DNA of 64,000 bases from contig NZ_LMPP01000001.1 in NCBI RefSeq assembly GCF_001423885.1, positions 62,001 to 126,000 of the forward strand. The letters run 5' to 3'. This document shows positions 1 through 64,000 of this stretch, piece after piece (within the stretch, counting starts at the first letter, position 1; every line of letters starts with the position of its first letter). Below the pieces are notes generated by a model. The model worked only from the letters and a program-made list of their open reading frames with translations. It did not search any database and was not told the DNA's origin. The stretch is from Rathayibacter sp. Leaf185 (GTDB lineage Bacteria > Actinomycetota > Actinomycetes > Actinomycetales > Microbacteriaceae). Made by a program: the position numbers and the translations under genes.

Positions 1-299
1 CTGGGAGTGCCGTCCGCCGGGATCGCCGCGGTGGTCTGCGCGACCATGCCCTCGCCGATCACGATGCCGTCGCTGGCCATGTTCGCGGGGCCGGGGCCGG
101 CGGGGCGGATGCTCGAGGTGACCGCGAAGACGACCACGGCGACGATCGCGATGACCACCACGGCCAGGCCGCCCTGCAGAGCGAAACGGCTCACGCGGTC
201 GCGGCGCTTCTGCTGCTCTCGGAGCCGCCTGGCCTTCTCGCGGGCGGCCTCTCGACGCTGATTCTTCGAGAGACGGTCGTTGGCTCCGCCGTTGGTCAT
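1..299 (-). CDS. Membrane-anchored thioredoxin/DsbA-like protein, N-terminal part only
   Basis: Reads leftwards from an ATG at 299 and leaves the window without a stop, so only about 99 residues are visible. The N-terminus is a basic, Arg/Lys/Glu-rich cytoplasmic tail (residues 1-38), then one hydrophobic helix at about residues 43-62, then the start of an extracytoplasmic part containing SDGIVIGEGM. This layout and the position next to a UgpC-type ATPase gene fit the actinobacterial DsbA-family/thioredoxin-domain proteins, which act outside the membrane in disulfide chemistry. The CxxC active site is outside the window, so the family is an inference; that it is a single-pass membrane protein is clear. 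It diverges from msiK across 256 bases. Confidence 0.6.
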   Translation of the reverse strand, partial: MTNGGANDRLSKNQRREAAREKARRLREQQKRRDRVSRFALQGGLAVVVIAIVAVVVFAVTSSIRPAGPGPANMASDGIVIGEGMVAQTTAAIPADGTP

Positions 300-521
300 G
301 ACAAGGACACTCCGAGTGAGAGGGGAAGACTGTCGCTCGGGCAGCGACTCGCCGGAATCCTACGCGCGAGCCCTGGGAATCCTCCAAACGACGGATACGG
401 CCCCGGGCGGCGGAGCGTCCACCCGCCGGACACTCCCGCGATCACCGCCCATGGCATACTGTGACGGTTGGTCACTGTCGTCCAGACGGCGATGGCCATC
501 ACTTCCATTCACTCGGATCGT

Positions 522-539
522 CCGGCACGTACCTGCCGG
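522..539 (+). promoter_or_regulatory. Small hairpin next to the msiK ribosome binding site
   Basis: CCGGCA (522-527) pairs with TGCCGG (534-539) across a 6-base loop, ending two bases before the GAAGGA Shine-Dalgarno (541-546) of msiK. A hairpin touching the ribosome site could tune translation. An msiK leader RNA motif has been described in actinobacteria, but I cannot confirm that this is the same motif from one sequence. Confidence 0.3.
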
Positions 540-555
540 TGAAGGAGCAAGCACA

Positions 556-1632
556 ATGGCGTCCGTAACTTTCGACCACGCGTCCCGCGTCTACCCCGGG
601 GCCACGCGTGCCTCCGTCGACAAGCTCAACCTCGAGGTCGGTGACGGGGAGTTCCTCGTCCTCGTCGGCCCCTCCGGTTGCGGCAAGTCCACCTCCCTCC
701 GCATGCTCGCCGGCCTCGAAGAGGTCAACGAGGGCCGCATCCTCATCGGCGACCGCAACGTCACGGACGTTCCGCCGAAGGACCGCGACATCGCGATGGT
801 GTTCCAGAACTACGCGCTGTACCCGCACATGTCGGTCGCCGAGAACATGGGCTTCGCGCTCAAGATCGCCGGCGTCAACAAGGACGAGCGCGCCGCCCGC
901 GTCCTCGAGGCCGCGAAGATGCTCGACCTCGAGCCCTACCTGAACCGCAAGCCGAAGGCCCTCTCGGGTGGTCAGCGTCAGCGCGTCGCGATGGGTCGTG
1001 CCATCGTCCGCAAGCCGCAGGTCTTCCTCATGGACGAGCCGCTGTCGAACCTCGACGCGAAGCTCCGCGTCTCGACCCGCACCCAGATCGGCACCCTCCA
1101 GCGCCGCCTGGGCATCACCACGGTCTACGTCACCCACGACCAGACCGAGGCGCTCACCATGGGCGACCGCATCGCGGTCCTCAAGGACGGCCTCCTCCAG
1201 CAGGTCGGCACCCCGCGCGACCTCTACGAGAACCCGAACAACGTCTTCGTGGCCGGCTTCATCGGCTCGCCCGCGATGAACCTGTTCCACGCCGACGTCA
1301 CCGACGGCGGCGTCAAGTTCGGCGACACCGTCCTCCCGATCGCCCGCGAGGCGCTCGCGAAGACCACCCAGAAGGTCGTCACGCTCGGCGTGCGTCCCGA
1401 GGACGTCACCGTCTCGACCCAGCCCGGCGGCCTGCCGATCGAGGTCGACCTCATCGAGGAGCTCGGCTCGGACGGCTACCTCTACGGCCACACCGAGGTC
1501 GAGGGTCGCCGCACCGACATCGTCGCGCGCGTCGACGGCCGTGTGCACCCGACCGCGGGCGACCGCGTCTACGTGACCGCGAACCACCGCGTGCACATCT
1601 TCGACGGCGAGTCGGGCCTGCGCCTCTCCTGA
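556..1632 (+). CDS. msiK: Multiple-sugar ABC importer ATPase, UgpC/MsiK family
   Basis: A 358-residue ATPase of the MalK/UgpC family that powers sugar import by binding ABC permease pairs in the membrane. It has Walker A GPSGCGKS (38-45), Q-loop Gln84, signature LSGGQ (136-140), Walker B FLMDEP (about 157-162), the switch His in VTHDQTEA, and a C-terminal OB-like regulatory domain from about residue 240. The start is the ATG at 556 behind GAAGGA (541-546); the frame is open further upstream but has no better start. No permease or solute-binding gene is adjacent, as expected for MsiK-type ATPases, which serve several importers encoded elsewhere. A long perfect hairpin follows the stop. Confidence 0.9.
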   Translation: MASVTFDHASRVYPGATRASVDKLNLEVGDGEFLVLVGPSGCGKSTSLRMLAGLEEVNEGRILIGDRNVTDVPPKDRDIAMVFQNYALYPHMSVAENMGFALKIAGVNKDERAARVLEAAKMLDLEPYLNRKPKALSGGQRQRVAMGRAIVRKPQVFLMDEPLSNLDAKLRVSTRTQIGTLQRRLGITTVYVTHDQTEALTMGDRIAVLKDGLLQQVGTPRDLYENPNNVFVAGFIGSPAMNLFHADVTDGGVKFGDTVLPIAREALAKTTQKVVTLGVRPEDVTVSTQPGGLPIEVDLIEELGSDGYLYGHTEVEGRRTDIVARVDGRVHPTAGDRVYVTANHRVHIFDGESGLRLS

Positions 1633-1646
1633 CCTCGCGTCACCTC

Positions 1647-1696
1647 GCGAACGACACTGCCGCCGTCTCCTCCGGGACGGCGGCAGTGTCGTTCGC
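1647..1696 (+). terminator. Perfect 21-bp hairpin after msiK
   Basis: Bases 1647-1667 and 1676-1696 are perfect reverse complements around an 8-base loop (TCCTCCGG). There is no U-tract, which is common for actinobacterial terminators. It lies 15 bases after the msiK stop and 42 bases before the DUF4032 start on the same strand, so it should separate the two genes or reduce read-through. Confidence 0.8.
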
Positions 1697-1738
1697 GGGG
1701 CCTCCCCACCGTCCGCACCACCACACGAACGGCGCAGC

Positions 1739-3055
1739 ATGTCCGGCTCCCTCAACATCACCTCCGCCACCGTCGACCCGGCGCTCCTGGATCTGCCGTG
1801 GGCTCTGCGGCTGAACGACTGGCCCGACGAGTACATCGCCGCACTGCCCAAGGGCATCTCGCGGCACACCGTCCGCTTCGCGCACCTCTCGGGGCACGTC
1901 GTCGCCGTCAAGGAGACGACCGCCGAGATGGCGCGTCGCGAGTACGAGATGCTCAAGACCCTCCAGCGCCTCGACGTCCCGTGCGTCGTCCCCGGCGCGG
2001 TCATCACCAACCGGAGCGACGACGAGGGCGGAGAGCTGCCCGCCGTCCTCGTGACGCGGCACCTCAAGTTCTCGCTCCCCTACCGCGCGCTGTTCTCGCA
2101 GACGCTGCGCCCCGACACGGCGACCCGCCTCGTCGACGCGCTCGCACTGCTGCTGGTGCGGCTGCACGTCATCGGGTTCTTCTGGGGTGACGTCTCGCTC
2201 TCGAACACCCTGTTCCGGCGCGACGCCGGCGCCTTCGCGGCCTACCTGGTCGACGCCGAGACGGGTCAGCTCTACACGGGGGGCCTCTCGAACGGCCAAC
2301 GCGAGAACGACCTCGAGATCGCCCGCGTGAACATCGCCGGCGAGCTGCTCGATCTCGAGGCGGGAGGTCGCGTCGACGACGACCTCGACCCGATCACGGT
2401 GTCCGACGGCATCGTCGCGGCCTACCGCAGCCTCTGGAAGGAGCTGACCGGCGTGGAGTCGTTCGCGACCTCGGAGCGCTGGCGCATCAACGACCGCGTG
2501 AACCGCCTGAACGACCTCGGCTTCGACATCGAGGAGCTGGCGATCAAGACCGATGAGGCCGGTTCGACCGTGCGGATCCAGCCCAAGGTCGTCGACGCCG
2601 GTCACCACCAGCGCCGACTGCTGCGCCTGACCGGTCTGGACGCGCAGGAGAACCAGGCGCGCCGCCTCCTGAACGACCTCGACTCGTACACGGCGACCTA
2701 CGACAAGCAGGGCCTCGATGAGGAGATGGTGGCGCACGAGTGGCTCGCGCAGGTGTTCGAGCCCGTCATCCGCTCGATCCCCCGCGATCTGAAGGGGCGG
2801 CTCGAACCGGCGGAGATGTTCCACCAGCTGCTCGAGCACCGCTGGTTCATGTCGCAGCAGCAGGCCCGCGACGTGCCGCTGGCGGAGGCGGTCACCGCCT
2901 ACGTGAACGACATCCTCCGTCACCGCCGCGACGAGGCGACGATCATCGCGCCTCCGACCGAGGCTCTCACTCTCCCCAATCTCGTCATCGACGAGGCGGG
3001 CGACGCCGAGCTGACCGACGAGGACTCCGACGTCGACTGGACGAAGAACGTCTGA
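1739..3055 (+). CDS. DUF4032 protein with a kinase-like fold
   Basis: A 438-residue cytoplasmic protein of the DUF4032 family (lipopolysaccharide-kinase-like). The N-terminal half has kinase-like features: Lys58 in VVAVKET, a catalytic-loop-like GDVSLSN near residue 150 followed by a metal-binding-like LVDAET, and a long helical C-terminal half with the domain of unknown function. The substrate is unknown. The Asp in GDVSLSN and the Asn four residues later are in the positions expected for an active phosphotransferase, which is inference. It follows msiK after a strong hairpin and ends in an acidic tail. The start ATG at 1739 has no strong Shine-Dalgarno in view. Confidence 0.8.
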   Translation: MSGSLNITSATVDPALLDLPWALRLNDWPDEYIAALPKGISRHTVRFAHLSGHVVAVKETTAEMARREYEMLKTLQRLDVPCVVPGAVITNRSDDEGGELPAVLVTRHLKFSLPYRALFSQTLRPDTATRLVDALALLLVRLHVIGFFWGDVSLSNTLFRRDAGAFAAYLVDAETGQLYTGGLSNGQRENDLEIARVNIAGELLDLEAGGRVDDDLDPITVSDGIVAAYRSLWKELTGVESFATSERWRINDRVNRLNDLGFDIEELAIKTDEAGSTVRIQPKVVDAGHHQRRLLRLTGLDAQENQARRLLNDLDSYTATYDKQGLDEEMVAHEWLAQVFEPVIRSIPRDLKGRLEPAEMFHQLLEHRWFMSQQQARDVPLAEAVTAYVNDILRHRRDEATIIAPPTEALTLPNLVIDEAGDAELTDEDSDVDWTKNV

Positions 3056-3071
3056 CCCTCTGAACGCCGAA

Positions 3072-3104
3072 GGGCTCGTCCGGATCACTGATCCGGACGA
3101 GCCC
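3072..3104 (+). terminator. Hairpin terminator after the DUF4032 gene
   Basis: GGGCTCGTCCGGAT (3072-3085) pairs perfectly with ATCCGGACGAGCCC (3091-3104) around the loop CACTG. It begins 16 bases after the stop codon, between convergent genes. Confidence 0.8.
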
Positions 3105-3130
3105 GTCCTGCTGTCCCACCTCGCGCCCCG

Positions 3131-3232
3131 GCGAGGTACCCGGTGCGGTGAGCTGCAAGGCGGAGGAGGGAGCGATACCGGAGGTATCGCGACCGACGAC
3201 AACGCCGCAGATCGCCGTACCGGGCGCCTCGC
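3131..3232 (+). repeat. Structured dispersed element, copy 1 (possible RNA)
   Basis: Outer arms 3131-3151 and 3212-3232 are complementary at 17 of 21 positions, with three more G-U pairs if read as plus-strand RNA. Inside, CTGC-aa-GGCG (3153-3162) pairs with CGCCGCAG (3203-3210), and a central hairpin GCGATACC-GGA-GGTATCGC lies at 3172-3190. The 60-base core is nearly identical to that at 7971-8030, while the outer arms have unrelated sequence. The right arm ends on the first base of the rlmB stop codon. Confidence 0.8.
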
Positions 3233-4251
3233 TATTCGGAGGTGGAGCGGCGCTTCGAGATCTCGTAGAGCGCGACGGACGCCGCGATGCCCGCGTTGAG
3301 CGACTCCGCTGCCGAGCTGATCGGGATGGAGACGATCGCGTCGCACTGCTCGGCGACGAGGCGGGACAGCCCCTTTCCCTCGCTGCCGACGAGGACGAGC
3401 AGCGGCCGGTCGGCCAGCTCGAGGCCCGGCAGCATGACGTCGCCGTCACCGTCGAGGCCGATCACGAAGACGCCCTCGCGCTTGTAGTCCTTGATCATCT
3501 GGGTGAGGTTCGCGGCCATCGCCACGGGAACACGCGCCGCGGCTCCCGCCGACGTCTTCCACGCGGCCGAGTTGAGGCCGACCGAGCGACGCTGGGGCAC
3601 GATGACGCCCTGGCCGCCGAACGCCGCGACGGAGCGGATGATCGCACCGAGGTTGCGCGGGTCGGTGATACCGTCGAGCGCGACGAACAGGGGCACGAGG
3701 CCTCGCGAGACGCTCTTCTCGAGCAGATCGCTGGGGTGCGCGTACTCGTACGGCGGCACCTTGAGCACGAGACCCTGGTGCACCGAGTCGGGGCCGGCGA
3801 GCCGGTCGAGCTCGGGGCGCATGACCTCGAGGACGGGGAGGCCGCGCGCCGTCGCGAGCTTCATCGCCTCCTTGACCCGGTCGTCCATCTCGATGCGGGT
3901 GGCGAGGTAGAGCGTCGTCGCCGGGATCTTCGCCCGAAGCGCCTCGAGGACGGAGTTGCGGCCCGTGACCATCTCGGACTCGTCGCCGCTCTTGGGCTTG
4001 CGGGGCCCGGGCGAACGGCCCTGACCGCGCGCCGCGGCCGACAGCGCACTGCCCGGGCGCCCCTTGCCTCCGGCCGCGACGAAGCGCTCGCGCGCCGCCT
4101 TGGCCTTGCCCGCGGGGTGGTACGGACGGTCCTCGGCCTTGGGGGTCGGCTTCTTGCCCTCGAGCGCCTGGCGGCCCTGGCCACCGGAGCCGACGGCCTT
4201 GCCCCTGCTCTTCTTCCTGACCGCGCCGGGGCGGTTGTCCTTATTCGCCAT
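3232..4251 (-). CDS. rlmB: 23S rRNA (guanosine-2'-O)-methyltransferase RlmB
   Basis: A 339-residue SpoU/TrmH-family methyltransferase that 2'-O-methylates a guanosine of 23S rRNA (G2251 in E. coli). Residues 1-95 are a Lys/Arg/Gly-rich basic extension, usual in actinobacterial members. A substrate-binding domain follows ([13 protein letters not shown]), then the SPOUT knot with all three motifs: [25 protein letters not shown] and [17 protein letters not shown]. The ATG at 4251 (MANKDN) is preferred over an ATG six codons upstream because it gives the usual N-terminus. It overlaps the end of cysS by 11 bases, so the two are co-translated. The stop codon abuts the structured element. Confidence 0.92.
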
Positions 4252-5689
4252 CGAGACTCCAATGTGCACCCGTCTGGGTGTCTTCGATCGTGATTCCCGC
4301 CGCGGCGAGATCGGTTCGGATGCGGTCGGCGGCGGCCCAGTCGCGCTGCTCTCGCGCGGTCTGGCGGTCGGCGACCAGCCTGTCGACCAGGACGCTCAGC
4401 GCCCGGTAGGTCGGCTCGTCGTCGGCGCGCGCCCACTCTGGCGCCTCCGGATCGATGCCGAGGACGGACGCCATCGCGAGCACCTGGGTGCGCAGCGAGG
4501 ACACCGTCCCGAGGTCCTCGGCGTCGAGGGCGGCGTTGCCCGCCCTGACCGTCTCGTGCAGGACGCCGATGGCCTGCGGGACGGAGAGGTCGTCGTCCAT
4601 CGCCTCGGCGAACGCGTCGGGCACCACCGGGTCGCCCAGGGAGGCGAAGCGAGTCCCCTCGAGGCGTCGGCGCGAGCGGTCGAGGAAGCCCTCGATGCGC
4701 TCGAGCGCCGCCTCCGCCTCCTCGAGCGCGCCGTCGTGGAACTCGAGGGTCGACCGGTAGTGCGCGGAGCCGAGGTAGTAGCGCACGACGAGCGGGCGCG
4801 CCGAGTCGAGGAGCTCGGAGGCGAACACGGAGTTTCCGAGCGACTTGCTCATCTTCTGGCCCGTCACCGAGACGAGGCCGTTGTGCAGCCAGTAGCTGGC
4901 GAAGGCGTAGCCGGCCGCGCTCGACTGGGCCAGCTCGTTCTCGTGGTGCGGGAAGCGCAGGTCGAGCCCGCCTCCGTGGATGTCGAACTGCGTGCCGAGG
5001 TACTTGGTCGACATGGCGGAGCACTCGATGTGCCAGCCCGGACGCCCGGCGCCCCACGGGGAATCCCAGGAGGCCGACGCGGGCTCGTCGGGCTTGATGC
5101 CCTTCCACAGGGCGAAGTCGTGGGGGTCGCGCTTGCCGCGCGGATCGGCGTCGGTCGCCGCCTCCATGCTCTCGAGGCGCTGGTGGGTGAGCGAGCCGTA
5201 GTCGGGCCACGAGCGGGTGTCGAAGTAGACGTCGCCGGAGACGTCGGGCGCGGGGTAGGCGTGGCCCAGCTCGACCAGGCGCTGCACCAGGGCGATCATC
5301 TCGGCGATGCTCGCGGTCGCACGCGGCTCGTAGGTGGGGGGCAGGATTCCGAGAGCGTTGTACGCGGCCGTGAACTCGAGCTCGACGCGGTAGGCGAGCG
5401 CCCACCACTGCTCGGACGCGGCACCGACGGGCGCCGCGATGCGCGCTGCCTCCGCGATCGCCAGGATCTTGTCGTCGATGTCGGTGACGTTGCGCACGAG
5501 CGTGACCCGGAAGCCACGGTAGTGCAGCCAGCGGCGCAGCTGGTCGTAGACGAGCGCCGAGCGGAGATGCCCGATGTGCGGAGAGGACTGCACCGTGGGT
5601 CCGCAGACGTACATCCCGACCTCGTTCGCGCGGAGGGGGGTGAAATCGACGAGGGCCTGGGCCTTCGAGTCATGCAGTCGCAGAGTCAC
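4241..5689 (-). CDS. cysS: Cysteinyl-tRNA synthetase
   Basis: A 482-residue class I synthetase that charges tRNA-Cys in the cytoplasm. The HIGH motif is at residues 38-41 (PHIGH), the zinc ligand Cys29 lies in MYVCGPT, and the KMSKS loop reads [13 protein letters not shown] near residue 280. The C-terminal DALR/anticodon-binding region is complete, and the length is normal. It is second in the run ispDF-cysS-rlmB, a conserved actinobacterial order, with a 57-base gap from ispDF and an 11-base overlap into rlmB. Confidence 0.96.
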
Positions 5690-5746
5690 GGTGGGGAGTT
5701 TACCGGGCGGACGCCCTGCGGCCCGGCGGCGCTGCCCGCCTGGGGA

Positions 5747-6955
5747 TCAGACCCGCGGCGCGGGGCTGGGGAGGACGAGCGCCGTCGCCACAGCGGTCAC
5801 TCCCTCCCCGCGACCGGTGAAGCCGAGAGCATCGGACGTCGTGGCGGCCACGCTGACCGGAGCGGCGAGCAGCGCGGAGAGGAGCGCCTGCGCCTCCTCG
5901 CGTCGCGGAGAGAACTTCGGCCTGTTGCCGACCAGCTGGACCGACACGTTGCCGATCGTGAACCCGGCCGCCTCGACCAGCTCGCGGGTCGCACGGAGGA
6001 ACACATCGCCGTGGGCGTCGCGGAACCGCGGATCATCGGTGCCGAACCGGGAGCCGATGTCGCCGAGCCCGGCCGCCGACAGGAGGGCGTCGCAGATCGC
6101 GTGGGCGACGGGGTCGCCGTCGCTGTGGCCCGAGAGCCCGCGCTCCCCCGGCCAGTGCAGACCGGCGAGCCGGAGCGGCGACGCGTCGTCGAAGGCGTGC
6201 ACGTCGATCCCGACGCCCACCCGCGGGACGGTGCTCGAGGCGGAGGGCGCGAGCAGCTGCTCCGCGCGCGCCAGATCCCACGGGGTCGTGATCTTGAAGG
6301 CCAGGGCGTCGCCGGCGACGACGACGGACGGGTGGCCGTGGGCGGCGAGCAGGGCCGCGTCGTCGGTGAACTCGCGCTCGGCGGCGGCGTACGCCTGGTC
6401 GAGCAGGACACGCGGGAAGCCCTGCGGAGTCTGCACGGCGGCGAGCTCGGAGCGGTCGACGGTGTCGAGGATCGTCCCTGCCGCGTCCACGCGCTTGATG
6501 GTGTCGGTCACGGGGAGACCAGGGACGACTCCGCCGCCCGACTCGTGGACCGCGGTGATCACCCGCTCGAACTGGCCGACGGGCGTCAGCGCCCGCGCCG
6601 CATCGTGCACGAGGACCGTCCGGACGGAGGGGACGAGGAGTGCGAGGCCCCGGGCGACCGAGTCCTGGCGGGTCGCGCCTCCTGCCGTGACGGTGACGGA
6701 GTCGACGGCGCGTCCCGCCGCGGCGGCGCAGAGCCGCGTGGTCTCGTCGACCAGCTCGAGCGGCGCGACGACGACGATCTGCACGGGCTCCGACAGGGTG
6801 AGGACGGTGCGGAGGCTGCGCTCCAGAATGGTCACGCCGGCGCACTCGACGTAGGCCTTCGGACGCTCCCGTCCGAGGCGGGTCCCGCTCCCCGCGGCGA
6901 CGATGACGACGGCGGCGCTCGGCGCCAGGAGCGCCGTGGCGGGGTCGACCTGCAT
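5747..6955 (-). CDS. ispDF: Bifunctional MEP-pathway enzyme IspD/IspF
   Basis: A 402-residue fusion of two non-consecutive steps of the non-mevalonate isoprenoid pathway. Residues about 14-235 are IspD (CDP-ME synthase), with the nucleotide loop AAGSGTRLGRERPKAY (20-35). Residues about 240-400 are IspF (MEcPP synthase), with metal-binding GIDVHAF and SGHSDGDPVAHAI and the GFTGRGEGVTA motif near the end. The ATG at 6955 (MQVDPATALL) is chosen; the open frame upstream is proline/arginine-rich and looks untranslated. Many actinobacteria keep ispD and ispF as separate neighbours, and fusion is common in Microbacteriaceae. No carD gene lies upstream, unlike mycobacteria. Confidence 0.92.
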   Translation of the reverse strand: MQVDPATALLAPSAAVVIVAAGSGTRLGRERPKAYVECAGVTILERSLRTVLTLSEPVQIVVVAPLELVDETTRLCAAAAGRAVDSVTVTAGGATRQDSVARGLALLVPSVRTVLVHDAARALTPVGQFERVITAVHESGGGVVPGLPVTDTIKRVDAAGTILDTVDRSELAAVQTPQGFPRVLLDQAYAAAEREFTDDAALLAAHGHPSVVVAGDALAFKITTPWDLARAEQLLAPSASSTVPRVGVGIDVHAFDDASPLRLAGLHWPGERGLSGHSDGDPVAHAICDALLSAAGLGDIGSRFGTDDPRFRDAHGDVFLRATRELVEAAGFTIGNVSVQLVGNRPKFSPRREEAQALLSALLAAPVSVAATTSDALGFTGRGEGVTAVATALVLPSPAPRV

Positions 6956-7119
6956 GCGTGACGTCCTCTCAGCGCTGGGCAGAGTAGCACGGGGCTCCGC
7001 ACCGACGGCAGCCTCGGCGGGCATGGGCGGCGGCCTGGCTACGCTAATCTGGTGTCCGGCTCCCGCTCCGTGGATCAGCCCTGTCCGGGGCGAGCAGGGC
7101 CGACGATCTGGAGGTATCC

Positions 7120-7689
7120 GTGAAGGCCCGTATCGCTGCATCCGTCGTTCTCGCGGTCGGCGTCGCCCTCGCAACCGCCGGCTGCAACCTCGTCGCCCCG
7201 CAGGCGACGCGCAATCTGTACGACCCGAGTGACGGAGTCGGTGCCACCATCGGCGATCTGGCCCTCCGCAACGCGTTCATCGTCTCCGACGACGGCGAGC
7301 TGGGCACCCTGGTCGTGACCGTCGTCAACTCCGGCGACGAGACGCAGACCCTCGAGGTGCAGTACGAGTCGACCACCGGTCGCACCGACGCCGAGGTGTC
7401 CGCCGTTCCCGGCAACACCGAGGTCGGCCCGCAGAAGGACGCCTCGGTGACCATGTCGGATCTCGACACGATCCCGGGCAGCCTCCTCCCCGTCTACTTC
7501 CAGTACGGGTCCGAGGAGGGCAAGGAGCTGCTGGTGCCGGTCCTGACCTCCGCCCTCGAGTCCTACGCGACCCTCACCCCGGCCCCTTCGGCCACCCCGA
7601 CGCAGACCGCCACGCCCGACCCGGCGAACACCGCCCTGCCGACCCCCACGACCGAGCCCGGCAACTCGATCGAGCCCTCGAACGAGTAG
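7120..7689 (+). CDS. Lipoprotein of unknown function
   Basis: A 189-residue secreted lipoprotein. It has a short basic start, a hydrophobic signal of about 15 residues and a lipobox TAGC with Cys22 as the lipidated residue. The mature part has an immunoglobulin-like beta pattern (VSDDGELGTLVVTVVNSGDETQTLEVQY is typical of extracellular beta-sandwich proteins), then a Thr/Pro-rich tail. The GTG start at 7120 follows a perfect GGAGGT (7110-7115). It diverges from ispDF and ends in a hairpin terminator. No specific family is recognised. It could be an envelope-stress or copper-chaperone-like protein, but no metal motif is visible. Confidence 0.75.
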   Translation: MKARIAASVVLAVGVALATAGCNLVAPQATRNLYDPSDGVGATIGDLALRNAFIVSDDGELGTLVVTVVNSGDETQTLEVQYESTTGRTDAEVSAVPGNTEVGPQKDASVTMSDLDTIPGSLLPVYFQYGSEEGKELLVPVLTSALESYATLTPAPSATPTQTATPDPANTALPTPTTEPGNSIEPSNE

Positions 7690-7699
7690 TCCGCAGCCT

Positions 7700-7743
7700 C
7701 ACGCCGAAGGGCCGTCCGCTTCAGCGGGCGGCGCTTCGGCGTG
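7700..7743 (+). terminator. Hairpin terminator after the lipoprotein gene
   Basis: CACGCCGAAG (7700-7709) pairs with CTTCGGCGTG (7734-7743), with a further G/C-rich inner stem (CCGTCCGC with GCGGGCGG). It starts 11 bases after the stop codon. Confidence 0.75.
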
Positions 7744-7772
7744 CGGCAGGCGGCTCACCCTCGAAGGGACGT

Positions 7773-7814
7773 GGCTCTCGACACGCCCCTGCAGGCCTAC
7801 TCGACCAGCAGGCA
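7773..7814 (+). repeat. Dispersed TCTCGA...TACTCGACCAGCA element, copy 1
   Basis: Reads TCTCGACACGCC, a short variable centre, then CTACTCGACCAGCAGGCA. Related copies lie at 28662-28704 and, inverted, at 35801-35840. It resembles the short intergenic repeats common in Microbacteriaceae. All three copies are between genes. Confidence 0.6.
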
Positions 7815-7833
7815 GGCGCCGCGCCCTTGACCA

Positions 7834-7890
7834 CTGCTCGTCGCGCAGCGACGGCCCCGTGAGCCCTGCTCGTCGCGCAGCGACGGCCCC
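7834..7890 (+). repeat. Two exact 25-bp direct repeats
   Basis: The 25-base unit beginning CTGCTCGTCGCGCAGCGACG occurs at 7834-7858 and 7866-7890, identical, with a period of 32 bases. Each unit contains the small palindrome CGTCGCGCAGCGACG, so each can form a hairpin. The 7744-7947 stretch has no credible gene. Confidence 0.75.
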
Positions 7891-7947
7891 ACCTCAAGCC
7901 GCACGTCTCTACGACGGCGTGCTCACGCGAATCCTTCTGCAGGAGGG

Positions 7948-8066
7948 GATCGCGGGTCCTGGTGGGGGCAGGTGCAAGGCGGAGGAGGGCGCGATACTGG
8001 AAGTATCGCAATCGACGACAACGCCGCAGATGCCCCCACCAGGGCCCGCGATCAGGGCCCGCGATC
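7948..8066 (+). repeat. Structured dispersed element, copy 2 (possible RNA)
   Basis: Outer arms 7948-7970 and 8031-8053 are complementary at 22 of 23 positions, and the exception is a G-U pair as plus-strand RNA. The core 7971-8030 matches copy 1 (3152-3211) almost base for base. Its central hairpin reads GCGATACT-GGA-AGTATCGC (7991-8009), so the loop-closing pair is U-A instead of C-G. The last 13 bases of the right arm are duplicated in tandem (8041-8053, 8054-8066), running into the regX3 stop codon (8065-8067). Confidence 0.8.
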
Positions 8067-8742
8067 ACGCGTCGAAGCGGTAGCCGAGTCCGCGGACAGT
8101 AACCAGGAGCGTCGGCTCCTTCGGGGTCTTCTCGATCTTGGAGCGGATGCGCTTCACGTGGACGTCGAGTGTCTTGGTGTCGCCGAAGTAGTCGCTGCCC
8201 CAGACGCGGTCGATGAGCTGGCCGCGGGTGAGGACGCGGCCGGCGTTCCGCAGGAGCATCTCGAGGAGCTCGAACTCCTTGAGGGGCATGGGCGTCTCGA
8301 CTCCGTCGACCTCGACCGTGTGGCGTTCGATGTCCATCTTGACGGGGCCGGCGACGACGATGCGCTCCTCCCCCGGGTCCTCGGTGCGGCGGCGGAGGAC
8401 GGCGCGGATGCGGGCGAGCAGCTCGCGGGTCGAGTACGGCTTGGTGACGTAGTCGTCGGCTCCGAGCTCGAGCCCGACGACGATGTCGACCTCGGAGTCC
8501 TTCGCGGTCACCATGATGATCGGGATGGAGGACCGGGTGCGGATCTCGCGGCACACCTCCGTTCCCGGCATGCCGGGCAGCATCAGGTCGAGCAGGATCA
8601 GGTCGTAGTCGCCCTCGTCGAAGGCGGCGACGGCGCGAGTGCCGTCCTCGGCGACCGTCACGTCGTAGCCCTCTCTTTCGAGCAGGTAGCTGAGGGGCTC
8701 GCTGAGTGCGCTCTCGTCCTCGACGAGCAGGATGCTGGTCAC
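8065..8742 (-). CDS. regX3: Phosphate-type response regulator RegX3
   Basis: A 225-residue OmpR-family regulator. The receiver domain (1-120) has acidic residues Glu8/Asp9, phospho-acceptor Asp52 (LILLDLMLPG) and the conserved Lys in VTKPYS. The C-terminal winged helix (about 130-224) includes the recognition region TRGQLIDRVWG...TLDVHVKRIRSKI. It is the partner of senX3, whose stop overlaps its start by 4 bases. The SenX3-RegX3 family controls phosphate-starvation genes, and PHO boxes precede ppk and pstS in this window. phoU is divergently placed next to senX3, which supports the phosphate assignment over other OmpR regulators. Confidence 0.9.
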   Translation of the reverse strand: MTSILLVEDESALSEPLSYLLEREGYDVTVAEDGTRAVAAFDEGDYDLILLDLMLPGMPGTEVCREIRTRSSIPIIMVTAKDSEVDIVVGLELGADDYVTKPYSTRELLARIRAVLRRRTEDPGEERIVVAGPVKMDIERHTVEVDGVETPMPLKEFELLEMLLRNAGRVLTRGQLIDRVWGSDYFGDTKTLDVHVKRIRSKIEKTPKEPTLLVTVRGLGYRFDA

Positions 8743-9908
8743 GCGGTGTCTCCTATCGGTGCCGTCGACGCGTAGGGCGTCCGGGCCGGGTCTACTTCGG
8801 GAAGTCGGATGGTGAAGGTGGAGCCGCGGCCGGGCTTGGACCAGACGCGGACGTCGCCGCCGTGGTTCTGCACCGCGTGCTTGACGATGCTGAGGCCGAG
8901 GCCGGTGCCTCCGGTGTGCCGTGATCGCGCCTGGTCGACGCGGTAGAAGCGCTCGAAGACGCGGTCGAGGTCCTCCTCGGGGATGCCGATGCCCTGGTCG
9001 GTGACGGCGATCTCGACGACTCCCCCGGTCGCCCGCACGCCGACCCCGACGCGGGAGCCCGCCGGCGAGTACTGGATGGCGTTCGCGAGCAGGTTGTGCA
9101 GCGCCGAGACGAGCATCTTCTCCTGGCCGGCGACGTACGCCTTCTTCATGCCGCCCTTGACCAGGGTCACGTCGTGCGACTCCGCCATCACGTGCGTCGT
9201 CTCGAGTGCTGCGACGACGATGTCGTCGACGCGGACGACCTCGGCGGTGCCCGCGACGTCGGTCGACTGGAGCCGCGAGAGCTCGATGATCTCGCGGGTG
9301 ATCTTGGCGAGGCGGTGCGACTCCTGGGTGAGACGGTGCGCGAAGCGGCGGACCTGCGCCGGATCGTCGGCGGCGGAGTCGAGTGCCTCGGCGAGCAGGC
9401 CGACCGCGCCGATCGGAGTCTTCAGCTCGTGGGAGATGTTGGCGACGAAGTCACGCCGGACCGCCTCGAGCCGACGGGCCTCGGTGTGGTCCTCGGCGAT
9501 CACCAGAACGAAGCGCGAGCCGAGCCGCGTGGCGTGAACCACCAGGGTGACGGCCGCGTCCGAGAGGGGGCTGGTCGACAGCTCGAGATCCTGCTCGATG
9601 TCGTCGCCGAAGCGCCGTACCCGGTCGACGATGGCGACGAGATCGGGGTGCAGCAGGATGTCCTGGTTCACGAGCCCCAGCGAGATCGCCCTCGTCGAGG
9701 CCTTGAGGACGTTGTGCGAGGGGTCCGTCACGAAGGCGGGTGCATCGATGGCGTCGATGATGGCGCCGATCCCCTCGGGGAGTCCGACCGCCGCGACCTC
9801 GGCCGCGGCCCTGCCCTGGCGAGCGGCGAGCGTGACGACGACGGTCATGGCGACGCCGATGGCCAGCCCGAGCACGAGCGCCAGAACAACGAACAAGCCC
9901 GTATCCAC
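8739..9908 (-). CDS. senX3: Phosphate-sensing histidine kinase SenX3
   Basis: A 389-residue membrane histidine kinase. A single clear membrane helix spans about residues 4-28. A PAS-like segment (about 45-140) follows, then the dimerisation/phospho-acceptor box [13 protein letters not shown] with His160, and the ATPase domain with N box ([10 protein letters not shown]), G1 ([11 protein letters not shown]), F (FERFYR) and G2 (GTGLGLSI). Almost no extracytoplasmic loop is present, as in SenX3/PhoR-type kinases that receive their signal through the Pst-PhoU complex. It is translated with regX3 (ATGA overlap) and divergent from phoU. Confidence 0.9.
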
Positions 9909-9977
9909 GGACCCAGGCTAGCCATCCACCGACCGTCTCCCTACCGGACGCCGACCGACCGGCTGGCGGTCGAGTAC

Positions 9978-10010
9978 TGTTCAAACCCCCGGCACCGTCC
10001 GTTAACCTGC
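9978..10010 (+). promoter_or_regulatory. Degenerate PHO-box-like repeats before phoU
   Basis: TTCA at 9980-9983 and TTAA at 10002-10005 lie 22 bases (two 11-base units) apart, with a poor middle unit. It lies in the senX3/phoU divergent region, where a RegX3 site would be expected, but is much weaker than the sites at ppk and pstS. Confidence 0.25.
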
Positions 10011-10125
10011 CGTGGTCATCATGGCTGCGCTTGCGCCGATTCGGTGCAGGCGCAGTGTCGTGCGTGGTGCGCGACGCAAACCCGGCATCGGCCTCGTGCG
10101 TGCCGCAGAGAGGGTCGATCAGAAG

Positions 10126-10767
10126 ATGCGCGAAGTTTTCCAGCAGGAGCTTGCTGAAGTCCAGGACCGCCTCGTCGAGATCTCCGGCCTCGTCGAGATC
10201 GCGATCGAGAAGGCGACGCAGGCGTTCAACCACTCCGACGTCGCCCTCGCCGAAGAGGTGATCGCCAACGACGACCGGATCGACCAGCTCGCGATCAACC
10301 TCGACGAGCTCGCGATCGACATCCTCGCCCGTCAGGGACCGGTCGCCCGCGACCTGCGCACCGTCGTCTCCGCGCTGCGCATCAGCGCTTCGCTCGAGCG
10401 GATGGGCGACATCGCCGAGCACATCGCCCAGCTCTCGCGCTACCGCTTCCCCGACAAGGTGGTGCCGAAGAGCCTCCGCCCGACCTTCGTCGAGATGGGG
10501 CGCCTCGACGTCGTCGTCGCGCACAAGCTCACCGAGCTCCTCCGCTCGCAGGACCCCCGCATCGCGGAGGAGATCCGCGACGAGGACGACAAGATCGACG
10601 AGCTGCACGTCAGCGTCTTCGACAAGGTGCTGAGCGAGGCGTGGAAGGGCCAGGCCGCCGACACCGTCGACGCCACGCTCGCCAGCCGCTACCACGAGCG
10701 CTTCGCCGACCACGCCGTGTCGATCGCCAAGAAGGTGCAGTACTTGATCTCAGGCGACTACGCCTGA
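10126..10767 (+). CDS. phoU: Phosphate signalling protein PhoU
   Basis: A 213-residue all-helical protein made of two PhoU three-helix repeats with metal-binding E/DxxxD signatures (EEVIANDDRIDQLAINLDE... and EIRDEDDKIDELH). It bridges the Pst transporter and the SenX3 kinase and limits phosphate uptake in replete cells. The ATG at 10126 (MREVFQQEL) matches the family N-terminus; the open frame extends 38 codons upstream but that part is unlike PhoU. It is divergent from senX3-regX3. A 12-bp perfect hairpin follows the stop. Confidence 0.93.
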   Translation: MREVFQQELAEVQDRLVEISGLVEIAIEKATQAFNHSDVALAEEVIANDDRIDQLAINLDELAIDILARQGPVARDLRTVVSALRISASLERMGDIAEHIAQLSRYRFPDKVVPKSLRPTFVEMGRLDVVVAHKLTELLRSQDPRIAEEIRDEDDKIDELHVSVFDKVLSEAWKGQAADTVDATLASRYHERFADHAVSIAKKVQYLISGDYA

Positions 10768-10776
10768 ATCCATTCG

Positions 10777-10803
10777 TCGATATCGCGCGAAGCGCGATAT
10801 CGA
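10777..10803 (+). terminator. Perfect 12-bp hairpin after phoU
   Basis: TCGATATCGCGC (10777-10788), loop GAA, GCGCGATATCGA (10792-10803). It starts 9 bases after the phoU stop codon. Confidence 0.8.
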
Positions 10804-10861
10804 CCGCAGTCGGCTGTCCAGCGGGGTCGCGAACCGCAGAGCGGGTCACGAACGGCTACGC

Positions 10862-10969
10862 CGAATCGCTCGCACACGATTCGCCGGTTCGCCTACTCCC
10901 TGGTGTAGAGCTGTACGGCACCGATCGTCCGGCGTGGAGCGCTCTTAGGCTGCCGCACGGGAGAGCGCT
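10862..10969. repeat. Two more hairpins in the phoU-gpmA gap
   Basis: CGAATCG (10862-10868) pairs with CGATTCG (10877-10883), and AGCGCTCT (10938-10945) pairs with AGAGCGCT (10962-10969). The 10768-11214 interval between the convergent phoU and gpmA genes has no credible gene; it is almost entirely a series of potential hairpins. Confidence 0.5.
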
Positions 10970-10970
10970 G

Positions 10971-11046
10971 CTTCGGCTCGTCAGAAACGCTTCGGCTGGC
11001 AGGAATCGTCTCATCCTGCGAGCCGAAGGCGTTCCTGAGTGCCGGG
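10971..11046. repeat. CGGCTCG-type hairpin element, copy 1
   Basis: CTTCGGCTnGCAGGA (about 10990-11004) pairs with TCCTGCGAGCCGAAG (about 11014-11028), flanked by AGAAACGC on the left and GCGTTCCT on the right, which extend the stem. The same layout (CGGCTCG, AGAAACGC, CGGCTCGC, loop, complement) recurs at 52101-52172. Confidence 0.65.
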
Positions 11047-11082
11047 GATCGCAGGCGACGACGTACGGCTCGTGCGCTGTGC

Positions 11083-11142
11083 TTCGGCTCGTCGGAATCG
11101 GTGATTCCTACGAGCCGAACGTGGTTTCACGAGCCGGAGGTG
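11083..11142. repeat. CGGCTCG-type hairpin element, copy 2
   Basis: TTCGGCTCGTCGGAATC (11083-11099) pairs with GATTCCTACGAGCCGAA (11103-11119) around a 3-base loop with one mismatch, followed by a further CGAGCCGGAGG. It is a shorter form of the element just upstream. Confidence 0.65.
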
Positions 11143-11171
11143 CTCCGACACCGGGCGCAGACGCGGACGGC

Positions 11172-11205
11172 CCGCGAGAACCGGGGTTCTGCGGGCCGTC
11201 CGACG
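11172..11205 (-). terminator. Hairpin terminator after gpmA
   Basis: GGACGGCCCGC and GCGGGCCGTCC form an 11-bp stem around an A/G-rich loop, immediately 3' of the gpmA stop codon (minus strand). Confidence 0.7.
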
Positions 11206-11214
11206 GGGTGAGGA

Positions 11215-11967
11215 CTACTTCTTGGCGCCCTGGGCGGCGACGGCAGCGGCACCCGCGGCGGCCGCCTCCGGGTCGAGGTAGCGGGCCGGCTCGGTCGGCT
11301 CGAAGTTCTCGTCAAGGGTGTAGACGAGCGGGATCCCGGTCGGGATGTTGAGCTCGGCGATGTCGGAGTCGGAGATGTGGTCGAGCGTCTTCACCAGGGC
11401 GCGCAGCGAGTTGCCGTGCGCGGTGATCATGACGGTCTTGCCCGCGACGAGGTCCGGCTTGATGTCCGACTCCCAGTACGGGAGCATCCGCTCGATGACC
11501 AGCTTGAGCGACTCGGTGCGCGGGAGGTCGTCGCCGAGGTCGGCGTAGCGCTCGTCGTGGGCCTGCGAGTACTGGTCGTCGTCGTCGAGCGGGGGCGGCG
11601 GCACGTCGAACGAGCGGCGCCAGGTCTGGAACTGCTCGGGGCCGTACTCGGCCAGGGTCTGCGCCTTGTCCTTGCCCTGCAGCGCGCCGTAGTGGCGCTC
11701 GTTGAGGCGCCAGGAGCGCTTGACGTCGATCCAGAGGCGGTCGGCGGTCTCGAGGGCGATGTTCGCCGTCTGGATGGCGCGGGTCTGGCGGGAGGTGTAG
11801 ACGATGTCGGGGTGCAGCCCCGCCTCGCTCAGGAGCTCGCCGGCGCGGGTCGCCTCGGCGATGCCCTGCTCGGTCAGTCGCACGTCGACCCAGCCGGTGA
11901 ACAGGTTCTTCTGGTTCCACTCGCTGTTGCCGTGGCGCACGAGGATGAGGGTGTAGGTCTCGGACAT
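11215..11967 (-). CDS. gpmA: 2,3-bisphosphoglycerate-dependent phosphoglycerate mutase
   Basis: A 250-residue cytoplasmic glycolytic enzyme that interconverts 3- and 2-phosphoglycerate. The phosphohistidine motif [10 protein letters not shown] has His12, and the second catalytic His is in [27 protein letters not shown] and [11 protein letters not shown] are typical of dPGM. The ATG at 11967 gives the family N-terminus; the reading frame continues far upstream only because it runs antisense to the methyltransferase gene. The tail ([16 protein letters not shown]) is low-complexity. It is convergent with phoU and divergent from the next gene. Confidence 0.95.
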
Positions 11968-12016
11968 GCGCCCAGTGTAGAGGTGGCCCCTTTCGCGCGC
12001 GGATACGCTGGGCGGC

Positions 12017-12844
12017 ATGCCGATCGGAGCCGTGACCCGCGGGACGACGGGCACCAATCGGCTCCGCAGGGTCGACCGCTGGATGGCCGAGCTGCCCGTC
12101 CTGCGCGGCACCGCCGACCCGCTCGTGGTCGACCTCGGGTTCGGTGCGAGCGCCGTCACCACGCTCGAGCTGCACCGCCGGCTCGTCCGCGCCGCTCCGG
12201 GAGTCGAGGTCGTCGGCCTCGAGATCGAGCCGGCGCGGGTGACCACCGCTCGCGAGCAGCTCGCACGAGTCAGAGCCGGAGGCACCGCGTTCCCGAGCGA
12301 CGCGCGTGTGCGCTTCGAGCGGGGCGGCTTCGAGATCCCGCTCGCGGCCGGGCGGCGGGCGAGCTCGATCCGCGCGTTCAACGTGCTGCGCCAGTACGAC
12401 GAGTCGGCCGTCGCGAGCGCCTGGCGGGTGATGATCGAGCGGCTCACGCCCGACGGCCTGCTCGTCGAGGGGACCTGCGACGAGATCGGGCGGATCTGCA
12501 CCTGGATCGCGATCGGCCGCGACGGGCCCCGGTCACTGACACTGTCACTCCGTCTCGGCGCCGTCCCCTCGCCGATGATCGCCGCCGAGCGCCTTCCGAA
12601 GGCGCTGATCCACCGCAACGTCCCGGGAGAGCCGGTGCACGCGTTCCTCCAGGCACTCGAGCGGGCCTGGACGCTGAACGCTCCGCTCGCGGTGTACGGA
12701 CCGGCTCAGCGCTGGCAGGCGTCGGTCAGCGCTCTCCGCGCCGAGTGGCCGATCCTCGACGGGCCGCGGCGGTGGCGGCTCGGGGAGGTGACCGTCGCGT
12801 GGAACGCAGTCGCGCCCGCGGGCCCGGCCCCGTCACTCCTGTGA
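12017..12844 (+). CDS. Class I SAM-dependent methyltransferase-like protein
   Basis: A 275-residue protein with the glycine-rich SAM motif [13 protein letters not shown] (about 40-52), an acidic residue closing strand 2 ([11 protein letters not shown]) and the Rossmann-type continuation typical of class I methyltransferases. The substrate is not evident. The C-terminal half ([20 protein letters not shown]...) is conserved-looking but unassigned. It stands alone between gpmA (divergent) and the FUSC gene (convergent, 47 bases). The call is a fold assignment, not an activity. Confidence 0.7.
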
Positions 12845-12891
12845 CCGCTCGCATCGGAGGCGATCGCCCGCATCCGCGGTGACCACTCGCG

Positions 12892-14022
12892 TCAGCGCAG
12901 CTCGGGGAGCGCCGCTCGCGCCTCGGCGGGGTTGGTCCCCGCGGCCGTGAGCAGGTCGACGACCAGCGGCCGGAGGATGACGAGGAGCGTCTTCTCGGCC
13001 AGCCGCGCCTCGGGGATCAGCTCCTGCGGGTCGAGCGTCGTCGCCAGCAGCACCAGATCCTGACGGGCGAGTGCCAGCACGGAGGCGTCGCTCAGGGAAC
13101 GCCCGAGCAGGGAGATCCCCGGCCCGAACGACGCCACGACAGCGGCCAGCGCCGGGCGCGGGACTCCGTCGCCGACGAGGAAGTCGGAGCGCCGGGCGAC
13201 GATCCGGAGGTTGCGGGTCGCGAGGTCGAGGGCGGCCAGCATCGCACGCTGCCGCTCGAGCTCGCCGCGATGGCGTCGGACGAACGGCGAGATCCGGGCG
13301 ACTCCGAGGGCCGACTCGAGCGCGGCCGACCAGCCGTCGATGGTCGGCTGCGTCGAGCGGATGCGCTCGAGAGCTGCTCGGGAAGCGGCGCCATCACCGT
13401 CGCGGAGCGCCTCGGTCAGGCCGTCGATCGTCGCGGTCAGGGCGGCGACGAGGCGCCGGGCCTCCGCGCGAGCCGTACGGAGGGGGCTCCGCGGCACGAT
13501 CGCGGTGCAGAGCAGCGCCGCGAGACCGCCGACGAGACCGTCGAGACTGCGGGTGAACACGCCTCCGTCCGGCGCCGGCAGGACCATCACGAGCATCGCC
13601 TGGGTGCCCGCGGCGACCGCGAATCCCGGAGAGGGGGACAGGGCCCGCCCGACCGTGAAGACGACGGCGAGCACGACCGCCAGCTGCCAGACGCCGGTAC
13701 CCCACAGCAGGAGGAGCACCTCGCTGGCAGTGATGCCGATCAGCATCCCGACGGCCGTCTCGGCGACCTGCTTCGGACGGGTGTCGCGCGCGATGCCGAG
13801 ACTCGAGATCGTCGCCGTGAGCGAGAGGACCGGAGCAGGATGCCCGAAGACGAAGCGAGACACCGAGTACGCGAGGATCGCGGCGAGCACGATCTGCAGC
13901 ACCGCGGGCAGGGAGGCGGCGGCCCGCGCGAGCCCTCGGCCCGGGCGGAGTCCGTCGATGCTGATGAGCCGCCGGAGCCGCTCGGCCGCCCGATCCGGCC
14001 TCGCGGATCCTGCGGCCACCAC
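12892..14022 (-). CDS. FUSC-family membrane protein
   Basis: A 376-residue inner-membrane protein of the FUSC/aromatic-acid exporter-like family. Five or six hydrophobic segments fill the first 165 residues (SLPAVLQIVLAAILAYSVS, then others up to GLVGGLAALLCTAIVP), followed by a long cytoplasmic helical domain to the end. The start is ambiguous: GTG at 14022 lies 9 bases after the ygfZ stop and leaves a 376-residue product; the frame is open well upstream but inside ygfZ. It is probably co-transcribed with ygfZ. The transported substrate is unknown. Confidence 0.75.
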   Translation of the reverse strand: MVAAGSARPDRAAERLRRLISIDGLRPGRGLARAAASLPAVLQIVLAAILAYSVSRFVFGHPAPVLSLTATISSLGIARDTRPKQVAETAVGMLIGITASEVLLLLWGTGVWQLAVVLAVVFTVGRALSPSPGFAVAAGTQAMLVMVLPAPDGGVFTRSLDGLVGGLAALLCTAIVPRSPLRTARAEARRLVAALTATIDGLTEALRDGDGAASRAALERIRSTQPTIDGWSAALESALGVARISPFVRRHRGELERQRAMLAALDLATRNLRIVARRSDFLVGDGVPRPALAAVVASFGPGISLLGRSLSDASVLALARQDLVLLATTLDPQELIPEARLAEKTLLVILRPLVVDLLTAAGTNPAEARAALPELR

Positions 14023-14030
14023 GGCGTGGC

Positions 14031-15167
14031 CTACCTGGACTTCGCTCCGAGTCGGGGCAGACGGGGCACTCCCGCCTCCGCTCCGGCTCCGGGCGGGACG
14101 ACGACCTCCTGCGACGCGGCGACGAGGACCTCGCCCGCGATCACGGTGAGCTCGTGGTCGACGGGCACCGAGCGCTTGATCACCGCGAGTGCGATCGGGC
14201 CGTCCTCGAAGTGCCAGGCACTCGAGGTGACGGCGCCGACCTCGACGGGCTCGCCGCCCTTCAGCGCGGTGATGACGTCGCCGTGCGCCGGCAGTGCCGA
14301 GTCGGAGCCGTCGAGCTGCAGCAGCACCAGGCGCCGCGGCGGGTGCCCGAGGTTGTGGACCTTGGCGACCGTCTCCTGCCCGCGGTAGCAGCCCTTGGCC
14401 AGGTGCACGGAGGAGCGCAGCAGATCGAGCTCGTGCGGGATCGAGCGGTCGTCGACCTCGGTCGCGTGTCGCGGACGCCAGGCTGCGATGCGCAGGGCCT
14501 CGAGCGCGTCGGACCCCGCGAGGGCGACCCCGGCGTCGGCGGCCCGGGCGGCCAGCTCGGAGAGCACGACTCGCGGCACGAGGGTCTCGCGATAGCGCCA
14601 GAGCGCGGCGGGGTGAGCCTCGACCGCTGCGTACTGCCAACCGCCGGGCTGGACGTCGGACCACGGGTCGAGCCAGGCGATGTCGCCCAGCGAGAGGGCG
14701 AGGGCCGTGGCGGAGGCGTCGCCCAGCGTCGCGACGGTCGCGAACTCGTCGGTGCGGTCGGCGATCTCGACCCGGAGCATGAAGCGCATCCTGTCGAGCC
14801 ACGCCGCGAGCCCCGCGGTCTCGTCGCGGTCGAGGAGGAGCCAGGCGGCCTCTCCGTCGTCGACGAAGCGGATCACGTGCTCGATGCGACCGGACGGGTC
14901 GAGCAGGAGGGTCTCGGCCGAAGCGCCGGGCGCGAGACGGGCGAGCGACTGGCTGGTCAGCGAGTCGAGCCAGGTGAGGCGGTCCGGGCCGGTGACGGTG
15001 ACGACTCCGCGACCCGAGAGATCGACGAGAGCCGTGCCCGCGGCGAGGGCGCGCTGCTCGCGGAACGGCTCGCCGTAGTGAGCGGCGACTCCCGGCTCGG
15101 CGGGGCTCGCCGTCGCGACGGCTCCGTCGACCGCGAGGAGAGGAGAGGGGGTCGGGTCAGTCGACAC
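14031..15167 (-). CDS. ygfZ: Folate-binding iron-sulfur repair protein YgfZ
   Basis: A 378-residue protein related to the glycine cleavage T protein. It has the YgfZ/CAF17 signature KGCYRGQE (Cys in the middle), and the folate-binding fold of GcvT without its catalytic context. The family helps assemble or repair [4Fe-4S] proteins in a folate-dependent way. The N-terminal motif LVDLSGRGVVTVTGPDRL is typical. It overlaps the nitrobindin-like gene upstream by 11 bases, so the two are translationally coupled. Confidence 0.88.
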   Translation of the reverse strand: MSTDPTPSPLLAVDGAVATASPAEPGVAAHYGEPFREQRALAAGTALVDLSGRGVVTVTGPDRLTWLDSLTSQSLARLAPGASAETLLLDPSGRIEHVIRFVDDGEAAWLLLDRDETAGLAAWLDRMRFMLRVEIADRTDEFATVATLGDASATALALSLGDIAWLDPWSDVQPGGWQYAAVEAHPAALWRYRETLVPRVVLSELAARAADAGVALAGSDALEALRIAAWRPRHATEVDDRSIPHELDLLRSSVHLAKGCYRGQETVAKVHNLGHPPRRLVLLQLDGSDSALPAHGDVITALKGGEPVEVGAVTSSAWHFEDGPIALAVIKRSVPVDHELTVIAGEVLVAASQEVVVPPGAGAEAGVPRLPRLGAKSR

Positions 15168-15771
15168 GGGCGAGCCTTCCGGAGGCGTGGGTGCGGAGGC
15201 CCTGACCGAGCGCGGCGATGTCCCAGGCCCAGAGCAGGTGGTCGTCGACCAGGCCGTAGAGGCGGGTCGCCGCCGCGTAGTCCTTCGCGGCCGCGGTACG
15301 CATGACGGCGTCGGTCGCGAGGTCGATGCGCGGACCCTTGACCTGACCGAGGTAGAGCTCGCTCACGCCGTCGGGATGCACGAGCGAGACCTCGATCTCG
15401 AAGCCGCCCGCGGCGTTGCGGAGCGTCTCGACCGATTCGGCGTCGGGGAACGCGGGAGCGCCGCGGCCGGGCAGCATCGCCGGACCGGCATCGGCGTCGG
15501 TCAGCGGGCGGCTGAGGCGCCAGTAGCCCGTCTCGCTGACGAGGGGGCGGTGGCCGACCCCGTCGCCCTCGCCGTCCTCGATCAGCCAGGTGTACGAGCT
15601 GTAGTTGAGGTACGGCAGGCCGTCGTAGCTGAAGCTGATGCGGTGGCCGAACTCGGCCTGGATCGACTCCTCGCCGACGACGTAGTCGACGACCCCCGAG
15701 CCCTCCCAGACGCCGAGCAGCCAGGAGAGGGGAACGAGCTCGGACGGGAGGCCCGATGGCAGCGAGATCAA
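15157..15771 (-). CDS. Nitrobindin-like heme-binding (FABP/DUF1794) protein
   Basis: A 204-residue beta-barrel protein of the nitrobindin/THAP4 family. It has the signature GVWEGSG (about 20-26) and the C-terminal LYGLVDDHLLWAWDIAALG, which includes the candidate heme-ligand His. Nitrobindins bind ferric heme and can isomerise peroxynitrite or bind NO. No ATG or GTG gives the family N-terminus; TTG at 15771 (start MISLPSGLPSELVPLSWLLG) does, so a TTG start is proposed. The reading frame is open further upstream but overlaps the next small gene. It is coupled to ygfZ by an 11-base overlap. Confidence 0.8.
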   Translation of the reverse strand: MISLPSGLPSELVPLSWLLGVWEGSGVVDYVVGEESIQAEFGHRISFSYDGLPYLNYSSYTWLIEDGEGDGVGHRPLVSETGYWRLSRPLTDADAGPAMLPGRGAPAFPDAESVETLRNAAGGFEIEVSLVHPDGVSELYLGQVKGPRIDLATDAVMRTAAAKDYAAATRLYGLVDDHLLWAWDIAALGQGLRTHASGRLARVD

Positions 15772-15790
15772 ACCGGCTCTGCCCGCGCGA

Positions 15791-15901
15791 CTAGCGCTGG
15801 CCGCGGTAGAGCTTGAAGACGACCACGCCGGACACCCACGCGATGGCGAGCGAGGCGAGCCCGAGCAGTCCGAGATAGAAGAGTTCGAGGGCGAGAAGCA
15901 T
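15791..15901 (-). CDS. 36-residue single-pass membrane miniprotein
   Basis: Start ATG at 15901, stop at 15791-15793. The product begins MLLALELFYLGLLGLASLAI and ends FKLYRGQR: one membrane helix of about 26 hydrophobic residues followed by a short basic tail, the expected orientation for a small single-pass inner-membrane protein. It lies between the nitrobindin-like gene and an 86-residue membrane protein on the same strand. It is too short for most gene finders. The coding evidence is the clean hydrophobic/basic pattern and the fitting gap. Function unknown. Confidence 0.6.
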   Translation of the reverse strand: MLLALELFYLGLLGLASLAIAWVSGVVVFKLYRGQR

Positions 15902-15951
15902 GACCCCATCCTATCCGGCGGCTCCGGCACGGAGGCCGGGCGGACCGCAAC

Positions 15952-16212
15952 TCAGCGGGAGGCGATCGCGGCGATCCCGCTGGCGACGCCGACGATCACC
16001 AGGGCTCCGACCATGCTCGTCATGGTGCGCAGCAGGTAGCCGGCGGCACGGGCGACCGCGAGCTGCACGGCGAAGGTGGCGAGGACGCTGCCGCCGAAGG
16101 TGAGCGCGAGCCAGAGCTGAGCGGATCCATCGGGGGCGACGATCAGAGTGACGACCGAGCCGATGAGGGCGAGCGCCCAGACGATTCCGACGCCCACCCG
16201 GTCCCTGCTCAT
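15952..16212 (-). CDS. Small multi-pass membrane protein
   Basis: An 86-residue protein with three hydrophobic helices (about residues 8-26, 30-52 and 62-84) separated by short loops. No known motif. It is the first gene of the leftward run membrane protein-miniprotein-nitrobindin-ygfZ-FUSC and diverges from glnR across 75 bases. Common in Microbacteriaceae as a conserved hypothetical; function unknown. Confidence 0.65.
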
Positions 16213-16287
16213 CCGTCAATTGTGCCCCAGGCGATCGGCCCTCCCGGCCCGCCGCTAGGATTGCCGCAGAACAGTTCTGGAGGATCC

Positions 16288-16977
16288 GTGGCGCAGCTGT
16301 TGATACTGACCTCTGCGGGGGGCACTGAGGTACTGCCCGCTCTGGGCCTCCTCAGCCACAAGACACGGCAGATCCCGGCCGAACCCGCGCACCTCGTGAA
16401 CGCCCCGAGCTGCGACCTCATCTTCGTGGACGCCCGGCAGGACCTCGCCAGCGCGAAGTCCCTCTGCAAGATCCTCACCACCACCGGCATCAACGTCCCC
16501 CTCATCCTGATCCTCACCGAGGGCGGCCTGACCGCCGTGAGCGCCGACTGGGGCGTCAACGACGTGATCCTCGACTCGGCCGGTCCCGCCGAGGTCGATG
16601 CGCGCATCCGCCTCGTCATCGGGCGGCTCGCGCAGGAGCAGTCCGCCTCGCGGATCCAGGCCTCCGGCGTGGTCATCGACGAGGCGAGCTACTCGGCCAA
16701 GGTCCACGGGCGCCCGCTCGATCTCACCTTCAAGGAGTTCGAGCTCCTGCGCTTCTTCGCCACGCACCCGTCTCGGGTGTTCACCCGCGAGCAGCTGCTC
16801 AGCGAGGTGTGGGGCTACGACTACTTCGGCGGCACACGCACCGTCGACGTCCACGTGCGGCGCCTTCGCGCGAAGCTGGGCGATCTCGAGTCGCTCATCG
16901 GCACCGTGCGCAACGTCGGATACCGCTTCAACGTGTACGAAGAGGACAATGAGCGAGTCGCTCAATCTCTCGGTTGA
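16288..16977 (+). CDS. glnR: Nitrogen response regulator GlnR
   Basis: A 229-residue OmpR-type regulator that matches actinobacterial GlnR along its length: [19 protein letters not shown] at the start, VTADWG-like [21 protein letters not shown] in the receiver, and the winged-helix signature [12 protein letters not shown]...[25 protein letters not shown] to the end. GlnR receivers are atypical orphan receivers without a cognate kinase, and they activate ammonium assimilation genes. The GTG at 16288 follows GGAGGA (16279-16284). It overlaps mshD by 29 bases. No glutamine synthetase or amtB gene is in the window. Confidence 0.88.
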
Positions 16978-17830
16978 GAACCTGTCCGACCCGTCCGTGG
17001 CGGCCGGACTCGAGCACCTCATCGGCCGGGCCACCTGGTTCGACGAGCAGCCTCCCTTCAGCGACCAGACCCTGGTCGATGCCCGAGCGGGGTCGCGCAC
17101 GCTGCTGATCGGCCTGCGCGCCGACGTCGTCGTCGCGGCTGCCGTGCTCGGCCAGGGCGAGCTGGAGTTCGTCGTGGATCCGGAGTGGCGGGGCGTCGGT
17201 TTCGGCCGGGCGACGCTCGAGCAGGTGCTGGCGAGCGGTCGCACGGGCCTTCTGGCGTGGGCGCACGGCGACCACCCGGCGGCGCGGGCCCTCGCGGCCT
17301 CGCACGGATTCTCCCCCGTCCGGACGCTGCTGCACCTGGCGCTGGAGCCGCTCGTCGCGCCCGACGTCGTCGTCCCGGAGGGGTACACGGTCGCGGACGC
17401 CCACGATCTCGACCCCGCAGAGTGGGTCGCGCTCAACGCGCGGGTCTTCGCCGCTCATCCGGAGCAGGGTCGGCTCACCGAGGACGACCTCGCCGCCCGC
17501 CGGGCAGAGCCCTGGTTCGACGAGGGGGACTTCCTCGTCCTCCGAGACGCGCGCGGCGACCTCGTCGGCTACGACTGGGTCAAGATCGAGCCGGGATCGA
17601 CGACGGGCGAGATCTACGTGCTCGGCATCGCACCCGAGGCCGCGGGCCGCGGCCTCGGCCGGGCACTCCTCGGAGCCGGCCTCGCACGCATGCTCGAGCG
17701 CGGGTGCACCGCCGCAGACCTCTATGTCGAGGCCGAGAACCTCTCGGCCGTCGCCCTCTACCGCTCGCTCGGCTTCACCGACGCCTCCGTCGACGTGCAG
17801 TACCTGCAACGGCGCCCGGCGGTCCGCTGA
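16949..17830 (+). CDS. mshD: Mycothiol synthase MshD
   Basis: A 293-residue protein with two tandem GNAT acetyltransferase domains (about 1-140 and 145-293), which acetylates Cys-GlcN-Ins in the last step of mycothiol synthesis. The second domain has the acetyl-CoA loop [16 protein letters not shown] and ends [14 protein letters not shown]. The ATG at 16949 lies inside the end of glnR (29-base overlap), so translation is probably coupled. Mycothiol is specific to actinobacteria, which supports the taxonomic placement. A PHO box and ppk follow. Confidence 0.92.
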
Positions 17831-17853
17831 CCACGAGGCTCCTCCCCAGGCCG

Positions 17854-17875
17854 CGTTCACCCCGCATTCACCACC
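17854..17875 (+). promoter_or_regulatory. PHO box upstream of ppk
   Basis: Two adjacent 11-base units, CGTTCACCCCG (17854-17864) and CATTCACCACC (17865-17875), with TTCACC in register. This is the actinobacterial PHO-box pattern (direct repeats of about 11 bases with TTCA cores) read by PhoP/RegX3-type regulators. It ends 40 bases before the ppk start codon. Confidence 0.75.
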
Positions 17876-17915
17876 GGCGGCGCGAGGCGGCCGGAGGCGG
17901 TGCCAGGATGGTCGC

Positions 17916-20123
17916 ATGGACGGCGACAACCTGATTCTCGAAGACGGTCTGAGCGACGAGCTCGACGACGACTTCGACGACGAGGAGGAGGAGCACTCCG
18001 ATCCCCTGCTCCCGGACAACCGCTACCTCGATCGCGAGTTGAGCTGGCTGGCGTTCAACCAGCGCGTGCTCGAACTGGCCGAGGACCCGCTGGTACCGGT
18101 GCTCGAGCGGGCGAACTTCCTGGCGATCTTCTCCTCGAACCTCGACGAGTTCTTCATGGTCCGGGTCGCCGGGCTGAAGCGCCGCATCCTCACCGGCCTC
18201 GCGCTGCCGACCAACATCGGCCGCGTGCCGGTCGATGTGCTGACCGACATCTCCGAGAAGGCGCACCTGCTGCAGCAGCGTCACTCGCGGGCGTTCAAGG
18301 ACCTCGTCGAGCCGGCCCTGCGCGACTCCGGCATCGACATCGTGCGGTGGAGCGAACTCAGCGACGCCGAGCGCGAGGTGCTCGACGACTACTTCTCGGC
18401 CCAGATCTTCCCCGTGCTGATGCCGCTCGCGGTCGACCCGGCGCACCCGTTCCCCTACATCTCGGGCCTCTCGCTCAATCTCTCGGTGCGCGTGCGCAAC
18501 CCCAAGACGCAGAAGACCGAGTTCGCGCGCCTCAAGGTGCCGCAGATGCTGCCGCGCTTCGTCCGGATCGCCGGCGTCGCGGCACCCGGCGAGCCGATGC
18601 GCTTCATCTCGCTCGAGGACCTGATCGCGAACCAGCTCGACGACCTCTTCCCGGGCATGGAGATCCTCGACCACCACGTCTTCCGGATCACCCGCAACGA
18701 GGACGTCGAGGTCGACGAGGACGAGACCGAGAACCTCATCAAGGCGCTCGAGAAAGAGCTCCTCCGTCGACGGTTCGGCCCGCCCATCCGCCTCGAGGTC
18801 ACCGACGACATGGATGACGAGACGCTCGGGCTGCTCGTCCGCGAGCTCGACATCACGACGCAGGAGGTCTACAAGCTCCCCGCGCCGCTGGACCTCGGCG
18901 GGCTCTTCAGCCTGCAGAAGATCGACCGGCCCGACCTCAAGTACCCCAATCACGTGCCGACGACGGCCGTGCAGCTCTCACCGAGCGACTCGAACCAGCG
19001 GCAGGACATCTTCAAGGCGGTCTCGCGCGGCGACGTGCTGCTGCACCACCCGTACGAGTCGTTCGCGACCAGCGTGCAGGCGTTCCTCGAGCAGGCGGCG
19101 GCCGACCCCGACGTGCTCGCGATCAAGCAGACCCTTTACCGCACCTCGGGCGACTCGCCCATCGTCGAGGCGCTGATCGATGCGGCGGAGTCGGGCAAGC
19201 AGGTGCTCGCGCTGGTCGAGATCAAGGCGCGCTTCGACGAGCAGGCCAACATCTCGTGGGCGCGCAAGCTCGAGAAGGCCGGCGTGCACGTGGTCTACGG
19301 GCTCGTCGGGCTGAAGACGCACTGCAAGCTCGCGCTCGTGATCCGCCAGGAGAAGGGCGGAGTCCTCCGCCACTACTCCCACATCGGCACGGGCAACTAC
19401 AACCCGAAGACCTCGCGGATCTACGAGGACCTCGGTCTGCTCACGGCCGACGCCGAGGTGGGCAAGGACCTCACCCGGCTCTTCAACGAGCTCTCCGGCT
19501 ACGCGATCGAGAAGAAGTTCAAGCGCCTCCTGGTCGCTCCGCGCCACCTGCGCAAGGGCCTGCTCAAGCGCATCGACGCCGAGACCGAGAACGCCCGCAA
19601 GGGTCTTCCCTCCGGGATCCGCATCAAGGTCAACTCGATCGTCGACGAATCCGTGATCGACGCGCTCTACCGCGCCAGCCAGGCCGGCGTGCCGGTCGAC
19701 GTCTGGGTCCGCGGCATCTGCGGCCTCAAGCCCGGGCAGGAGGGCCTCTCCGAGACCATCCGCGTGCGCTCGATCCTCGGCCGCTACCTCGAGCACTCGC
19801 GGATCTTCAGCTTCGTCAACGGCGGGGAGCCGGACGTCTTCATCGGCAGCGCCGACATGATGCACCGCAACCTCGACCGCCGCGTCGAGGCACTGGTGCG
19901 CATCGTCGAGCCCGCGCACCTCGCCGAGATCGACGACATGTTCGTGCGCGCGATGGACGAGAAGACCGCCTCGTGGTGGCTCGGCTCGGACGGCACATGG
20001 ACACGGCATCACCTCGACGAGGACGGAGCTCCGCTGTCGGATCTCCAGAACCGGTTGATGCAGCACATCTCGCACCGCAAGCGCGCGGCCTCCCGGTCCG
20101 CCTCGCGCGTATCGAGCCGCTGA
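17916..20123 (+). CDS. ppk: Polyphosphate kinase 1
   Basis: A 735-residue enzyme that makes inorganic polyphosphate from ATP. The N-terminal PPK1 domain begins [19 protein letters not shown]; the catalytic core has the HKD-like region with autophosphorylated His in [22 protein letters not shown]; the C-terminal PLD-like domain has [15 protein letters not shown]. The ATG at 17916 follows AGGA; the first 35 residues are very acidic ([10 protein letters not shown]). A PHO box lies just upstream, so phosphate starvation control is likely. mutT1 starts 4 bases after the stop. Confidence 0.95.
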
Positions 20124-20127
20124 CGCC

Positions 20128-21063
20128 GTGACGGGGACCGTCTTCGCGGCAGGGGCCGTGTGCTGGCGGCTCATCGAGGGGCGCCCGCACATCCTCGTCA
20201 TCCACCGACCGCACCGGAGGGACGTCAGTCTCCCCAAGGGCAAGGTCGACCCCGGCGAGTCCCTGCCCGAGACCGCCGTGCGCGAGATACGGGAGGAGAC
20301 GGGGCTCGCCGTCGCCCTCGGCGTGCCTCTCGGCTCGACCGAGTACACCCTCCCGAACGGCCGGCCGAAGGCCGTGTACTACTGGGCCGCGCAGGTCACC
20401 GAGAAGGCGGTGCTCGCCTCCGACTTCCTGCCGAACGACGAGGTCGAGGCGCTCGAGTGGGTCACCGTCAAGCGGGCCCGCAGCTACCTGACCTACCCGC
20501 ACGACGTCGCGATCGTCGACGAGTTCGCCCGGATCGTGACGCGCGGGACCCTCGACACCTTCGCGATCGTCGTCCTCCGGCACGCGAAGGCCGTGCCCCC
20601 CTCCTCCTGGGACGGTCGCGACTCGACCCGTCGCCTCAACCGCAGAGGCACCGCCGAGGCCGAAGCGGCCGCCCGCGCCGTCGCCGCCTGGCGCCCGCGA
20701 CGCCTGATCTCGAGCACGGCTAAGCGCTGCCGCGCGACGACCGCTCCCCTCTCCTCCCTCCTCAAGCGGCCCGTGCGGCTCTCGGACGACATCAGCCAGG
20801 AGGCGTTCGAGCGCGGAACGGCCGATGTGCGCACGGTCGTCGGCAAGCGCGTGCGTGCCCGTAAGTCGGCCGTGCTCTGCAGCCACGGCCCGGTCATCCC
20901 CGAGATCCTGCGCGAGATCGCCCTCGCGACCGCGACTCCGATCGGCGCCTACCTCGAGGAGGCGTCCGCACTGCCGACAGGCGGGTTCACCGTGGTGCAC
21001 CTCTCGACCGAGCACCCCGGCTCGGGGATCGTCGCGATCGAGACGCACGCGCCGCTCGCCTGA
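20128..21063 (+). CDS. mutT1: MutT1-type Nudix hydrolase with histidine phosphatase domain
   Basis: A 311-residue two-domain protein. An N-terminal Nudix domain (about 1-140) has the box GKVDPGESLPETAVREIREETGL. A C-terminal histidine phosphatase-like domain (about 150-300) has the RHG-type motif LRHAKAV and a second His in CSHGPVIPE. Mycobacterial MutT1 has the same architecture and also sits beside ppk; it degrades 8-oxo-(d)GTP and diadenosine polyphosphates. The GTG start is 4 bases after the ppk stop, so the two are co-translated, linking polyphosphate/nucleotide metabolism. Confidence 0.87.
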   Translation: MTGTVFAAGAVCWRLIEGRPHILVIHRPHRRDVSLPKGKVDPGESLPETAVREIREETGLAVALGVPLGSTEYTLPNGRPKAVYYWAAQVTEKAVLASDFLPNDEVEALEWVTVKRARSYLTYPHDVAIVDEFARIVTRGTLDTFAIVVLRHAKAVPPSSWDGRDSTRRLNRRGTAEAEAAARAVAAWRPRRLISSTAKRCRATTAPLSSLLKRPVRLSDDISQEAFERGTADVRTVVGKRVRARKSAVLCSHGPVIPEILREIALATATPIGAYLEEASALPTGGFTVVHLSTEHPGSGIVAIETHAPLA

Positions 21064-21133
21064 CCGCGCACAGCTGATGCACCGGGAGCGAACTCTGCTC
21101 CGCACGCCCGGATCGGGCAACGGGCCACCCCGT

Positions 21134-21155
21134 CGTTCATCCTGCGTTCACCGAG
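21134..21155 (+). promoter_or_regulatory. PHO box upstream of pstS
   Basis: Adjacent units CGTTCATCCTG (21134-21144) and CGTTCACCGAG (21145-21155), TTCA cores exactly 11 bases apart. It ends 97 bases before the pstS start and is the best match in the window to the actinobacterial PHO box; the same pattern precedes ppk. Confidence 0.78.
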
Positions 21156-21252
21156 CGGTCGGTGCCAGGACACGACCCCTCCGTACTCTCGCCTGCGGGC
21201 CGCACCAAGCCCTGTTCTGTTTTCCATGCTTTTCTACCCGAAAGGGATACTT

Positions 21253-22350
21253 GTGCGTTTCTCGCGTCTCGGCCAGGCGGCCGTCATCGCCGCGGTCGCA
21301 GCTATCACGCTGACCTCCTGCGCCTCCAACGAGACCTCCGCGGGCGCCGGTGAAGGCTCCGCCTCCGCGTCCTCGCTCTCCGGCACCATCACCGGCATCG
21401 GCTCCTCCGCCCAGGGCACCGCGCAGACCACCTGGGCTGCCGCGTTCCAGACCGCGAACCCCGAGGTCACCGTCAACTACGACCCGCAGGGTTCGGGTGC
21501 CGGCCGCACCAGCTTCATCGACGGCGCCGCCGACTTCGCCGGCTCGGACGCCGCGCTGAAGGACGAGGAGCTCGCGGGCACCTTCGCCGCCTGCGCGCCC
21601 GACTCCAAGCCGATCGACCTCCCGGTGTACATCTCCCCGATCGCGGTCATCTTCAACGTCGAGGGCGTCGACGAGCTCAAGCTCGACGCCGCGACCATCG
21701 CCGGCATCTTCAAGGGCACCATCACCACGTGGGACGCTCCGGAGATCACTGCCCTCAACCCGGACGCGACGCTCCCCAGCGCCCCGATCACCTCCGTGCA
21801 CCGCTCGGACGACTCCGGCACCACGCAGAACTTCACCGACTACCTCGCGGCCACCGCGAGCGACGTCTGGGATGCTCCTGCCGCGCAGACCTTCCCGTAC
21901 CAGAGCGGTGACGGCGCCAAGGGCACCTCCGGTGTCGTCGACGCAGTCAAGAACGGCACCAACACGATCGGCTACGCCGACGAGTCCGGTGCGCAGGGCA
22001 TGGACATGGCTCAGCTGAAGGTCGGAGACGCGTTCTCGACCATCTCCGCTGACGGAGCCGCCGCTGTCGTCGCCGCCTCGCCGGTCGCCGAGGGCCGCGA
22101 GGAGAACGACCTCGCGATCTCGATCGACCGCACGGGCACCGAGGCCGACGCCTGGCCGATGGTCCTGGTGAGCTACCTCATCGTGTGCCAGGAGTACTCG
22201 GACGCCGACAAGGGCGAGGTCGTCAAGGCCTTCGCGTCGTACATCGCCAGCTCGGAGGGCCAGGAGGCCGCCGCAGCCCAGGCCGGCTCGGCTCCCCTGA
22301 GCTCGGACCTCGCCGACAAGGTCGCCACCGCGATCGAGTCCATCAAGTAA
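21253..22350 (+). CDS. pstS: Phosphate-binding lipoprotein PstS
   Basis: A 365-residue periplasmic-type binding protein, lipid-anchored. The start is taken as the GTG at 21253 (MRFSRLGQ) behind GAAAGGGA; the ATG at 21226 would add nine residues before the signal. The lipobox is LTSC with Cys23. Phosphate-binding loops are visible: GSSAQGTAQTTW, QGSGAGRTSF and RSDDSGTTQNFTDYL. It delivers phosphate to PstCA. It heads pstSCAB, has a PHO box in front, and is followed by a perfect hairpin before pstC. Confidence 0.94.
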   Translation: MRFSRLGQAAVIAAVAAITLTSCASNETSAGAGEGSASASSLSGTITGIGSSAQGTAQTTWAAAFQTANPEVTVNYDPQGSGAGRTSFIDGAADFAGSDAALKDEELAGTFAACAPDSKPIDLPVYISPIAVIFNVEGVDELKLDAATIAGIFKGTITTWDAPEITALNPDATLPSAPITSVHRSDDSGTTQNFTDYLAATASDVWDAPAAQTFPYQSGDGAKGTSGVVDAVKNGTNTIGYADESGAQGMDMAQLKVGDAFSTISADGAAAVVAASPVAEGREENDLAISIDRTGTEADAWPMVLVSYLIVCQEYSDADKGEVVKAFASYIASSEGQEAAAAQAGSAPLSSDLADKVATAIESIK

Positions 22351-22356
22351 TCCACC

Positions 22357-22400
22357 GGCCGGGCCCGTCTCGTCGCTTCACGCGCGGGACGGGCCCGGCC
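22357..22400 (+). terminator. Hairpin between pstS and pstC (partial terminator)
   Basis: GGCCGGGCCCGTC (22357-22369) and GACGGGCCCGGCC (22388-22400) form a perfect 13-bp stem, starting 7 bases after the pstS stop. Inside an operon this usually lowers expression of the downstream permease genes relative to the abundant binding protein, or stabilises the pstS transcript end. Confidence 0.75.
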
Positions 22401-22497
22401 TGTGACCGGGGTCCGACCTGCCGCATGCGCGCATTCGAGCCCTACGATCTCCCCGTGAGCCCTGTCGAACCACCTCGTCTGAAGAGAGTCCCCTGGA

Positions 22498-23439
22498 ATG
22501 GCAACTGAGACCGTCGTCCGCCCGAAGGCGAAGGTGCGGATCGGAGATCGGGTCTTCTCGATCTCGACCGTCGCCGCCGGCTCCCTCATCCTCCTCGTCC
22601 TGGCCGCCGTCGCGATCTTCCTCATCGCGCAGTCGATCCCCGCGTTCACCGCGACCCCGGACCAGCTGCCCGGAGAAGCGACGAGCTTCTGGGCGTACGT
22701 CGGCCCGCTCGTCTTCGGCACGATCTGGTCGGCCGTCATCGCCCTCGTGATCGCACTGCCCCTGTCGATCGGGATCGCCCTCTTCATCTCGCACTACGCG
22801 CCCCGCCGCATCGCCATGGCGCTCGGCTACATCGTCGACCTGCTCGCCGCTGTCCCCTCGGTCGTCTTCGGACTCTGGGGCGCGACGGTCCTCGCGCCGA
22901 TGGTGCAGCCCTTCTACCTCTTCCTGAACGTCAACATCGGCTGGTTCCCGCTCTTCGGCGGCCAGGCCTCCGGAACGGGCAAGACGATCCTCACCGCATC
23001 GGTCGTCCTCGCCGTCATGGTCATCCCGATCATCACCGCCGTGTGCCGCGAGATCTTCCTCCAGGCCCCGCGGCTCCACGAGGAGGCGGCACTCGCCCTC
23101 GGTGCCACCCGCTGGGAGATGATCCGCATGGCCGTCCTCCCCTTCGGCGCCCCCGGCATCGTCTCGGCCGCGATGCTCGGCCTCGGCCGCGCCCTCGGCG
23201 AGACCCTCGCCGTCGCGATGGTGCTCTCGCCCGCCACGGTCGTCTCGTTCCTCCTGCTGACCTCGCAGAACTCGAACACCATCGCGGCCAACATCGCCCT
23301 GCAGTTCCCCGAGGCGAGCGGCGTCGGGGTCAACGTGCTCGTCGCCTCCGGCCTCATCCTCTTCGTCATCACCCTCGTCGTGAACTCGATCGCGCGATTC
23401 ATCGTGAATCGTCGCAAGGCCTTCTCTGGAGCCAACTGA
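22498..23439 (+). CDS. pstC: Phosphate ABC permease PstC
   Basis: A 313-residue membrane subunit with about six helices. It has the permease EAA loop facing PstB ([33 protein letters not shown]) and an N-terminal helix ([20 protein letters not shown]). It forms the transmembrane channel with PstA. The stop codon overlaps the pstA start (TGATG). Confidence 0.94.
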
Positions 23440-24524
23440 TGTCCGCCGCCACCTCGACCGCCGTCGTCCCTCCCGTCACGCTGATCACAGGCAAGCTGCC
23501 CAAGGGGACCCCCTGGATGCTCCTGGTGGGCAGCTGGGTCGTGTTCGCGCTCGTCTTCCTGGTACTCCAGGCGGCCGGCATGATGAACGACTTCAGCCTC
23601 GTCGGCGCGATCTTCTGGGGCACCGTCCTCTTCGACATCGCCATCTACGTGGTCTCGCGCCTCGTCGAGGGCGGCCGCAAGGCGGTCGACCGCCTGGTCA
23701 CCTCGCTCGTCGCGACGGCGTTCATCGTCGCGCTGCTCCCGCTCATCTCGCTGCTCTGGACCGTCGTCACGAACGGCACCGCGCGCTTCGACGCCCTGTT
23801 CTTCGGCTCCTCGATGCGCAACGTCATCGACGCGGGCGGTGGAGCACTGCACGCGATCGTCGGGACGCTCGAGATCACCGCCATGGCCGCCGTCATCTCG
23901 GTGCCGATCGGCCTGCTGACCGCGATCTACCTCGTCGAGTATGGGCGCGGGCACCTCGCCCGGGCGATCACGTTCTTCGTCGACGTGATGACGGGCATCC
24001 CCTCGATCGTCGCCGGTCTGTTCGCCTACGCCCTCTTCTCCCTCCTGCTCGGCCCCGGCGTCCGGATGGGCTTCGCGGGCTCGATCGCCCTCGCCGTGCT
24101 GATGATCCCCGTGGTCGTCCGCTCGTCCGAGGAGATGCTCAAGCTCGTCCCGAACGAGCTGCGCGAGGCCTCCTATGCGCTGGGCGTGCCCAAATGGCTG
24201 ACCATCGTCAAGATCGTCCTGCCGACCTCGATCGCCGGCATCACCACCGGCATCACGCTGGCGATCGCCCGCGTGATCGGCGAGACGGCTCCGCTGCTCA
24301 TCGTCGCCGGATTCACCGCCTCGATGAACTACGACCTGTTCAGCGAGCGGATGATGACCCTCCCGGTCTTCGTCTACACGCAGTACGCGAACCAGGGCCC
24401 CGACTCGGAGGCGTTCCTCAACCGCGCCTGGACCGGGGCGCTGGTCCTCATCCTGATCGTCATGGTGCTCAACCTGGGCGCACGGCTCATCGCCAAGGCG
24501 TTCGCCCCCAAGCTCGGCCGCTGA
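23439..24524 (+). CDS. pstA: Phosphate ABC permease PstA
   Basis: A 361-residue permease. The ATG at 23439 shares one base with the pstC stop (TGATG). An N-terminal extension with three hydrophobic segments (to about residue 110) precedes the six-helix BPD_transp_1 core, whose EAA loop reads [32 protein letters not shown]. It pairs with PstC. The gap to pstB is 41 bases. Confidence 0.94.
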
Positions 24525-24565
24525 CACCCACCACTCGGCTCCGGCCGCCACTCCCGAAGGAAGCA

Positions 24566-25345
24566 ATGTCCAAGCGCATCGAGGTCAACGACCTCAACGT
24601 CTACTACAGCCAGTTCCTCGCGGTGGAGGGCGTCTCGCTCGCCATCGAACCGCGCACCGTCACGGCGTTCATCGGTCCGTCCGGCTGCGGCAAGTCCACC
24701 TTCCTCCGGACCCTGAACCGCATGCACGAAGTCATCCCCGGCGCCCACGTGGAGGGCGAGGTGCTGATCGACGGCAACAACCTCTACGCGCAGGGCGTCG
24801 ACCCCGTGCAGGTGCGCCGGCAGGTCGGCATGGTCTTCCAGCGCCCGAACCCCTTCCCGACGATGTCGATCCGGGACAACGTGCTCGCGGGCGTCAAGCT
24901 CAACAACCGCCGCATCTCCAAGTCGGACGCCGACGCGCTCGTCGAGCGCTCGCTCCAGGGCGCGAACCTGTGGAACGAGGTCAAGGACCGGCTCGACAAG
25001 CCGGGCTCCGGCCTCTCCGGTGGCCAGCAGCAGCGCCTCTGCATCGCCCGCGCGATCGCGGTCTCACCCGATGTCCTGCTGATGGACGAGCCGTGCTCGG
25101 CGCTCGACCCGATCTCGACCCTCGCCATCGAGGACCTCATCGAGGAGCTGAAGAACGACTACACGATCGTGATCGTGACGCACAACATGCAGCAGGCCTC
25201 GCGGGTGTCGGACCGCACCGCGTTCTTCAACATCGCGGGCACCGGCAAGCCGGGCAAGCTCATCGAGTACGACGACACCGCGACGATGTTCTCGCGTCCG
25301 TCCGTCCAGGCGACCGAGGACTACGTGTCGGGTCGCTTCGGCTGA
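24566..25345 (+). CDS. pstB: Phosphate ABC ATPase PstB
   Basis: A 259-residue ATPase that powers PstCA. Walker A is GPSGCGKST (about 33-41), signature [16 protein letters not shown], Walker [14 protein letters not shown], and switch His in VTHNMQQA. The ATG at 24566 has a good GAAGGAAG ribosome site just upstream. Last gene of the pst operon; a 19-bp perfect hairpin follows. With PhoU and SenX3 it forms the phosphate-sensing complex. Confidence 0.95.
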
Positions 25346-25358
25346 TCCGACGCCTCGA

Positions 25359-25400
25359 CGCAGAAGAGCCGCACTCCTCGGGGAGTGCGGCTCTTCTGCG
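25359..25400. terminator. Perfect 19-bp bidirectional terminator, pstB/rskA
   Basis: Bases 25359-25377 and 25382-25400 are perfect reverse complements around the tetraloop TCGG. It sits 14 bases after the pstB stop and 9 bases before the rskA stop, so it can serve both convergent operons. Confidence 0.88.
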
Positions 25401-25409
25401 TTCGGGTCG

Positions 25410-26246
25410 TCAGGCGGTCGCTATGGCGAGGATCGGATCGGTCGTCGGAACGTCCGATCCGCCCGCGTCCTCGACCGTGACGGCGACGACCGCCCCCGCG
25501 GCGAGCGTGCCCTCGAGCGGCGCCACCGTGCGGCCGTCGCCTCCGTCGAAGGTGCCAGCGGGCACGGCGCCCGAGGTGCCGATGTACCAGAGCTCGTACG
25601 TCTTGTCGTCGGGGAGGGCGGCGAGGTCGTCGACCACGAGCGCCGAGCGGCCGAGCGAGCTCGACCAGACCAGCGTCGCCGTCTCACCCGTGGCGAGCGC
25701 GCCCGCCGTCTCCTGCACATCGGGAGCGCTGCGGATCTGCTCGAGCGCGGTGAGCTGCTGGGTCTGTCCGGCGTCCGGAGCGAGGAGCGGCGGGAGGGTC
25801 ACTCCGCCGACCACGATCACTGCGGCGGCGGCTGCGGCCGAGAGGTAGACGGCCGGACGGGCGAACCACCGGCTGCGGCTCCGCGCCTCTGCGCCGTGTC
25901 GCGCGGGGGCGGGTGCCTCGTCGGGCGTCGTCACGGCCCGCAGGCGCGGTGCCTCGGTCTGCTCGGAGGCCGTCTCGGGAGCCGCCGGGGCCGGCAGCTG
26001 CGGCGTCGTCGCGATGAGTGCCATCAGGTCGGTCTTGAGGGCCGGAGAGGGCGCGATGGGGGGCGCACTGGAAGCGAGCGCCTCGGCGACCGCGGAGAAC
26101 TCGTCGGCCTCGCCGCGCGCCTCCGGGTGCTCGTCGAGGTAGCGGGCGAACCGCGCCTCCTCGTCGGGGGTAAGAATGCCGAGCGCGTGGCCGGCCGCGA
26201 GCTCGCGCGGATCGGCGGCGCCATCGGGATCGTTCATGTCGTTCAC
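25410..26246 (-). CDS. rskA: Anti-sigma-K factor RskA
   Basis: A 278-residue single-pass membrane protein. The cytoplasmic N-terminus (1-135) starts with an anti-sigma domain (DPRELAAGHALGILTPDEEARFARYLDEHPE), the membrane helix is at about 138-160 (YLSAAAAAAVIVVGGVTLPP), and the extracytoplasmic C-terminal RskA domain has WSSSLGRSALVVDDLAALPDDKTYELWYI. It holds SigK at the membrane until it is cut. The GTG at 26246 overlaps the sigK stop (GTGA), so sigma and anti-sigma are made in step. Confidence 0.88.
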   Translation of the reverse strand: MNDMNDPDGAADPRELAAGHALGILTPDEEARFARYLDEHPEARGEADEFSAVAEALASSAPPIAPSPALKTDLMALIATTPQLPAPAAPETASEQTEAPRLRAVTTPDEAPAPARHGAEARSRSRWFARPAVYLSAAAAAAVIVVGGVTLPPLLAPDAGQTQQLTALEQIRSAPDVQETAGALATGETATLVWSSSLGRSALVVDDLAALPDDKTYELWYIGTSGAVPAGTFDGGDGRTVAPLEGTLAAGAVVAVTVEDAGGSDVPTTDPILAIATA

Positions 26247-26803
26247 AGGGCCACCCCCATCTCTTCTCGAAGTCTGATCATTCCATCGCGGAGTCGCGTC
26301 TTGACGGTGCCGATGGGGCACTTCAGGATCCCCGCGATCTCACTGTGCGAGTACCCGCCGTAGTACGCGAGCTGAAGCGCCTGGCGCTGGAGCTCGGTGA
26401 GGCGCCCGAGAGCGACGGCGACCTTCTCGTGCTCAAGTGACACCTCCGCCTGCTCGGCGACCTGGTCGTACTCACGACCGAGGTCTCGGATACCGATGCG
26501 CACGTCCCGATCGCGGCCCGCTTGAGCCGCGCGTACCCGATCGATGGCCCTGCGGTGTGCCATCGTGAGGATCCAGGTCGTCGCGCTTCCTTTATTCGGA
26601 GCGAACCTCGCGGCGGTTTGCCAGATCTCGAGGAAGACCTCCTGCGTGACCTCCTCGGACTGCGCGCGGTCGAGGAGGACACGGGTGATGAGTCCGAGCA
26701 CCCGGGAGGCGAAGAGGTCGTACAGCTCTGAGAAGGCGCGCTGGTCGCCCGTCGTGATGCGCTCCAGGAGCGCTCCGGCATCGGCCGTCGTGTCGTCGGT
26801 CAT
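26243..26803 (-). CDS. sigK: ECF sigma factor SigK
   Basis: A 186-residue ECF sigma factor. Region 2 spans about 20-95 (ELYDLFASRVLGLITRVLLDRAQSEEVTQEVFLEIW) and region 4 about 125-180 (LTELQRQALQLAYYGGYSHSEIAGILKCPIGTVKTRLRDGMIRL). Length and partner match mycobacterial SigK. It overlaps rskA at GTGA and the upstream membrane-protein gene by 4 bases, so the three form one unit. In mycobacteria SigK drives secreted-protein genes and its own operon; the regulon here is unknown. Confidence 0.88.
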   Translation of the reverse strand: MTDDTTADAGALLERITTGDQRAFSELYDLFASRVLGLITRVLLDRAQSEEVTQEVFLEIWQTAARFAPNKGSATTWILTMAHRRAIDRVRAAQAGRDRDVRIGIRDLGREYDQVAEQAEVSLEHEKVAVALGRLTELQRQALQLAYYGGYSHSEIAGILKCPIGTVKTRLRDGMIRLREEMGVAL

Positions 26804-27237
26804 CCGCGTCGCCCCGCTCGCGCCCGGTTCGTGAGGTTCCGGGACATCCAGAAGGCTGCCACGGCGAGGCCCGCGATCACGACCGACACTTCGAGCGGGT
26901 GGGTCACGAATCGCACGTCGATCGGGACGACCCCGAGATCGACGAGCGCCGGGTCGGACAACCGGGGCGCCAGCCAGAGCGAGATCACCGCGACCACGGC
27001 GGCCGTCAGCCCGGGGTAGCTGCGCGGGCGGAGGAGTACCCAGAGGCCGGCGGCGATGTCGAGGACCGCGAGGGTGCGCATGATCGCGCCCTGCGAGACG
27101 ACGACGCCGCCGCCCAGCAGAGCCCCCTCTGCGGAGTCGACTCCCGGAGCCGCGACGAGGTAGAGGACAGCCGCGACGAGGAGGCCGAGGCCCGCCACGA
27201 GCCGTGCCGCGATCCGGAAGGCCTTGGGACTCTTCAT
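26800..27237 (-). CDS. Four-helix membrane protein heading the sigK operon
   Basis: A 145-residue protein with four hydrophobic helices (about 8-28, 45-64, 75-95, 115-135). The ATG at 27237 (MKSPKAFRIAARL) gives a short basic N-terminus; upstream codons in the frame do not look translated. It overlaps sigK by 4 bases, so it is translated with the sigma/anti-sigma pair and may belong to the same response. It may be distantly DoxX-like, but no family motif is certain. Confidence 0.65.
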   Translation of the reverse strand: MKSPKAFRIAARLVAGLGLLVAAVLYLVAAPGVDSAEGALLGGGVVVSQGAIMRTLAVLDIAAGLWVLLRPRSYPGLTAAVVAVISLWLAPRLSDPALVDLGVVPIDVRFVTHPLEVSVVIAGLAVAAFWMSRNLTNRARAGRRG

Positions 27238-27483
27238 TCCGGATCTCGCCTGTCTGTCGGGGATCGGGACGATCACTCTCCGCGGATCCTCGGCCGGTCG
27301 CTCCGACGCGAAGGATGGGGCCGGACCGCAGAAACGCCTCTCGGCGCGAGGCCGCTCGAAGCGGCTATAAGTGGAGCCCGGGGTTACTGCGATCCGGCTC
27401 ATGCCAGTGTAACGGGTGCCCCCCGGGAGCCCGCGAGGAGCGTTCGCGGTCCGAGAACGCCGGGCGGGAGCGGGTTGCGCCGG

Positions 27484-28113
27484 CTACTCGAGGGAGTCGC
27501 TGCGCCAGAGCCGCGCGCAGCTCACCAGCTCGGCCGCGGTCGTCGAGAGCCGCAGCGCGCGGGTGGTCAGCTCGCTCGCCCGTGCCCCGTCGGTGAACTC
27601 GACGTCGTCGGCGACCGAGGCGGCACCGGAGGCGCTCACCCGGCAGAAGGCGGCCGCGCGATCGAGCGCCACCGCGAAGTCGCCGTCGAAGACCCCTCGG
27701 AGGATGCGGTCGGCCAGCTCGGTGATCTCGGCCGGACCGGTCGGGGTGACGGCTCCCGCGACGACGGGGTCGATGGTCGCCGACAGCTCGACACCCCGCT
27801 GGTAGAGGAAGCTCGTGCTCTCGGGATCCTGCCGGATCACGAGGCGGAGGAGGTAGATGCGCCAGAGCGCGCCGGGCAGGCTGGCCGCGCTCGAGCGGGC
27901 CCACAGCTCGGCGAGCGCGTCGATGCCGTTGTGGTCGGTGTACTCGACCAGGCGGTCGATGATCACGGGGTCGGGGTCGTTCCGCACGCGGCTGAGCAGC
28001 GCGACGGCCGTCTCGTGCGCGACGCGGCTGATCTGCGCCGGGTCCTCGCCTCCCTGGAACGCCTCGAAGACGTGGGAGGGGAACTTGGTCGGCTTGTGGA
28101 AGCCGTTTGTCAT
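27484..28113 (-). CDS. Conserved actinobacterial hypothetical protein
   Basis: A 209-residue, mostly helical soluble protein beginning MTNGFHKPTKFPSHVFEAF and containing AQISRVAHETAVALLSRVR. From memory, similar proteins are widespread in Microbacteriaceae and are sometimes mislabelled as an RNA polymerase subunit; nothing here resembles polymerase. The helical repeats suggest a protein-interaction role, which is inference. It stands alone, 246 bases upstream of the sigK operon and before tRNA-Lys on the other strand. Confidence 0.7.
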   Translation of the reverse strand: MTNGFHKPTKFPSHVFEAFQGGEDPAQISRVAHETAVALLSRVRNDPDPVIIDRLVEYTDHNGIDALAELWARSSAASLPGALWRIYLLRLVIRQDPESTSFLYQRGVELSATIDPVVAGAVTPTGPAEITELADRILRGVFDGDFAVALDRAAAFCRVSASGAASVADDVEFTDGARASELTTRALRLSTTAAELVSCARLWRSDSLE

Positions 28114-28251
28114 GGGGCCGCCTTCCGCGGTGGAGGTGCTCGACCGAATCGGCTCGATGGTGCCGGTCGGTTCGAGGAGGGTAACGCGCGGGCGCGCCTG
28201 CGTATGCCCCCGTGCCGCCCCCGCCTCCCCGGGCGCTACCCTGGATGCCGC

Positions 28252-28324
28252 GGGCCTCTAGCTCAGTTGGCAGAGCAGCGGACTTTTAATCCGCGGGTCG
28301 TCGGTTCGAGCCCGACGGGGCCCA
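28252..28324 (+). tRNA. tRNA-Lys (anticodon TTT)
   Basis: A full cloverleaf: acceptor GGGCCTC pairs with GGGGCCC; D-arm GCTCAGTTGGCAGAGC; anticodon arm CGGACTTTTAATCCG with anticodon TTT; T-arm GTCGGTTCGAGCCCGAC; discriminator A at 28324. The CCA end is not encoded. It reads AAA/AAG codons. It flanks a region of small, poorly conserved genes, but no integrase or duplicated tRNA end is seen. Confidence 0.95.
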
Positions 28325-28398
28325 CCGTGGACACATCGCACGCCGCAGCGGACCGATCCACAGGCCGCGCCTCCGCTCCCCTGCTGCACCCCTTCCCA

Positions 28399-28590
28399 CT
28401 ACTCGTGGCAGAGGGACCAGTCGGTGTCGGGGTAGTCGCGGGTGACGGCGCCGTCGAGGAGACGCCAGACGCCGCCGTGGTGCTCGAGGAGGCGGCCGTG
28501 GACGATCTCGGACGCCCACCCCTCGTCGGTGCGGTACCAGCGGACGAGTCGGACGGTCACGGCGCTGCGGGTGCCGACGCGAGGGGACAT
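28399..28590 (-). CDS. 63-residue hypothetical protein
   Basis: Starts at ATG 28590 behind a good ribosome site (AAAGGA, five bases away). The product, MSPRVGTRSAVTVRLVRWYR to WSLCHE, is a small basic/aromatic beta-rich protein with no signal peptide or known motif. The ribosome site and composition support a real gene. It is convergent with tRNA-Lys. Function unknown. Confidence 0.55.
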   Translation of the reverse strand: MSPRVGTRSAVTVRLVRWYRTDEGWASEIVHGRLLEHHGGVWRLLDGAVTRDYPDTDWSLCHE

Positions 28591-28661
28591 CGTCGTCCTT
28601 TCGGGTGGAGGTGGAGGGTCGTGCGGTGGATGGGGCCGGAGCTCATCTGCTGACAGAGGTT

Positions 28662-28704
28662 GGTCTCGATACGCCGCCTCCGGCGGCTACTCGACCAGCA
28701 GGCA
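28662..28704 (+). repeat. Dispersed TCTCGA...TACTCGACCAGCA element, copy 2
   Basis: TCTCGATACGCCGCC, then TCCGGCGGCTACTCGACCAGCAGGCA. The centre is palindromic (GCCGCCTCCGGCGGC). It lies in the gene-free stretch 28591-28829, which otherwise shows nothing. Confidence 0.65.
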
Positions 28705-28829
28705 ACGGACGGCGGGCGGAAAACGGCGGGCGTCAGGCAGACGGGGCGGGCGGCGAGTAGCGGCGGGCCGAGGCGAGGCCAGGGGGCGGGACGGCCGGCG
28801 GAAAGGGGTCGCCGACCGCCCCGCGTGTG

Positions 28830-29318
28830 TCACCGGGTCGGGTCGTCGGCCCAGAAGCAGACCATCGTCATCGTGGAGCGGTAGAAGAGGGTCTTGGCGT
28901 CGACCTTGTCGACCGGGCGGTCCTCATCGTCGGGATAGAGCTCGCCGGCGGAGTCGACTCCGGGCGGCAGGCAGGCGTCCTGCGCGGTGTAGCGGGTCGG
29001 CTTCTTCGGGGCGTACCAGTCGCCTCCGTCGCCCTGCTCGGTTCCGGCGATGAAGGACGGGATGCCGGTGTACGAGCACAGGAGCGTCAGCGACGCTCCC
29101 GCTCGGACGAAGCGGTAGCTCGTCGTACTGAGATTGATGTCCGGCGAACCCGGGAGCAGCGCGCCGTAGTAGCAGGAGCCGTTCGACGAGATGTCGGTGG
29201 AGGCGTAGTGATCGAGGTTGGCGCCGGCGTTGTGGTCGGCGAGGGCAGGAGTCGCGGCGGCGCCCACCAGGGCGACGGCGGCGGCGAGAGCGAGGACGGT
29301 GGAGCGGAAGGACGGCAT
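28830..29318 (-). CDS. Small secreted protein with four cysteines
   Basis: A 162-residue exported protein. The ATG at 29318 (MPSFRST) follows GGAGA; a signal peptide of about 27 residues ends with TPALA before DHNAG. The mature part has exactly four cysteines (GSCYY, LLCSYT, DACLPP, MVCFW), suggesting two disulfides, and many aromatic residues. No family recognised. It lies in the patch of small accessory-looking genes after tRNA-Lys. The open frame extends 27 codons upstream but the signal peptide fixes the start. Confidence 0.65.
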   Translation of the reverse strand: MPSFRSTVLALAAAVALVGAAATPALADHNAGANLDHYASTDISSNGSCYYGALLPGSPDINLSTTSYRFVRAGASLTLLCSYTGIPSFIAGTEQGDGGDWYAPKKPTRYTAQDACLPPGVDSAGELYPDDEDRPVDKVDAKTLFYRSTMTMVCFWADDPTR

Positions 29319-29474
29319 GACGGTCTCCTCAGCGAGACGGCGTCGGCGCAGTGCGTCGGCAGTGGCGGGGCGCTCGACGAACGAGCGACGACGGGGCATC
29401 CGCTCGACCGGGCGACAGCGCTGTCACTCGATCGGATGCTCCGCGGGCGTCCGGCGGACCGGATGCCCCGAACT

Positions 29475-29735
29475 CTAGACCGCTGAGCGGCGGGTGTCTG
29501 CCCCCTGCGAGGTCACGAAGGAGCGGCGATGCCCGGGCCTGCCGGAGGAGAACGCTGAGCGCATCCTCCGCGAACGGCGACGCAGGACTCGCTCGCTGGG
29601 CCCGAAAGAACCGGCCTCGACGAGCAGGCGGAGTGATGCAGCGACCTGCCGTGCGAGCCGGGGGTCGATCCCGCCCGGGATCCGCACCGCGACGATCAGG
29701 TCGAGAGCAGTCCGCGTGGTGCGAGAGATCGCCAT
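29475..29735 (-). CDS. Doubtful 86-residue ORF
   Basis: An 86-codon frame starting ATG 29735, MAISRTTRTALDLIVAVRIP, with a leucine-rich helical N-terminal half and a very Arg/Ser-rich C-terminal half. The codon pattern is roughly that of the neighbours in the first half, but the ribosome site is weak (AGGG eight bases away) and there is no family. It could be a real small gene or a chance frame. Confidence 0.35.
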   Translation of the reverse strand: MAISRTTRTALDLIVAVRIPGGIDPRLARQVAASLRLLVEAGSFGPSERVLRRRSRRMRSAFSSGRPGHRRSFVTSQGADTRRSAV

Positions 29736-29854
29736 GCCCGAACCCTATGAAGACTCTGAGAACGAGGATACGCCCCGCGGCGGGGGCGAGCGACAGCATC
29801 ATTGCTCAGCTGTCGCCCGACTCCGCGCGAGGCGTGGACCGGATCGTGCTCGGG

Positions 29855-30130
29855 TCAGCTCGTGCTGCCGTCGCCGCGGCCGGTGGCCGACTGGAGGCGA
29901 TCGATGTGCTCGGAGGCCTGGGCCTTGGTGAGGTCTGCGGGCAGGGTCTCTCCGGCCTCTCGGGCGAGGGTGTCGAGGTAGCTGCGCTGCGGACCGGTCA
30001 TCGGCTCGTCGCCGGTGACCCAGTCGGACGGGTCCTTACTGGCGCTGGTGTCGCTGCTGTCGTCGGCTCGGGCACCGAGGACGTCGCCCTCGGTCTTGAC
30101 GTCGGGATCGGTGGTGTTGTCATCGCTCAT
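29855..30130 (-). CDS. DUF3072 domain protein
   Basis: A 91-residue acidic soluble protein. The N-terminal 45 residues are disordered (DDNTTDPDVKTEGDV...); the C-terminal half is the DUF3072 motif: DEPMTGPQRSYLDTLAREAG followed by LTKAQASEHIDRLQ, a short helical module found alone or at the ends of small actinobacterial proteins. The ATG at 30130 is preferred over an in-frame ATG ten codons upstream. Function unknown. Confidence 0.75.
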   Translation of the reverse strand: MSDDNTTDPDVKTEGDVLGARADDSSDTSASKDPSDWVTGDEPMTGPQRSYLDTLAREAGETLPADLTKAQASEHIDRLQSATGRGDGSTS

Positions 30131-30205
30131 GCGTGCGACGCTACGCCCGACCACCGACACGGACGAGGGCTTGCGGATCGCCTCACTCCGGGCCGTTCCG
30201 CAGCG

Positions 30206-31477
30206 TCAGGACCCGAGCAGAGCGTGCGCCACCGTGAAGATGACCAGACCCGCGAGCGAGCCGACGACGGTGCCGTTGATGCGGATGAACTGCAGATCCT
30301 TACCGACCTGCAGCTCGAGCTTCTCGGAGGTCTCGCGAGGATCCCAGCGCTGGATGGTCTCGCCGATGATGCTGGCGATGTCGGTGCGGTAGCGGTCGAC
30401 GAGGTTCGACGCGACCGTCCCGATCCAGGTGTCGACGGTGGTCGCCAGCGCGTCGTCGGTCGACAGCCGGCGGCCGAGATCGATCACGATCGACTCGATG
30501 CTGGCGCGCAGCGGGCTGGTCGGGTCGTCCATCGCACCGAGGAGCGAAGCCTTCGTGGTCTCCCACACATCACCAGCGAGGTCGCGCACGCGCGGGCTGT
30601 CGAAGGCGCGGTTCTTGATCTCCTCCACCCGTGCGATGAGGTCGGGATCGGTCCCCAGATCCCTCGCGAGTGTCGCGAGATAGCCGTCGATCGCGATCCG
30701 GAAGGGGTGGCCCTGATCGTCGCGGACGGCCCCGACGAAGACCAGGGCCTCGTGGTAGAGCCGCTCGTCGACGACGCGGCTGACGGCCGAGGGCAGCCAG
30801 CTCGGGAGGCGGCCGCTGACCATGCGGGTGAAGCTCTCGGGATTCGCGGCGAGCCACGCCTCCGCCTGCTCGACCAGCGTGTCGACGAGTCGTCGGTGGT
30901 GACCCGACTCGACGATGCCGCCGACGAGCGAGCCGAGCGGCGGGCCCCACTGCGGGTCGAGGAGGTGGCGGCGGGCCAGCGCCTCGATGACCCGCTGGAC
31001 GTCGGAGTCGTCGAGCAGCGCGATCGCGGCGCGCACCGCCGCCGCGCTCTCACCGCCGACCCGCTGGGCGTTGGCCGGCTCGGCGAGCCACTGCCCGGCT
31101 CGCCGCGCGATGCCGAACGAGTCGAGCTTCTCGCGCACGATCGCCCCGCGGAGGAAGTTCTCCTCGACGAACTGCGCCAGACTCGCGCCGATCTCGTCCT
31201 TCTTCGTCGGGATGATCGCCGTGTGCGGGATGGGCAGTCCGAGGGGCCGGCGGAACAGCGCCGTGACGGCGAACCAGTCGGCGAGCGCGCCGACCATCCC
31301 GCCCTCGCTGGCGGCCCGGACCCACTGCAGCCACGGATAGCGGTCCTGCAGAGCGAAGGAGACGGTGAAGACGATCGCCATCACCACCAGCAGCCCCGTG
31401 GCCAGGCGCTTCATCCGGACGAGGGCGGCCCGCTTCTGCTCGTCGTCCCGGCCGACGGAGGTGGTCGCCAGCGTCAT
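30206..31477 (-). CDS. DUF445 membrane protein
   Basis: A 423-residue DUF445 (YjiN-like) protein. Hydrophobic helices lie near the N-terminus (LATGLLVVMAIVFTVSFAL) and at the very C-terminus (VVGSLAGLVIFTVAHALL), with a long helical middle; the motif GALADWFAVTALFRRPLGLPIPHTAIIP is diagnostic. Its ATG overlaps the stop of the aldose epimerase gene (ATGA), so it belongs to the deoR-epimerase-DUF445 unit. Function unknown. Confidence 0.85.
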   Translation of the reverse strand: MTLATTSVGRDDEQKRAALVRMKRLATGLLVVMAIVFTVSFALQDRYPWLQWVRAASEGGMVGALADWFAVTALFRRPLGLPIPHTAIIPTKKDEIGASLAQFVEENFLRGAIVREKLDSFGIARRAGQWLAEPANAQRVGGESAAAVRAAIALLDDSDVQRVIEALARRHLLDPQWGPPLGSLVGGIVESGHHRRLVDTLVEQAEAWLAANPESFTRMVSGRLPSWLPSAVSRVVDERLYHEALVFVGAVRDDQGHPFRIAIDGYLATLARDLGTDPDLIARVEEIKNRAFDSPRVRDLAGDVWETTKASLLGAMDDPTSPLRASIESIVIDLGRRLSTDDALATTVDTWIGTVASNLVDRYRTDIASIIGETIQRWDPRETSEKLELQVGKDLQFIRINGTVVGSLAGLVIFTVAHALLGS

Positions 31478-32427
31478 GACGAGGCGGGGAACCCCTCGTG
31501 ACGGATTCCCCAGGCGACGGTCCACTCCTCGCCGGGCTCGAGCCAGCGCAGGCCCTGGCCGCTGTTGAGCGCGTCAGCCGGAGCGGTCATCGGCTCGACC
31601 GCGATGGCGGTCTTGACGTCATCGCCCTCCGGGAAGATGCGGGTGATGAAGACCTGGATGTAGTTGTGCGAGGCGTCGGCCCAGAGCAGCACGCGGCGGC
31701 CGTCGGCGGCGCTCACCCCGTGGACGCTCTCGCCGTCGACCACGGTGACATCTGCCCAGGCGTCGTCGAGCTCGAGGTCGCCGACGCGGCGTCCACCGCG
31801 GAGGTCCCAGTCGGAGCCGTCGACCGGGCTCTGACCTGTCGGGTTGAGCCGCTCGTCGACCTCGATGTGCACAGCGGCATCGACGGTGATCGTGAGCTCG
31901 TCGGTGGGCACGTCCCCGATCGCGAGGAACGGGTGCGTGCCGATCGCGACCGGAGCCTCCTCGGCGCCGACGTTGACGACGCGGTGCACGACCTTCAGGC
32001 CGTCGGCCCGCAGCTCGTAGCGGACGGTCGTCTCGAGGTGGAAGGGCCAGCCGCGCTGCGGGACGACCGCGGCGGCGAGCTCGACGAAGGACGGCCCCTG
32101 CTCGACGAGGCGGTAGGAGGTGGCCGTGAGCAGTCCGTGGATCGCGTTGGAGTACTTGGGCTCGGTGATGTCGAGCTGCAGGGTCCGGCCGCCGTGGTGC
32201 CACTTGCCGTCCTTGACGCGGTTGGGCCAGGGCATCAGGACGATGCCCGAGCCGAACGGCGGCACGACGCTCTCGGGGTAGGCGGCGGTGATCTCGATCC
32301 CGTCGACCGAGAGGTGGCGCAGCCCTGCGGCGACCTCTGTGACGACGGCGTGCAGGGTGCGTCCCTCGGCGGTGAGGTCGAGAGCGAACTGGCGCCCGGT
32401 TGCGGGGGCGGGGGTGAAGTCGGCCAT
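31474..32427 (-). CDS. Aldose 1-epimerase family protein (galactose mutarotase-like)
   Basis: A 317-residue beta-supersandwich enzyme. Conserved active-site regions are NRVKDGKW, SNAIHGLL (catalytic-type His), GTHPFLAIGD and the C-terminal AIAVEPMTAP (Glu base). It interconverts alpha and beta sugar anomers before GalK. It starts 9 bases after the deoR stop and overlaps the DUF445 gene. Adjacent galT-galK makes a galactose role most likely; the family also includes glucose-6-phosphate epimerases, so no symbol is given. Confidence 0.85.
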   Translation of the reverse strand: MADFTPAPATGRQFALDLTAEGRTLHAVVTEVAAGLRHLSVDGIEITAAYPESVVPPFGSGIVLMPWPNRVKDGKWHHGGRTLQLDITEPKYSNAIHGLLTATSYRLVEQGPSFVELAAAVVPQRGWPFHLETTVRYELRADGLKVVHRVVNVGAEEAPVAIGTHPFLAIGDVPTDELTITVDAAVHIEVDERLNPTGQSPVDGSDWDLRGGRRVGDLELDDAWADVTVVDGESVHGVSAADGRRVLLWADASHNYIQVFITRIFPEGDDVKTAIAVEPMTAPADALNSGQGLRWLEPGEEWTVAWGIRHEGFPASS

Positions 32428-32436
32428 GGCTGAATC

Positions 32437-33276
32437 CTACGGACTGACGCTGCGGCGGGAGGCCGCGCGAGATCGCTCGCAGCGCGTGACTGCCAGACCC
32501 GCCTCCTCGAGACGGGACACGACGTCGTCGGGCGCCGCCTCGCCCGTCAGGAGGCGGTCGAACTCCGCGGTCGCGGCCACTCGGCCGAGGTCGACGACGC
32601 CGAGCTTGCGCGAGTCGGCCACGACGACCCGCCGAGACGCGGCCTGCAGCATGCGGCGCTTGAGGGTCGCCTCCGGCAGGTTGACATTGGTGATGCCGGC
32701 CGACGGGTCGACGCCGGTGCAGCCGATGAAGACGACGTCGGCGCGGAGGCGCTCGAGCACCTCGGACGCGAGCGGCTCGACGAGCGAGTGCTGCAGGGGG
32801 CGCAGCGTGCCGCCGGTGACCACGACGGTGAAGCGCGGGATCGCGGGCTCGAGGGCCAGTGCGGTGGACAGGCCGTTGGTGATGACGGTGACGTCGTGCA
32901 GATCGTCGCGGGCGACGAGGGCGTGGGCGATGGCCAGCGGGGTGGTGCCCACGTCGAGGATGACGCTCTCACCCGACGAGACCGAGGCGGCGGCCTCGCG
33001 GCCGATCGCGGCCTTCTCGTCCGCGGCGGCGGCCAGCCCCTCCTCGAGGGAGCGCTCGCCGACGCGCTCCGCGACGGGGATGGCACCGCCGCGGACCCGC
33101 TGCACGGAGCCCTCGCCGACGAGGACGTCGAGGTCGGATCGCACGGTCACGACGGACACGCCCAGGCGCTCCGACAGGTCGGCGACCGAGACGAACCCCT
33201 GCTGCTGGGCGAGCACGAGCATGCGCAGCCGGCGCTCGAGGGCGGAGTGGCCCTCGGTCTCTCGGTCGGCTGCCAT
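32437..33276 (-). CDS. DeoR/GlpR-family sugar regulator
   Basis: A 279-residue repressor-type regulator. N-terminal HTH (about 12-60): ALERRLRMLVLAQQQGFVSV, then DLSERLGVSVVTVRSDLDVL. C-terminal DeoR sensor domain (about 80-240) with VILDVGTTPLAIAHAL and VVADSRKLG, which binds a sugar phosphate. The ATG at 33276 is chosen (GGGG upstream); an ATG at 33285 adds three residues. It is divergent from galT-galK and co-transcribed with the epimerase, so it probably senses a galactose intermediate and controls both sides. Confidence 0.85.
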   Translation of the reverse strand: MAADRETEGHSALERRLRMLVLAQQQGFVSVADLSERLGVSVVTVRSDLDVLVGEGSVQRVRGGAIPVAERVGERSLEEGLAAAADEKAAIGREAAASVSSGESVILDVGTTPLAIAHALVARDDLHDVTVITNGLSTALALEPAIPRFTVVVTGGTLRPLQHSLVEPLASEVLERLRADVVFIGCTGVDPSAGITNVNLPEATLKRRMLQAASRRVVVADSRKLGVVDLGRVAATAEFDRLLTGEAAPDDVVSRLEEAGLAVTRCERSRAASRRSVSP

Positions 33277-33310
33277 GCGCCCCATCGTGGCGTGTGACCG
33301 AGTGCTTGTC

Positions 33311-33354
33311 AAAGAGAAAACCGTCTTTCCTTTCCGAAGGTCGGACGGTACTCT
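33311..33354. promoter_or_regulatory. Candidate DeoR operator and galT promoter
   Basis: In an A/T-rich patch unlike its surroundings, AAAGAGAAAA (33311-33320) and TCTTTCCTTT (33325-33334) form an imperfect inverted repeat, the type of A/G-rich half-site seen for DeoR regulators. TACTCT (33349-33354) is a possible -10 whose transcript would begin only a few bases before the galT ATG (33365). Confidence 0.4.
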
Positions 33355-33364
33355 CGTACCTGTC

Positions 33365-34560
33365 ATGAATGAAGCGATCACACTCACCGGCGGCGTCGTC
33401 AAGCGCCCGCACACGCTCGCCGACGGCCGCGAGCTCCTCTACTTCGACGACGCCGACACGACGCTGCCGGCCGATCGCGCTGCCGACGCGCGCGAGCTCG
33501 ATCCGCGCCCCGCTACGGCGAGCATGCGCCAGGACCCCCTCACCGGGGAGTGGGTGTCGATCGCCGCCTCGCGGCAGAACCGGGTGTTCCTGCCCCCGGC
33601 CGAGCTCGACCCGCTCGCGCCGGCCTCGGCGACCAATCCGTCGGAGGTTCCCAGCCGGTACGACGTGGCCGTCTTCGAGAACCGCTCGCCGTCCTTCGGG
33701 CCGCTGCTCGAGGACGCCGACGCTCCCGCCTCCCTCGACGACCTGCGGACGCTGGGCCTCGGCCGCACGCTGACCAGCGTCGGCCGCTGCGAGGTCGTCT
33801 GCTTCAGCCCCGAGCACGAGGGCTCGTTCGCGACCCTCAGCGCGTCGCGCGCGCGCACCGTGGTGGAGGCGTGGGCCGACCGCGTCGCCGCCCTGTCGGC
33901 GCTCCCCGGGGTCCAGCAGGTGTTCCCCTTCGAGAACCGCGGCGAGGCGATCGGCGTCACGCTGCACCACCCGCACGGCCAGATCTACTCCTACCCCTAC
34001 GTCACGCCACGGACGACGCGGCTCCTCGCCTCGCTCGACTCCTACGGTCCCACCCTCTTCGCCGACATCCTGGCGTTCGAGCAGGCCGGCGAGCGCGTCC
34101 TGATCCGCGGCGAGCACTTCACCGCCTTCGTGCCGTTCGCGGCGCGCTGGCCCATCGAGGTGCACCTGCTCCCCCACCGCCACATCGCCGACATCAGCGA
34201 GACGACCCCGGAGGAGCGCGACGAGCTCGCGGCGATGTACCAGCGACTGCTCCGCGGCATCGACGCGCTCTACGACTCGCCCACCCCCTACATCAGCGCC
34301 TGGCACCAGGCCCCCGTGCACGAGCGTCGCGACGAGGTGCGGCTGATGCTGCAGATCACCTCGCCCCGCCGCGCCGAGAGCAAGCTGAAGTACCTCGCGG
34401 GCAGCGAGGCGGCGATGGGCGCCTGGATCGGCGACATCGCTCCCGAGACGAGCGCCGCCGCCCTGCGCGCCGCCATCGGGCGCGCCGACGCCGCGACCCT
34501 GGCCGCCGAGGCCGACGACAACCCCGAGGCCGCGGTCTCCGACACCACCGAGGAGTCCCG

Positions 34561-34564
<4 letters not shown>
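33365..34564 (+). CDS. galT: Galactose-1-phosphate uridylyltransferase
   Basis: A 399-residue enzyme of the Leloir pathway, exchanging UMP between UDP-glucose and galactose-1-phosphate. The active-site HHPHGQIYSYPY contains the uridylylated His, and AARWPIEVHLLPHRH carries the second conserved region. The ATG at 33365 is very close to the likely promoter, so the transcript may be almost leaderless. It overlaps galK at ATGA. galE is not in the window. Confidence 0.94.
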
Positions 34565-35742
<1,178 letters not shown>

Positions 35743-35800
35743 GACGCGAGCTGTGCGCGAGGGGGCAGGCTCTCGACCTCACGGCTGATCAGCCCCATGC

Positions 35801-35840
35801 CTGATGGTCGAGCAGCCCCGGAGGAGCCTGTCGAGACCCC
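35801..35840 (-). repeat. Dispersed TCTCGA...CTCGACCA element, copy 3 (inverted)
   Basis: On the minus strand it reads GGTCTCGACAGGCTCCTCC then GGGGCTGCTCGACCATCAG, the same layout as the copies at 7773 and 28662. The galK-to-YbaK interval (35743-35971) otherwise shows nothing coding. Confidence 0.55.
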
Positions 35841-35971
35841 GCCACCGACCGCGGATCAGCCGCTCGACCCGCACTGCTGACGCTGGTGGATCTCGCTCCG
35901 CCCGCTCCGTGGGCTGCGGGCCCGATCAGTAGGGCGGTGCGAAGCGCTTGCCCGCATCGCGGAGTCGGTCC

Positions 35972-36460
35972 TCAGGCCTCAGACGGCGGTACGACGGCGC
36001 GCGGAGTGCCTCCGGTGACGGCGACGAGCTCTGCGAAGGTCGTCGGGTAGACGGTGTGGGCGTGGCCCGCGGCGGCCCAGACCGTGTCGTACCGCGAGAG
36101 CTCGTCGTCGACCACCGTGCGCAGGCGCCGCGGGTGACCGACCGGTGCGACGCCTCCGATGGTCTGCCCGGTCGCGGCCTTGACGACCGAGGCGGACGCC
36201 CGCGTGATCGCACCGCCGAGCGCCTCCCCGAGCCACGCCGTGTCGACGCGGTGGCCGCCGCTCGTGAGTACGAGCAGCGGCTCACCGTCGAGCAGGAACA
36301 CCAGCGAGTTCGCGATCTGGCCGACCTCGATCCCCAGCGCCGCCGCGGCGAGCGCCGCCGTCGACGCCGCCTCGTCGAGCCAGCGGACCGGCGGGTGGAC
36401 GCCGTGCTCCGCGAGATCGGCGAGGACGCGGTCGACGGCGGGATGGCTGCGTTCGCTCAT
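35972..36460 (-). CDS. YbaK/EbsC-family aminoacyl-tRNA deacylase
   Basis: A 162-residue protein of the YbaK/ProX editing family, which hydrolyses mischarged tRNA such as Cys-tRNA-Pro. Family motifs are TAALAAAALGIEVGQIANSLVF, the Lys in VVKAATGQTIGGVAPVGH and the C-terminal TVWAAAGHAHTVYPTTFAEL. The length is typical for a free-standing domain. It is alone on the minus strand after galK and next to the alcohol dehydrogenase. Confidence 0.88.
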   Translation of the reverse strand: MSERSHPAVDRVLADLAEHGVHPPVRWLDEAASTAALAAAALGIEVGQIANSLVFLLDGEPLLVLTSGGHRVDTAWLGEALGGAITRASASVVKAATGQTIGGVAPVGHPRRLRTVVDDELSRYDTVWAAAGHAHTVYPTTFAELVAVTGGTPRAVVPPSEA

Positions 36461-36482
36461 GTCGCCGAGGCTAGCGGCAGGC

Positions 36483-37529
36483 TCAGCTCTTGAGCGTCGC
36501 GATGTCGATGACGAAGCGGTAGCGGACGTCGGAGGCGAGCACGCGCTCGTAGGCCTCGTTGATCTGCGACGCCGAGACGACCTCGACCTCGCTCGCGATG
36601 CCCTTCTCGGCGCAGAAGTCGAGCATCTCCTGGGTCTCCTTGATGCCTCCGATGCCCGATCCCGCGAAGGAGCGGCGAGCGCCGAACAGCGTGAAGACGT
36701 GCAGCGGCAGGGCCTCGGCCGGGGCGCCGACGTTGATCATGGTGCCGTTGCGACGCAGCAGCCCGAGGTAGGCGTCGAGGTCGAGCACGGCGCTCACGGT
36801 GTTGATGATGATGTCGAAGGTGTTCGCGAGAGTCGTGAACGTCTCCTCGTCCTTCGTCGCGTAGTAGTGATCGGCTCCGAGGCGGAGGCCGTCCTCCTGC
36901 TTGCTCAGCGACTGCGAGAGCACGGTCACCTCGGCACCCATGGCGTGCGCGAACTTGACGGCCATGTGACCGAGCCCGCCGAGACCGACGACCGCGACGC
37001 GCTTGCCGGGGCCCGCCTCCCAGTGCGAGAGCGGCGAGTAGGTCGTGATGCCGGCGCAGAGCAGCGGCGCGGCGGCCTCGTAGGGGATCGACTCCGGCAC
37101 GCGGAGGACGAAGTCCTCGACCACGACGACGTGGGTCGAGTAGCCGCCCTGGGTGATCGTGCCGTCGCGGTCGACGGAGGCGTAGGTGCCGGTGTTGCCC
37201 TTCAGGCAGTACTGCTCCTCGCCCGCGAGGCAGTTCTCGCACTCGCGGCAGGAGTTGACCATGCAGCCGACGCCGACGCGGTCGCCGACGGAGTGCTTGG
37301 TGACCTCGGAGCCCACCTCGGCGACGACGCCGACGATCTCGTGGCCGACGGTCAGCGGGTACTTCACGGGACCCCACTCGCCGCGGACGGTGTGGATGTC
37401 GGAGTGGCAGATGCCGGAGTAGGCGATCTCGATGAGCACGTCGTGGGCGCCGACATCGCGGCGCTCGATGGTGGTGGGGATCAGCGGCTCGGTGGCGGAC
37501 GGAGCGGCGTAGGCGTTGACGGTGAGCAT
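36483..37529 (-). CDS. Zinc-dependent NAD(P) alcohol dehydrogenase
   Basis: A 348-residue medium-chain dehydrogenase of the cinnamyl-alcohol/YahK type. The catalytic zinc ligands are Cys in [10 protein letters not shown] and GHE in TVGHEIVG; the four-Cys structural zinc site is [15 protein letters not shown]; the Rossmann motif is [18 protein letters not shown]. The ATG at 37529 follows GAGGAGA. It probably reduces aldehydes with NADPH. Divergent from pxpABC; stops 22 bases before the YbaK gene. Confidence 0.9.
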
Positions 37530-37644
37530 GTGTTCTCCTCGTGGGGCGGGCGCACGCGAACGACGGGGTCGTGCGGGGGTGGGGACGCGAGTGCGCATCT
37601 CCAGGCTATCGATCGGGTCTGGACGCTCCCCGTAGGCTCGGAGC

Positions 37645-38409
37645 ATGCGGAGCGCGATCGACCTCAACGCCGACCTCGGCGAGGGCTTCGGCGTCTGGGA
37701 GCTCGGCGACGACGAGGCGATCCTCGGTGTGGTCTCGAGCGCGAGCATCGCCTGCGGCTTCCATGCGGGCGACCCGTCGATCATGCTCGCGCGCTGCCGG
37801 TCGGCCGCTGAACGCGACGTCGCCATCGGCGCCCATGTCTCGTACCGCGATCTCGCCGGCTTCGGCCGCCGCGACATCCCGGTGACAAGCGACGAGCTCT
37901 ACGCCGATGTGGCGTATCAGATCGGTGCACTGCAGGCGTCGGCTCGCGCGACCGGCACCCGGGTCCGGTACGTCAAGCCGCACGGCGCCCTCTACAACCG
38001 CATCGTGCACGACGAGCTCCAGGCGGAGGCGGTGGCCGCGGCGGTCCGCGACGTCGCGCCCGAGCTCGCCCTGCTCGGCCTCGCCGCCTCGGCGGTCGAG
38101 CGAGCGGCGGCGGCGGCCGGGCTCCGCTTCCTCCGGGAGGCGTTCGTCGACCGCGGCTACCGGGCCGACGGCTCCCTCGTGCCGCGCGGCGAGCCCGGAG
38201 CGGTCCTCTCGGATCCGGCGCTCGTCGCCGCCCGCGCCGTGCGGATGGTGGTCGAGGGCGCCGTCGAGACGAGCTCGGGCGAGCACCTCGCCGTCGATGT
38301 CGACTCGCTCTGCGTCCACGGCGACTCCCCGGGTGCGCTCGCGATGGCGGAGGCGGTGCGCGCGGCCCTCGCGGAGGCGGACGTCGCGCTCGCTCCCGCT
38401 GCGCCGTGA
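37645..38409 (+). CDS. pxpA: 5-oxoprolinase subunit A
   Basis: A 254-residue LamB/YcsF-family protein. The signature [20 protein letters not shown] opens the protein; [13 protein letters not shown] and [14 protein letters not shown] are characteristic. With PxpB and PxpC it cleaves 5-oxoproline (pyroglutamate) to glutamate using ATP. It heads pxpABC; its stop overlaps the pxpB start by 4 bases. Confidence 0.93.
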
Positions 38410-39035
38410 TCGCGACGCGGCTCCTCCCCTCCGGCGACCGCGCCGTGCTCGTCGAGGTCGAGGGTCTCGACGAGGCCCTCGCACTGCGGTCCGCACTCGA
38501 TCGTGAGCGCCTGGTCGGTGTGCTCGACCTGGTGCCGGCCGCCCGGACCGTGCTGGTGATCCTCGATCCGGGGCACCTCACGCTCGCCGCGGCCGGTCGC
38601 TGGATCAGCGCCGTCGCCGGCACCGCCACTGTCGGCGACACGGGGCTCGGCGGGCGGCGGCACGAGATCGCGGTCCGCTACGACGGCCCGGACCTCGACG
38701 CGGTGGCCGAGGGGCTCGGCTGGAGCGCGGACGAGCTCGTCCGCCGCCACACCGCGAGCGTGTGGCGCGCGGCGTTCGGGGGCTTCGCTCCCGGCTTCGC
38801 CTACCTCGCGGCCCTCGCACCCTGGCCCGAGATCACGCGGCGCGCCGAGCCGCGGACGCGCGTGCCGGCCGGCTCCGTCGCCCTCGCCGGCGGCTGGTCG
38901 GGGATCTACCCGCGCTCCTCCCCCGGCGGCTGGCAGCTGATCGGGTCGACGGAGGCGGTGCTGTGGGACGTGGACCGCCTCCCGCCCGCGCTCGTCGCAC
39001 CCGGCGACGAGATCCGCTTCCGGGCGGTGCCGTGA
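38406..39035 (+). CDS. pxpB: 5-oxoprolinase subunit B
   Basis: A 209-residue subunit of the allophanate-hydrolase-subunit-1/KipI family. It has RLLPSGDRAVLVEVEG at the start, YDGPDLDAVAEGLGW in the middle and GFAPGFAYLAAL near residue 125. GTG start at 38406 within GTGA. Works with PxpA and PxpC. In Bacillus the homologue KipI inhibits KinA, but the three-gene order here supports the oxoprolinase role. Confidence 0.9.
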   Translation: MIATRLLPSGDRAVLVEVEGLDEALALRSALDRERLVGVLDLVPAARTVLVILDPGHLTLAAAGRWISAVAGTATVGDTGLGGRRHEIAVRYDGPDLDAVAEGLGWSADELVRRHTASVWRAAFGGFAPGFAYLAALAPWPEITRRAEPRTRVPAGSVALAGGWSGIYPRSSPGGWQLIGSTEAVLWDVDRLPPALVAPGDEIRFRAVP

Positions 39036-39895
39036 GCCTTCTGGTGCTCGATCCGGGACCGCTCGCGCTGGTCGAGGACGACGGGCGCGCGGGTCGAGCC
39101 GCGCTCGGCGTCGGCCGCTCCGGCGCCATGGACCGCAACGCCCGACGGACGGCGAACCGACTCCTCGGGAATGCGGAGCACGCGGCGGTGCTCGAGCTCC
39201 TCGGCGCAGGATTCGCGGCGCGCTTCGAGGCGGACACGTGGATCAGCCTCGGTGGAGCCGCGGGGGTCGCGACCCTCGACGGGCGAGCGCTCGACCGCCT
39301 CCTGCCCGCCCTCGCACGCGCGGGGTCGGTCCTGCGGCTCGGACCGCTGCCGACGGGGCTGCGCCGCACCCTCGCGGTGCGCGGCGGAGTCGAGGTGCCG
39401 GTGGTGCTCGGCTCCCGGTCCCGCGACACGCTCTCGGGTCTCGGGCCGGAGCCGCTCCGCGCCGGAGACGTGCTGCCCGTCGGCTCGGCTCGTGGTCCGG
39501 TGCTGCCGGTCGACTGGTGGCCGTTCGATGCTCCGGGCGCCTGGATCACCCTCGACCTGCACCCGGGTCCGCGTCTCGAGCGCCTCCCGGACGGCACCTG
39601 GCAGCGACTGCTCGCCGCGCCGTGGACAGTGAGCGGCGAGGCCGACCGGGTCGGGGTCCGGCTCCGCGGATCGCCACTGCCGACGGGCGACTCGAGCGAG
39701 CTGCCGAGCGAGGGGCTCGTGCACGGCTCGGTGCAGCTGCCGCCCTCGGGGCTGCCGGTGGTGTTCGGGCCGGATCACCCGGTGACCGGCGGATACCCCG
39801 TCGTCGCGGTGGTCGACTCCGCATCGCTGGATCTGCTGGCGCAGCTGGTACCGGGGAGCCCGGTGAGCCTCCGCGCCGCGCGTCGCCGAGGGTGA
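39032..39895 (+). CDS. pxpC: 5-oxoprolinase subunit C
   Basis: A 287-residue protein of the biotin-dependent carboxyltransferase-like/KipA family. Motifs are LALVEDDGRAGRAALGVGRSGAMDRNA at the start and FGPDHPVTGGYPVVAVV near the end. GTG at 39032 in GTGA overlap with pxpB. The stop codon lies inside the first unit of a 19-base repeat array. Confidence 0.9.
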   Translation: MSLLVLDPGPLALVEDDGRAGRAALGVGRSGAMDRNARRTANRLLGNAEHAAVLELLGAGFAARFEADTWISLGGAAGVATLDGRALDRLLPALARAGSVLRLGPLPTGLRRTLAVRGGVEVPVVLGSRSRDTLSGLGPEPLRAGDVLPVGSARGPVLPVDWWPFDAPGAWITLDLHPGPRLERLPDGTWQRLLAAPWTVSGEADRVGVRLRGSPLPTGDSSELPSEGLVHGSVQLPPSGLPVVFGPDHPVTGGYPVVAVVDSASLDLLAQLVPGSPVSLRAARRRG

Positions 39896-39947
39896 TGGTG
39901 CGATTCGCAGGTGATGGTGCGATTCGCAGGCGATGGTGCGATTCGCA
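39891..39947 (+). repeat. Three tandem 19-bp repeats at the pxpC end
   Basis: Units start at 39891, 39910 and 39929 with a period of exactly 19 bases: GG(T/C)GATGGTGCGATTCGCA. The first two are identical and the third differs at one position. There is no spacer between units. They face a second 19-base array at 40005-40080. Confidence 0.85.
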
Positions 39948-39961
39948 GGCGGTCGCAACCA

Positions 39962-39997
39962 GAGAACGTTCTCCTCCGTATGAAGGGAGTGGAGAAC
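39962..39997. repeat. Palindromes between the two 19-bp arrays
   Basis: GAGAACGTTCTC (39962-39973) is a perfect palindrome, and GTTCTCC (39968-39974) can alternatively pair with GGAGAAC (39991-39997). It lies at the centre between the two facing repeat arrays. Confidence 0.6.
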
Positions 39998-40004
39998 GGG
40001 GGAT

Positions 40005-40080
40005 CGCCTGCAGATGGCACGAACGCCTGCAGACGGCACCAGCACCTGCAGAGCACAGGGACACCTGCAGAGCGCGCACC
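40005..40080 (-). repeat. Four 19-bp repeats facing the pxpC array
   Basis: Units start at 40005, 40024, 40043 and 40062, each beginning C(G/A)CCTGCAGA, period exactly 19. On the minus strand the core GCAGGTGCTGGTGC closely matches GCAGGTGATGGTGC of the first array, so the arrays are inverted copies of one repeat. These units are more diverged. The folD stop codon is 4 bases away. Confidence 0.75.
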
Positions 40081-40083
40081 CGG

Positions 40084-40965
40084 TCAGCGCAGGGCGCGCT
40101 CCGCCGCCGATACCACGTTGTGGATCAGCATCGCCCGCGTCATGGGGCCGACTCCACCCGGCACCGGCGACAGCCAGCCCGCGACCTCGGCGACTCCAGG
40201 AGCGACGTCGCCCGTGAGCTTCGCCTTGCCCGTCTCGGGGTTCTCGACCCGCGTGATCCCCACATCCAGAATGGCCGCGCCGGGCTTCACCCAGTCGGCC
40301 GCGATCAGGCCGGGGACGCCGACCGCCGCCACCACGATGTCGGCGCGGCGCACCTCGGCGGCGAGGTCGGTCGTGCGGGAGTGGGTCAGCGTCACGGTCG
40401 CGTCGAGGCCCTTGCGGGTCAGGAGCAGCCCGAGCGGGCGTCCGACCGTGAGCCCCCGGCCGACGACGACCACGTGGCGACCCTGCAGCGGGATGTCGTA
40501 GCGCTTCAGCATCTCGACGATGCCGTTCGGCGTGCAGGGCAGCGGGCTGTCGAGCTCGCCTTCGACGCCCAGCACGAGTCGCCCCAGGTTGGTGGGGTGC
40601 AGGCCGTCGGCGTCCTTGTCAGGATCCATCAGCTCGAGCATCGCGTTCTCGTCGATGCCCTTCGGCAGCGGGAGCTGGATGATGTAGCCGGTCACCGACG
40701 GCGAATCGTTGAGATCGCGGATCGCCGCCCGGATGTCGTCGGCGGACGCCGTGGCGGGCAGGTCGACGCGGATCGACTCGATCCCGACCTCGGCGCAGTC
40801 GCGGTGCTTCCCGGCGACGTACGAGCGCGAGGCGGGGTCGTCGCCGACCAGCAGCGTGCCCAGACCCGGGACGACGCCCTTCTCGCGCAGAACGGCGACC
40901 CGCTCGGTGATCTCGGCTTTGACCGCGGCCGCCGTCGCGACTCCGTCGAGTACCTGTGCCGTCAT
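40084..40965 (-). CDS. folD: Methylenetetrahydrofolate dehydrogenase/cyclohydrolase FolD
   Basis: A 293-residue bifunctional enzyme interconverting 5,10-methylene-THF and 10-formyl-THF. Active-site motifs are [15 protein letters not shown] (catalytic Lys), [13 protein letters not shown], the Rossmann [18 protein letters not shown], and [12 protein letters not shown] at the end. The ATG at 40965 is chosen; the upstream open codons look untranslated. It follows glyA on the minus strand (81 bases), probably one transcript behind the ZTP riboswitch. Confidence 0.95.
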
Positions 40966-41046
40966 GTCGGAACTCCTCGTGCTGGGGCACTCGGGAGGAG
41001 CCGCGGCACTGGCCACGGCTCCTCCCGAGCGCTCGGATGGTGGCGA

Positions 41047-42339
41047 CTACAGGCCCGGGTAGAGCGGGAAGTCGTCGGTGAGCCGCGCGACGCGGGCGCG
41101 CAGCGACTCGAGGTCGGCCGAGGGCTTCAGCGCCTCGGCGATGACATCGGCCACCTCGGTGAACTCGGCGTCGCCGAAGCCGCGGGTCGCGAGCGCGGGC
41201 GTGCCGATGCGGAGGCCCGAGGTGACCATCGGCGGGCGCGGGTCGAACGGCACGGCGTTGCGGTTGACCGTGATGCCGACCTCGTGGAGGCGGTCCTCGG
41301 CCTGCTGACCGTCGAGTGGCGAGTTGCGCAGGTCGGCGAGCACGAGGTGCACGTCGGTGCCACCGGTGAGCACGTCGATGCCCTCGGCCTTGGTGTCGGC
41401 GGCGACGAGGCGCTCGGCGAGGATCTGCGCACCGCGGATGGTGCGCTCCTGACGATCGGCGAACTCGGCCTCGCCGGCCAGCTTGAAGGCGGTCGCCTTC
41501 GCGGCGATGACGTGCATGAGCGGGCCGCCCTGCTGACCCGGGAAGACGGCCGAGTTGAGCTTCTTGGCGTACTCCTGCTTGGCGAGGATGAGGCCGGAGC
41601 GGGGACCCGCGAGCGTCTTGTGCACCGTCGAGGTGACGACATCGGCGTGCGGCACGGGCGAGGGGTGCAGCCCCGCGGCGACGAGACCTGCGAAGTGCGC
41701 CATGTCGACCCAGAGCTTCGCGCCGACCTCGTCGGCGATGGCGCGGAACGCCTCGAAGTCGAGGTGGCGCGGGTAGGCCGACCAGCCGGCGATGAGCACC
41801 TGGGGGCGCACCTCGAGGGCCTTCTCGCGGACCACGTCCATGTCGATGCGGAACGTCTGCGGGTCGACTCCGTATGCCGTGGCGTTGTAGAGCTTGCCCG
41901 AGAAGTTGAGCTTCATGCCGTGCGTGAGGTGGCCGCCGTGCGCGAGCTCGAGCCCGAGGATGGTGTCGCCGGGCTGGATGAGCGCGGCGAGCGCCGCCGC
42001 GTTGGCCGTGGCTCCGGAGTGCGGCTGGACGTTGGCGAACTCGGCGCCGAACAGTGCCTTGGCCCGATCGATCGCCAGCTGCTCGGCGATGTCGACGTAC
42101 TCGCAACCGCCGTAGTAACGGCGGCCGGGGTAGCCCTCGGCGTACTTGTTGGTGAGCACGGAGCCCTGCGACTCGAGGATCGCGCGCGGGACGAAGTTCT
42201 CGCTCGCGATCATCTCGAGGTAGCCGCGCTGGCGGTCGAGCTCCTGCTGGAGGACGGCGGCGATCTCGGGATCGACGACCGAGACGGGCTGGTCGAACGT
42301 GGCGGCGAGGCTGGTGCTCGCGGCGGAGGAAGAGGACAC
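41047..42339 (-). CDS. glyA: Serine hydroxymethyltransferase
   Basis: A 430-residue PLP enzyme converting serine plus THF to glycine plus methylene-THF. Motifs are [32 protein letters not shown] and the PLP-lysine region [15 protein letters not shown]. The GTG at 42339 follows AAGGAG; an N-terminal Ser/Ala stretch precedes the core. A ZTP riboswitch lies upstream, so purine-intermediate/folate status probably controls it and folD. Confidence 0.96.
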
Positions 42340-42432
42340 GGACGCTCCTTGACGGCGAAACGGATGGCACCCGTGCCGTCGCGGCGAGGCGACGAGGCTC
42401 GTTCGGGCGACCGGGACTACGGTATCCGTTCC

Positions 42433-42530
42433 GGCCCAGGCGTGCGGCAGGAAAAGTGTCCGGCGAGAATGCACCGGAGGAGGTGTCGCTCCCTGATGGT
42501 CACCCATCCGAACGCCAGTCGCGACGCGGC
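42433..42530 (-). promoter_or_regulatory. ZTP (pfl) riboswitch upstream of glyA
   Basis: Read on the minus strand, the conserved blocks of the pfl/ZTP aptamer occur in order: GUCGCGACUGGCG, then GGGUGACCAUC and AGGGAGCGAC (whose GCGAC pairs back to GUCGC), a variable stem, and finally CCGCACGCCUGGGCC, matching the consensus 3' block around GCCUGGGC. A likely -10 TACACT (42537-42532) lies just upstream, placing the start of the transcript near the aptamer. ZTP riboswitches sense ZMP/ZTP and turn on one-carbon genes such as glyA and folD when 10-formyl-THF is short. Called from motif memory, not a covariance model. Confidence 0.85.
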
Positions 42531-42622
42531 AAGTGTAGCAAGAGCCGGAGGCTGAAGCTCCCTCACGTCTGTGCGAGGATCTCTCGGAGTCGTCCCTGGT
42601 GCCGGACGCGGGAGGGACCATC

Positions 42623-44395
42623 GTGAGAGGCAGGGCGAGCGCTCGCACGGCCGTCGACCCGCTCGGCGACGCCGAGCTGATCGAGCTGGTCCGCGACGGC
42701 GAGGCCTCGGCCACGGCGGAGCTGTGGCGGCGGCACGCGGCAGCCGCACGCTCCGTCGCGCGAGCATGGTCGGGGTCGCTCGACGCCGACGACCTCGTCT
42801 CGGAGGCGTTCCTCCGCGTGCTCTCGACGATCGAGCGCGGCGGCGGGCCCGAGGGCGCATTCCGCCCCTACCTCTTCACCGCGATCCGCAACGTCGCCGC
42901 CTCGTGGGGTCGACGCCAGGACCGCGAGCGCCCGTTCGGGTCGGAGGAGGACGTCGTCGAGTCGGGCCCCGGCCCGGAGGAGACCGCGCTCGCGGCGCTC
43001 GATCGGGATCTGGGCGTGCGGGCCTTCCGCGCACTCCCCGCCCGCTGGCAGGAGGTGCTCTGGTACACGGAGGTGGAGGGACTCACCCCGGTCGAGGCCG
43101 CGCCCCTTCTCGGCCTGCGTCCCAACTCGGTGGCCGCTCTGAGCCATCGCGCGCGAGAGGGGCTGCGCGGGGCGTGGATCCAGGAGCACGTGACCGACGT
43201 GGCGGCGGAGGGAGAGTGCCGCTGGGTGCTCGAGCGGGCGGGGTCGCACGTGCGGGGACGCCTGCCGGCGCGCGGCCGCCTCCGGGTGCGCTCGCACCTC
43301 GTGGAATGCGCGTCCTGCCGCACGGCTCTCGCCGACGCGGAGCAGACGGGCGCTCGACTGGCGACGGTGCTCCTCCCGTTCGTCGCGGGCGTCGGAGGTG
43401 CGGCGGCCTACGCCGCAGGCGGTGCGGTCTCGGGCGGGGCCGGTGCTGCTGTGGCCGGCGCGGGTGGCGCAGTGGCGAGCGCCGGGACGGCCGCGGGGGG
43501 CGTCTCCGTCACCGCGGTCGTCGTCGCTGCCGCCGGACTGCTGCTCGTCGCGGGCGTCGCGATCGCGGCGCTGCTGCCCGCCTCGGGACCCGAGGCATCA
43601 GAGGTGCCGGAGTCGGTGAGTGCTGCGCCGGACGAGGTCTCGTCGACTCCGGCGGTGGAGGCGACGATCGCCCCGGTCCCGGCCGTCGAGCCGACGCCGA
43701 GTCGCGAGCCGGATGCGCCGGTCGAACCCGCGCCCACCACCCGACCCGATCCGATCGACGAGGCTGCGACGGCCGTCCCCGAGACCGTGGAGCCGCCGTC
43801 CTCGCCGGGGCCGACTCCGACCCCCACCGCGGCGCCGTCCGCGACCCCTCCGCCGACCTCCACCCCTTCCCCCCTCCCGACACCCACCCCGACGATCCCG
43901 ACCACGACGACTCTCGAGCCCGACCCCGCGGAGCGCCTGCTCCCGGAGGCCACGGGAACCGCGACTCCCGGATCGACGGTGACGGTCGAGGACGCGGAGT
44001 CGGGCGTCGTCTACGCGAGCACGGTCGCCGGAGCCGACGGGACGTGGTCGCTGCAGGCGATCCCGCTGCCGGCGGGCGACACCGCGGTGATCGTGCGGAC
44101 CACTTCGCCCGACGGCACCGAGACGGTGGGCGCCTCCGAGACCGTGCGACTGCTGGCGCCGAGCATCCTCGCCCCGGCGAGCTCCGACTCCGGCGTCCCC
44201 GTGCTCGTGCTGGCGGAGCCGGGCATCGTGCAGCTCCTCGTGGACGGCGAGGTCGCGCTCGAACGGACGGTCTCGAGCGTCGGCTTCGTCGCGACAGTCG
44301 ATCTCGGGGCGGGAGATCACGTGATCAGCGCGCGCTACGCCTCCCGGGACGGGCGCACCGGCGCCACCGCCTCGACCACCGTCGTCGTGCGCTGA
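42623..44395 (+). CDS. Membrane-tethered ECF sigma factor fused to zinc-finger, membrane helix and Ig-like domain
   Basis: A 590-residue multidomain protein. Sigma region 2 is at about 25-95 ([19 protein letters not shown]), region 4 at about 130-185 ([44 protein letters not shown]). A zf-HC2-like anti-sigma zinc motif, H-x3-C-x2-C (HLVECASC, His225, Cys229, Cys232), with an extra Cys199 follows. Then an Ala/Gly-rich segment, a membrane helix (about 296-318), a Pro/Thr-rich linker (to about 430) and an extracellular Ig-like domain to the end. So sensor, anti-sigma and sigma are one chain. GTG at 42623 has GGAGGG six bases upstream, better than GTG at 42599. Related C-terminally extended ECF groups are known. 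Confidence 0.85.
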
Positions 44396-44417
44396 CGGGC
44401 GCCGATATCCTGAGCGG

Positions 44418-45347
44418 ATGCAGTCCGACCCCGCCGCGCCCTCCTCCGACCTGCCCGTGCCCACCGGCACCGACGACGCCGGCGCGACTCGGCAGCAGCC
44501 CGCCAACCACTGGACCCTGACGTTCACCTGCCCCGACCTGCCGGGCATCGTGCACGCCGTCTCCGGAGCCGTGGTGCAGGCGAGCGGCAACATCACCGAG
44601 AGCCAGCAGTTCTCGAGCGCCGACACCGGCCGCTTCTTCATGCGGCTGCAGGTCGAGTCGGCCGTCACGCGCGACGAGTTCGAGCGGGCGCTGCTGCCGG
44701 TCACCGAGCGCTACGGGATGACCTGGCGGCTCGACGTCGTGGGCAGGCCGCTCCGGACCCTCGTGCTCGCCTCGACCGCGGCGCACTGCGTGAACGACCT
44801 GCTGTTCCGCCAACGCGCGGGGCAGCTGGCGGTCGACGTGCCGCTGATCCTCTCGAATCACGCCACCCTCCGCGATCTCGCCGAGTTCTACGGCGTGCCG
44901 TTCGAGTCGCGGCCCGTGGTGTCTCCGGAGTCGAAGCGCGAGTTCGAGGAGCGGGTGATCGAGGTCGTCGAGCAGTACGACATCGAGCTCGTCGTGCTCG
45001 CCCGCTACATGCAGATCCTCTCCCCCGAGCTCTGCGCACGCCTGGCCGGCCGCGCGATCAACATCCACCACTCCTTCCTGCCCGGCTTCAAGGGGGCGAA
45101 CCCCTACAAGCAGGCGCACGCCCGCGGCGTGAAGCTGATCGGAGCGACGGCCCACTTCGTCACGAGCGATCTCGACGAGGGACCGATCATCGAGCAGAAC
45201 GTCGTGCGCGTCGAGCACTCGCGCTCGGCGGCCCAGCTCGTGGCGATCGGGCAGGACGAGGAGAGCCGCACGCTCACGCAGGCGGTCAAGTGGTTCGCGG
45301 AGGACCGGGTGCTGCTCGACGGAGCGCGGACGATCATCTTCCGCTAG
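44418..45347 (+). CDS. purU: Formyltetrahydrofolate deformylase PurU
   Basis: A 309-residue enzyme that hydrolyses 10-formyl-THF to formate plus THF. An ACT domain (about 30-105, TFTCPDLPGIVHAVSGAVVQ) is followed by a formyltransferase fold with the catalytic NIHHSFLPGFKGANPY and ATAHFVTSDLDEGPII (His and Asp). The first 25 residues are a variable Pro/Ser/Asp-rich tail. It belongs to the one-carbon set with glyA and folD. Only 22 bases after the sigma-fusion gene. Confidence 0.92.
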   Translation: MQSDPAAPSSDLPVPTGTDDAGATRQQPANHWTLTFTCPDLPGIVHAVSGAVVQASGNITESQQFSSADTGRFFMRLQVESAVTRDEFERALLPVTERYGMTWRLDVVGRPLRTLVLASTAAHCVNDLLFRQRAGQLAVDVPLILSNHATLRDLAEFYGVPFESRPVVSPESKREFEERVIEVVEQYDIELVVLARYMQILSPELCARLAGRAINIHHSFLPGFKGANPYKQAHARGVKLIGATAHFVTSDLDEGPIIEQNVVRVEHSRSAAQLVAIGQDEESRTLTQAVKWFAEDRVLLDGARTIIFR

Positions 45348-45375
45348 GCCTCGCGCCCAGGACGGCGCGGCTACG

Positions 45376-45753
45376 ATGGTCGGCGTGAATCGAGCAGGAG
45401 CGACCGCCGCGGGATCCGACATCAGGATCGGTCCGAACGACGTGCTGCGCTTCGTCCTCGAGCTCTTCGCTCTGGCGACCTTCGGGATCTGGGGCTTCAC
45501 GAGCTGGACCCTGCCCCTGAGCATCGTCTTCGGCGTCGGAGCGCCCGTTCTCGCCGCTCTGGTCTGGGCGCTGTTCCTCTCTCCGCGGGCCGTTCTCTCG
45601 ATCGACGTCTACGGGCGCTCGCTGATCGAGCTGCTGGTCATGGGCGCCGCCGCCGTGGCGTGGCTCGACATGGGCCAGCCGATCGTCGCGATCGTGTTCG
45701 GCGTCGTCGCGGTCGTGTCCGGCGTGATCGCCGGGCGTCGCGCCGTCTCCTGA
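45376..45753 (+). CDS. YrdB-family (DUF2568) membrane protein
   Basis: A 125-residue membrane protein with four hydrophobic helices and the DUF2568/YrdB pattern RFVLELFALATFGIWGF near the N-terminus, GAPVLAALVWALFLSPRA in the middle. ATG at 45376 or GTG at 45385 are both possible. Function unknown. Convergent with the subtilase gene, with a terminator between. Confidence 0.75.
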   Translation: MVGVNRAGATAAGSDIRIGPNDVLRFVLELFALATFGIWGFTSWTLPLSIVFGVGAPVLAALVWALFLSPRAVLSIDVYGRSLIELLVMGAAAVAWLDMGQPIVAIVFGVVAVVSGVIAGRRAVS

Positions 45754-45812
45754 CGCCTCCCTCGAGGTCTCCTCCGAGCGCGCCCCGACCTCCGGAGGCG
45801 CCGCGAACGCGA

Positions 45813-45855
45813 ACGGCCGCCCCGCGGCTCCGGTGGGAGCGCGCGGGGCGGCCGT
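45813..45855. terminator. Perfect 14-bp hairpin between YrdB and subtilase genes
   Basis: ACGGCCGCCCCGCG (45813-45826) and CGCGGGGCGGCCGT (45842-45855). It sits between convergent genes, 19 bases before the subtilase stop, and can serve both. Confidence 0.8.
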
Positions 45856-45873
45856 CGAGGCGGACGCGGAGGG

Positions 45874-48800
45874 CTACTCCGCAGCCACTCCCTCACGCTG
45901 GGCGAGGGCCCGGCGGCGGACACCGGAGATCACCACTCCGGCGCCGATCAGCGCCAGAGCCGCGGCTCCGAGAAGACCGCCCTCGAAACCGGTGGAGGGC
46001 AGGCCGCCCGAGCCGCCGCCGTGGCCGGGCGCACCCGGTCCGGCGGTCGGCGAGGCGGACGGCGTGGACGTCGGCGTCGTGGTCGGCGCCGGGCCCGCAG
46101 TGGGTCCTGCGGTCGGCGTCGGCTCAGGCGTCGCCGTCGGCTCCGGGGTTCCCGTGGGCTCCGGAGTCGCGGTGGGCGTGGGAGTCGGCGTCGCCGACTC
46201 CGTCACGTCGACGCTCACCAGAGTCGCGAGACCCGAGTCGGAGTAGGCGACCCGTCCGAGGTACCGGGCGGGGCCGGCCAGGTCGGACCACGAGATCGCG
46301 TAGCTCGTCGGCTCGCCCTGCGTCGCGTCGATCACCGCGGGCTCGGTCGTCAGCGAGCCGACGCCGTTCTCGGGAGTGATGACGAAGCTGCGCAGGTCGA
46401 AGGTGACCGTGGTCTCCGCGCCGACCGCGTAGATGTCGGCGGTGACACGGTAGGTGCCGGCCTCCGGCTCCGCGAGGTCGACGCGCTCGTCGGCGGAGGC
46501 GGTGGCCGAGACGGCCTGCGAGACGGGCTCGCCCGCCGCATCGAGCAGCTCGACGTACAGGTCGAGGTCGGCCGTCTCGTCCAGCGAGTCGAGATCGAAG
46601 CGCGCGAAGTCGGCGCCCTCGGGCACGTCGACCTCGGTGATCAGCGTCGTGCCCGCCGGCAGGGTGCCGGAGTGGCCGTCGGCCGCCGTGGCGTCCTCGG
46701 CGAGGACTCCCTGGGCGAGTCCGGTCGTCGACAGCGGCAGTGCGCCGTCGATGCCCGGCGTGATGGTCGCGTCGGTCGAGCCGGTCGAGCCGGAGCCCGA
46801 GACCTCGTAGGGCGCGTCCAGCAGGACGGGGCGCACGGCGACGGGGCTGCGCACCTCGTGCTCGGCGCTCGACCAGGTGAGGTAGCCGGTCGCGAACTCC
46901 GAGAGCTCGGCGTCCCCGGTCGTGAAGGTGACCGTGTACTCGGCCGTCTGGCCTGCTCCGGTGAAGGAGAGGGTGGAGGGCGACACGACGGTCTCGACAC
47001 CGGGGATGTCGAGCGATGCGGTGTAGGTGCCGGGAGCGGTCGACGTCACCGTGCGGGTGACGGTCTGCGTTCCGGCGAGCGCGCCGATGGCGATCGAGGC
47101 CTGGTTGAGGTCGGACGGGTCGATGGCCTCGATCGGGTCGATCGCGGGGTCGGGGTTGAAGACGTAGCCGGCACCCTTGAGGAACGCGATCCAGTCGCTC
47201 GGGCCGCTGTCGTAGATCAGTCCGGGGTCGAGGAAGGCGGTCGGGTCGACGTGACCGGCGCCCTGGGCGAAGACGTCCTCGGAGGCGTTCCCCGACTGGT
47301 CGACGCTGTCGTACGAGGTCGTCATCATGGCCGACTTGACGGCCGAGGGCGACGCGTTCGGGCTGGCGCCGAGGATCAGCGCGGCGAGGCCGGCGATGTG
47401 CGGCGACGACATCGACGTGCCGGATTCGAAGGCGAAGGCGGGGTCGTCGCCCTCGGCGTTGAAGCTGTCGGCGAGGATCGCGACGCCGGGCGCCGTGATG
47501 TCGGGCTTCAGCACGTCACTGCCGTCGGCCTCGGCCGGACCGCGCGACGAGAAGCCGGCGACCTGGGGAACCGCGATGGCGATCCCCGAGGTGTTGCCCT
47601 CGCTCAGCGTGACGGTCGCACCGGGAGTGGACGCGTAGGCGGTGATGGGGTTGTACGCCTCCGAGTCGATCTGGATGCTCGGGACCGAGTGGTCGTCGAC
47701 GTGCAGGGCGTTGGGGAACGGGTTGAGCAGCAGCATGCCGATGCCGCCCGCCCGCTCGACCTCGGCCGACTTCGACACGCGGGCGGTGACGCCGGCGGTG
47801 CAGGCGACGATCTTCCCCGCGACCTTCGTGGGGTCGAGGGTGCCGGTCTCGCAGATCTCGGGAGTCTCGGCGCCAGGGAGGACGACGTCGGCGCTGTTCA
47901 CGAGCGGTCCGGTCACGTCCTCGTGGACGGTGATCGATCCGCCGGGGAAGGCCTGGCCGTCACCGAGGGTGGCGGTGGCCGTGTAGGTCGGGATCGAGGA
48001 GGCGGCGACCGTCGTGTACCACGGCGAGGCGTGGTCGAGGGTGGAGTCGCCGGGGCCGGAGTTGCCGGCCGATGCCGCCACGAAGACGCCCGCGGCGGCG
48101 GCGTTGAGGAACGCCTCGTCGATCAACGTGAGCGTGGAGGTGGCCGAGCCGCCGCCGATCGAGAAGTTGATCACGTCGACGCCGTCGCTGGTCGCCGCGT
48201 CGATCGCGGCGAGGATGCCGGGACCGGAGCAGAAGTCGTCGTCATCGGTTCCGTCGACGTCGCCGTTCCAGCAGACCTTGTACGCAGCGACCTTGGCCGC
48301 CGGAGCGACACCCGAGATCAGTCCGTAGTCGTAGCCGTCGACACTCGCGTCGACGCCCGCGTTGCCGGCGGCCGTCGAGGCGGTGTGCGAGCCGTGGCCG
48401 TCCGCGTCGCGCGGCGAGAGGTACTCGGGGTTGTCGGGCGATCCGGCCGGCTCGGACTCGCCGAGGAACCAGCGGGCGCCGATCAGCTTCTGGTTGCACT
48501 CGTCGCCGGACCACTGCTGGGACGCGTCGGCACCGCTCACGCAGGCACCGACGAAGTCGCTGCCGTCGGACTTCGGGTAGGTGACCGTGGTGCCGTTCGT
48601 GTACGGAGCGGCTCCAGGGCTCGTGGCGAGCGGTGCGCCCGCGAAGGACGGGTTCTCGGGAGCGATGCCGGAGTCGATGACGCCGACCACGACGCCCTCG
48701 CCGGCCTTGTCGATGCCGCCGAGCTCGTTCCAGACGCCGTCGGCGCCGTCGAGCCCGAGGAAGCTCGTCGAGGGCTCCTGCCCGGTGTCGGGGACGGGGA

Positions 48801-49338
48801 TCCCGGCGGCGGCAGGTGCCTTCAGGGTCGTCGGCTGGGCCGCGCGGTCGAGGGTGAGGTCCTCGATCTCGCGCACCTGGGCGACGTCCTTGCGGTTCGC
48901 GAGGCGGCTCGCCTGCGCACCGGTCAGCTCGGCCGAGAAGCCGTTGAGGGTGACCGTGTAGTGGTAGCCGATCTCGGCGTCGACAGCGGCGGCGACGTCG
49001 TCCTGGCGCTGCTCGAGGTGGGCCGAGTAGTCCTCGACGGGAGCGGATCGCGCCTGGAGCTGCGAGCCGGCATCGGGAGCGGTGCGGGCGAAGCGGGCGT
49101 CAGTGCCCTTGTAGGTCGCCGCGGCCGGCTCGATCAGGGTGACGACGTAGTCGCCGTCGTCGAAGCTCTGCAGCGCCGAGAGGCCGCCGACGAGCGAGGC
49201 GCTCCCGACGACAGGGGCGGCGGAGGCGCCGGTGGCCGCGAAGGCGGCGGAGGCGGCGACTCCGATGACGGCGAGGCCCGCGAGGATGCGCCGGTCGGCG
49301 CGGCGGGCAGGTGGACGGTGGGACGGGTGGATCGGCAA
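45874..49338 (-). CDS. Sortase-anchored subtilisin-like serine protease (S8)
   Basis: A 1154-residue secreted protease. Signal peptide (about 1-40, ending GASA-AP), inhibitor I9-type propeptide (about 60-165), S8 catalytic domain with Asp222 (GVIDSGIAPEN), His315 (DADGHGSHT) and Ser642 (ESGTSMSSPHIAG), a protease-associated insert (about 460-580), fibronectin-type and pre-peptidase-like beta domains (about 740-1030), a Thr/Pro/Glu-rich spacer, and sorting signal LPSTG (1113-1117) with a C-terminal helix and RRR. So it is probably tethered to the wall by sortase. All three catalytic residues are present. An 18-base perfect palindrome lies 26 bases upstream of the start codon. Substrate unknown. 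Confidence 0.93.
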   Translation of the reverse strand: MPIHPSHRPPARRADRRILAGLAVIGVAASAAFAATGASAAPVVGSASLVGGLSALQSFDDGDYVVTLIEPAAATYKGTDARFARTAPDAGSQLQARSAPVEDYSAHLEQRQDDVAAAVDAEIGYHYTVTLNGFSAELTGAQASRLANRKDVAQVREIEDLTLDRAAQPTTLKAPAAAGIPVPDTGQEPSTSFLGLDGADGVWNELGGIDKAGEGVVVGVIDSGIAPENPSFAGAPLATSPGAAPYTNGTTVTYPKSDGSDFVGACVSGADASQQWSGDECNQKLIGARWFLGESEPAGSPDNPEYLSPRDADGHGSHTASTAAGNAGVDASVDGYDYGLISGVAPAAKVAAYKVCWNGDVDGTDDDDFCSGPGILAAIDAATSDGVDVINFSIGGGSATSTLTLIDEAFLNAAAAGVFVAASAGNSGPGDSTLDHASPWYTTVAASSIPTYTATATLGDGQAFPGGSITVHEDVTGPLVNSADVVLPGAETPEICETGTLDPTKVAGKIVACTAGVTARVSKSAEVERAGGIGMLLLNPFPNALHVDDHSVPSIQIDSEAYNPITAYASTPGATVTLSEGNTSGIAIAVPQVAGFSSRGPAEADGSDVLKPDITAPGVAILADSFNAEGDDPAFAFESGTSMSSPHIAGLAALILGASPNASPSAVKSAMMTTSYDSVDQSGNASEDVFAQGAGHVDPTAFLDPGLIYDSGPSDWIAFLKGAGYVFNPDPAIDPIEAIDPSDLNQASIAIGALAGTQTVTRTVTSTAPGTYTASLDIPGVETVVSPSTLSFTGAGQTAEYTVTFTTGDAELSEFATGYLTWSSAEHEVRSPVAVRPVLLDAPYEVSGSGSTGSTDATITPGIDGALPLSTTGLAQGVLAEDATAADGHSGTLPAGTTLITEVDVPEGADFARFDLDSLDETADLDLYVELLDAAGEPVSQAVSATASADERVDLAEPEAGTYRVTADIYAVGAETTVTFDLRSFVITPENGVGSLTTEPAVIDATQGEPTSYAISWSDLAGPARYLGRVAYSDSGLATLVSVDVTESATPTPTPTATPEPTGTPEPTATPEPTPTAGPTAGPAPTTTPTSTPSASPTAGPGAPGHGGGSGGLPSTGFEGGLLGAAALALIGAGVVISGVRRRALAQREGVAAE

Positions 49339-49363
49339 TCGATGTCCTTACTCACGCTCACTG

Positions 49364-49381
49364 TGAACCGGATCCGGTTCA
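49364..49381. promoter_or_regulatory. Perfect 18-bp palindrome upstream of the subtilase
   Basis: TGAACCGGATCCGGTTCA, a perfect dyad 26 bases before the subtilase start codon (minus strand). The position fits an operator overlapping the promoter or leader; the sequence resembles LacI/TetR-type operators, but no regulator is adjacent. Confidence 0.5.
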
Positions 49382-49472
49382 GCTCTGAATCAGTACTGAC
49401 GACCCTACGAACTCGATCGCCCGGCTCTGTTTCCAACAGATTACGAAGTAGTCGGATTCGGGACGGTCGCAC

Positions 49473-49499
49473 TTGGCACTCTCCGGGGTCGAGTGCTAA
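49473..49499 (+). promoter_or_regulatory. CIRCE element (HrcA operator) upstream of hsp20
   Basis: TTGGCACTC-N9-GAGTGCTAA, matching the CIRCE consensus TTAGCACTC-N9-GAGTGCTAA at 17 of 18 positions with the exact 9-base spacer. It lies 74 bases before the hsp20 start. HrcA binds CIRCE and represses heat-shock genes. Confidence 0.85.
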
Positions 49500-49509
49500 A
49501 TTCGTTGCA

Positions 49510-49530
49510 GTTGAGTCGATGAGGCTCAAC
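49510..49530 (+). promoter_or_regulatory. HAIR-like element (HspR operator) upstream of hsp20
   Basis: GTTGAGT-N7-GCTCAAC, close to the HspR-associated inverted repeat CTTGAGT-N7-ACTCAAG with the correct spacing (TTGAGT and CTCAA conserved). It lies 43 bases before the hsp20 ATG, downstream of the CIRCE element. Confidence 0.6.
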
Positions 49531-49572
49531 TCTGAGAAGTCCTTCGTTGCTCGACTGAATGGAGTGATCATC

Positions 49573-50013
49573 ATGGCCGTGACCTACGACCCCATCCGCG
49601 AACTCGACCGCGTCGCCTCCGCCCTCCTCGGCTCCGGCCAGGGCCCGCGCCGCATGCCGATCGACCTCTACCGCGACGGCGACCACTACGTCCTCACCGC
49701 CGATCTGCCCGGGATCGATCCCGGCTCGGTCGACGTCGACGTCGACGGTCAGCTGCTGACCATCCGCGCCCAGCGCACGGTCGCGAGCGGCGACGACGTC
49801 ACCTGGATCACGCGCGAGCGCCAGTCCGCGACCTTCGTCCGCCAGCTCAGCCTCGGCCAGGGCGTCGACACCGAGCGCATCTCGGCGTCCTACGACAACG
49901 GTGTGCTCTCGGTCACCATCCCCGTGAGCGAGAAGGCGAAGTCGCGGAGGATCGAGGTCGTCTCGAGCGCGAGGCCCGAGCAGGTGCAGCTCAGCGAGTC
50001 CCGCTCCGAGTGA
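49573..50013 (+). CDS. Small heat-shock protein Hsp20
   Basis: A 146-residue alpha-crystallin-domain chaperone. The ACD (about 35-130) runs from MPIDLYRDGDHYVLTADLPGI to the conserved YDNGVLSVTIPVSEKAK; the short C-terminal tail ends SESRSE. It holds unfolding proteins in the cytoplasm. The ATG at 49573 has a leader of at least 70 bases with CIRCE and HAIR-like operators, so HrcA and perhaps HspR control it. Divergent from the subtilase. Confidence 0.92.
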   Translation: MAVTYDPIRELDRVASALLGSGQGPRRMPIDLYRDGDHYVLTADLPGIDPGSVDVDVDGQLLTIRAQRTVASGDDVTWITRERQSATFVRQLSLGQGVDTERISASYDNGVLSVTIPVSEKAKSRRIEVVSSARPEQVQLSESRSE

Positions 50014-50020
50014 TCCGGCC

Positions 50021-50062
50021 GACGCAGGGCCCGCCCGCTTCCCCGGCGGCGGGCCCTGCGTC
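50021..50062 (+). terminator. Perfect 15-bp hairpin after hsp20
   Basis: GACGCAGGGCCCGCC (50021-50035) and GGCGGGCCCTGCGTC (50048-50062), starting 8 bases after the hsp20 stop, between convergent genes. Confidence 0.8.
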
Positions 50063-50082
50063 GTTCCCGCGTCGTTCCCGCG

Positions 50083-51030
50083 TCAGAGCGGAGGCGGCGG
50101 CTGCACGATCGGACGACCGGTGACCAGGCGCTCGTGGATCTGCTCCGCCCGCCGCGCCCAGGAGTGGTGGGTCCGCACGTGGGCACTCGCGCGAGCCGTC
50201 GCGCCGGCGCTCTCCGCATCCGCGTCGAGCCGCTCCGCCAGATCCCGGCCGTCGACATCCACCTGGAGGATCGCGTCGAGCGGCAGCAGCCGCTCGTACT
50301 CCCCGCTCCCCGGCAGCACGCCGACAAGGCGCGCGCCCGCTGCGAGCCCCTCGAGGTAGCGCATGACCAGCGGGCTGTAGCCGCCCGTCCGAGCGCGGTC
50401 CTCGGCCAGCGGAGGCGTCACCACGAAGTAGCGGGAGCGCCCCGCGAGCTCGCCGAGCTCCTCCGGGGTGAGGAGGAGGCCCTCGCGCCGGTACTCGTAG
50501 CGCAGCCCGCGCGCCTCGCAGTACTCGAGCAATGCCCGGTGCAGCGGCTCGTGCCGCCGGCCCATCCAGAAGGCGAACACGTCGCGCTCACCGTCGCCCG
50601 GCGCGAAGACCTCGGTGTCGACGCCGAAGGGCAGCCACTCGAAGCGGCCGCGCGGGTGCCGCCGCACGAGCTCCTGCGCCCCCTCGCTGAACGGGACGAA
50701 CAGCGGATCGAGGCGCTGCAGCCGCGCCGCGAGGGCGATCCTCGGCAGATCGACGAGCCACGGATCGACCACGAAGGCCGAGCGCGCGGCCCGCCCCGCC
50801 GCGAGGGAGGCGGCGACCAGGGGCCACTCGGGGCGCGCACTCTGCTGCATCCAGAACACCGACGTCGCGCCGCGCATCGTCCGGGCGAGCCGCGGCCAGG
50901 CGCGAGGCTCCGGGGGCGGCGACACCAGCCGGCCGCCGAGCGCCGCGAGCGGCTCGAGGAGCGGCGGCCCGAGGGTCGTCCAGTTGATCCAGGGGTCGAG
51001 TCGGTCGTTGGACAGCACGGCGAGCGTCAT
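50083..51030 (-). CDS. GT-B-type glycosyltransferase-like protein
   Basis: A 315-residue soluble protein with the two-domain feel of GT-B glycosyltransferases. The C-terminal half has YSPLVMRYLEGLAAGARLVGVLPGSGEYERLLP, like the nucleotide-sugar binding region (glyco_trans_1-type) of CgeB/spore-maturation-like enzymes; the N-terminal half has RFEWLPFGVDTEVFAP, the usual link segment. Donor and acceptor unknown. ATG at 51030. Divergent from the LLM oxidoreductase gene. Confidence 0.6.
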   Translation of the reverse strand: MTLAVLSNDRLDPWINWTTLGPPLLEPLAALGGRLVSPPPEPRAWPRLARTMRGATSVFWMQQSARPEWPLVAASLAAGRAARSAFVVDPWLVDLPRIALAARLQRLDPLFVPFSEGAQELVRRHPRGRFEWLPFGVDTEVFAPGDGERDVFAFWMGRRHEPLHRALLEYCEARGLRYEYRREGLLLTPEELGELAGRSRYFVVTPPLAEDRARTGGYSPLVMRYLEGLAAGARLVGVLPGSGEYERLLPLDAILQVDVDGRDLAERLDADAESAGATARASAHVRTHHSWARRAEQIHERLVTGRPIVQPPPPL

Positions 51031-51109
51031 GGCGGGCTCCGGTCATCGGGTGGGCCCACCGTAGTGTCCGGGCGGATCGCCCCGCGACGCAGGGCTCTAT
51101 GTTGGAGGA

Positions 51110-52066
51110 ATGCGCGCCTCCACACCCGACTCCGCTGTCGGAATCCTGCTGCCCCGCGACCTCCCCGCCGCCGAGATCCTCTCTTACGCCCGACGCGCCG
51201 AGGCGCTCGGCTTCGACGAGCTGTGGGTGATCGAGGATCTGGGCTTCCGCGGAGGCGTCGCGCAGGCAGCGGCCGTGCTCGCGGTGACCGAGCGGATCGT
51301 GGTCGGGATCGGCATCCTCCCCGCTGCAGCACGGACTGCGGCTTTCACCGCGATGGAGCTCGGCACGCTCGCCGAGCTGTTCCCCGGCCGTGTCCACGCC
51401 GGCATCGGGCACGGCATGCCGAACTGGATGCGCGGACTCGGCGTCTGGCCGAAGAGCCCGCTGACCCTCCTCGCGGAGCAGTTCGACGCCCTGCGCTCGC
51501 TGCTCTCAGGCGACGAGACCACCCGCGACGGGCGCTACGTGAAGGTCGACGGCCTCCGGCTGGAGTCTCCGCCCGCCGTCGTGCCTCCCCTGCTCGCGGG
51601 CGTGCGCGGACCGAGATCCCTGGAGCTGGCCGGCCGGATCGCGGACGGCGTCGTCCTGGCCGAGCCCGTCACTCCGGAGTACCTGACGCAGTCCCGCGCG
51701 CTGATGGCGACTCCCGGCCGCGTGGTGGCGTACAACGCCGCGGCGGTCGACGACGACCCCGCCGCCGCGCGAGCCCTGGTGCGCCCGGGCCTCGAGTGGA
51801 TCGGCGACCCCGACTGGGCGCCGCACATCGCTCCGCTGCCCTTCGCCGACGAGTTCGCGCGCCTGCGCGAGCGGAGTTCCGACCGCGCCTCCTTCGCCCG
51901 GGATCTGCCGGACGAGTGGGTCGATCAGCTGGCGGTCGTCGGCACGCCGGACGCGGCTCGGGCCCGGATCGGCGAGCTGCACGCGGCAGGCGCCTCGAGC
52001 GTCGTACTGATCCCCGCGGGCGCAGACGCCGGCGCCGCGATGGAATCGCTCGCCCGGGTGCTCTGA
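51110..52066 (+). CDS. LLM-class flavin-dependent oxidoreductase
   Basis: A 318-residue luciferase-like TIM-barrel protein. The opening LLPRDLPAAEILSYARRAEALGFDELWVIEDLG, the motif GRVHAGIGHGMPNWMRGLG and LAGVRGPRSLELAGRIADGVVLAEPV are typical. The family uses F420 or FMN; F420 is common in actinobacteria, but the cofactor cannot be read here. ATG at 51110. Convergent with icd across a structured hairpin. Confidence 0.82.
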   Translation: MRASTPDSAVGILLPRDLPAAEILSYARRAEALGFDELWVIEDLGFRGGVAQAAAVLAVTERIVVGIGILPAAARTAAFTAMELGTLAELFPGRVHAGIGHGMPNWMRGLGVWPKSPLTLLAEQFDALRSLLSGDETTRDGRYVKVDGLRLESPPAVVPPLLAGVRGPRSLELAGRIADGVVLAEPVTPEYLTQSRALMATPGRVVAYNAAAVDDDPAAARALVRPGLEWIGDPDWAPHIAPLPFADEFARLRERSSDRASFARDLPDEWVDQLAVVGTPDAARARIGELHAAGASSVVLIPAGADAGAAMESLARVL

Positions 52067-52100
52067 GCCCTCCGGGCCCTGCTCGCGCCTGCAGAACGAC

Positions 52101-52172
52101 TGCGGCTCGCAGAAACGCCTCCGGCTCGCGGAATCCGAGGATCCCCGCGAGCCGGAGGCGTTCTGGCGAGCC
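52101..52172. repeat. CGGCTCG-type hairpin element, copy 3, between LLM gene and icd
   Basis: AACGCCTCCGGCTCGCGG (52114-52131) pairs perfectly with CCGCGAGCCGGAGGCGTT (52145-52162), and GGCTCGC (52104-52110) with GCGAGCC (52166-52172), separated by 3-base internal loops. It ends 6 bases before the icd stop codon and so also acts as a terminator. Same family as 10971-11142. Confidence 0.8.
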
Positions 52173-52177
52173 GGAGG

Positions 52178-53395
52178 TCAGGCCGACATGCGCGCCTTGA
52201 GGTTCTCGTCGAGCGTCGCGAGGAACTCCTCGGTCGTCTGCCACGGCTGGTCGGGGCCGACGAGGAGCGCGAGGTCCTTCGTCATGCTGCCGGACTCGAC
52301 CGTCTTGATGACGACGTCCTCGAGCGCGAGCGAGAAGTCGATCAGCTCCTGGTTGCCGTCGAGCTTGCCGCGGTGCGCGAGGCCGCGCGTCCAGGCGTAG
52401 ATCGAGGCGATCGGGTTGGTCGAGGTGGGCTTGCCCGCCTGGTGCTGGCGGTAGTGGCGCGTGACGGTGCCGTGCGCCGCCTCCGCCTCGACGACGCTGC
52501 CGTCGGGGGTCGAGAGGACCGAGGTCATCAGGCCGAGCGAGCCGAAGCCCTGCGCGACGGTGTCGGACTGCACGTCGCCGTCGTAGTTCTTGCAGGCCCA
52601 GACGTAGCCGCCCTCCCACTTCATGGCGGAGGCGACCATGTCGTCGATCAGGCGGTGCTCGTAGGTGAGGCCCGCGGCGTCGAAGCGCTCCTTGAACTCG
52701 GTCTCGAAGATCTCCTCGAAGATGTCCTTGAACCGGCCGTCGTAGGCCTTGAGGATCGTGTTCTTCGTCGAGAGGTAGACCGGGTAGTTGCGGGTCAGGC
52801 CGTAGTTGAGCGAGGACCGGGCGAAGTCGCGGATCGACGCGTCCTGGTTGTACTGGACCTGCGCGATGCCGTCGTCGGGGGCCTTGTAGACCTCGAACTT
52901 CATCGGCTCCGAGCCGTCGTCGGGAGTGAACTCGACGCTGAGCGTGCCCTTGCCCTTGAAGACGAAGTCGGTGGCGCGGTACTGGTCGCCGAACGCGTGG
53001 CGGCCGATGATGATCGGCTTGTTCCAGCCGGGCACCAGGCGCGGGATGTTCGAGATGATGATCGGCTCGCGGAAGATGACGCCGCCGAGGATGTTGCGGA
53101 TCGTGCCGTTGGGCGACTTCCACATCTTCTTGAGGCCGAACTCCTCGACGCGCGCCTCGTCGGGCGTGATCGTCGCGCACTTGACGCCGACGCCGTGCTT
53201 CTGGATGGCGTGCGCCGCGTCGATCGTGACCTGGTCGTCGGTCTGGTCGCGGTACTCCATGCCGAGGTCGTAGTACTCGAGGTTCACGTCGAGGTACGGG
53301 TGGATGAGGGTGTCCTTGATCTTCTGCCAGATGATCCGCGTCATCTCGTCGCCGTCGAGCTCGACGACTGTTCCCTCAACCTTGATCTTGGACAT
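52178..53395 (-). CDS. icd: NADP-dependent isocitrate dehydrogenase
   Basis: A 405-residue enzyme of the dimeric, eukaryote-like IDH type, converting isocitrate to 2-oxoglutarate in the TCA cycle. It starts [21 protein letters not shown], has the substrate loop [27 protein letters not shown], metal ligands in [32 protein letters not shown] and the signature [10 protein letters not shown]. The ATG at 53395 is chosen over an upstream in-frame ATG because it gives the family start. Convergent with the LLM gene. Confidence 0.95.
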
Positions 53396-53605
53396 TGCTC
53401 TCCCATGGTCTCGATGCAACCCCGCGCCTGCGCGGGACGAGCGGCTTCGCGGCCGCTCCGGATGGCCTCGACCAGCCTACCCGAGGGCCGAACTGTCTCG
53501 ATGTCGAGAGAGTTCGGCGATCAGGCCCGGTCGAGCGTCGCCGCACCGGGCGCGGTCGTCCTGGCGGCGGATGACGGCCCGGAGCCGGGCCGCTAGATTG
53601 GCCGC

Positions 53606-54055
53606 ATGAGTGCACTCCGCCTGGAAGAGCTGTCGGCCTCGAACATCTCCGCCGTGAACGGGCTGAGCCTCAAACCCGGGCAGGAGCAGTTCATCGCGCC
53701 GGTCTCGTACTCGGCCGCCGCCGCCGTGATCGACCCCGGGGCCGCCTGGCAGCGCGCGATCCTCGACGGTGACGAGCTCGTCGGCTTCATCCACGCGCAC
53801 TTCGATCAGGACGCTGCCGAGGAGTTCCGCAGCTGCATCTGGCGCATCAACATCGACGCGTCGAAGCAGGGCCGCGGAGTCGGGACGTTCGCGGTCCGCG
53901 CGGCGGCCGACGAGGCGCGTGCCCGCGGCTTCGACACCCTCACCGTCATCTGGGAGTCGGGCGAGGAGGGCCCCGAGCAGTTCTTCCGCTGGATCGGCTT
54001 CGAGGTCACCGGCGAGACGCAGTACGGCGAGAACATCGGGGCGCTGAAGCTCTGA
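53606..54055 (+). CDS. GNAT-family N-acetyltransferase
   Basis: A 149-residue single-domain acetyltransferase. The central strand-loop IWRINIDASKQGRGVGTFAVRAAADEARARG carries the acetyl-CoA P-loop-like Q/R-x-x-G-x-G; the C-terminal QFFRWIGFEVTGE is usual. The order (YWRLNIDA-like start) resembles SpermN/speG-like acetyltransferases, but the substrate is not clear. Followed closely by the MGMT-like gene. Confidence 0.85.
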   Translation: MSALRLEELSASNISAVNGLSLKPGQEQFIAPVSYSAAAAVIDPGAAWQRAILDGDELVGFIHAHFDQDAAEEFRSCIWRINIDASKQGRGVGTFAVRAAADEARARGFDTLTVIWESGEEGPEQFFRWIGFEVTGETQYGENIGALKL

Positions 54056-54108
54056 GCTCCGACTCGACCGGGCCTTCGCACCCCGACTCCCCCGATTTCG
54101 TCTCCGCC

Positions 54109-54384
54109 GTGCTGGCCGTCGTCGACGACATCCCCTCGGGGCACGTGATGGCCTACGGAGAGATCGCCGCCGTCCTCGGCACCCGTGCGGCGCGCGCGGT
54201 CGGCACGGTCATGGCGCGCTACGGCTCCGACGTCGCCTGGTGGCGCGTGGTCCGCTCGGGAGGCGCTCCCCCGATCGGTCACGAGGACCGCGCGCGCCGC
54301 GAGTACGAGCGCGAGGGCACACCGCTGGTGACGACTCCGACCGGCTACCGCGTCGACGTGCGGGCGGCGCGCTGGCGGCCCTGA
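54109..54384 (+). CDS. MGMT/alkyltransferase-like (ATL) DNA-binding protein
   Basis: A 91-residue single-domain protein of the O6-alkylguanine transferase DNA-binding family. GHVMAYGEIAAVLGTRAARAVGTVMARY is the helix-turn-helix with the arginine finger, but the active-site PCHRV is replaced by AWWRVVRSG, so the alkyl-acceptor Cys is missing, the mark of ATL proteins, which flag alkylated bases for excision repair. The GTG at 54109 is the only normal start; homologues usually begin about 6 residues earlier (DFVSAV is in frame), so a CTG start upstream is possible. Confidence 0.78.
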   Translation: MLAVVDDIPSGHVMAYGEIAAVLGTRAARAVGTVMARYGSDVAWWRVVRSGGAPPIGHEDRARREYEREGTPLVTTPTGYRVDVRAARWRP

Positions 54385-54408
54385 GCCGTCAGCACGCCGC
54401 TCGCGGCG

Positions 54409-56211
54409 TCACACCAGGGAGTCGCGCCAGGCCGCGTGCAGCGTCGCGAACCGGCCCTCGCCGGCGATGAGCGCCTCCGGAGTGCCGTCCTCGACGATGC
54501 GGCCGTGCTCCATCACCAGCACGCGGTCGGCGATCGCCACCGTCGAGAGGCGGTGCGCGATGATCACCGCGGTGCGGTCGGCGAGCAGCGTCTGCAGACC
54601 CTGCTGCACGAGTCGCTCGCTCGGGATGTCGAGCGAGGACGTCGCCTCGTCGAGGATGAGCACCGCCGGATCCGCGAGGAACGCGCGCGCGAACGAGATC
54701 AGCTGGCGCTGGCCCGCCGAGACACGACCACCGCGCTTGTTCACGTCGGTGTCGTAGCCGTCCGGCAGCGCCTGGATGAACTCGTGCGCACCCACCGCCT
54801 TCGCCGCGGCGACGATCTCGTCGTACGACGCCGACGGTCGCCCGATCGCGATGTTGTCGGCGACCGAGCCCGAGAAGAGGTACGCCTCCTGGGTCACCAT
54901 CACGATCGCGCGGCGCAGGTCCTTCGGGTGCAGCTGGCGCAGGCTCACGCCGTCGAGGGTCACCACGCCGTCACTCGGGTCGTAGAACCGCGAGATGAGC
55001 TTGGCGAGGGTCGTCTTGCCCGCACCGGTCGATCCGACGAGGGCGATCGTCTGACCGGCCGGGATGTCGAGGTCGAAGCGCGGCAGGATCTCGCGGTCGG
55101 CGGTGTACGCGAAGCGCACGCCCTCGAAGCCGAGACGGCCGCGCGCCTGCCGCAGATCGGTCGGGTGCGCGGGATCGGGCACGCTCGGCTCCTCCGCGAG
55201 CACGCCCGAGATCTTCTCGAGCGCGGCCGCCGCCGACTGGTAGGAGTTGTAGAACATCGCCATCTCCTGCACCGGGTCGAAGAAGCGCCGGGTGTAGAGG
55301 AGGACGGCGAGCAGTGCGCCGATCTCGAGTCCGCCGTCGAGCACGCGGACTCCTCCGACGAAGAGCACGACGGCGACCGTCACGTTGCCGATGAGCACGA
55401 GGCCGGGATCGAAGGTGCCGAAGACTCCGAAGACCTTCTTGTAGGCCACCCGGTACTTCTCGACGACGCCGCCGAACACCTCCTCGTTGCGCTTCTCGGC
55501 GCGGAAGGTCTGCACGGCCCTGATTCCGGTCATCGTCTCGACGAACTGCACGATCAGGCGGGACGAGGCGACTCGGGTGCCGCGGAACAGAGCCTGCGAC
55601 TTCTTCTGGAACCAGCGGGTCAGGATCGCGAGCGGCACGAGGGAGCAGGCGAGCACGATCCCGCTCACACCGTCGACGCTCACGAGCGCGATCGCGACGA
55701 AGCCCATGTAGAGCGCCCCCTGCACGAGCTGGTTGATCCCGGAGTCGAGCAGCTCGCGGATCGAGTCGAGGTCGCTCGTCTGGCGCGAGATGATCCGGCC
55801 CGAGGTGTAGTTCTCGTGGAACTCGAGGCTCAGCTTCTGCGTGTGCAGGAAGACGCGCTTGCGCAGGTCGATCAGGATCGCCTGGCTCACCCGCGCCGAC
55901 AGCACGGTGTACCAGGCGACCAGCGCGGCGCCGATCACTCCGGTCAGCACGTACGCGCCGACCGTGAGGGCGAGCGGAGTCGCATCGCCGTCGAGCACCG
56001 CCGGCAGCCCGTTGTCGATGCCCAGAGCGATCAGGGCGGGCCCCGCCACCTGCGCGGCGGTCGAGACGACGACGACGATCGCCGTGAGGACGAGGCGCAG
56101 GCGGAGGGGTCGCAGCAGCGTCCCGAGCAGCCGCAGCGAGCGACGGCGCATCTGCGCGGACTCGGCGCGCGTCAGGTCGTCGCGCTCTTCGGTCGAACCG
56201 AGCGTGCTCAT
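54409..56211 (-). CDS. ABC exporter half-transporter, consensus-site subunit
   Basis: A 600-residue type IV exporter half: six membrane helices (about 30-320) and an ATPase domain with Walker [11 protein letters not shown]-loop VTQEAYLF, signature VSAGQRQL, Walker [13 protein letters not shown] (catalytic Glu present) and switch His in IAHRLST. The ATG overlaps the stop of the upstream half-transporter (ATGA), so the two form a heterodimer. Related to bacterial multidrug/lipid exporters such as TmrAB and TM287/288. Substrate unknown. Confidence 0.9.
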
Positions 56212-58106
56212 GATCGGGTCTCCTGGTCGATGGTGGCTGCGGCGTCGCCGCTCGGGCGGGAGCCGACGCGCTCGGTGCCGGGCGGGCGGCTCAGCTCGTC
56301 CTCCTCGAGACTCGAGATGACGAAGCGGTAGTGCGGGCTGCTGGCGAGCAGCTCGCTGTGGGTGCCGACGGCCGTGACACGCCCCTCCTCGAGAAGCGCG
56401 ACCCTGTCGGCGAGGGCGACGGTCGAGGGCCGGTGCGCGACGATCAGCGCTGTGGTGTCGCCGAGGACCCGGCGCAGCCCCGCCTCGACCCGAGCCTCCG
56501 TGTCGACGTCGAGCGCCGACAGCGGGTCGTCGAGCACGAGGACGGAGGGACGCGACGCGATCACGCGGGCGAGCGCGAGCCGCTGCCGCTGGCCGCCCGA
56601 GAGGCTCATCCCCTCCTCGCCGACCGTGGTGTCGAGCCCGTTCGGCAGCGAGTGCACGAAGCCGGCCTGCGCAATCTCGAGGGCCTCGAGCAGCTCCTCC
56701 TCGCTCGCGTCGGGGCGCCCGAGCAGCACGTTCTCGCGAACGGAGGTCGAGAAGAGCGTCGCGTCCTCGAAGGCCATGCCGACGTGGGAGCGCAGCTCGG
56801 TGCGGCGCATCCGCCGCACGTCGACTCCGTCGATCTCGATCGCCCCGGCGGTCACGTCGTACAGGCGCGGCAGCAGGGCGGTGAGGGTCGTCTTGCCGGA
56901 GCCGGTGACGCCGACGAGCGCCATGGTCTCGCCGGGCTCGACCTCGAGGTCGACTCCGTCGAGCAGATCGGCGAAGCGCTCGGGGGCGTCCTGGTAGCGG
57001 AAGTGCACGTCCCGGAACCGCACGCGGCCGAGGGGGCGCTCGATGGTCTCGGGCGACTCCGGATCGGTGATCGAGTTCGTGCTGTCCATCACCTCGAAGT
57101 AGCGGTCGACGGCGGTGCGCGTGTCGAAGGTCATCGAGAGCAGGAAGCCGATCGACTCGACGGGCCAGCGCAGCACGGTCGCCGTGGCGAAGAACGCGAA
57201 CAGCTCGCCGACGCTCAGCTGGCCGTCGGCGGCGAGCCAGACACCGCCGAGCAGGCAGAGCGCGAAGGCGATGTCGGGCACGAGGAGCAGGACGAGCCAG
57301 ATGCCCGCGATGGCCTTGGCCTTGGCGATCTCGGTGCCGCGCAGCTGCTCCGCCTGGTCGGCGAAGCCCGCCAGCGCGTGCTTGTGCCGCCCGAAGGCCT
57401 TGAGCACGCGGATGCCGTGAACCGACTGCTCGACCGTGGTCGCGAGGTCGCCGGCCTGGTCCTGGCTCCGGCGGGCGATGCTCGAGTAGCGCTTCTCGAA
57501 CGCGAAGCCGTAGATCCAGACCGGGATCGAGCAGACGATGAAGAGCACGCCGAGGATCGGGTTCCAGTAGACCAGCACGCCGAAGCCGACGATTATCGTC
57601 AGGGTGTTGACGACGAGCAGCACGAAGCCGAAGGCGATCCAGCGGCGGATGAGGCTCAGGTCGCTCATCGCGCGGGACAGCAGCTGCCCGCTCTGCCACC
57701 GGTCGTGGAACGACACGGGCAGATCCTGCAGCTGACGGTAGAGGGCGCCGCGCATCCTGGCCTCGATGTGCGTGCTCGGGGTGAGCACCATGCGGCGGCG
57801 CAGCGCGATCGCGACGGCCTCGAGGACGCCGAGGGCCAGCACGATCCCCACCGGGCCGATCAGCGGACCGAGGTCACCCGAGCCGGCCGCGGTGGCGCCG
57901 TCGCCCAGCGGCCCGTCGACGAGCTGCTGCAGGACGATCGGGATCGCCAGCGAGACGAGGCTCGCCACGAGGGCCACCGCGATCCCGGTGCTCAGCCGCG
58001 GCAGGGAGTCGCCGACGAACGGGAGCAGCCGCAGCAGCGTGCGGACGGTGCTGAGGCGCTTCGGCTCGACCTGACGGCCGTCGATCGGTGGGGTGTGTGC
58101 GGACAC
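56208..58106 (-). CDS. ABC exporter half-transporter, degenerate-site subunit
   Basis: A 632-residue type IV exporter half: six membrane helices (about 40-330), then an ATPase domain with Walker [10 protein letters not shown], signature LSGGQRQR, Walker [13 protein letters not shown] and switch His in VAHRPST. The residue after the Walker B Asp is Asp, not the catalytic Glu, so its own site should be degenerate; its intact LSGGQ completes the active site of the partner. First gene of the pair. A 134-base gap separates it from ddaH upstream. Confidence 0.9.
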
Positions 58107-58240
58107 GATGCAGAGCTTTCGCGAGGAGGAGGGCGGGTGGGATCGCCACGGGCCCGTCCGGGCGCTGCGCAGCCTTGAAGGCTATACCCCGGCTATGCGT
58201 CGCGTCCACCGTGTCGCGAGGTCTCCTCTTCGCGCGCTCC

Positions 58241-59485
58241 TCAGCGCACGCGCACCGAGAGGCAGGTCACGCAGCCCTCGAGCTTCTCGAACTCCGAGAC
58301 GTCGACGGTCACCACGGTGTAGCCGAGATCGCGGAGCAGCGCAGCGCTCCTCGGCGCCGAGGCCGCCATCAGCAGCGTGTCGGGATCGAGGACGACGACG
58401 TGGGCGCCGGGCTCCTCCGGCATCGGCAGGAACGACGGGAACAGACGGGGCTCGTCGACGACCGGCTCCCAGCCGATGACGGTGCCGTCGGGCAGCGCGG
58501 TGACGGCGCTCTTGAGGTGCAGGGCGCGGGTGAGGGGGACGGCGACGACGGTGAGTCCGAGCGGACGGAGGAGCGCACGGAGCTGGGCGATGCCCTCGGC
58601 GTTCGTGCGCCCGCCGCGCCCGACGTAGACCGTCGAGCCGACCTTGAGGACGTCGCCGCCCTCGAGGGTGCCGGGCGCCTCGATGCGATGCAGGGTGAGG
58701 TCGAGCGCGAGCGCCGCCTCCTCCGCCGCTGCGATCTCGCCGCGTCGCGACTCCGCGCCTGGACGCGTGAGGACCGCGTGGTCGCCGAAGACGACGACCG
58801 CGTCCTCGAGGAAGACGGAGTCGGCCATCGCCTGAGCCGAGGCGACCTCGACGGTCTCCCATCCGGCCTCGTCGAGGGTGTCGACGTAGGCCTCCCACTG
58901 CTGCTGCGCCTTCTCCTGGTCGACGGGGACGCGCTCGAGGTGGGTGAGCTCTCCGGCGTCGAGGTTGAGGGCAGGAGCGCGCACGAGGGCGATGCGGCGG
59001 GCGCGGGGGCTCGCGGCCGCGGGGGCCTTCGGCGCGGTCGCGCGCGCGATGCGGTGACCGAGTGTCGCGGCCGTCAGCGTGAAAGCGAGGAGGAAGACGA
59101 GGTTCAGGCCGCCGAAGGTCTCGACGATCGACGCCCAGACCTCACCGGTGATCGCAGTGCCGCTCGCGCTGGCCTGCACGAGGGTGCCGAAGGTCGCGCC
59201 GACGAGGCCGGCGACGAGGCCGGCGATCGCCGCGGTCCAGGCCCGGTTGAGCAACCCCGCGACGGCGAGCGCGAAGACGACGACGAAGGCGAGCGCGCTC
59301 GAGAGGAGGAAGTAGGCGTTCACCTGCGGCAGCGACGAGGCGGCCAGCTGGTTGCCGATGAAGAACGCGAGCAGGTTGGCGAGGTGGGCGGCGAGCGCCG
59401 TCGCCGCCGCCGCTGCGAGGGCGGTCAGGAGGCGGCGGCCGAGCGTGGGGGCGGGCGCGGAGGCGAGTGTCGAGTCGGAGGGCAC
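58241..59485 (-). CDS. Dimethylargininase with N-terminal membrane domain
   Basis: A 414-residue fusion. Residues about 15-150 form four membrane helices (LLTALAAAAATALAAHLANL; AYFLLSSALAFVVVFALAVAG; AAIAGLVAGLVGATFGTLV; LVFLLAFTLTAATLG). Residues about 165-414 are a DDAH/amidinotransferase-fold domain: LVRAPALNLDAGELTHLERV, GTLEGGDVLKVG, catalytic-type His in LHLKSAVTALPDG, and candidate catalytic Cys408 in CVTCLSVRVR at the end. Known DDAHs (about 255 residues) hydrolyse methylated arginine to citrulline and are soluble, so the membrane part is unusual. Arginine deiminase-like activity is an alternative. Confidence 0.8.
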   Translation of the reverse strand: MPSDSTLASAPAPTLGRRLLTALAAAAATALAAHLANLLAFFIGNQLAASSLPQVNAYFLLSSALAFVVVFALAVAGLLNRAWTAAIAGLVAGLVGATFGTLVQASASGTAITGEVWASIVETFGGLNLVFLLAFTLTAATLGHRIARATAPKAPAAASPRARRIALVRAPALNLDAGELTHLERVPVDQEKAQQQWEAYVDTLDEAGWETVEVASAQAMADSVFLEDAVVVFGDHAVLTRPGAESRRGEIAAAEEAALALDLTLHRIEAPGTLEGGDVLKVGSTVYVGRGGRTNAEGIAQLRALLRPLGLTVVAVPLTRALHLKSAVTALPDGTVIGWEPVVDEPRLFPSFLPMPEEPGAHVVVLDPDTLLMAASAPRSAALLRDLGYTVVTVDVSEFEKLEGCVTCLSVRVR

Positions 59486-59583
59486 CCGGCGACCCTACGC
59501 GGTCCGACCAGGGCGCCCGCTTGCTGCGACCTTGCCGCCCCCTGTGAGCGCGTGCCTCTTCGCCGCTCGATCGACTCCTCGAG

Positions 59584-59616
59584 AGTTGTCGTACTCGAGC
59601 ACCGAGTACGACAACT
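59584..59616. repeat. Perfect 14-bp hairpin between ddaH and purH
   Basis: AGTTGTCGTACTCG (59584-59597), loop AGCAC, CGAGTACGACAACT (59603-59616). It lies in the 354-base gene-free interval 59486-59839. Confidence 0.75.
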
Positions 59617-59644
59617 TCTGGACTCTCGCCTCCTGCCACCGCGG

Positions 59645-59821
59645 CCGCGCCACACCGCGCAGGGAGCGGCGTGGAAGAAGGCACCCGGCAGAGGCCGCTC
59701 AGCGGGAATCGCGTGCCAGCGATTCCCGCGGCAGCCGACGCAACACGCTCCGCAGAACGCGACCACCTGCGCCAGCCGACCGCGCCACACCGCGCAGGGA
59801 GCGGCGTGGAAGAGGGCACCC
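59645..59821 (+). repeat. 42-bp direct repeat (two copies) flanking a hairpin
   Basis: A 42-base unit starting CCGCGCCACACCGCGCAGGG occurs at 59645-59686 and 59780-59821 with one mismatch. Each can fold (CCACACCGC with GCGTGG). Between them GCGGGAATCGC (59702-59712) pairs with GCGATTCCCGC (59719-59729). No credible gene lies in 59486-59839; both flanking genes are on the minus strand, so the region is the purH 3' end and the ddaH upstream region. Confidence 0.75.
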
Positions 59822-59839
59822 ACTGAGCGCCCCCGGCGC

Positions 59840-61444
59840 TCAGTGGAAGAAGTGCCTCTCCCCTGTCGTGTACATCGTGATGCCCGCACGACGGGCCGCG
59901 TCGATGACCTCGGCGTCGCGGACGGAGCCTCCGGGCTGCACGACCGCCTTCACTCCGGCGGCGAGGAGCACCTCGAGGCCGTCGGCGAACGGGAAGAAGG
60001 CGTCGGAGGCGGCGACCGATCCGGGTGCTCGGTCGCCGGCGCGGGTCACGGCGAGGTGGCAGGAGTCGACGCGGTTGACCTGTCCCATGCCGACGCCGAC
60101 GGAGGCGCCGGCCTTGGCGAGCAGGATCGCGTTCGACTTCACGGCGCGGCAGGCCTTCCACGCGAACTCGAGGTCGAGGAGCGTGTCGGCGTCGGCGGCC
60201 TCGCCGGCGACGAGGGTCCAGCCCGAGCTGACCTCGCCCGGGCCGCCGGTGAAGCGGTCGGGCTCCTGCAGCAGCACGCCGCCCGAGATCTGCTTGAACT
60301 CGGTCTCGACGGGCGCGTAGTAGTCGGGGAGCTGCAGCAGGCGCAGGTTCTTCTTCGTCTTGAGCACCTCGAGCGCCTCCGGCTCGAACGAGGGGGCGAC
60401 GAGCACCTCGGTGAAGATCTCCTTCACCGTCTCGGCCATCGCGAGCGTGACGGGCCGGTTGGCGGCGATGACGCCTCCGAAGGCCGAGACCGGATCGCAC
60501 TCGTGGGCGCGGCGGTGCGCGGAGGCGATGGGGTCGATCGCCTTGCTGCCGGCGATCGCGATGCCGCACGGGTTGGCATGCTTGATGATCGCGACGGCGG
60601 GCAGCACGAAGTCGTAGGCGGCGCGCACGGCCGCGTCGGCGTCGACGTAGTTGTTGTAGGACATCTCCTTGCCGTGCAGCTGCGTCGCCTGCGCGATGCC
60701 CGTGCCGTCCGGCGAGACGTAGAGCGCCGCCTTCTGGTGCGAGTTCTCGCCGTAGCGGAGGACCTGCTGCAGGGTGCCGCGGATCTCGACGGAGCCCGGG
60801 AACCCGGCGCCCTCCGCCTCCTGGCCCGCGAACCACGCGGCGACGGCGGAGTCGTAGGACGCCGTGTGCGCGAAGGCGCGCGCGGCGAGGGTGCGCCGGG
60901 CGGCGAGGGTGGTGCCTCCCGTGCCGAGCGCGGCGATGACGCCGGAGTAGTCGGCCGGGTCGACGACGATCGCCACGTTCGCGTGGTTCTTGGCCGAGGC
61001 GCGGACGAGGGCCGGGCCGCCGATGTCGATGTTCTCGACCACGGTCGCCGCGTCGGCTCCGCCCGCGACCGTCTCGCGGAACGGGTACAGGTTGACGACG
61101 ACGAGCTCGAACGCGGCGATGTCCAGCTGCTCGAGCTGCTCGCGGTGCGAGGCGAGGCGCAGGTCGGCGAGGATGCCGGCGTGCACGGCGGGGTGCAGCG
61201 TCTTCACCCGGCCGTCGAGCGACTCCGGGAACCCGGTGACGGCCGAGACGTCGGTGACGTCGAGACCCGCCTCCCGGATGGTCCCGGCGGTCGATCCGGT
61301 CGACACCAGCTCGACGCCCGAGCCGGCGAGCGCCGCCGCGAGCTCGAGGAGGCCGGTCTTGTCGCTGACCGAGATCAGGGCTCGGCGGACGGGGACGACA
61401 TCGCGGTCGTCGTAGCTGCTGGGGTCGTGTGCGGTGATGCTCAT
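59840..61444 (-). CDS. purH: Bifunctional AICAR transformylase/IMP cyclohydrolase PurH
   Basis: A 534-residue enzyme for the last two steps of IMP synthesis, using 10-formyl-THF. The N-terminal IMP cyclohydrolase (MGS fold, about 20-215) has [20 protein letters not shown] and [13 protein letters not shown]; the C-terminal AICAR transformylase has [25 protein letters not shown] (catalytic Lys/His) and ends GERHFFH. The ATG at 61444 overlaps the purN stop (ATGA). Its substrate AICAR (ZMP) is the ligand of the riboswitch upstream of glyA. Confidence 0.96.
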
Positions 61445-62034
61445 GCGCGGGAGAGGTCCTCGAGATCGACGGTTCCGTGGGCGATGTCGAGCACCGTCTG
61501 CACCAGCAGGCGACGCTCGATGGTCTTGATGCGCTCGTGCAGCGCGTGCTCGCTCTCGCCGGGGAGCACGGCGAGGCTCTCCTGCGCGATGACCGGGCCC
61601 GTGTCGACTCCGGTGTCGATGACGTGCACGGTGACTCCGGTCTCCACGGCACCGGCGGCCAGCGCGTCGCGGACGGCGTGCGCACCGGGGAAGAGCGGCA
61701 GGAGGGCCGGGTGCGTGTTGATCACCCGCGGGCTGAGGGCGTCGACCACTCCGGGCGGCAGGATGCGCATGAACCCGGCGCAGACGACGAGGTCGGGCTC
61801 CCACTCGCGGATGCAGGCGAGGAGCTCCTCGCCCCAGGCGGCCCGGGAGGGGAACGCGTGCGGAGACACCAGGAAGGTGGGGATGTCGAACGCTTCGGCG
61901 TGACGCAGGCCGTCGGCCTCGGTGTCGCTGCCGACGGCGACGACGCGGGCCGGGAAGTGGGCGTCGGTCGCGGCCTCCAGGAGTGCGCGGAGGTTGGAGC
62001 CTCCGCCGGAGATGAGTACGACCAACTTCAGCAC
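61441..62034 (-). CDS. purN: GAR transformylase PurN
   Basis: A 197-residue enzyme formylating glycinamide ribonucleotide with 10-formyl-THF. Motifs are [49 protein letters not shown] (catalytic Asn/His) and [17 protein letters not shown] (Asp). Translationally coupled to purH by a 4-base overlap, and 34 bases after perM. Confidence 0.96.
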
Positions 62035-62068
62035 TGCGCAAGTCTAGGGGAGGCCCGCAGGCCGGGGG

Positions 62069-63283
62069 TCAGTCGCGCGACGAGCGTCCGGAGGCGAGCC
62101 CCAGACCTGCCGCGACGGCCAGTTCGAGCGCCGCGATCGCACCCACCAGGAGTGGATCCGGCCCCACCTGCACGAGCCGCCCTGGCCCTGCCGACCCTGC
62201 CGAGAACCAGGCGAGCAGGCCGAGCAGCAGACCGCCGACCACTCCGATGCCGGCCGCCGCAGCCGCGCCCCAGCGAAGAAGCGACCGGCCGTCGAGCCCC
62301 TCGATCACGACGCGGCGGAGGCGCCAGCCCGCGACGAAGCCCGCCAGCAGGGGCACGAGCACACCGAGGAAGCCGAACGCGAGCTCGCCCTGCGGCAGCG
62401 CGGCGAGCATCGGGATCGACGGCACCGGCCCGAGGAGCGTGCCCGCCGGGCCGACCGACGAGCCGGCTCCGATCGCGAAGCCGGGCCCGATCAGCCAGCT
62501 CGCCGCCCAGATCACCAGGTTCGGGAGGAACGCCAGCTGGCCCAGAGTCAGCGCCAGCCCGCCGAGCGCCTCGCCCCCCAGTCCCTCGTAGAGCGCGACG
62601 ATCGACGAGTAGTTCACGACGAGGAGGACCGCCACGACCACTCCGGCCACCCCGATCACGGCGGCTGCGGCGAGCGCCCCACCGCGCAGCGAGGCCAGCA
62701 CCAGCGACGGCCCCGGGGCGGGCACCCGATCGAGGGTGTCGCGGGCCAGCTCGCCCAGTCGGTCGGGCTCGCCGCTCCGGGCCGAGTGCGTCACGGCGCC
62801 GAGTGCGACGCCGAGGGTGAACACCAGCGCGGGCAGCACCGTCCCCTGCACGGCATCGACGGAGGCGACCTCCGTCGCGGAACCGACGGTCACGAGGAAC
62901 GAGAGCAGGAGGAAGGTGCCGATCGCGACGACGAAGCCGATGAAGCGGAACGGCGACTCCTGGGCGCGACGACCGGTGCGCGCGCCGAGGAGGACGGTGA
63001 GGAGAGCGAAGGCGAGCGGCGCGATCGTGACGGTGAACGCCTCCGAGCCCCCCGGCAGCCCGAGCGCGAGCGGTGAATCGGCCGCGAAGCCCGCCCGCAG
63101 GTCGGCCCCGTGACCCAGCAGCCAGGAGTCGGCCGCGATGCGCCAGAAGACGCCCCAGTCGATCGCGGTGTCGTACTGCACCGCCCAGAGGACGGTCAGC
63201 GGGACGAGCGGGATCACGATCCCGATCAGCGCCGAGAGCGCGGCGTCGAAGGCGGCGAGGAGGGCGACGGTGATCCGGTTCAT
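62069..63283 (-). CDS. PerM-like cell division membrane protein (DUF6350)
   Basis: A 404-residue integral membrane protein with about ten hydrophobic helices and no soluble domain. It fits the actinobacterial PerM/DUF6350 family by length, helix pattern (VLWAVQ near the N-terminus, NYSSIVALYEGL in the middle) and position just upstream of purN-purH, where the family is usually encoded. In mycobacteria PerM stabilises the divisome under stress. Divergent from the TMEM175-like gene across 73 bases. Confidence 0.8.
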   Translation of the reverse strand: MNRITVALLAAFDAALSALIGIVIPLVPLTVLWAVQYDTAIDWGVFWRIAADSWLLGHGADLRAGFAADSPLALGLPGGSEAFTVTIAPLAFALLTVLLGARTGRRAQESPFRFIGFVVAIGTFLLLSFLVTVGSATEVASVDAVQGTVLPALVFTLGVALGAVTHSARSGEPDRLGELARDTLDRVPAPGPSLVLASLRGGALAAAAVIGVAGVVVAVLLVVNYSSIVALYEGLGGEALGGLALTLGQLAFLPNLVIWAASWLIGPGFAIGAGSSVGPAGTLLGPVPSIPMLAALPQGELAFGFLGVLVPLLAGFVAGWRLRRVVIEGLDGRSLLRWGAAAAAGIGVVGGLLLGLLAWFSAGSAGPGRLVQVGPDPLLVGAIAALELAVAAGLGLASGRSSRD

Positions 63284-63356
63284 GGGCCTGACGAGCCTAG
63301 CGGCGGGGTCACCTGCGGACGCTCCGGGGCGCGCCCGTGTCCTATACGGTCACTGC

Positions 63357-64000
63357 ATGACGAGCGCATCGGACGGCCTGAGGACGGAGCGCGGGCTCGA
63401 CCGGCTCGTGAACTTCACCGACGCGACGGTCGCCATCGCGATCACCTTCCTCATTCTCCCGCTCGTCGATGTGGTCGAGGAAGGCGGCTCGGCCGACCTG
63501 GGGGCCCTGCTGTCGGGTCACTACGGCACGCTGACGGCGTTCTTCATCACCTTCGCGGTGATCGGCCGCCTGTGGCTGGTGCACCACGCGGTGTTCGAGG
63601 GAGTCGCCCGCTACTCCCCCGCGCTCGTGACGGCGAACTTCGTCTGGATGGCGGCGATCGTGCTGCTCCCCTTCGCCGCGAACCTGCTCTCGAACGTATT
63701 CGAGACGGATCCGTCGGTCTTCGCGCTCTACATCGGGACGATGATCGTCGCGAGCACGGCGACCCTCGCGATGCAGCTGATCCTCCGTCGCGACCCCGAG
63801 CTGCTCGCTCCGGGTGTGGACCCGCTGCGCTCCGCCTCCCGCTCCGTGATCGTGATCGCACTCCTCACCGCCGCCCTGGTCCTCGCGGTGACGGTGCCGG
63901 CGGTGAACATGTTCGCGCTGCTCCTGCTGCTGCTCTCCGGCCCGATCGAGCGGATCGTGCACCGGCGCCGGTCACGGGCGTCGCTCCGGCAGGTCCGCAC
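63357..64000 (+). CDS. TMEM175-family (DUF1211) membrane protein, C-terminally cut by the window
   Basis: ATG at 63357; 214 codons run to the window edge without a stop, so the C-terminus is missing. Residues about 15-30 carry the family signature RLVNFTDATVAIAIT, the pore-lining F-[ST]-D motif of bacterial TMEM175 potassium channels, here FTD. Five or six helices are visible (TFLILPLVDVV; TLTAFFITFAVIGRLWLVHH; LVTANFVWMAAIVLLPFAAN; FALYIGTMIVASTATLAMQL; VIVIALLTAALVLAVTVPAV). TMEM175 channels are tetramers; potassium selectivity is inferred from the family. Confidence 0.8.
   Translation, partial: MTSASDGLRTERGLDRLVNFTDATVAIAITFLILPLVDVVEEGGSADLGALLSGHYGTLTAFFITFAVIGRLWLVHHAVFEGVARYSPALVTANFVWMAAIVLLPFAANLLSNVFETDPSVFALYIGTMIVASTATLAMQLILRRDPELLAPGVDPLRSASRSVIVIALLTAALVLAVTVPAVNMFALLLLLLSGPIERIVHRRRSRASLRQVR

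Follow-up and report, generated by a model that had tools for sequence, protein, structure and literature searches.

What kind of element keeps a core of fixed letters between arms that share no sequence and nevertheless pair, and why does it lie behind genes? The window (the whole stretch of 64,000 nucleotides from Rathayibacter sp. Leaf185 that was analysed) has this arrangement at two places. A reading of the letters alone (the sequence-only reading) had described a two-copy structured element, possibly a plus-strand RNA or a mobile repeat. Families of palindromic repeats in bacteria are usually accounted for one at a time, each through its own transposase. In the present case, Actinomycetota, Proteobacteria, and Clostridia have the fold in common, loops included, with differing mobile ends around it, and this suggests that some cellular partner or process is shared. 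The element is very probably a cross-phylum structured repeat, and we are highly confident that selection acts on the fold of its plus strand. The whole reading, a cross-phylum module that was spread by MITEs, has no terminal inverted repeats in Rathayibacter, and forms a one-way barrier through its plus strand, has nearly even chances of being correct, and the transcription barrier as a mechanism is offered tentatively, as somewhat doubtful. If such a barrier exists, it would make testable how bacteria exclude antisense transcription from gene ends, and it would provide a case of a transposon rendered harmless or useful by its centre.

Structure of the Element

The element is a module of ~108 nt, in which a fixed core is enclosed by arms of mostly 25-29 bp in the Rathayibacter copies (see Table 1 for the window). 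The AA bulge, the GGCG/CGCC stem, and an internal loop with GAG opposite CGACAA are constant in the core, the inner hairpin covaries freely, and in the arms the letters are free and the pairing is kept. Both copies lie where the sequence-only reading had placed them, except that the arm of copy 2 stops at 8053 and the remaining bases to 8066 repeat the arm's end. At the regX3 site of genome G005, the arm directly adjoins the stop codon. The near-miss arm pairs are U-G, A-C, G-U, and U-G in copy 1 and U-G in copy 2; as had been noticed, four of these five pairs read as G-U in plus-strand RNA. Mismatches close to the core are G-A in both copies and G-G in copy 2. The loop-closing pair does change from C-G to U-A, and two further genome copies, L004 and L008, differ at several pairs of the inner hairpin.

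An ordinary terminator had been claimed ahead of both copies. Of the two, copy 1 alone is preceded by a clear hairpin behind the rightward gene (3070-3106); ahead of copy 2, a hairpin from CGTCGCGCAGCGACGG, repeated twice, occupies the stretch instead. A terminator scan of 2900-8300 called a sole site at 4218 and none at or before either copy.

Table 1. Features of the two element copies and of their surroundings in the window.
Feature	Positions	Strand	Remarks
Copy 1, left arm	3130..3156	+	27 nt; 26 bp and an end wobble
Copy 1, conserved core	3157..3206	+	AA bulge, GGCG/CGCC stem, internal loop, inner hairpin
Copy 1, inner hairpin	3172..3190	+	8 bp, GGA loop 3180-3182
Copy 1, right arm	3207..3233	+	end overlaps stop codon of leftward gene (CTA, 3232-3234)
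Copy 2, left arm	7948..7975	+	28 nt
Copy 2, conserved core	7976..8025	+	
Copy 2, inner hairpin	7991..8009	+	loop-closing pair U-A, not C-G
Copy 2, right arm	8026..8053	+	28 nt
13-base duplicate of copy 2 right-arm end	8054..8066	+	missing at the same site in G005
Long ordinary hairpin 3' of rightward gene, ahead of copy 1	3070..3106	.	strand unassigned; stem in alignments of chance Rfam matches
Gene adjoined by copy 1 (rlmB, name from first reading)	3232..4269	-	
Gene adjoined by copy 2 (regX3, name from first reading)	8065..8742	-	stop 8065-8067

Copy Number, Folding and Covariation

The count of two copies proved too low; the source genome has 16 sense-strand copies, and all 15 Rathayibacter genomes sampled have 3-17. 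The description as a multi-copy element with covarying arms stands. In 12 genome copies, arms of unrelated letters stayed complementary and are paired in 94.7% of cells, and covariation reaches 0.583 compared with 0.159 after shuffling and at most 0.135 in slid controls. The sequence-only reading had named non-complementary arms in genome copies as its refutation, and this comparison did not refute it. Across 54 diverse sequences, covariation is 0.519 compared with 0.159. Folded as RNA, the plus strand gives z = -8.5 (copy 1) and -11.1 (copy 2) and the minus strand is weaker with z = -5.2 and -8.2, none of 200 shuffles being as good for either strand. Among the diverse folds listed, the internal loop letters are kept across phyla; the outer core letters of the diverse set are fixed by the search pattern.

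Read as plus strand, arm positions 3-22 contain 152 G-U wobbles versus 9 A-C, and the count made elsewhere is 408 versus 101. This excess of G-U over A-C indicates that the plus strand is the strand kept folded. The bias is equally strong in '<E<' copies, into which no left gene reads (65:4 versus 87:5), and is inverted in the outermost arm pairs (7 versus 24). A role as single-stranded DNA would yield the same wobble bias, and the bias alone does not establish that the element acts as RNA. Copies too close to a contig end were omitted from the diverse folds and from the counts of the wobbles elsewhere (408 versus 101), promoters, and terminal repeats.

Occurrence in Other Phyla and in MITEs

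The same core was found in other Actinomycetota, in Proteobacteria, and in Clostridia, and it often forms the middle of IS5-type MITEs whose terminal repeats are of many kinds. It lies mid-element between terminal inverted repeats with CTAG ends in Streptomyces, Gordonia, Anaerobium, Lachnospiraceae, Jiangella, and Pseudonocardia. Streptomyces shenzhenensis has 30 copies with 166 bp between the CTAGs, 19 of them identical, which classify as MITEs and bear out the suspected link to mobile repeats, and Gordonia has five near-identical MITE copies. Of the 40 loci fetched in the survey that includes the Gordonia copies, 9 were without the core by regular expression. An autonomous partner is present in a Streptomyces genome other than that of S. 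shenzhenensis: an IS with the same terminal repeats, 915 nt apart, carries an IS4/5-type transposase, with stretches of PF13340 and PF01609 lying in two different frames. Core-less derivatives (three, from two Streptomyces genomes) are single copies and appear to have lost internal sequence rather than to be exact empty forms; for this reason, insertion of the core into the loop of a pre-existing palindrome was rejected. Copy numbers rise to 30 per genome, and in the count made over 10 genomes, 3 of the 10 look like chance from inner sequence.

The Rathayibacter copies resemble MITEs in being short, non-coding, and multi-copy (~108 nt, 16 in the source genome). Terminal inverted repeats were found in 0 of 71 of them, including those of the window, by a strict rule that scanned only [CT]TA[AG]-ended repeats. 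Two stretches of a viral collection match the element, and phage carriage is represented by 0 matches among 50,697 phage records.

Placement Relative to Genes and Replication

In the genus, 63 of 66 copies are antisense to the right-hand gene, and in 51 of these 63 the stop codon of that gene lies 13-46 nt from the core, which is the arm's end. The claimed position at convergent gene ends applies to about half of the genus copies (33 of 66), the other half lying elsewhere. Likewise, the claim of a plus-strand RNA holds for the fold, which is kept according to the wobbles, but is weakened by the antisense orientation and by the search for an own promoter, in which TANNNT occurred just once in the 66 upstream 80-nt stretches of the genus copies. 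At the same genus loci, gaps of at least 100 bp are divided into 2 convergent and 38 tandem without the element versus 28 and 26 with it. The context count omits seven of 60 genus loci that fail the regular expression (L196, L214, L216, L224, L228, L242, and L245). The p-values overstate the case because the genus copies are partly orthologous and the genes were called by an in-house finder.

On plasmids, the element is antisense to the right-hand gene in 9 of 9 annotated loci (~7 distinct); of the 15 plasmid matches, H4-H6 were left out for want of annotation, and 3 of the other 12 are without features. Stop-coincident recent insertions in S. shenzhenensis abut a stop codon on the right only in 12 cases versus 8 on the left only, and the corresponding counts in a mixed sample are 37 versus 12. 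The neighbour orientation is already 22 versus 6 in the recent S. shenzhenensis copies, and an insertion preference is therefore possible. Of 38 loci, 35 were counted for replication and 3 left out; in 33 of the 35, the element points against the fork. A replication-strand function was rejected since the fork bias is inseparable from the orientation of the abutting gene (p 0.07).

Comparison with Known Systems

Members of an IS5-type MITE family usually share their ends, which come from one IS, whereas here the centre is shared and the ends differ; the Rathayibacter copies differ moreover in having no terminal repeats. Intrinsic terminators have a GC-rich stem at a gene end as well. In contrast to them, the element has no called U-tract, a conserved internal loop, and a fixed antisense orientation, and the earlier judgement that it is more than a plain terminator is upheld. 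Integron attC sites, which follow a stop codon, are recognised as a folded strand, have variable arms and extrahelical bases, and bear conserved boxes at their ends. The element is alike in fold, variable arms, and stop-codon position, but its conserved part is mid-stem. Identity with attC or with IS200/IS605 ends is disfavoured by these mid-stem irregularities. A kink-turn in the internal loop, considered by eye, is not proposed, as the bulge would have to lie on the other side of the G-A pairs, and a G-quadruplex in GGCGGAGGAGG was dismissed because the fourth GG is unconserved in the diverse set.

In Rfam release 15, nothing reaches the gathering score at the element, and lenient matches are chance-like and mostly microRNA, in agreement with the first impression of an unnamed family. 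The skipping-rope motif (RF02924), which we take to be similar-looking, was rejected as a candidate; it is absent from the matches up to E=10 for the window stretch and up to E=1 for eight diverse loci. Skipping-rope contains a pseudoknot (PMC7779021). REP/BIME elements with RAYT are also dispersed intergenic palindromes, strand-asymmetric and sometimes clustered. REPs are described as 20-40 bp long and tagged at one end by GTAG or CGTC (PMC3733652), whereas the unit here is ~108 nt with variable arms, and the feet of the listed copies share no common tetranucleotide. Among titles and abstract beginnings, with subscription literature outside the scope, no published description of the element was recognised.

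Proposed Function and Alternatives

In the preferred reading, MITEs would carry the module in both orientations to stop-codon sites, and the copies retained by selection would be those whose plus strand lies outside the abutting gene's own message. Read-through of the left gene or divergent antisense transcription could supply plus-strand RNA, which, once folded, may halt or remove the transcript before the abutting gene and thus act as a one-way barrier at the back end of that gene. The barrier idea leaves the strong conservation of the internal loop unexplained. Against it are also the wobble bias that is as strong in '<E<' copies, the unseen own promoter, the unpredicted U-tract terminator, and a minus strand that folds strongly too. 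A bolder version is doubtful: unrelated miniature transposons of the IS5 type would have carried the ~108-nt module from phylum to phylum, and at least Rathayibacter would have domesticated it as an RNA that marks a gene's back end on one strand and blocks antisense transcription. Protection of the gene would then be the price that the transposon pays for inserting at its stop codon.

It is rather unlikely that the folded plus strand acts as DNA, as a single-stranded hairpin or cruciform that joins the two ends of a short MITE or binds a host protein and thereby aids copying, the copies without terminal repeats being remnants or moved by another enzyme. The central core in MITEs with unrelated ends, the 30 near-identical core-bearing copies of S. 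shenzhenensis versus the single core-less derivatives (three read), the independence of the wobble bias from transcription context, and the orientation against the fork agree with such an aid. However, copies without terminal repeats keep core and arms through speciation (the regX3 site is occupied in 13 of 15 genus genomes), a strong orientation to genes is needless for pure transposition aid, and the fork bias is confounded with that orientation as given above. A plain intrinsic terminator, bidirectional or weak, that happens to be repeated is improbable; it agrees with a long GC-rich hairpin at gene ends that are often convergent, but not with the uncalled U-tract site, internal-loop letters kept across phyla, the fixed orientation, or an arm far beyond the length needed for termination.

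Hairpins can be both created and repaired by template switching during replication (PMC8794818), a process that shows a strand bias in E. coli (PMC7202029). By copying one arm onto the other, it could maintain complementarity in inherited junk, and at two of four compared sites the outermost left-arm sequence is similar to an inverted copy of flank that element-free relatives also have. As an account of the element it is quite improbable, since it gives perfect pairs, not the inner-arm surplus of G-U (152 versus 9 A-C), and would not conserve loops, orientation, or arm length. Template switching is thus disfavoured for the inner arm, but the outermost pairs, with their inverted bias (7:24), may well be shaped by it. 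A riboswitch, or a small RNA acting in trans, that is transcribed on its own is very improbable, although covarying helices on both sides of a conserved, asymmetric internal loop would suit it: a -10-like TANNNT is present in only 1 of 66 upstream stretches, there are up to 30 copies per genome, the sites are behind stop codons, and a credible Rfam match is absent.

Individual Sites

At rlmB and four further sites, comparison with empty sites revealed no direct duplication in flanks that have diverged. The rlmB site contains tandem copies in four of the eight species that have the element there.

Copies and fold of the element

Both copies described in the sequence-only reading, one adjoining the leftward gene rlmB (copy 1) and the other the leftward gene regX3 (copy 2), are present as described. 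The plus-strand RNA folds reach -75.5 kcal/mol (z -8.5) in copy 1 and -73.9 kcal/mol (z -11.1) in copy 2, and the minus-strand folds reach -60.1 (z -5.2) and -65.2 kcal/mol (z -8.2), respectively. The genome nevertheless holds more than the two copies claimed there. An exact two-part pattern matched 12 genome copies, with no match of the reversed pattern in the same genome, and the covariance model built from these 12 gave 24 genome matches at E up to 1. Sixteen of these are sense-strand matches, and the remaining 8 are weaker and fall at the same places on the other strand. The window copies were rejected as REPs and as members of any Rfam family, in keeping with the earlier remark that no named family was recognized.

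Features located in the window
Feature	Position	Strand	Remark
Copy 1, arms	3130-3156 and 3207-3233
Copy 1, core	3157-3206
Copy 2, arms	7948-7975 and 8026-8053
Copy 2, core	7976-8025
msiK RNA	496-553		Rfam match above gathering score
tRNA	28252-28324		Rfam match above gathering score
ZMP/ZTP riboswitch	42427-42532	minus	Rfam match above gathering score
Short hairpin GCTCGTCGCGCAGCGACGGCCC	7830-7895		Occurs twice ahead of copy 2

From the outside inward, the arm is followed by two invariant G-C pairs, a bulge of AA, the GGCG/CGCC stem, and an asymmetric internal loop in which GAG faces CGACAA. At the centre is an 8-bp inner hairpin, whose commonest loops among the copies in Rathayibacter (the genus) are GGC (35/66) and GGA (18/66). 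Most genus copies have two extra G-C pairs between the internal loop and the inner hairpin. The arms measure 25-29 bp in 51 of 66 genus copies (mode 28), and the mode outside the genus is 24 (28/110 copies). Pairing holds across the 12 genome copies, with 94.7% of 492 cells paired, double changes at 28 of 41 pairs, and a covariation score of 0.583 versus 0.159 for shuffles and at most 0.135 for slid partners. Fifty-four sequences chosen for diversity scored 0.519 against 0.159 shuffled and at most 0.175 slid; these were selected by a pattern fixing the core letters, so that core-letter constancy among them is no evidence.

The counts of G-U and A-C cells by position indicate that the plus-strand fold is maintained in the inner arm but not in the outermost pairs. 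At arm positions 3-22 of the genus copies, the plus strand has 152 G-U versus 9 A-C cells, which bears out for the inner arm the plus-strand fold proposed earlier from a G-U excess. The counts are 157 versus 18 at positions 3-26 (64 distinct genus copies) and 408 versus 101 outside the genus (116 copies), whereas positions 23-28 are reversed in the genus, with 7 versus 24. Positions 3-22 give 87 to 5 in 33 copies between convergent genes ('>E<') and 65 to 4 in 30 copies between two leftward genes ('<E<'). The bias is just as strong without a left gene pointing at the element, which argues against read-through messages as its sole source. It fits RNA and single-stranded DNA alike and does not separate them.

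Placement next to genes

Gene context was obtained with an author-made codon-usage gene finder for 66 copies, which occupy 53 of the 60 loci taken from six genomes; many of these copies are orthologous and are not independent events. The arrangement is '>E<' in 33, '<E<' in 30, '>E>' in 2, and '<E>' in 1, and the right-hand gene is antisense to the element in 63 of the 66. In 51 of these 63 cases the stop codon of that gene is 13-46 nt away from the core; of the other 12, one has it at 68 nt and 11 are the outer copies of tandem arrays. In '>E<' copies, the distance to the end of the left gene ranges from 36 to 1,046 nt. Gaps of at least 100 bp in the same loci are convergent in 28 and tandem in 26 cases with the element, versus 2 and 38 without it. 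The adjoining stops are TGA 31, TAG 17, and TAA 2 (other stops 137, 36, and 8, respectively). As an independent check, deposited annotation of Streptomyces plasmids was used (15 records matched, 12 fetched, 9 with features), and the right-hand gene was antisense in 9/9 annotated records, representing about 7 distinct neighbourhoods. With dnaA taken as the replication origin, the element is directed against the fork in 33/35 loci and right-hand genes run with it in 29/35 (other genes 63 to 37); the fork-direction excess over right-hand genes is not significant (p 0.07).

All 15 sampled genus genomes carry the element, in 3-17 copies each. It is present at the regX3 site in 13/15 genomes and at the rlmB site in 8, being absent from the latter in 7. 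The rlmB-site arms vary in sequence between genomes with pairing retained; tandem copies occur there in 4 of the 8 genomes. Four further sites of the window's genome were compared with nine relatives. At two of these sites, a portion of the outer left arm matches, in inverted form, a right-hand flank also found in element-free relatives (exact in three genomes at one site, rough in one genome at the other). Two genomes, G004 and G013, have the element inverted at one site, adjoining the other gene's stop. No direct target duplication was seen in the fixed-site comparison with relatives.

In other species, unrelated long palindromes occupy the site of L234 in G010, G006, G011, and G008 (L365, L367, L368, and L372), the site of L241 in G007 (L373), and the rlmB site in G009 and G012 (L268 and L269); examples are CGCGAGATGCCACTTGTGC...GCACAAGTGGCATCTCGCG, GTCCAGGAGTTGTCGCAC..., and GGGGTTGTCAC... 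Several palindromic repeat families seem to gather at gene ends of this genus. The GCTCGTCGCGCAGCGACGGCCC hairpin is found again at the regX3 site in relatives (L287 and other regX3-site loci).

Distribution and mobile forms

The distribution of the element is patchy. At least 117 stretches match the pattern among named genomes, mostly Streptomyces, and the matches listed include other Actinomycetota, Betaproteobacteria such as Thiomonas and Sideroxydans, Gammaproteobacteria, and Lachnospiraceae and other Clostridia. The exact pattern occurs in 10/396 Actinomycetota genomes, three of them chance-like (reversed control 1/396), and the model R2 under strict filters detects the element within the family in 18/249 genomes and 9/85 genera. 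Copy number is 1-30 in 17 chosen genomes, the window's own included. The core pattern is also present in two viral contigs (L254 and L255).

Streptomyces shenzhenensis carries a 166-bp element (length including both CTAGs) with a central core in 30 copies, 19 of which are identical. A different Streptomyces has the terminal repeat of this element at two points 915 nt apart, and these enclose IS4/5-type transposase stretches (PF13340 and PF01609) in two frames. Elements of this layout, bounded by different terminal repeats, are found in Gordonia, Anaerobium, Lachnospiraceae, Jiangella, Pseudonocardia, and a Clostridiales genome. A strict rule for the ends of such short non-autonomous inverted-repeat elements (MITEs) detected them in 19/110 and 10/29 copies outside the genus, versus 0/550 and 0/145 shuffled controls; their 12-mer starts are 13 and 8 distinct, overlapping between the two sets. 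Most copies outside the genus likewise failed this rule, as did the genus copies (0/71). The window copies share their centre with the MITE-borne elements but were rejected as MITEs, because terminal inverted repeats (TIRs) were looked for and not found. By eye, Thiomonas and Sideroxydans copies look TIR-less like those of the window. A frequent core-to-stop spacing in Streptomyces is 52 nt (17 copies in a mixed sample of 98 actinobacterial copies), since CTAG-ended inverted repeats supply the stop codon via their TAG.

Derivatives of the Streptomyces MITE that lack the core are found at three loci (L464, L465, and L466) and look like deletions within the palindrome. Five Streptomyces copies (L049, L057, L058, L127, and L108) have a repeat of type gggggtcccccc in place of one arm and are chimeras of two repeat families.

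Possible function and origin of the orientation

As the best single reading, the element may be a one-way barrier at a gene's back end. The plus-strand RNA fold would end or remove transcripts entering the gene from behind, which would require antisense transcription. The barrier accounts for strand, orientation, stop-codon abutment, convergent-pair excess, and tandem gain, but not for the conserved internal loop unless this is read by a protein. The main rival, a DNA hairpin aiding the movement of short MITEs, covers the central position in MITEs but does not explain why TIR-less copies are maintained and hold their orientation. Template switching (PMC8794818; PMC7202029) agrees with the outer arm pairs and is at odds with the inner-arm wobbles.

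The orientation is read as the outcome of near-random insertion and later selection, either against a plus strand carried in the message of the gene itself or in favour of an antisense one. An insertion preference is also possible, as the bias already exists in recent S. shenzhenensis copies, whose right-hand neighbour is antisense in 22 cases and sense in 6, the remaining 2 copies lying within a called gene. The side counts behind the reading by selection come from three sets. In S. shenzhenensis (30 copies, author's count), the stop codon falls at the right CTAG alone in 12 copies, at the left alone in 8, at both in 1, and at neither in 9. In the mixed sample of 98, 37 copies have a stop within 90 nt on the right side alone, 12 on the left alone, 10 on both sides, and 39 on neither. 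The Rathayibacter right-hand genes are antisense in 63/66.
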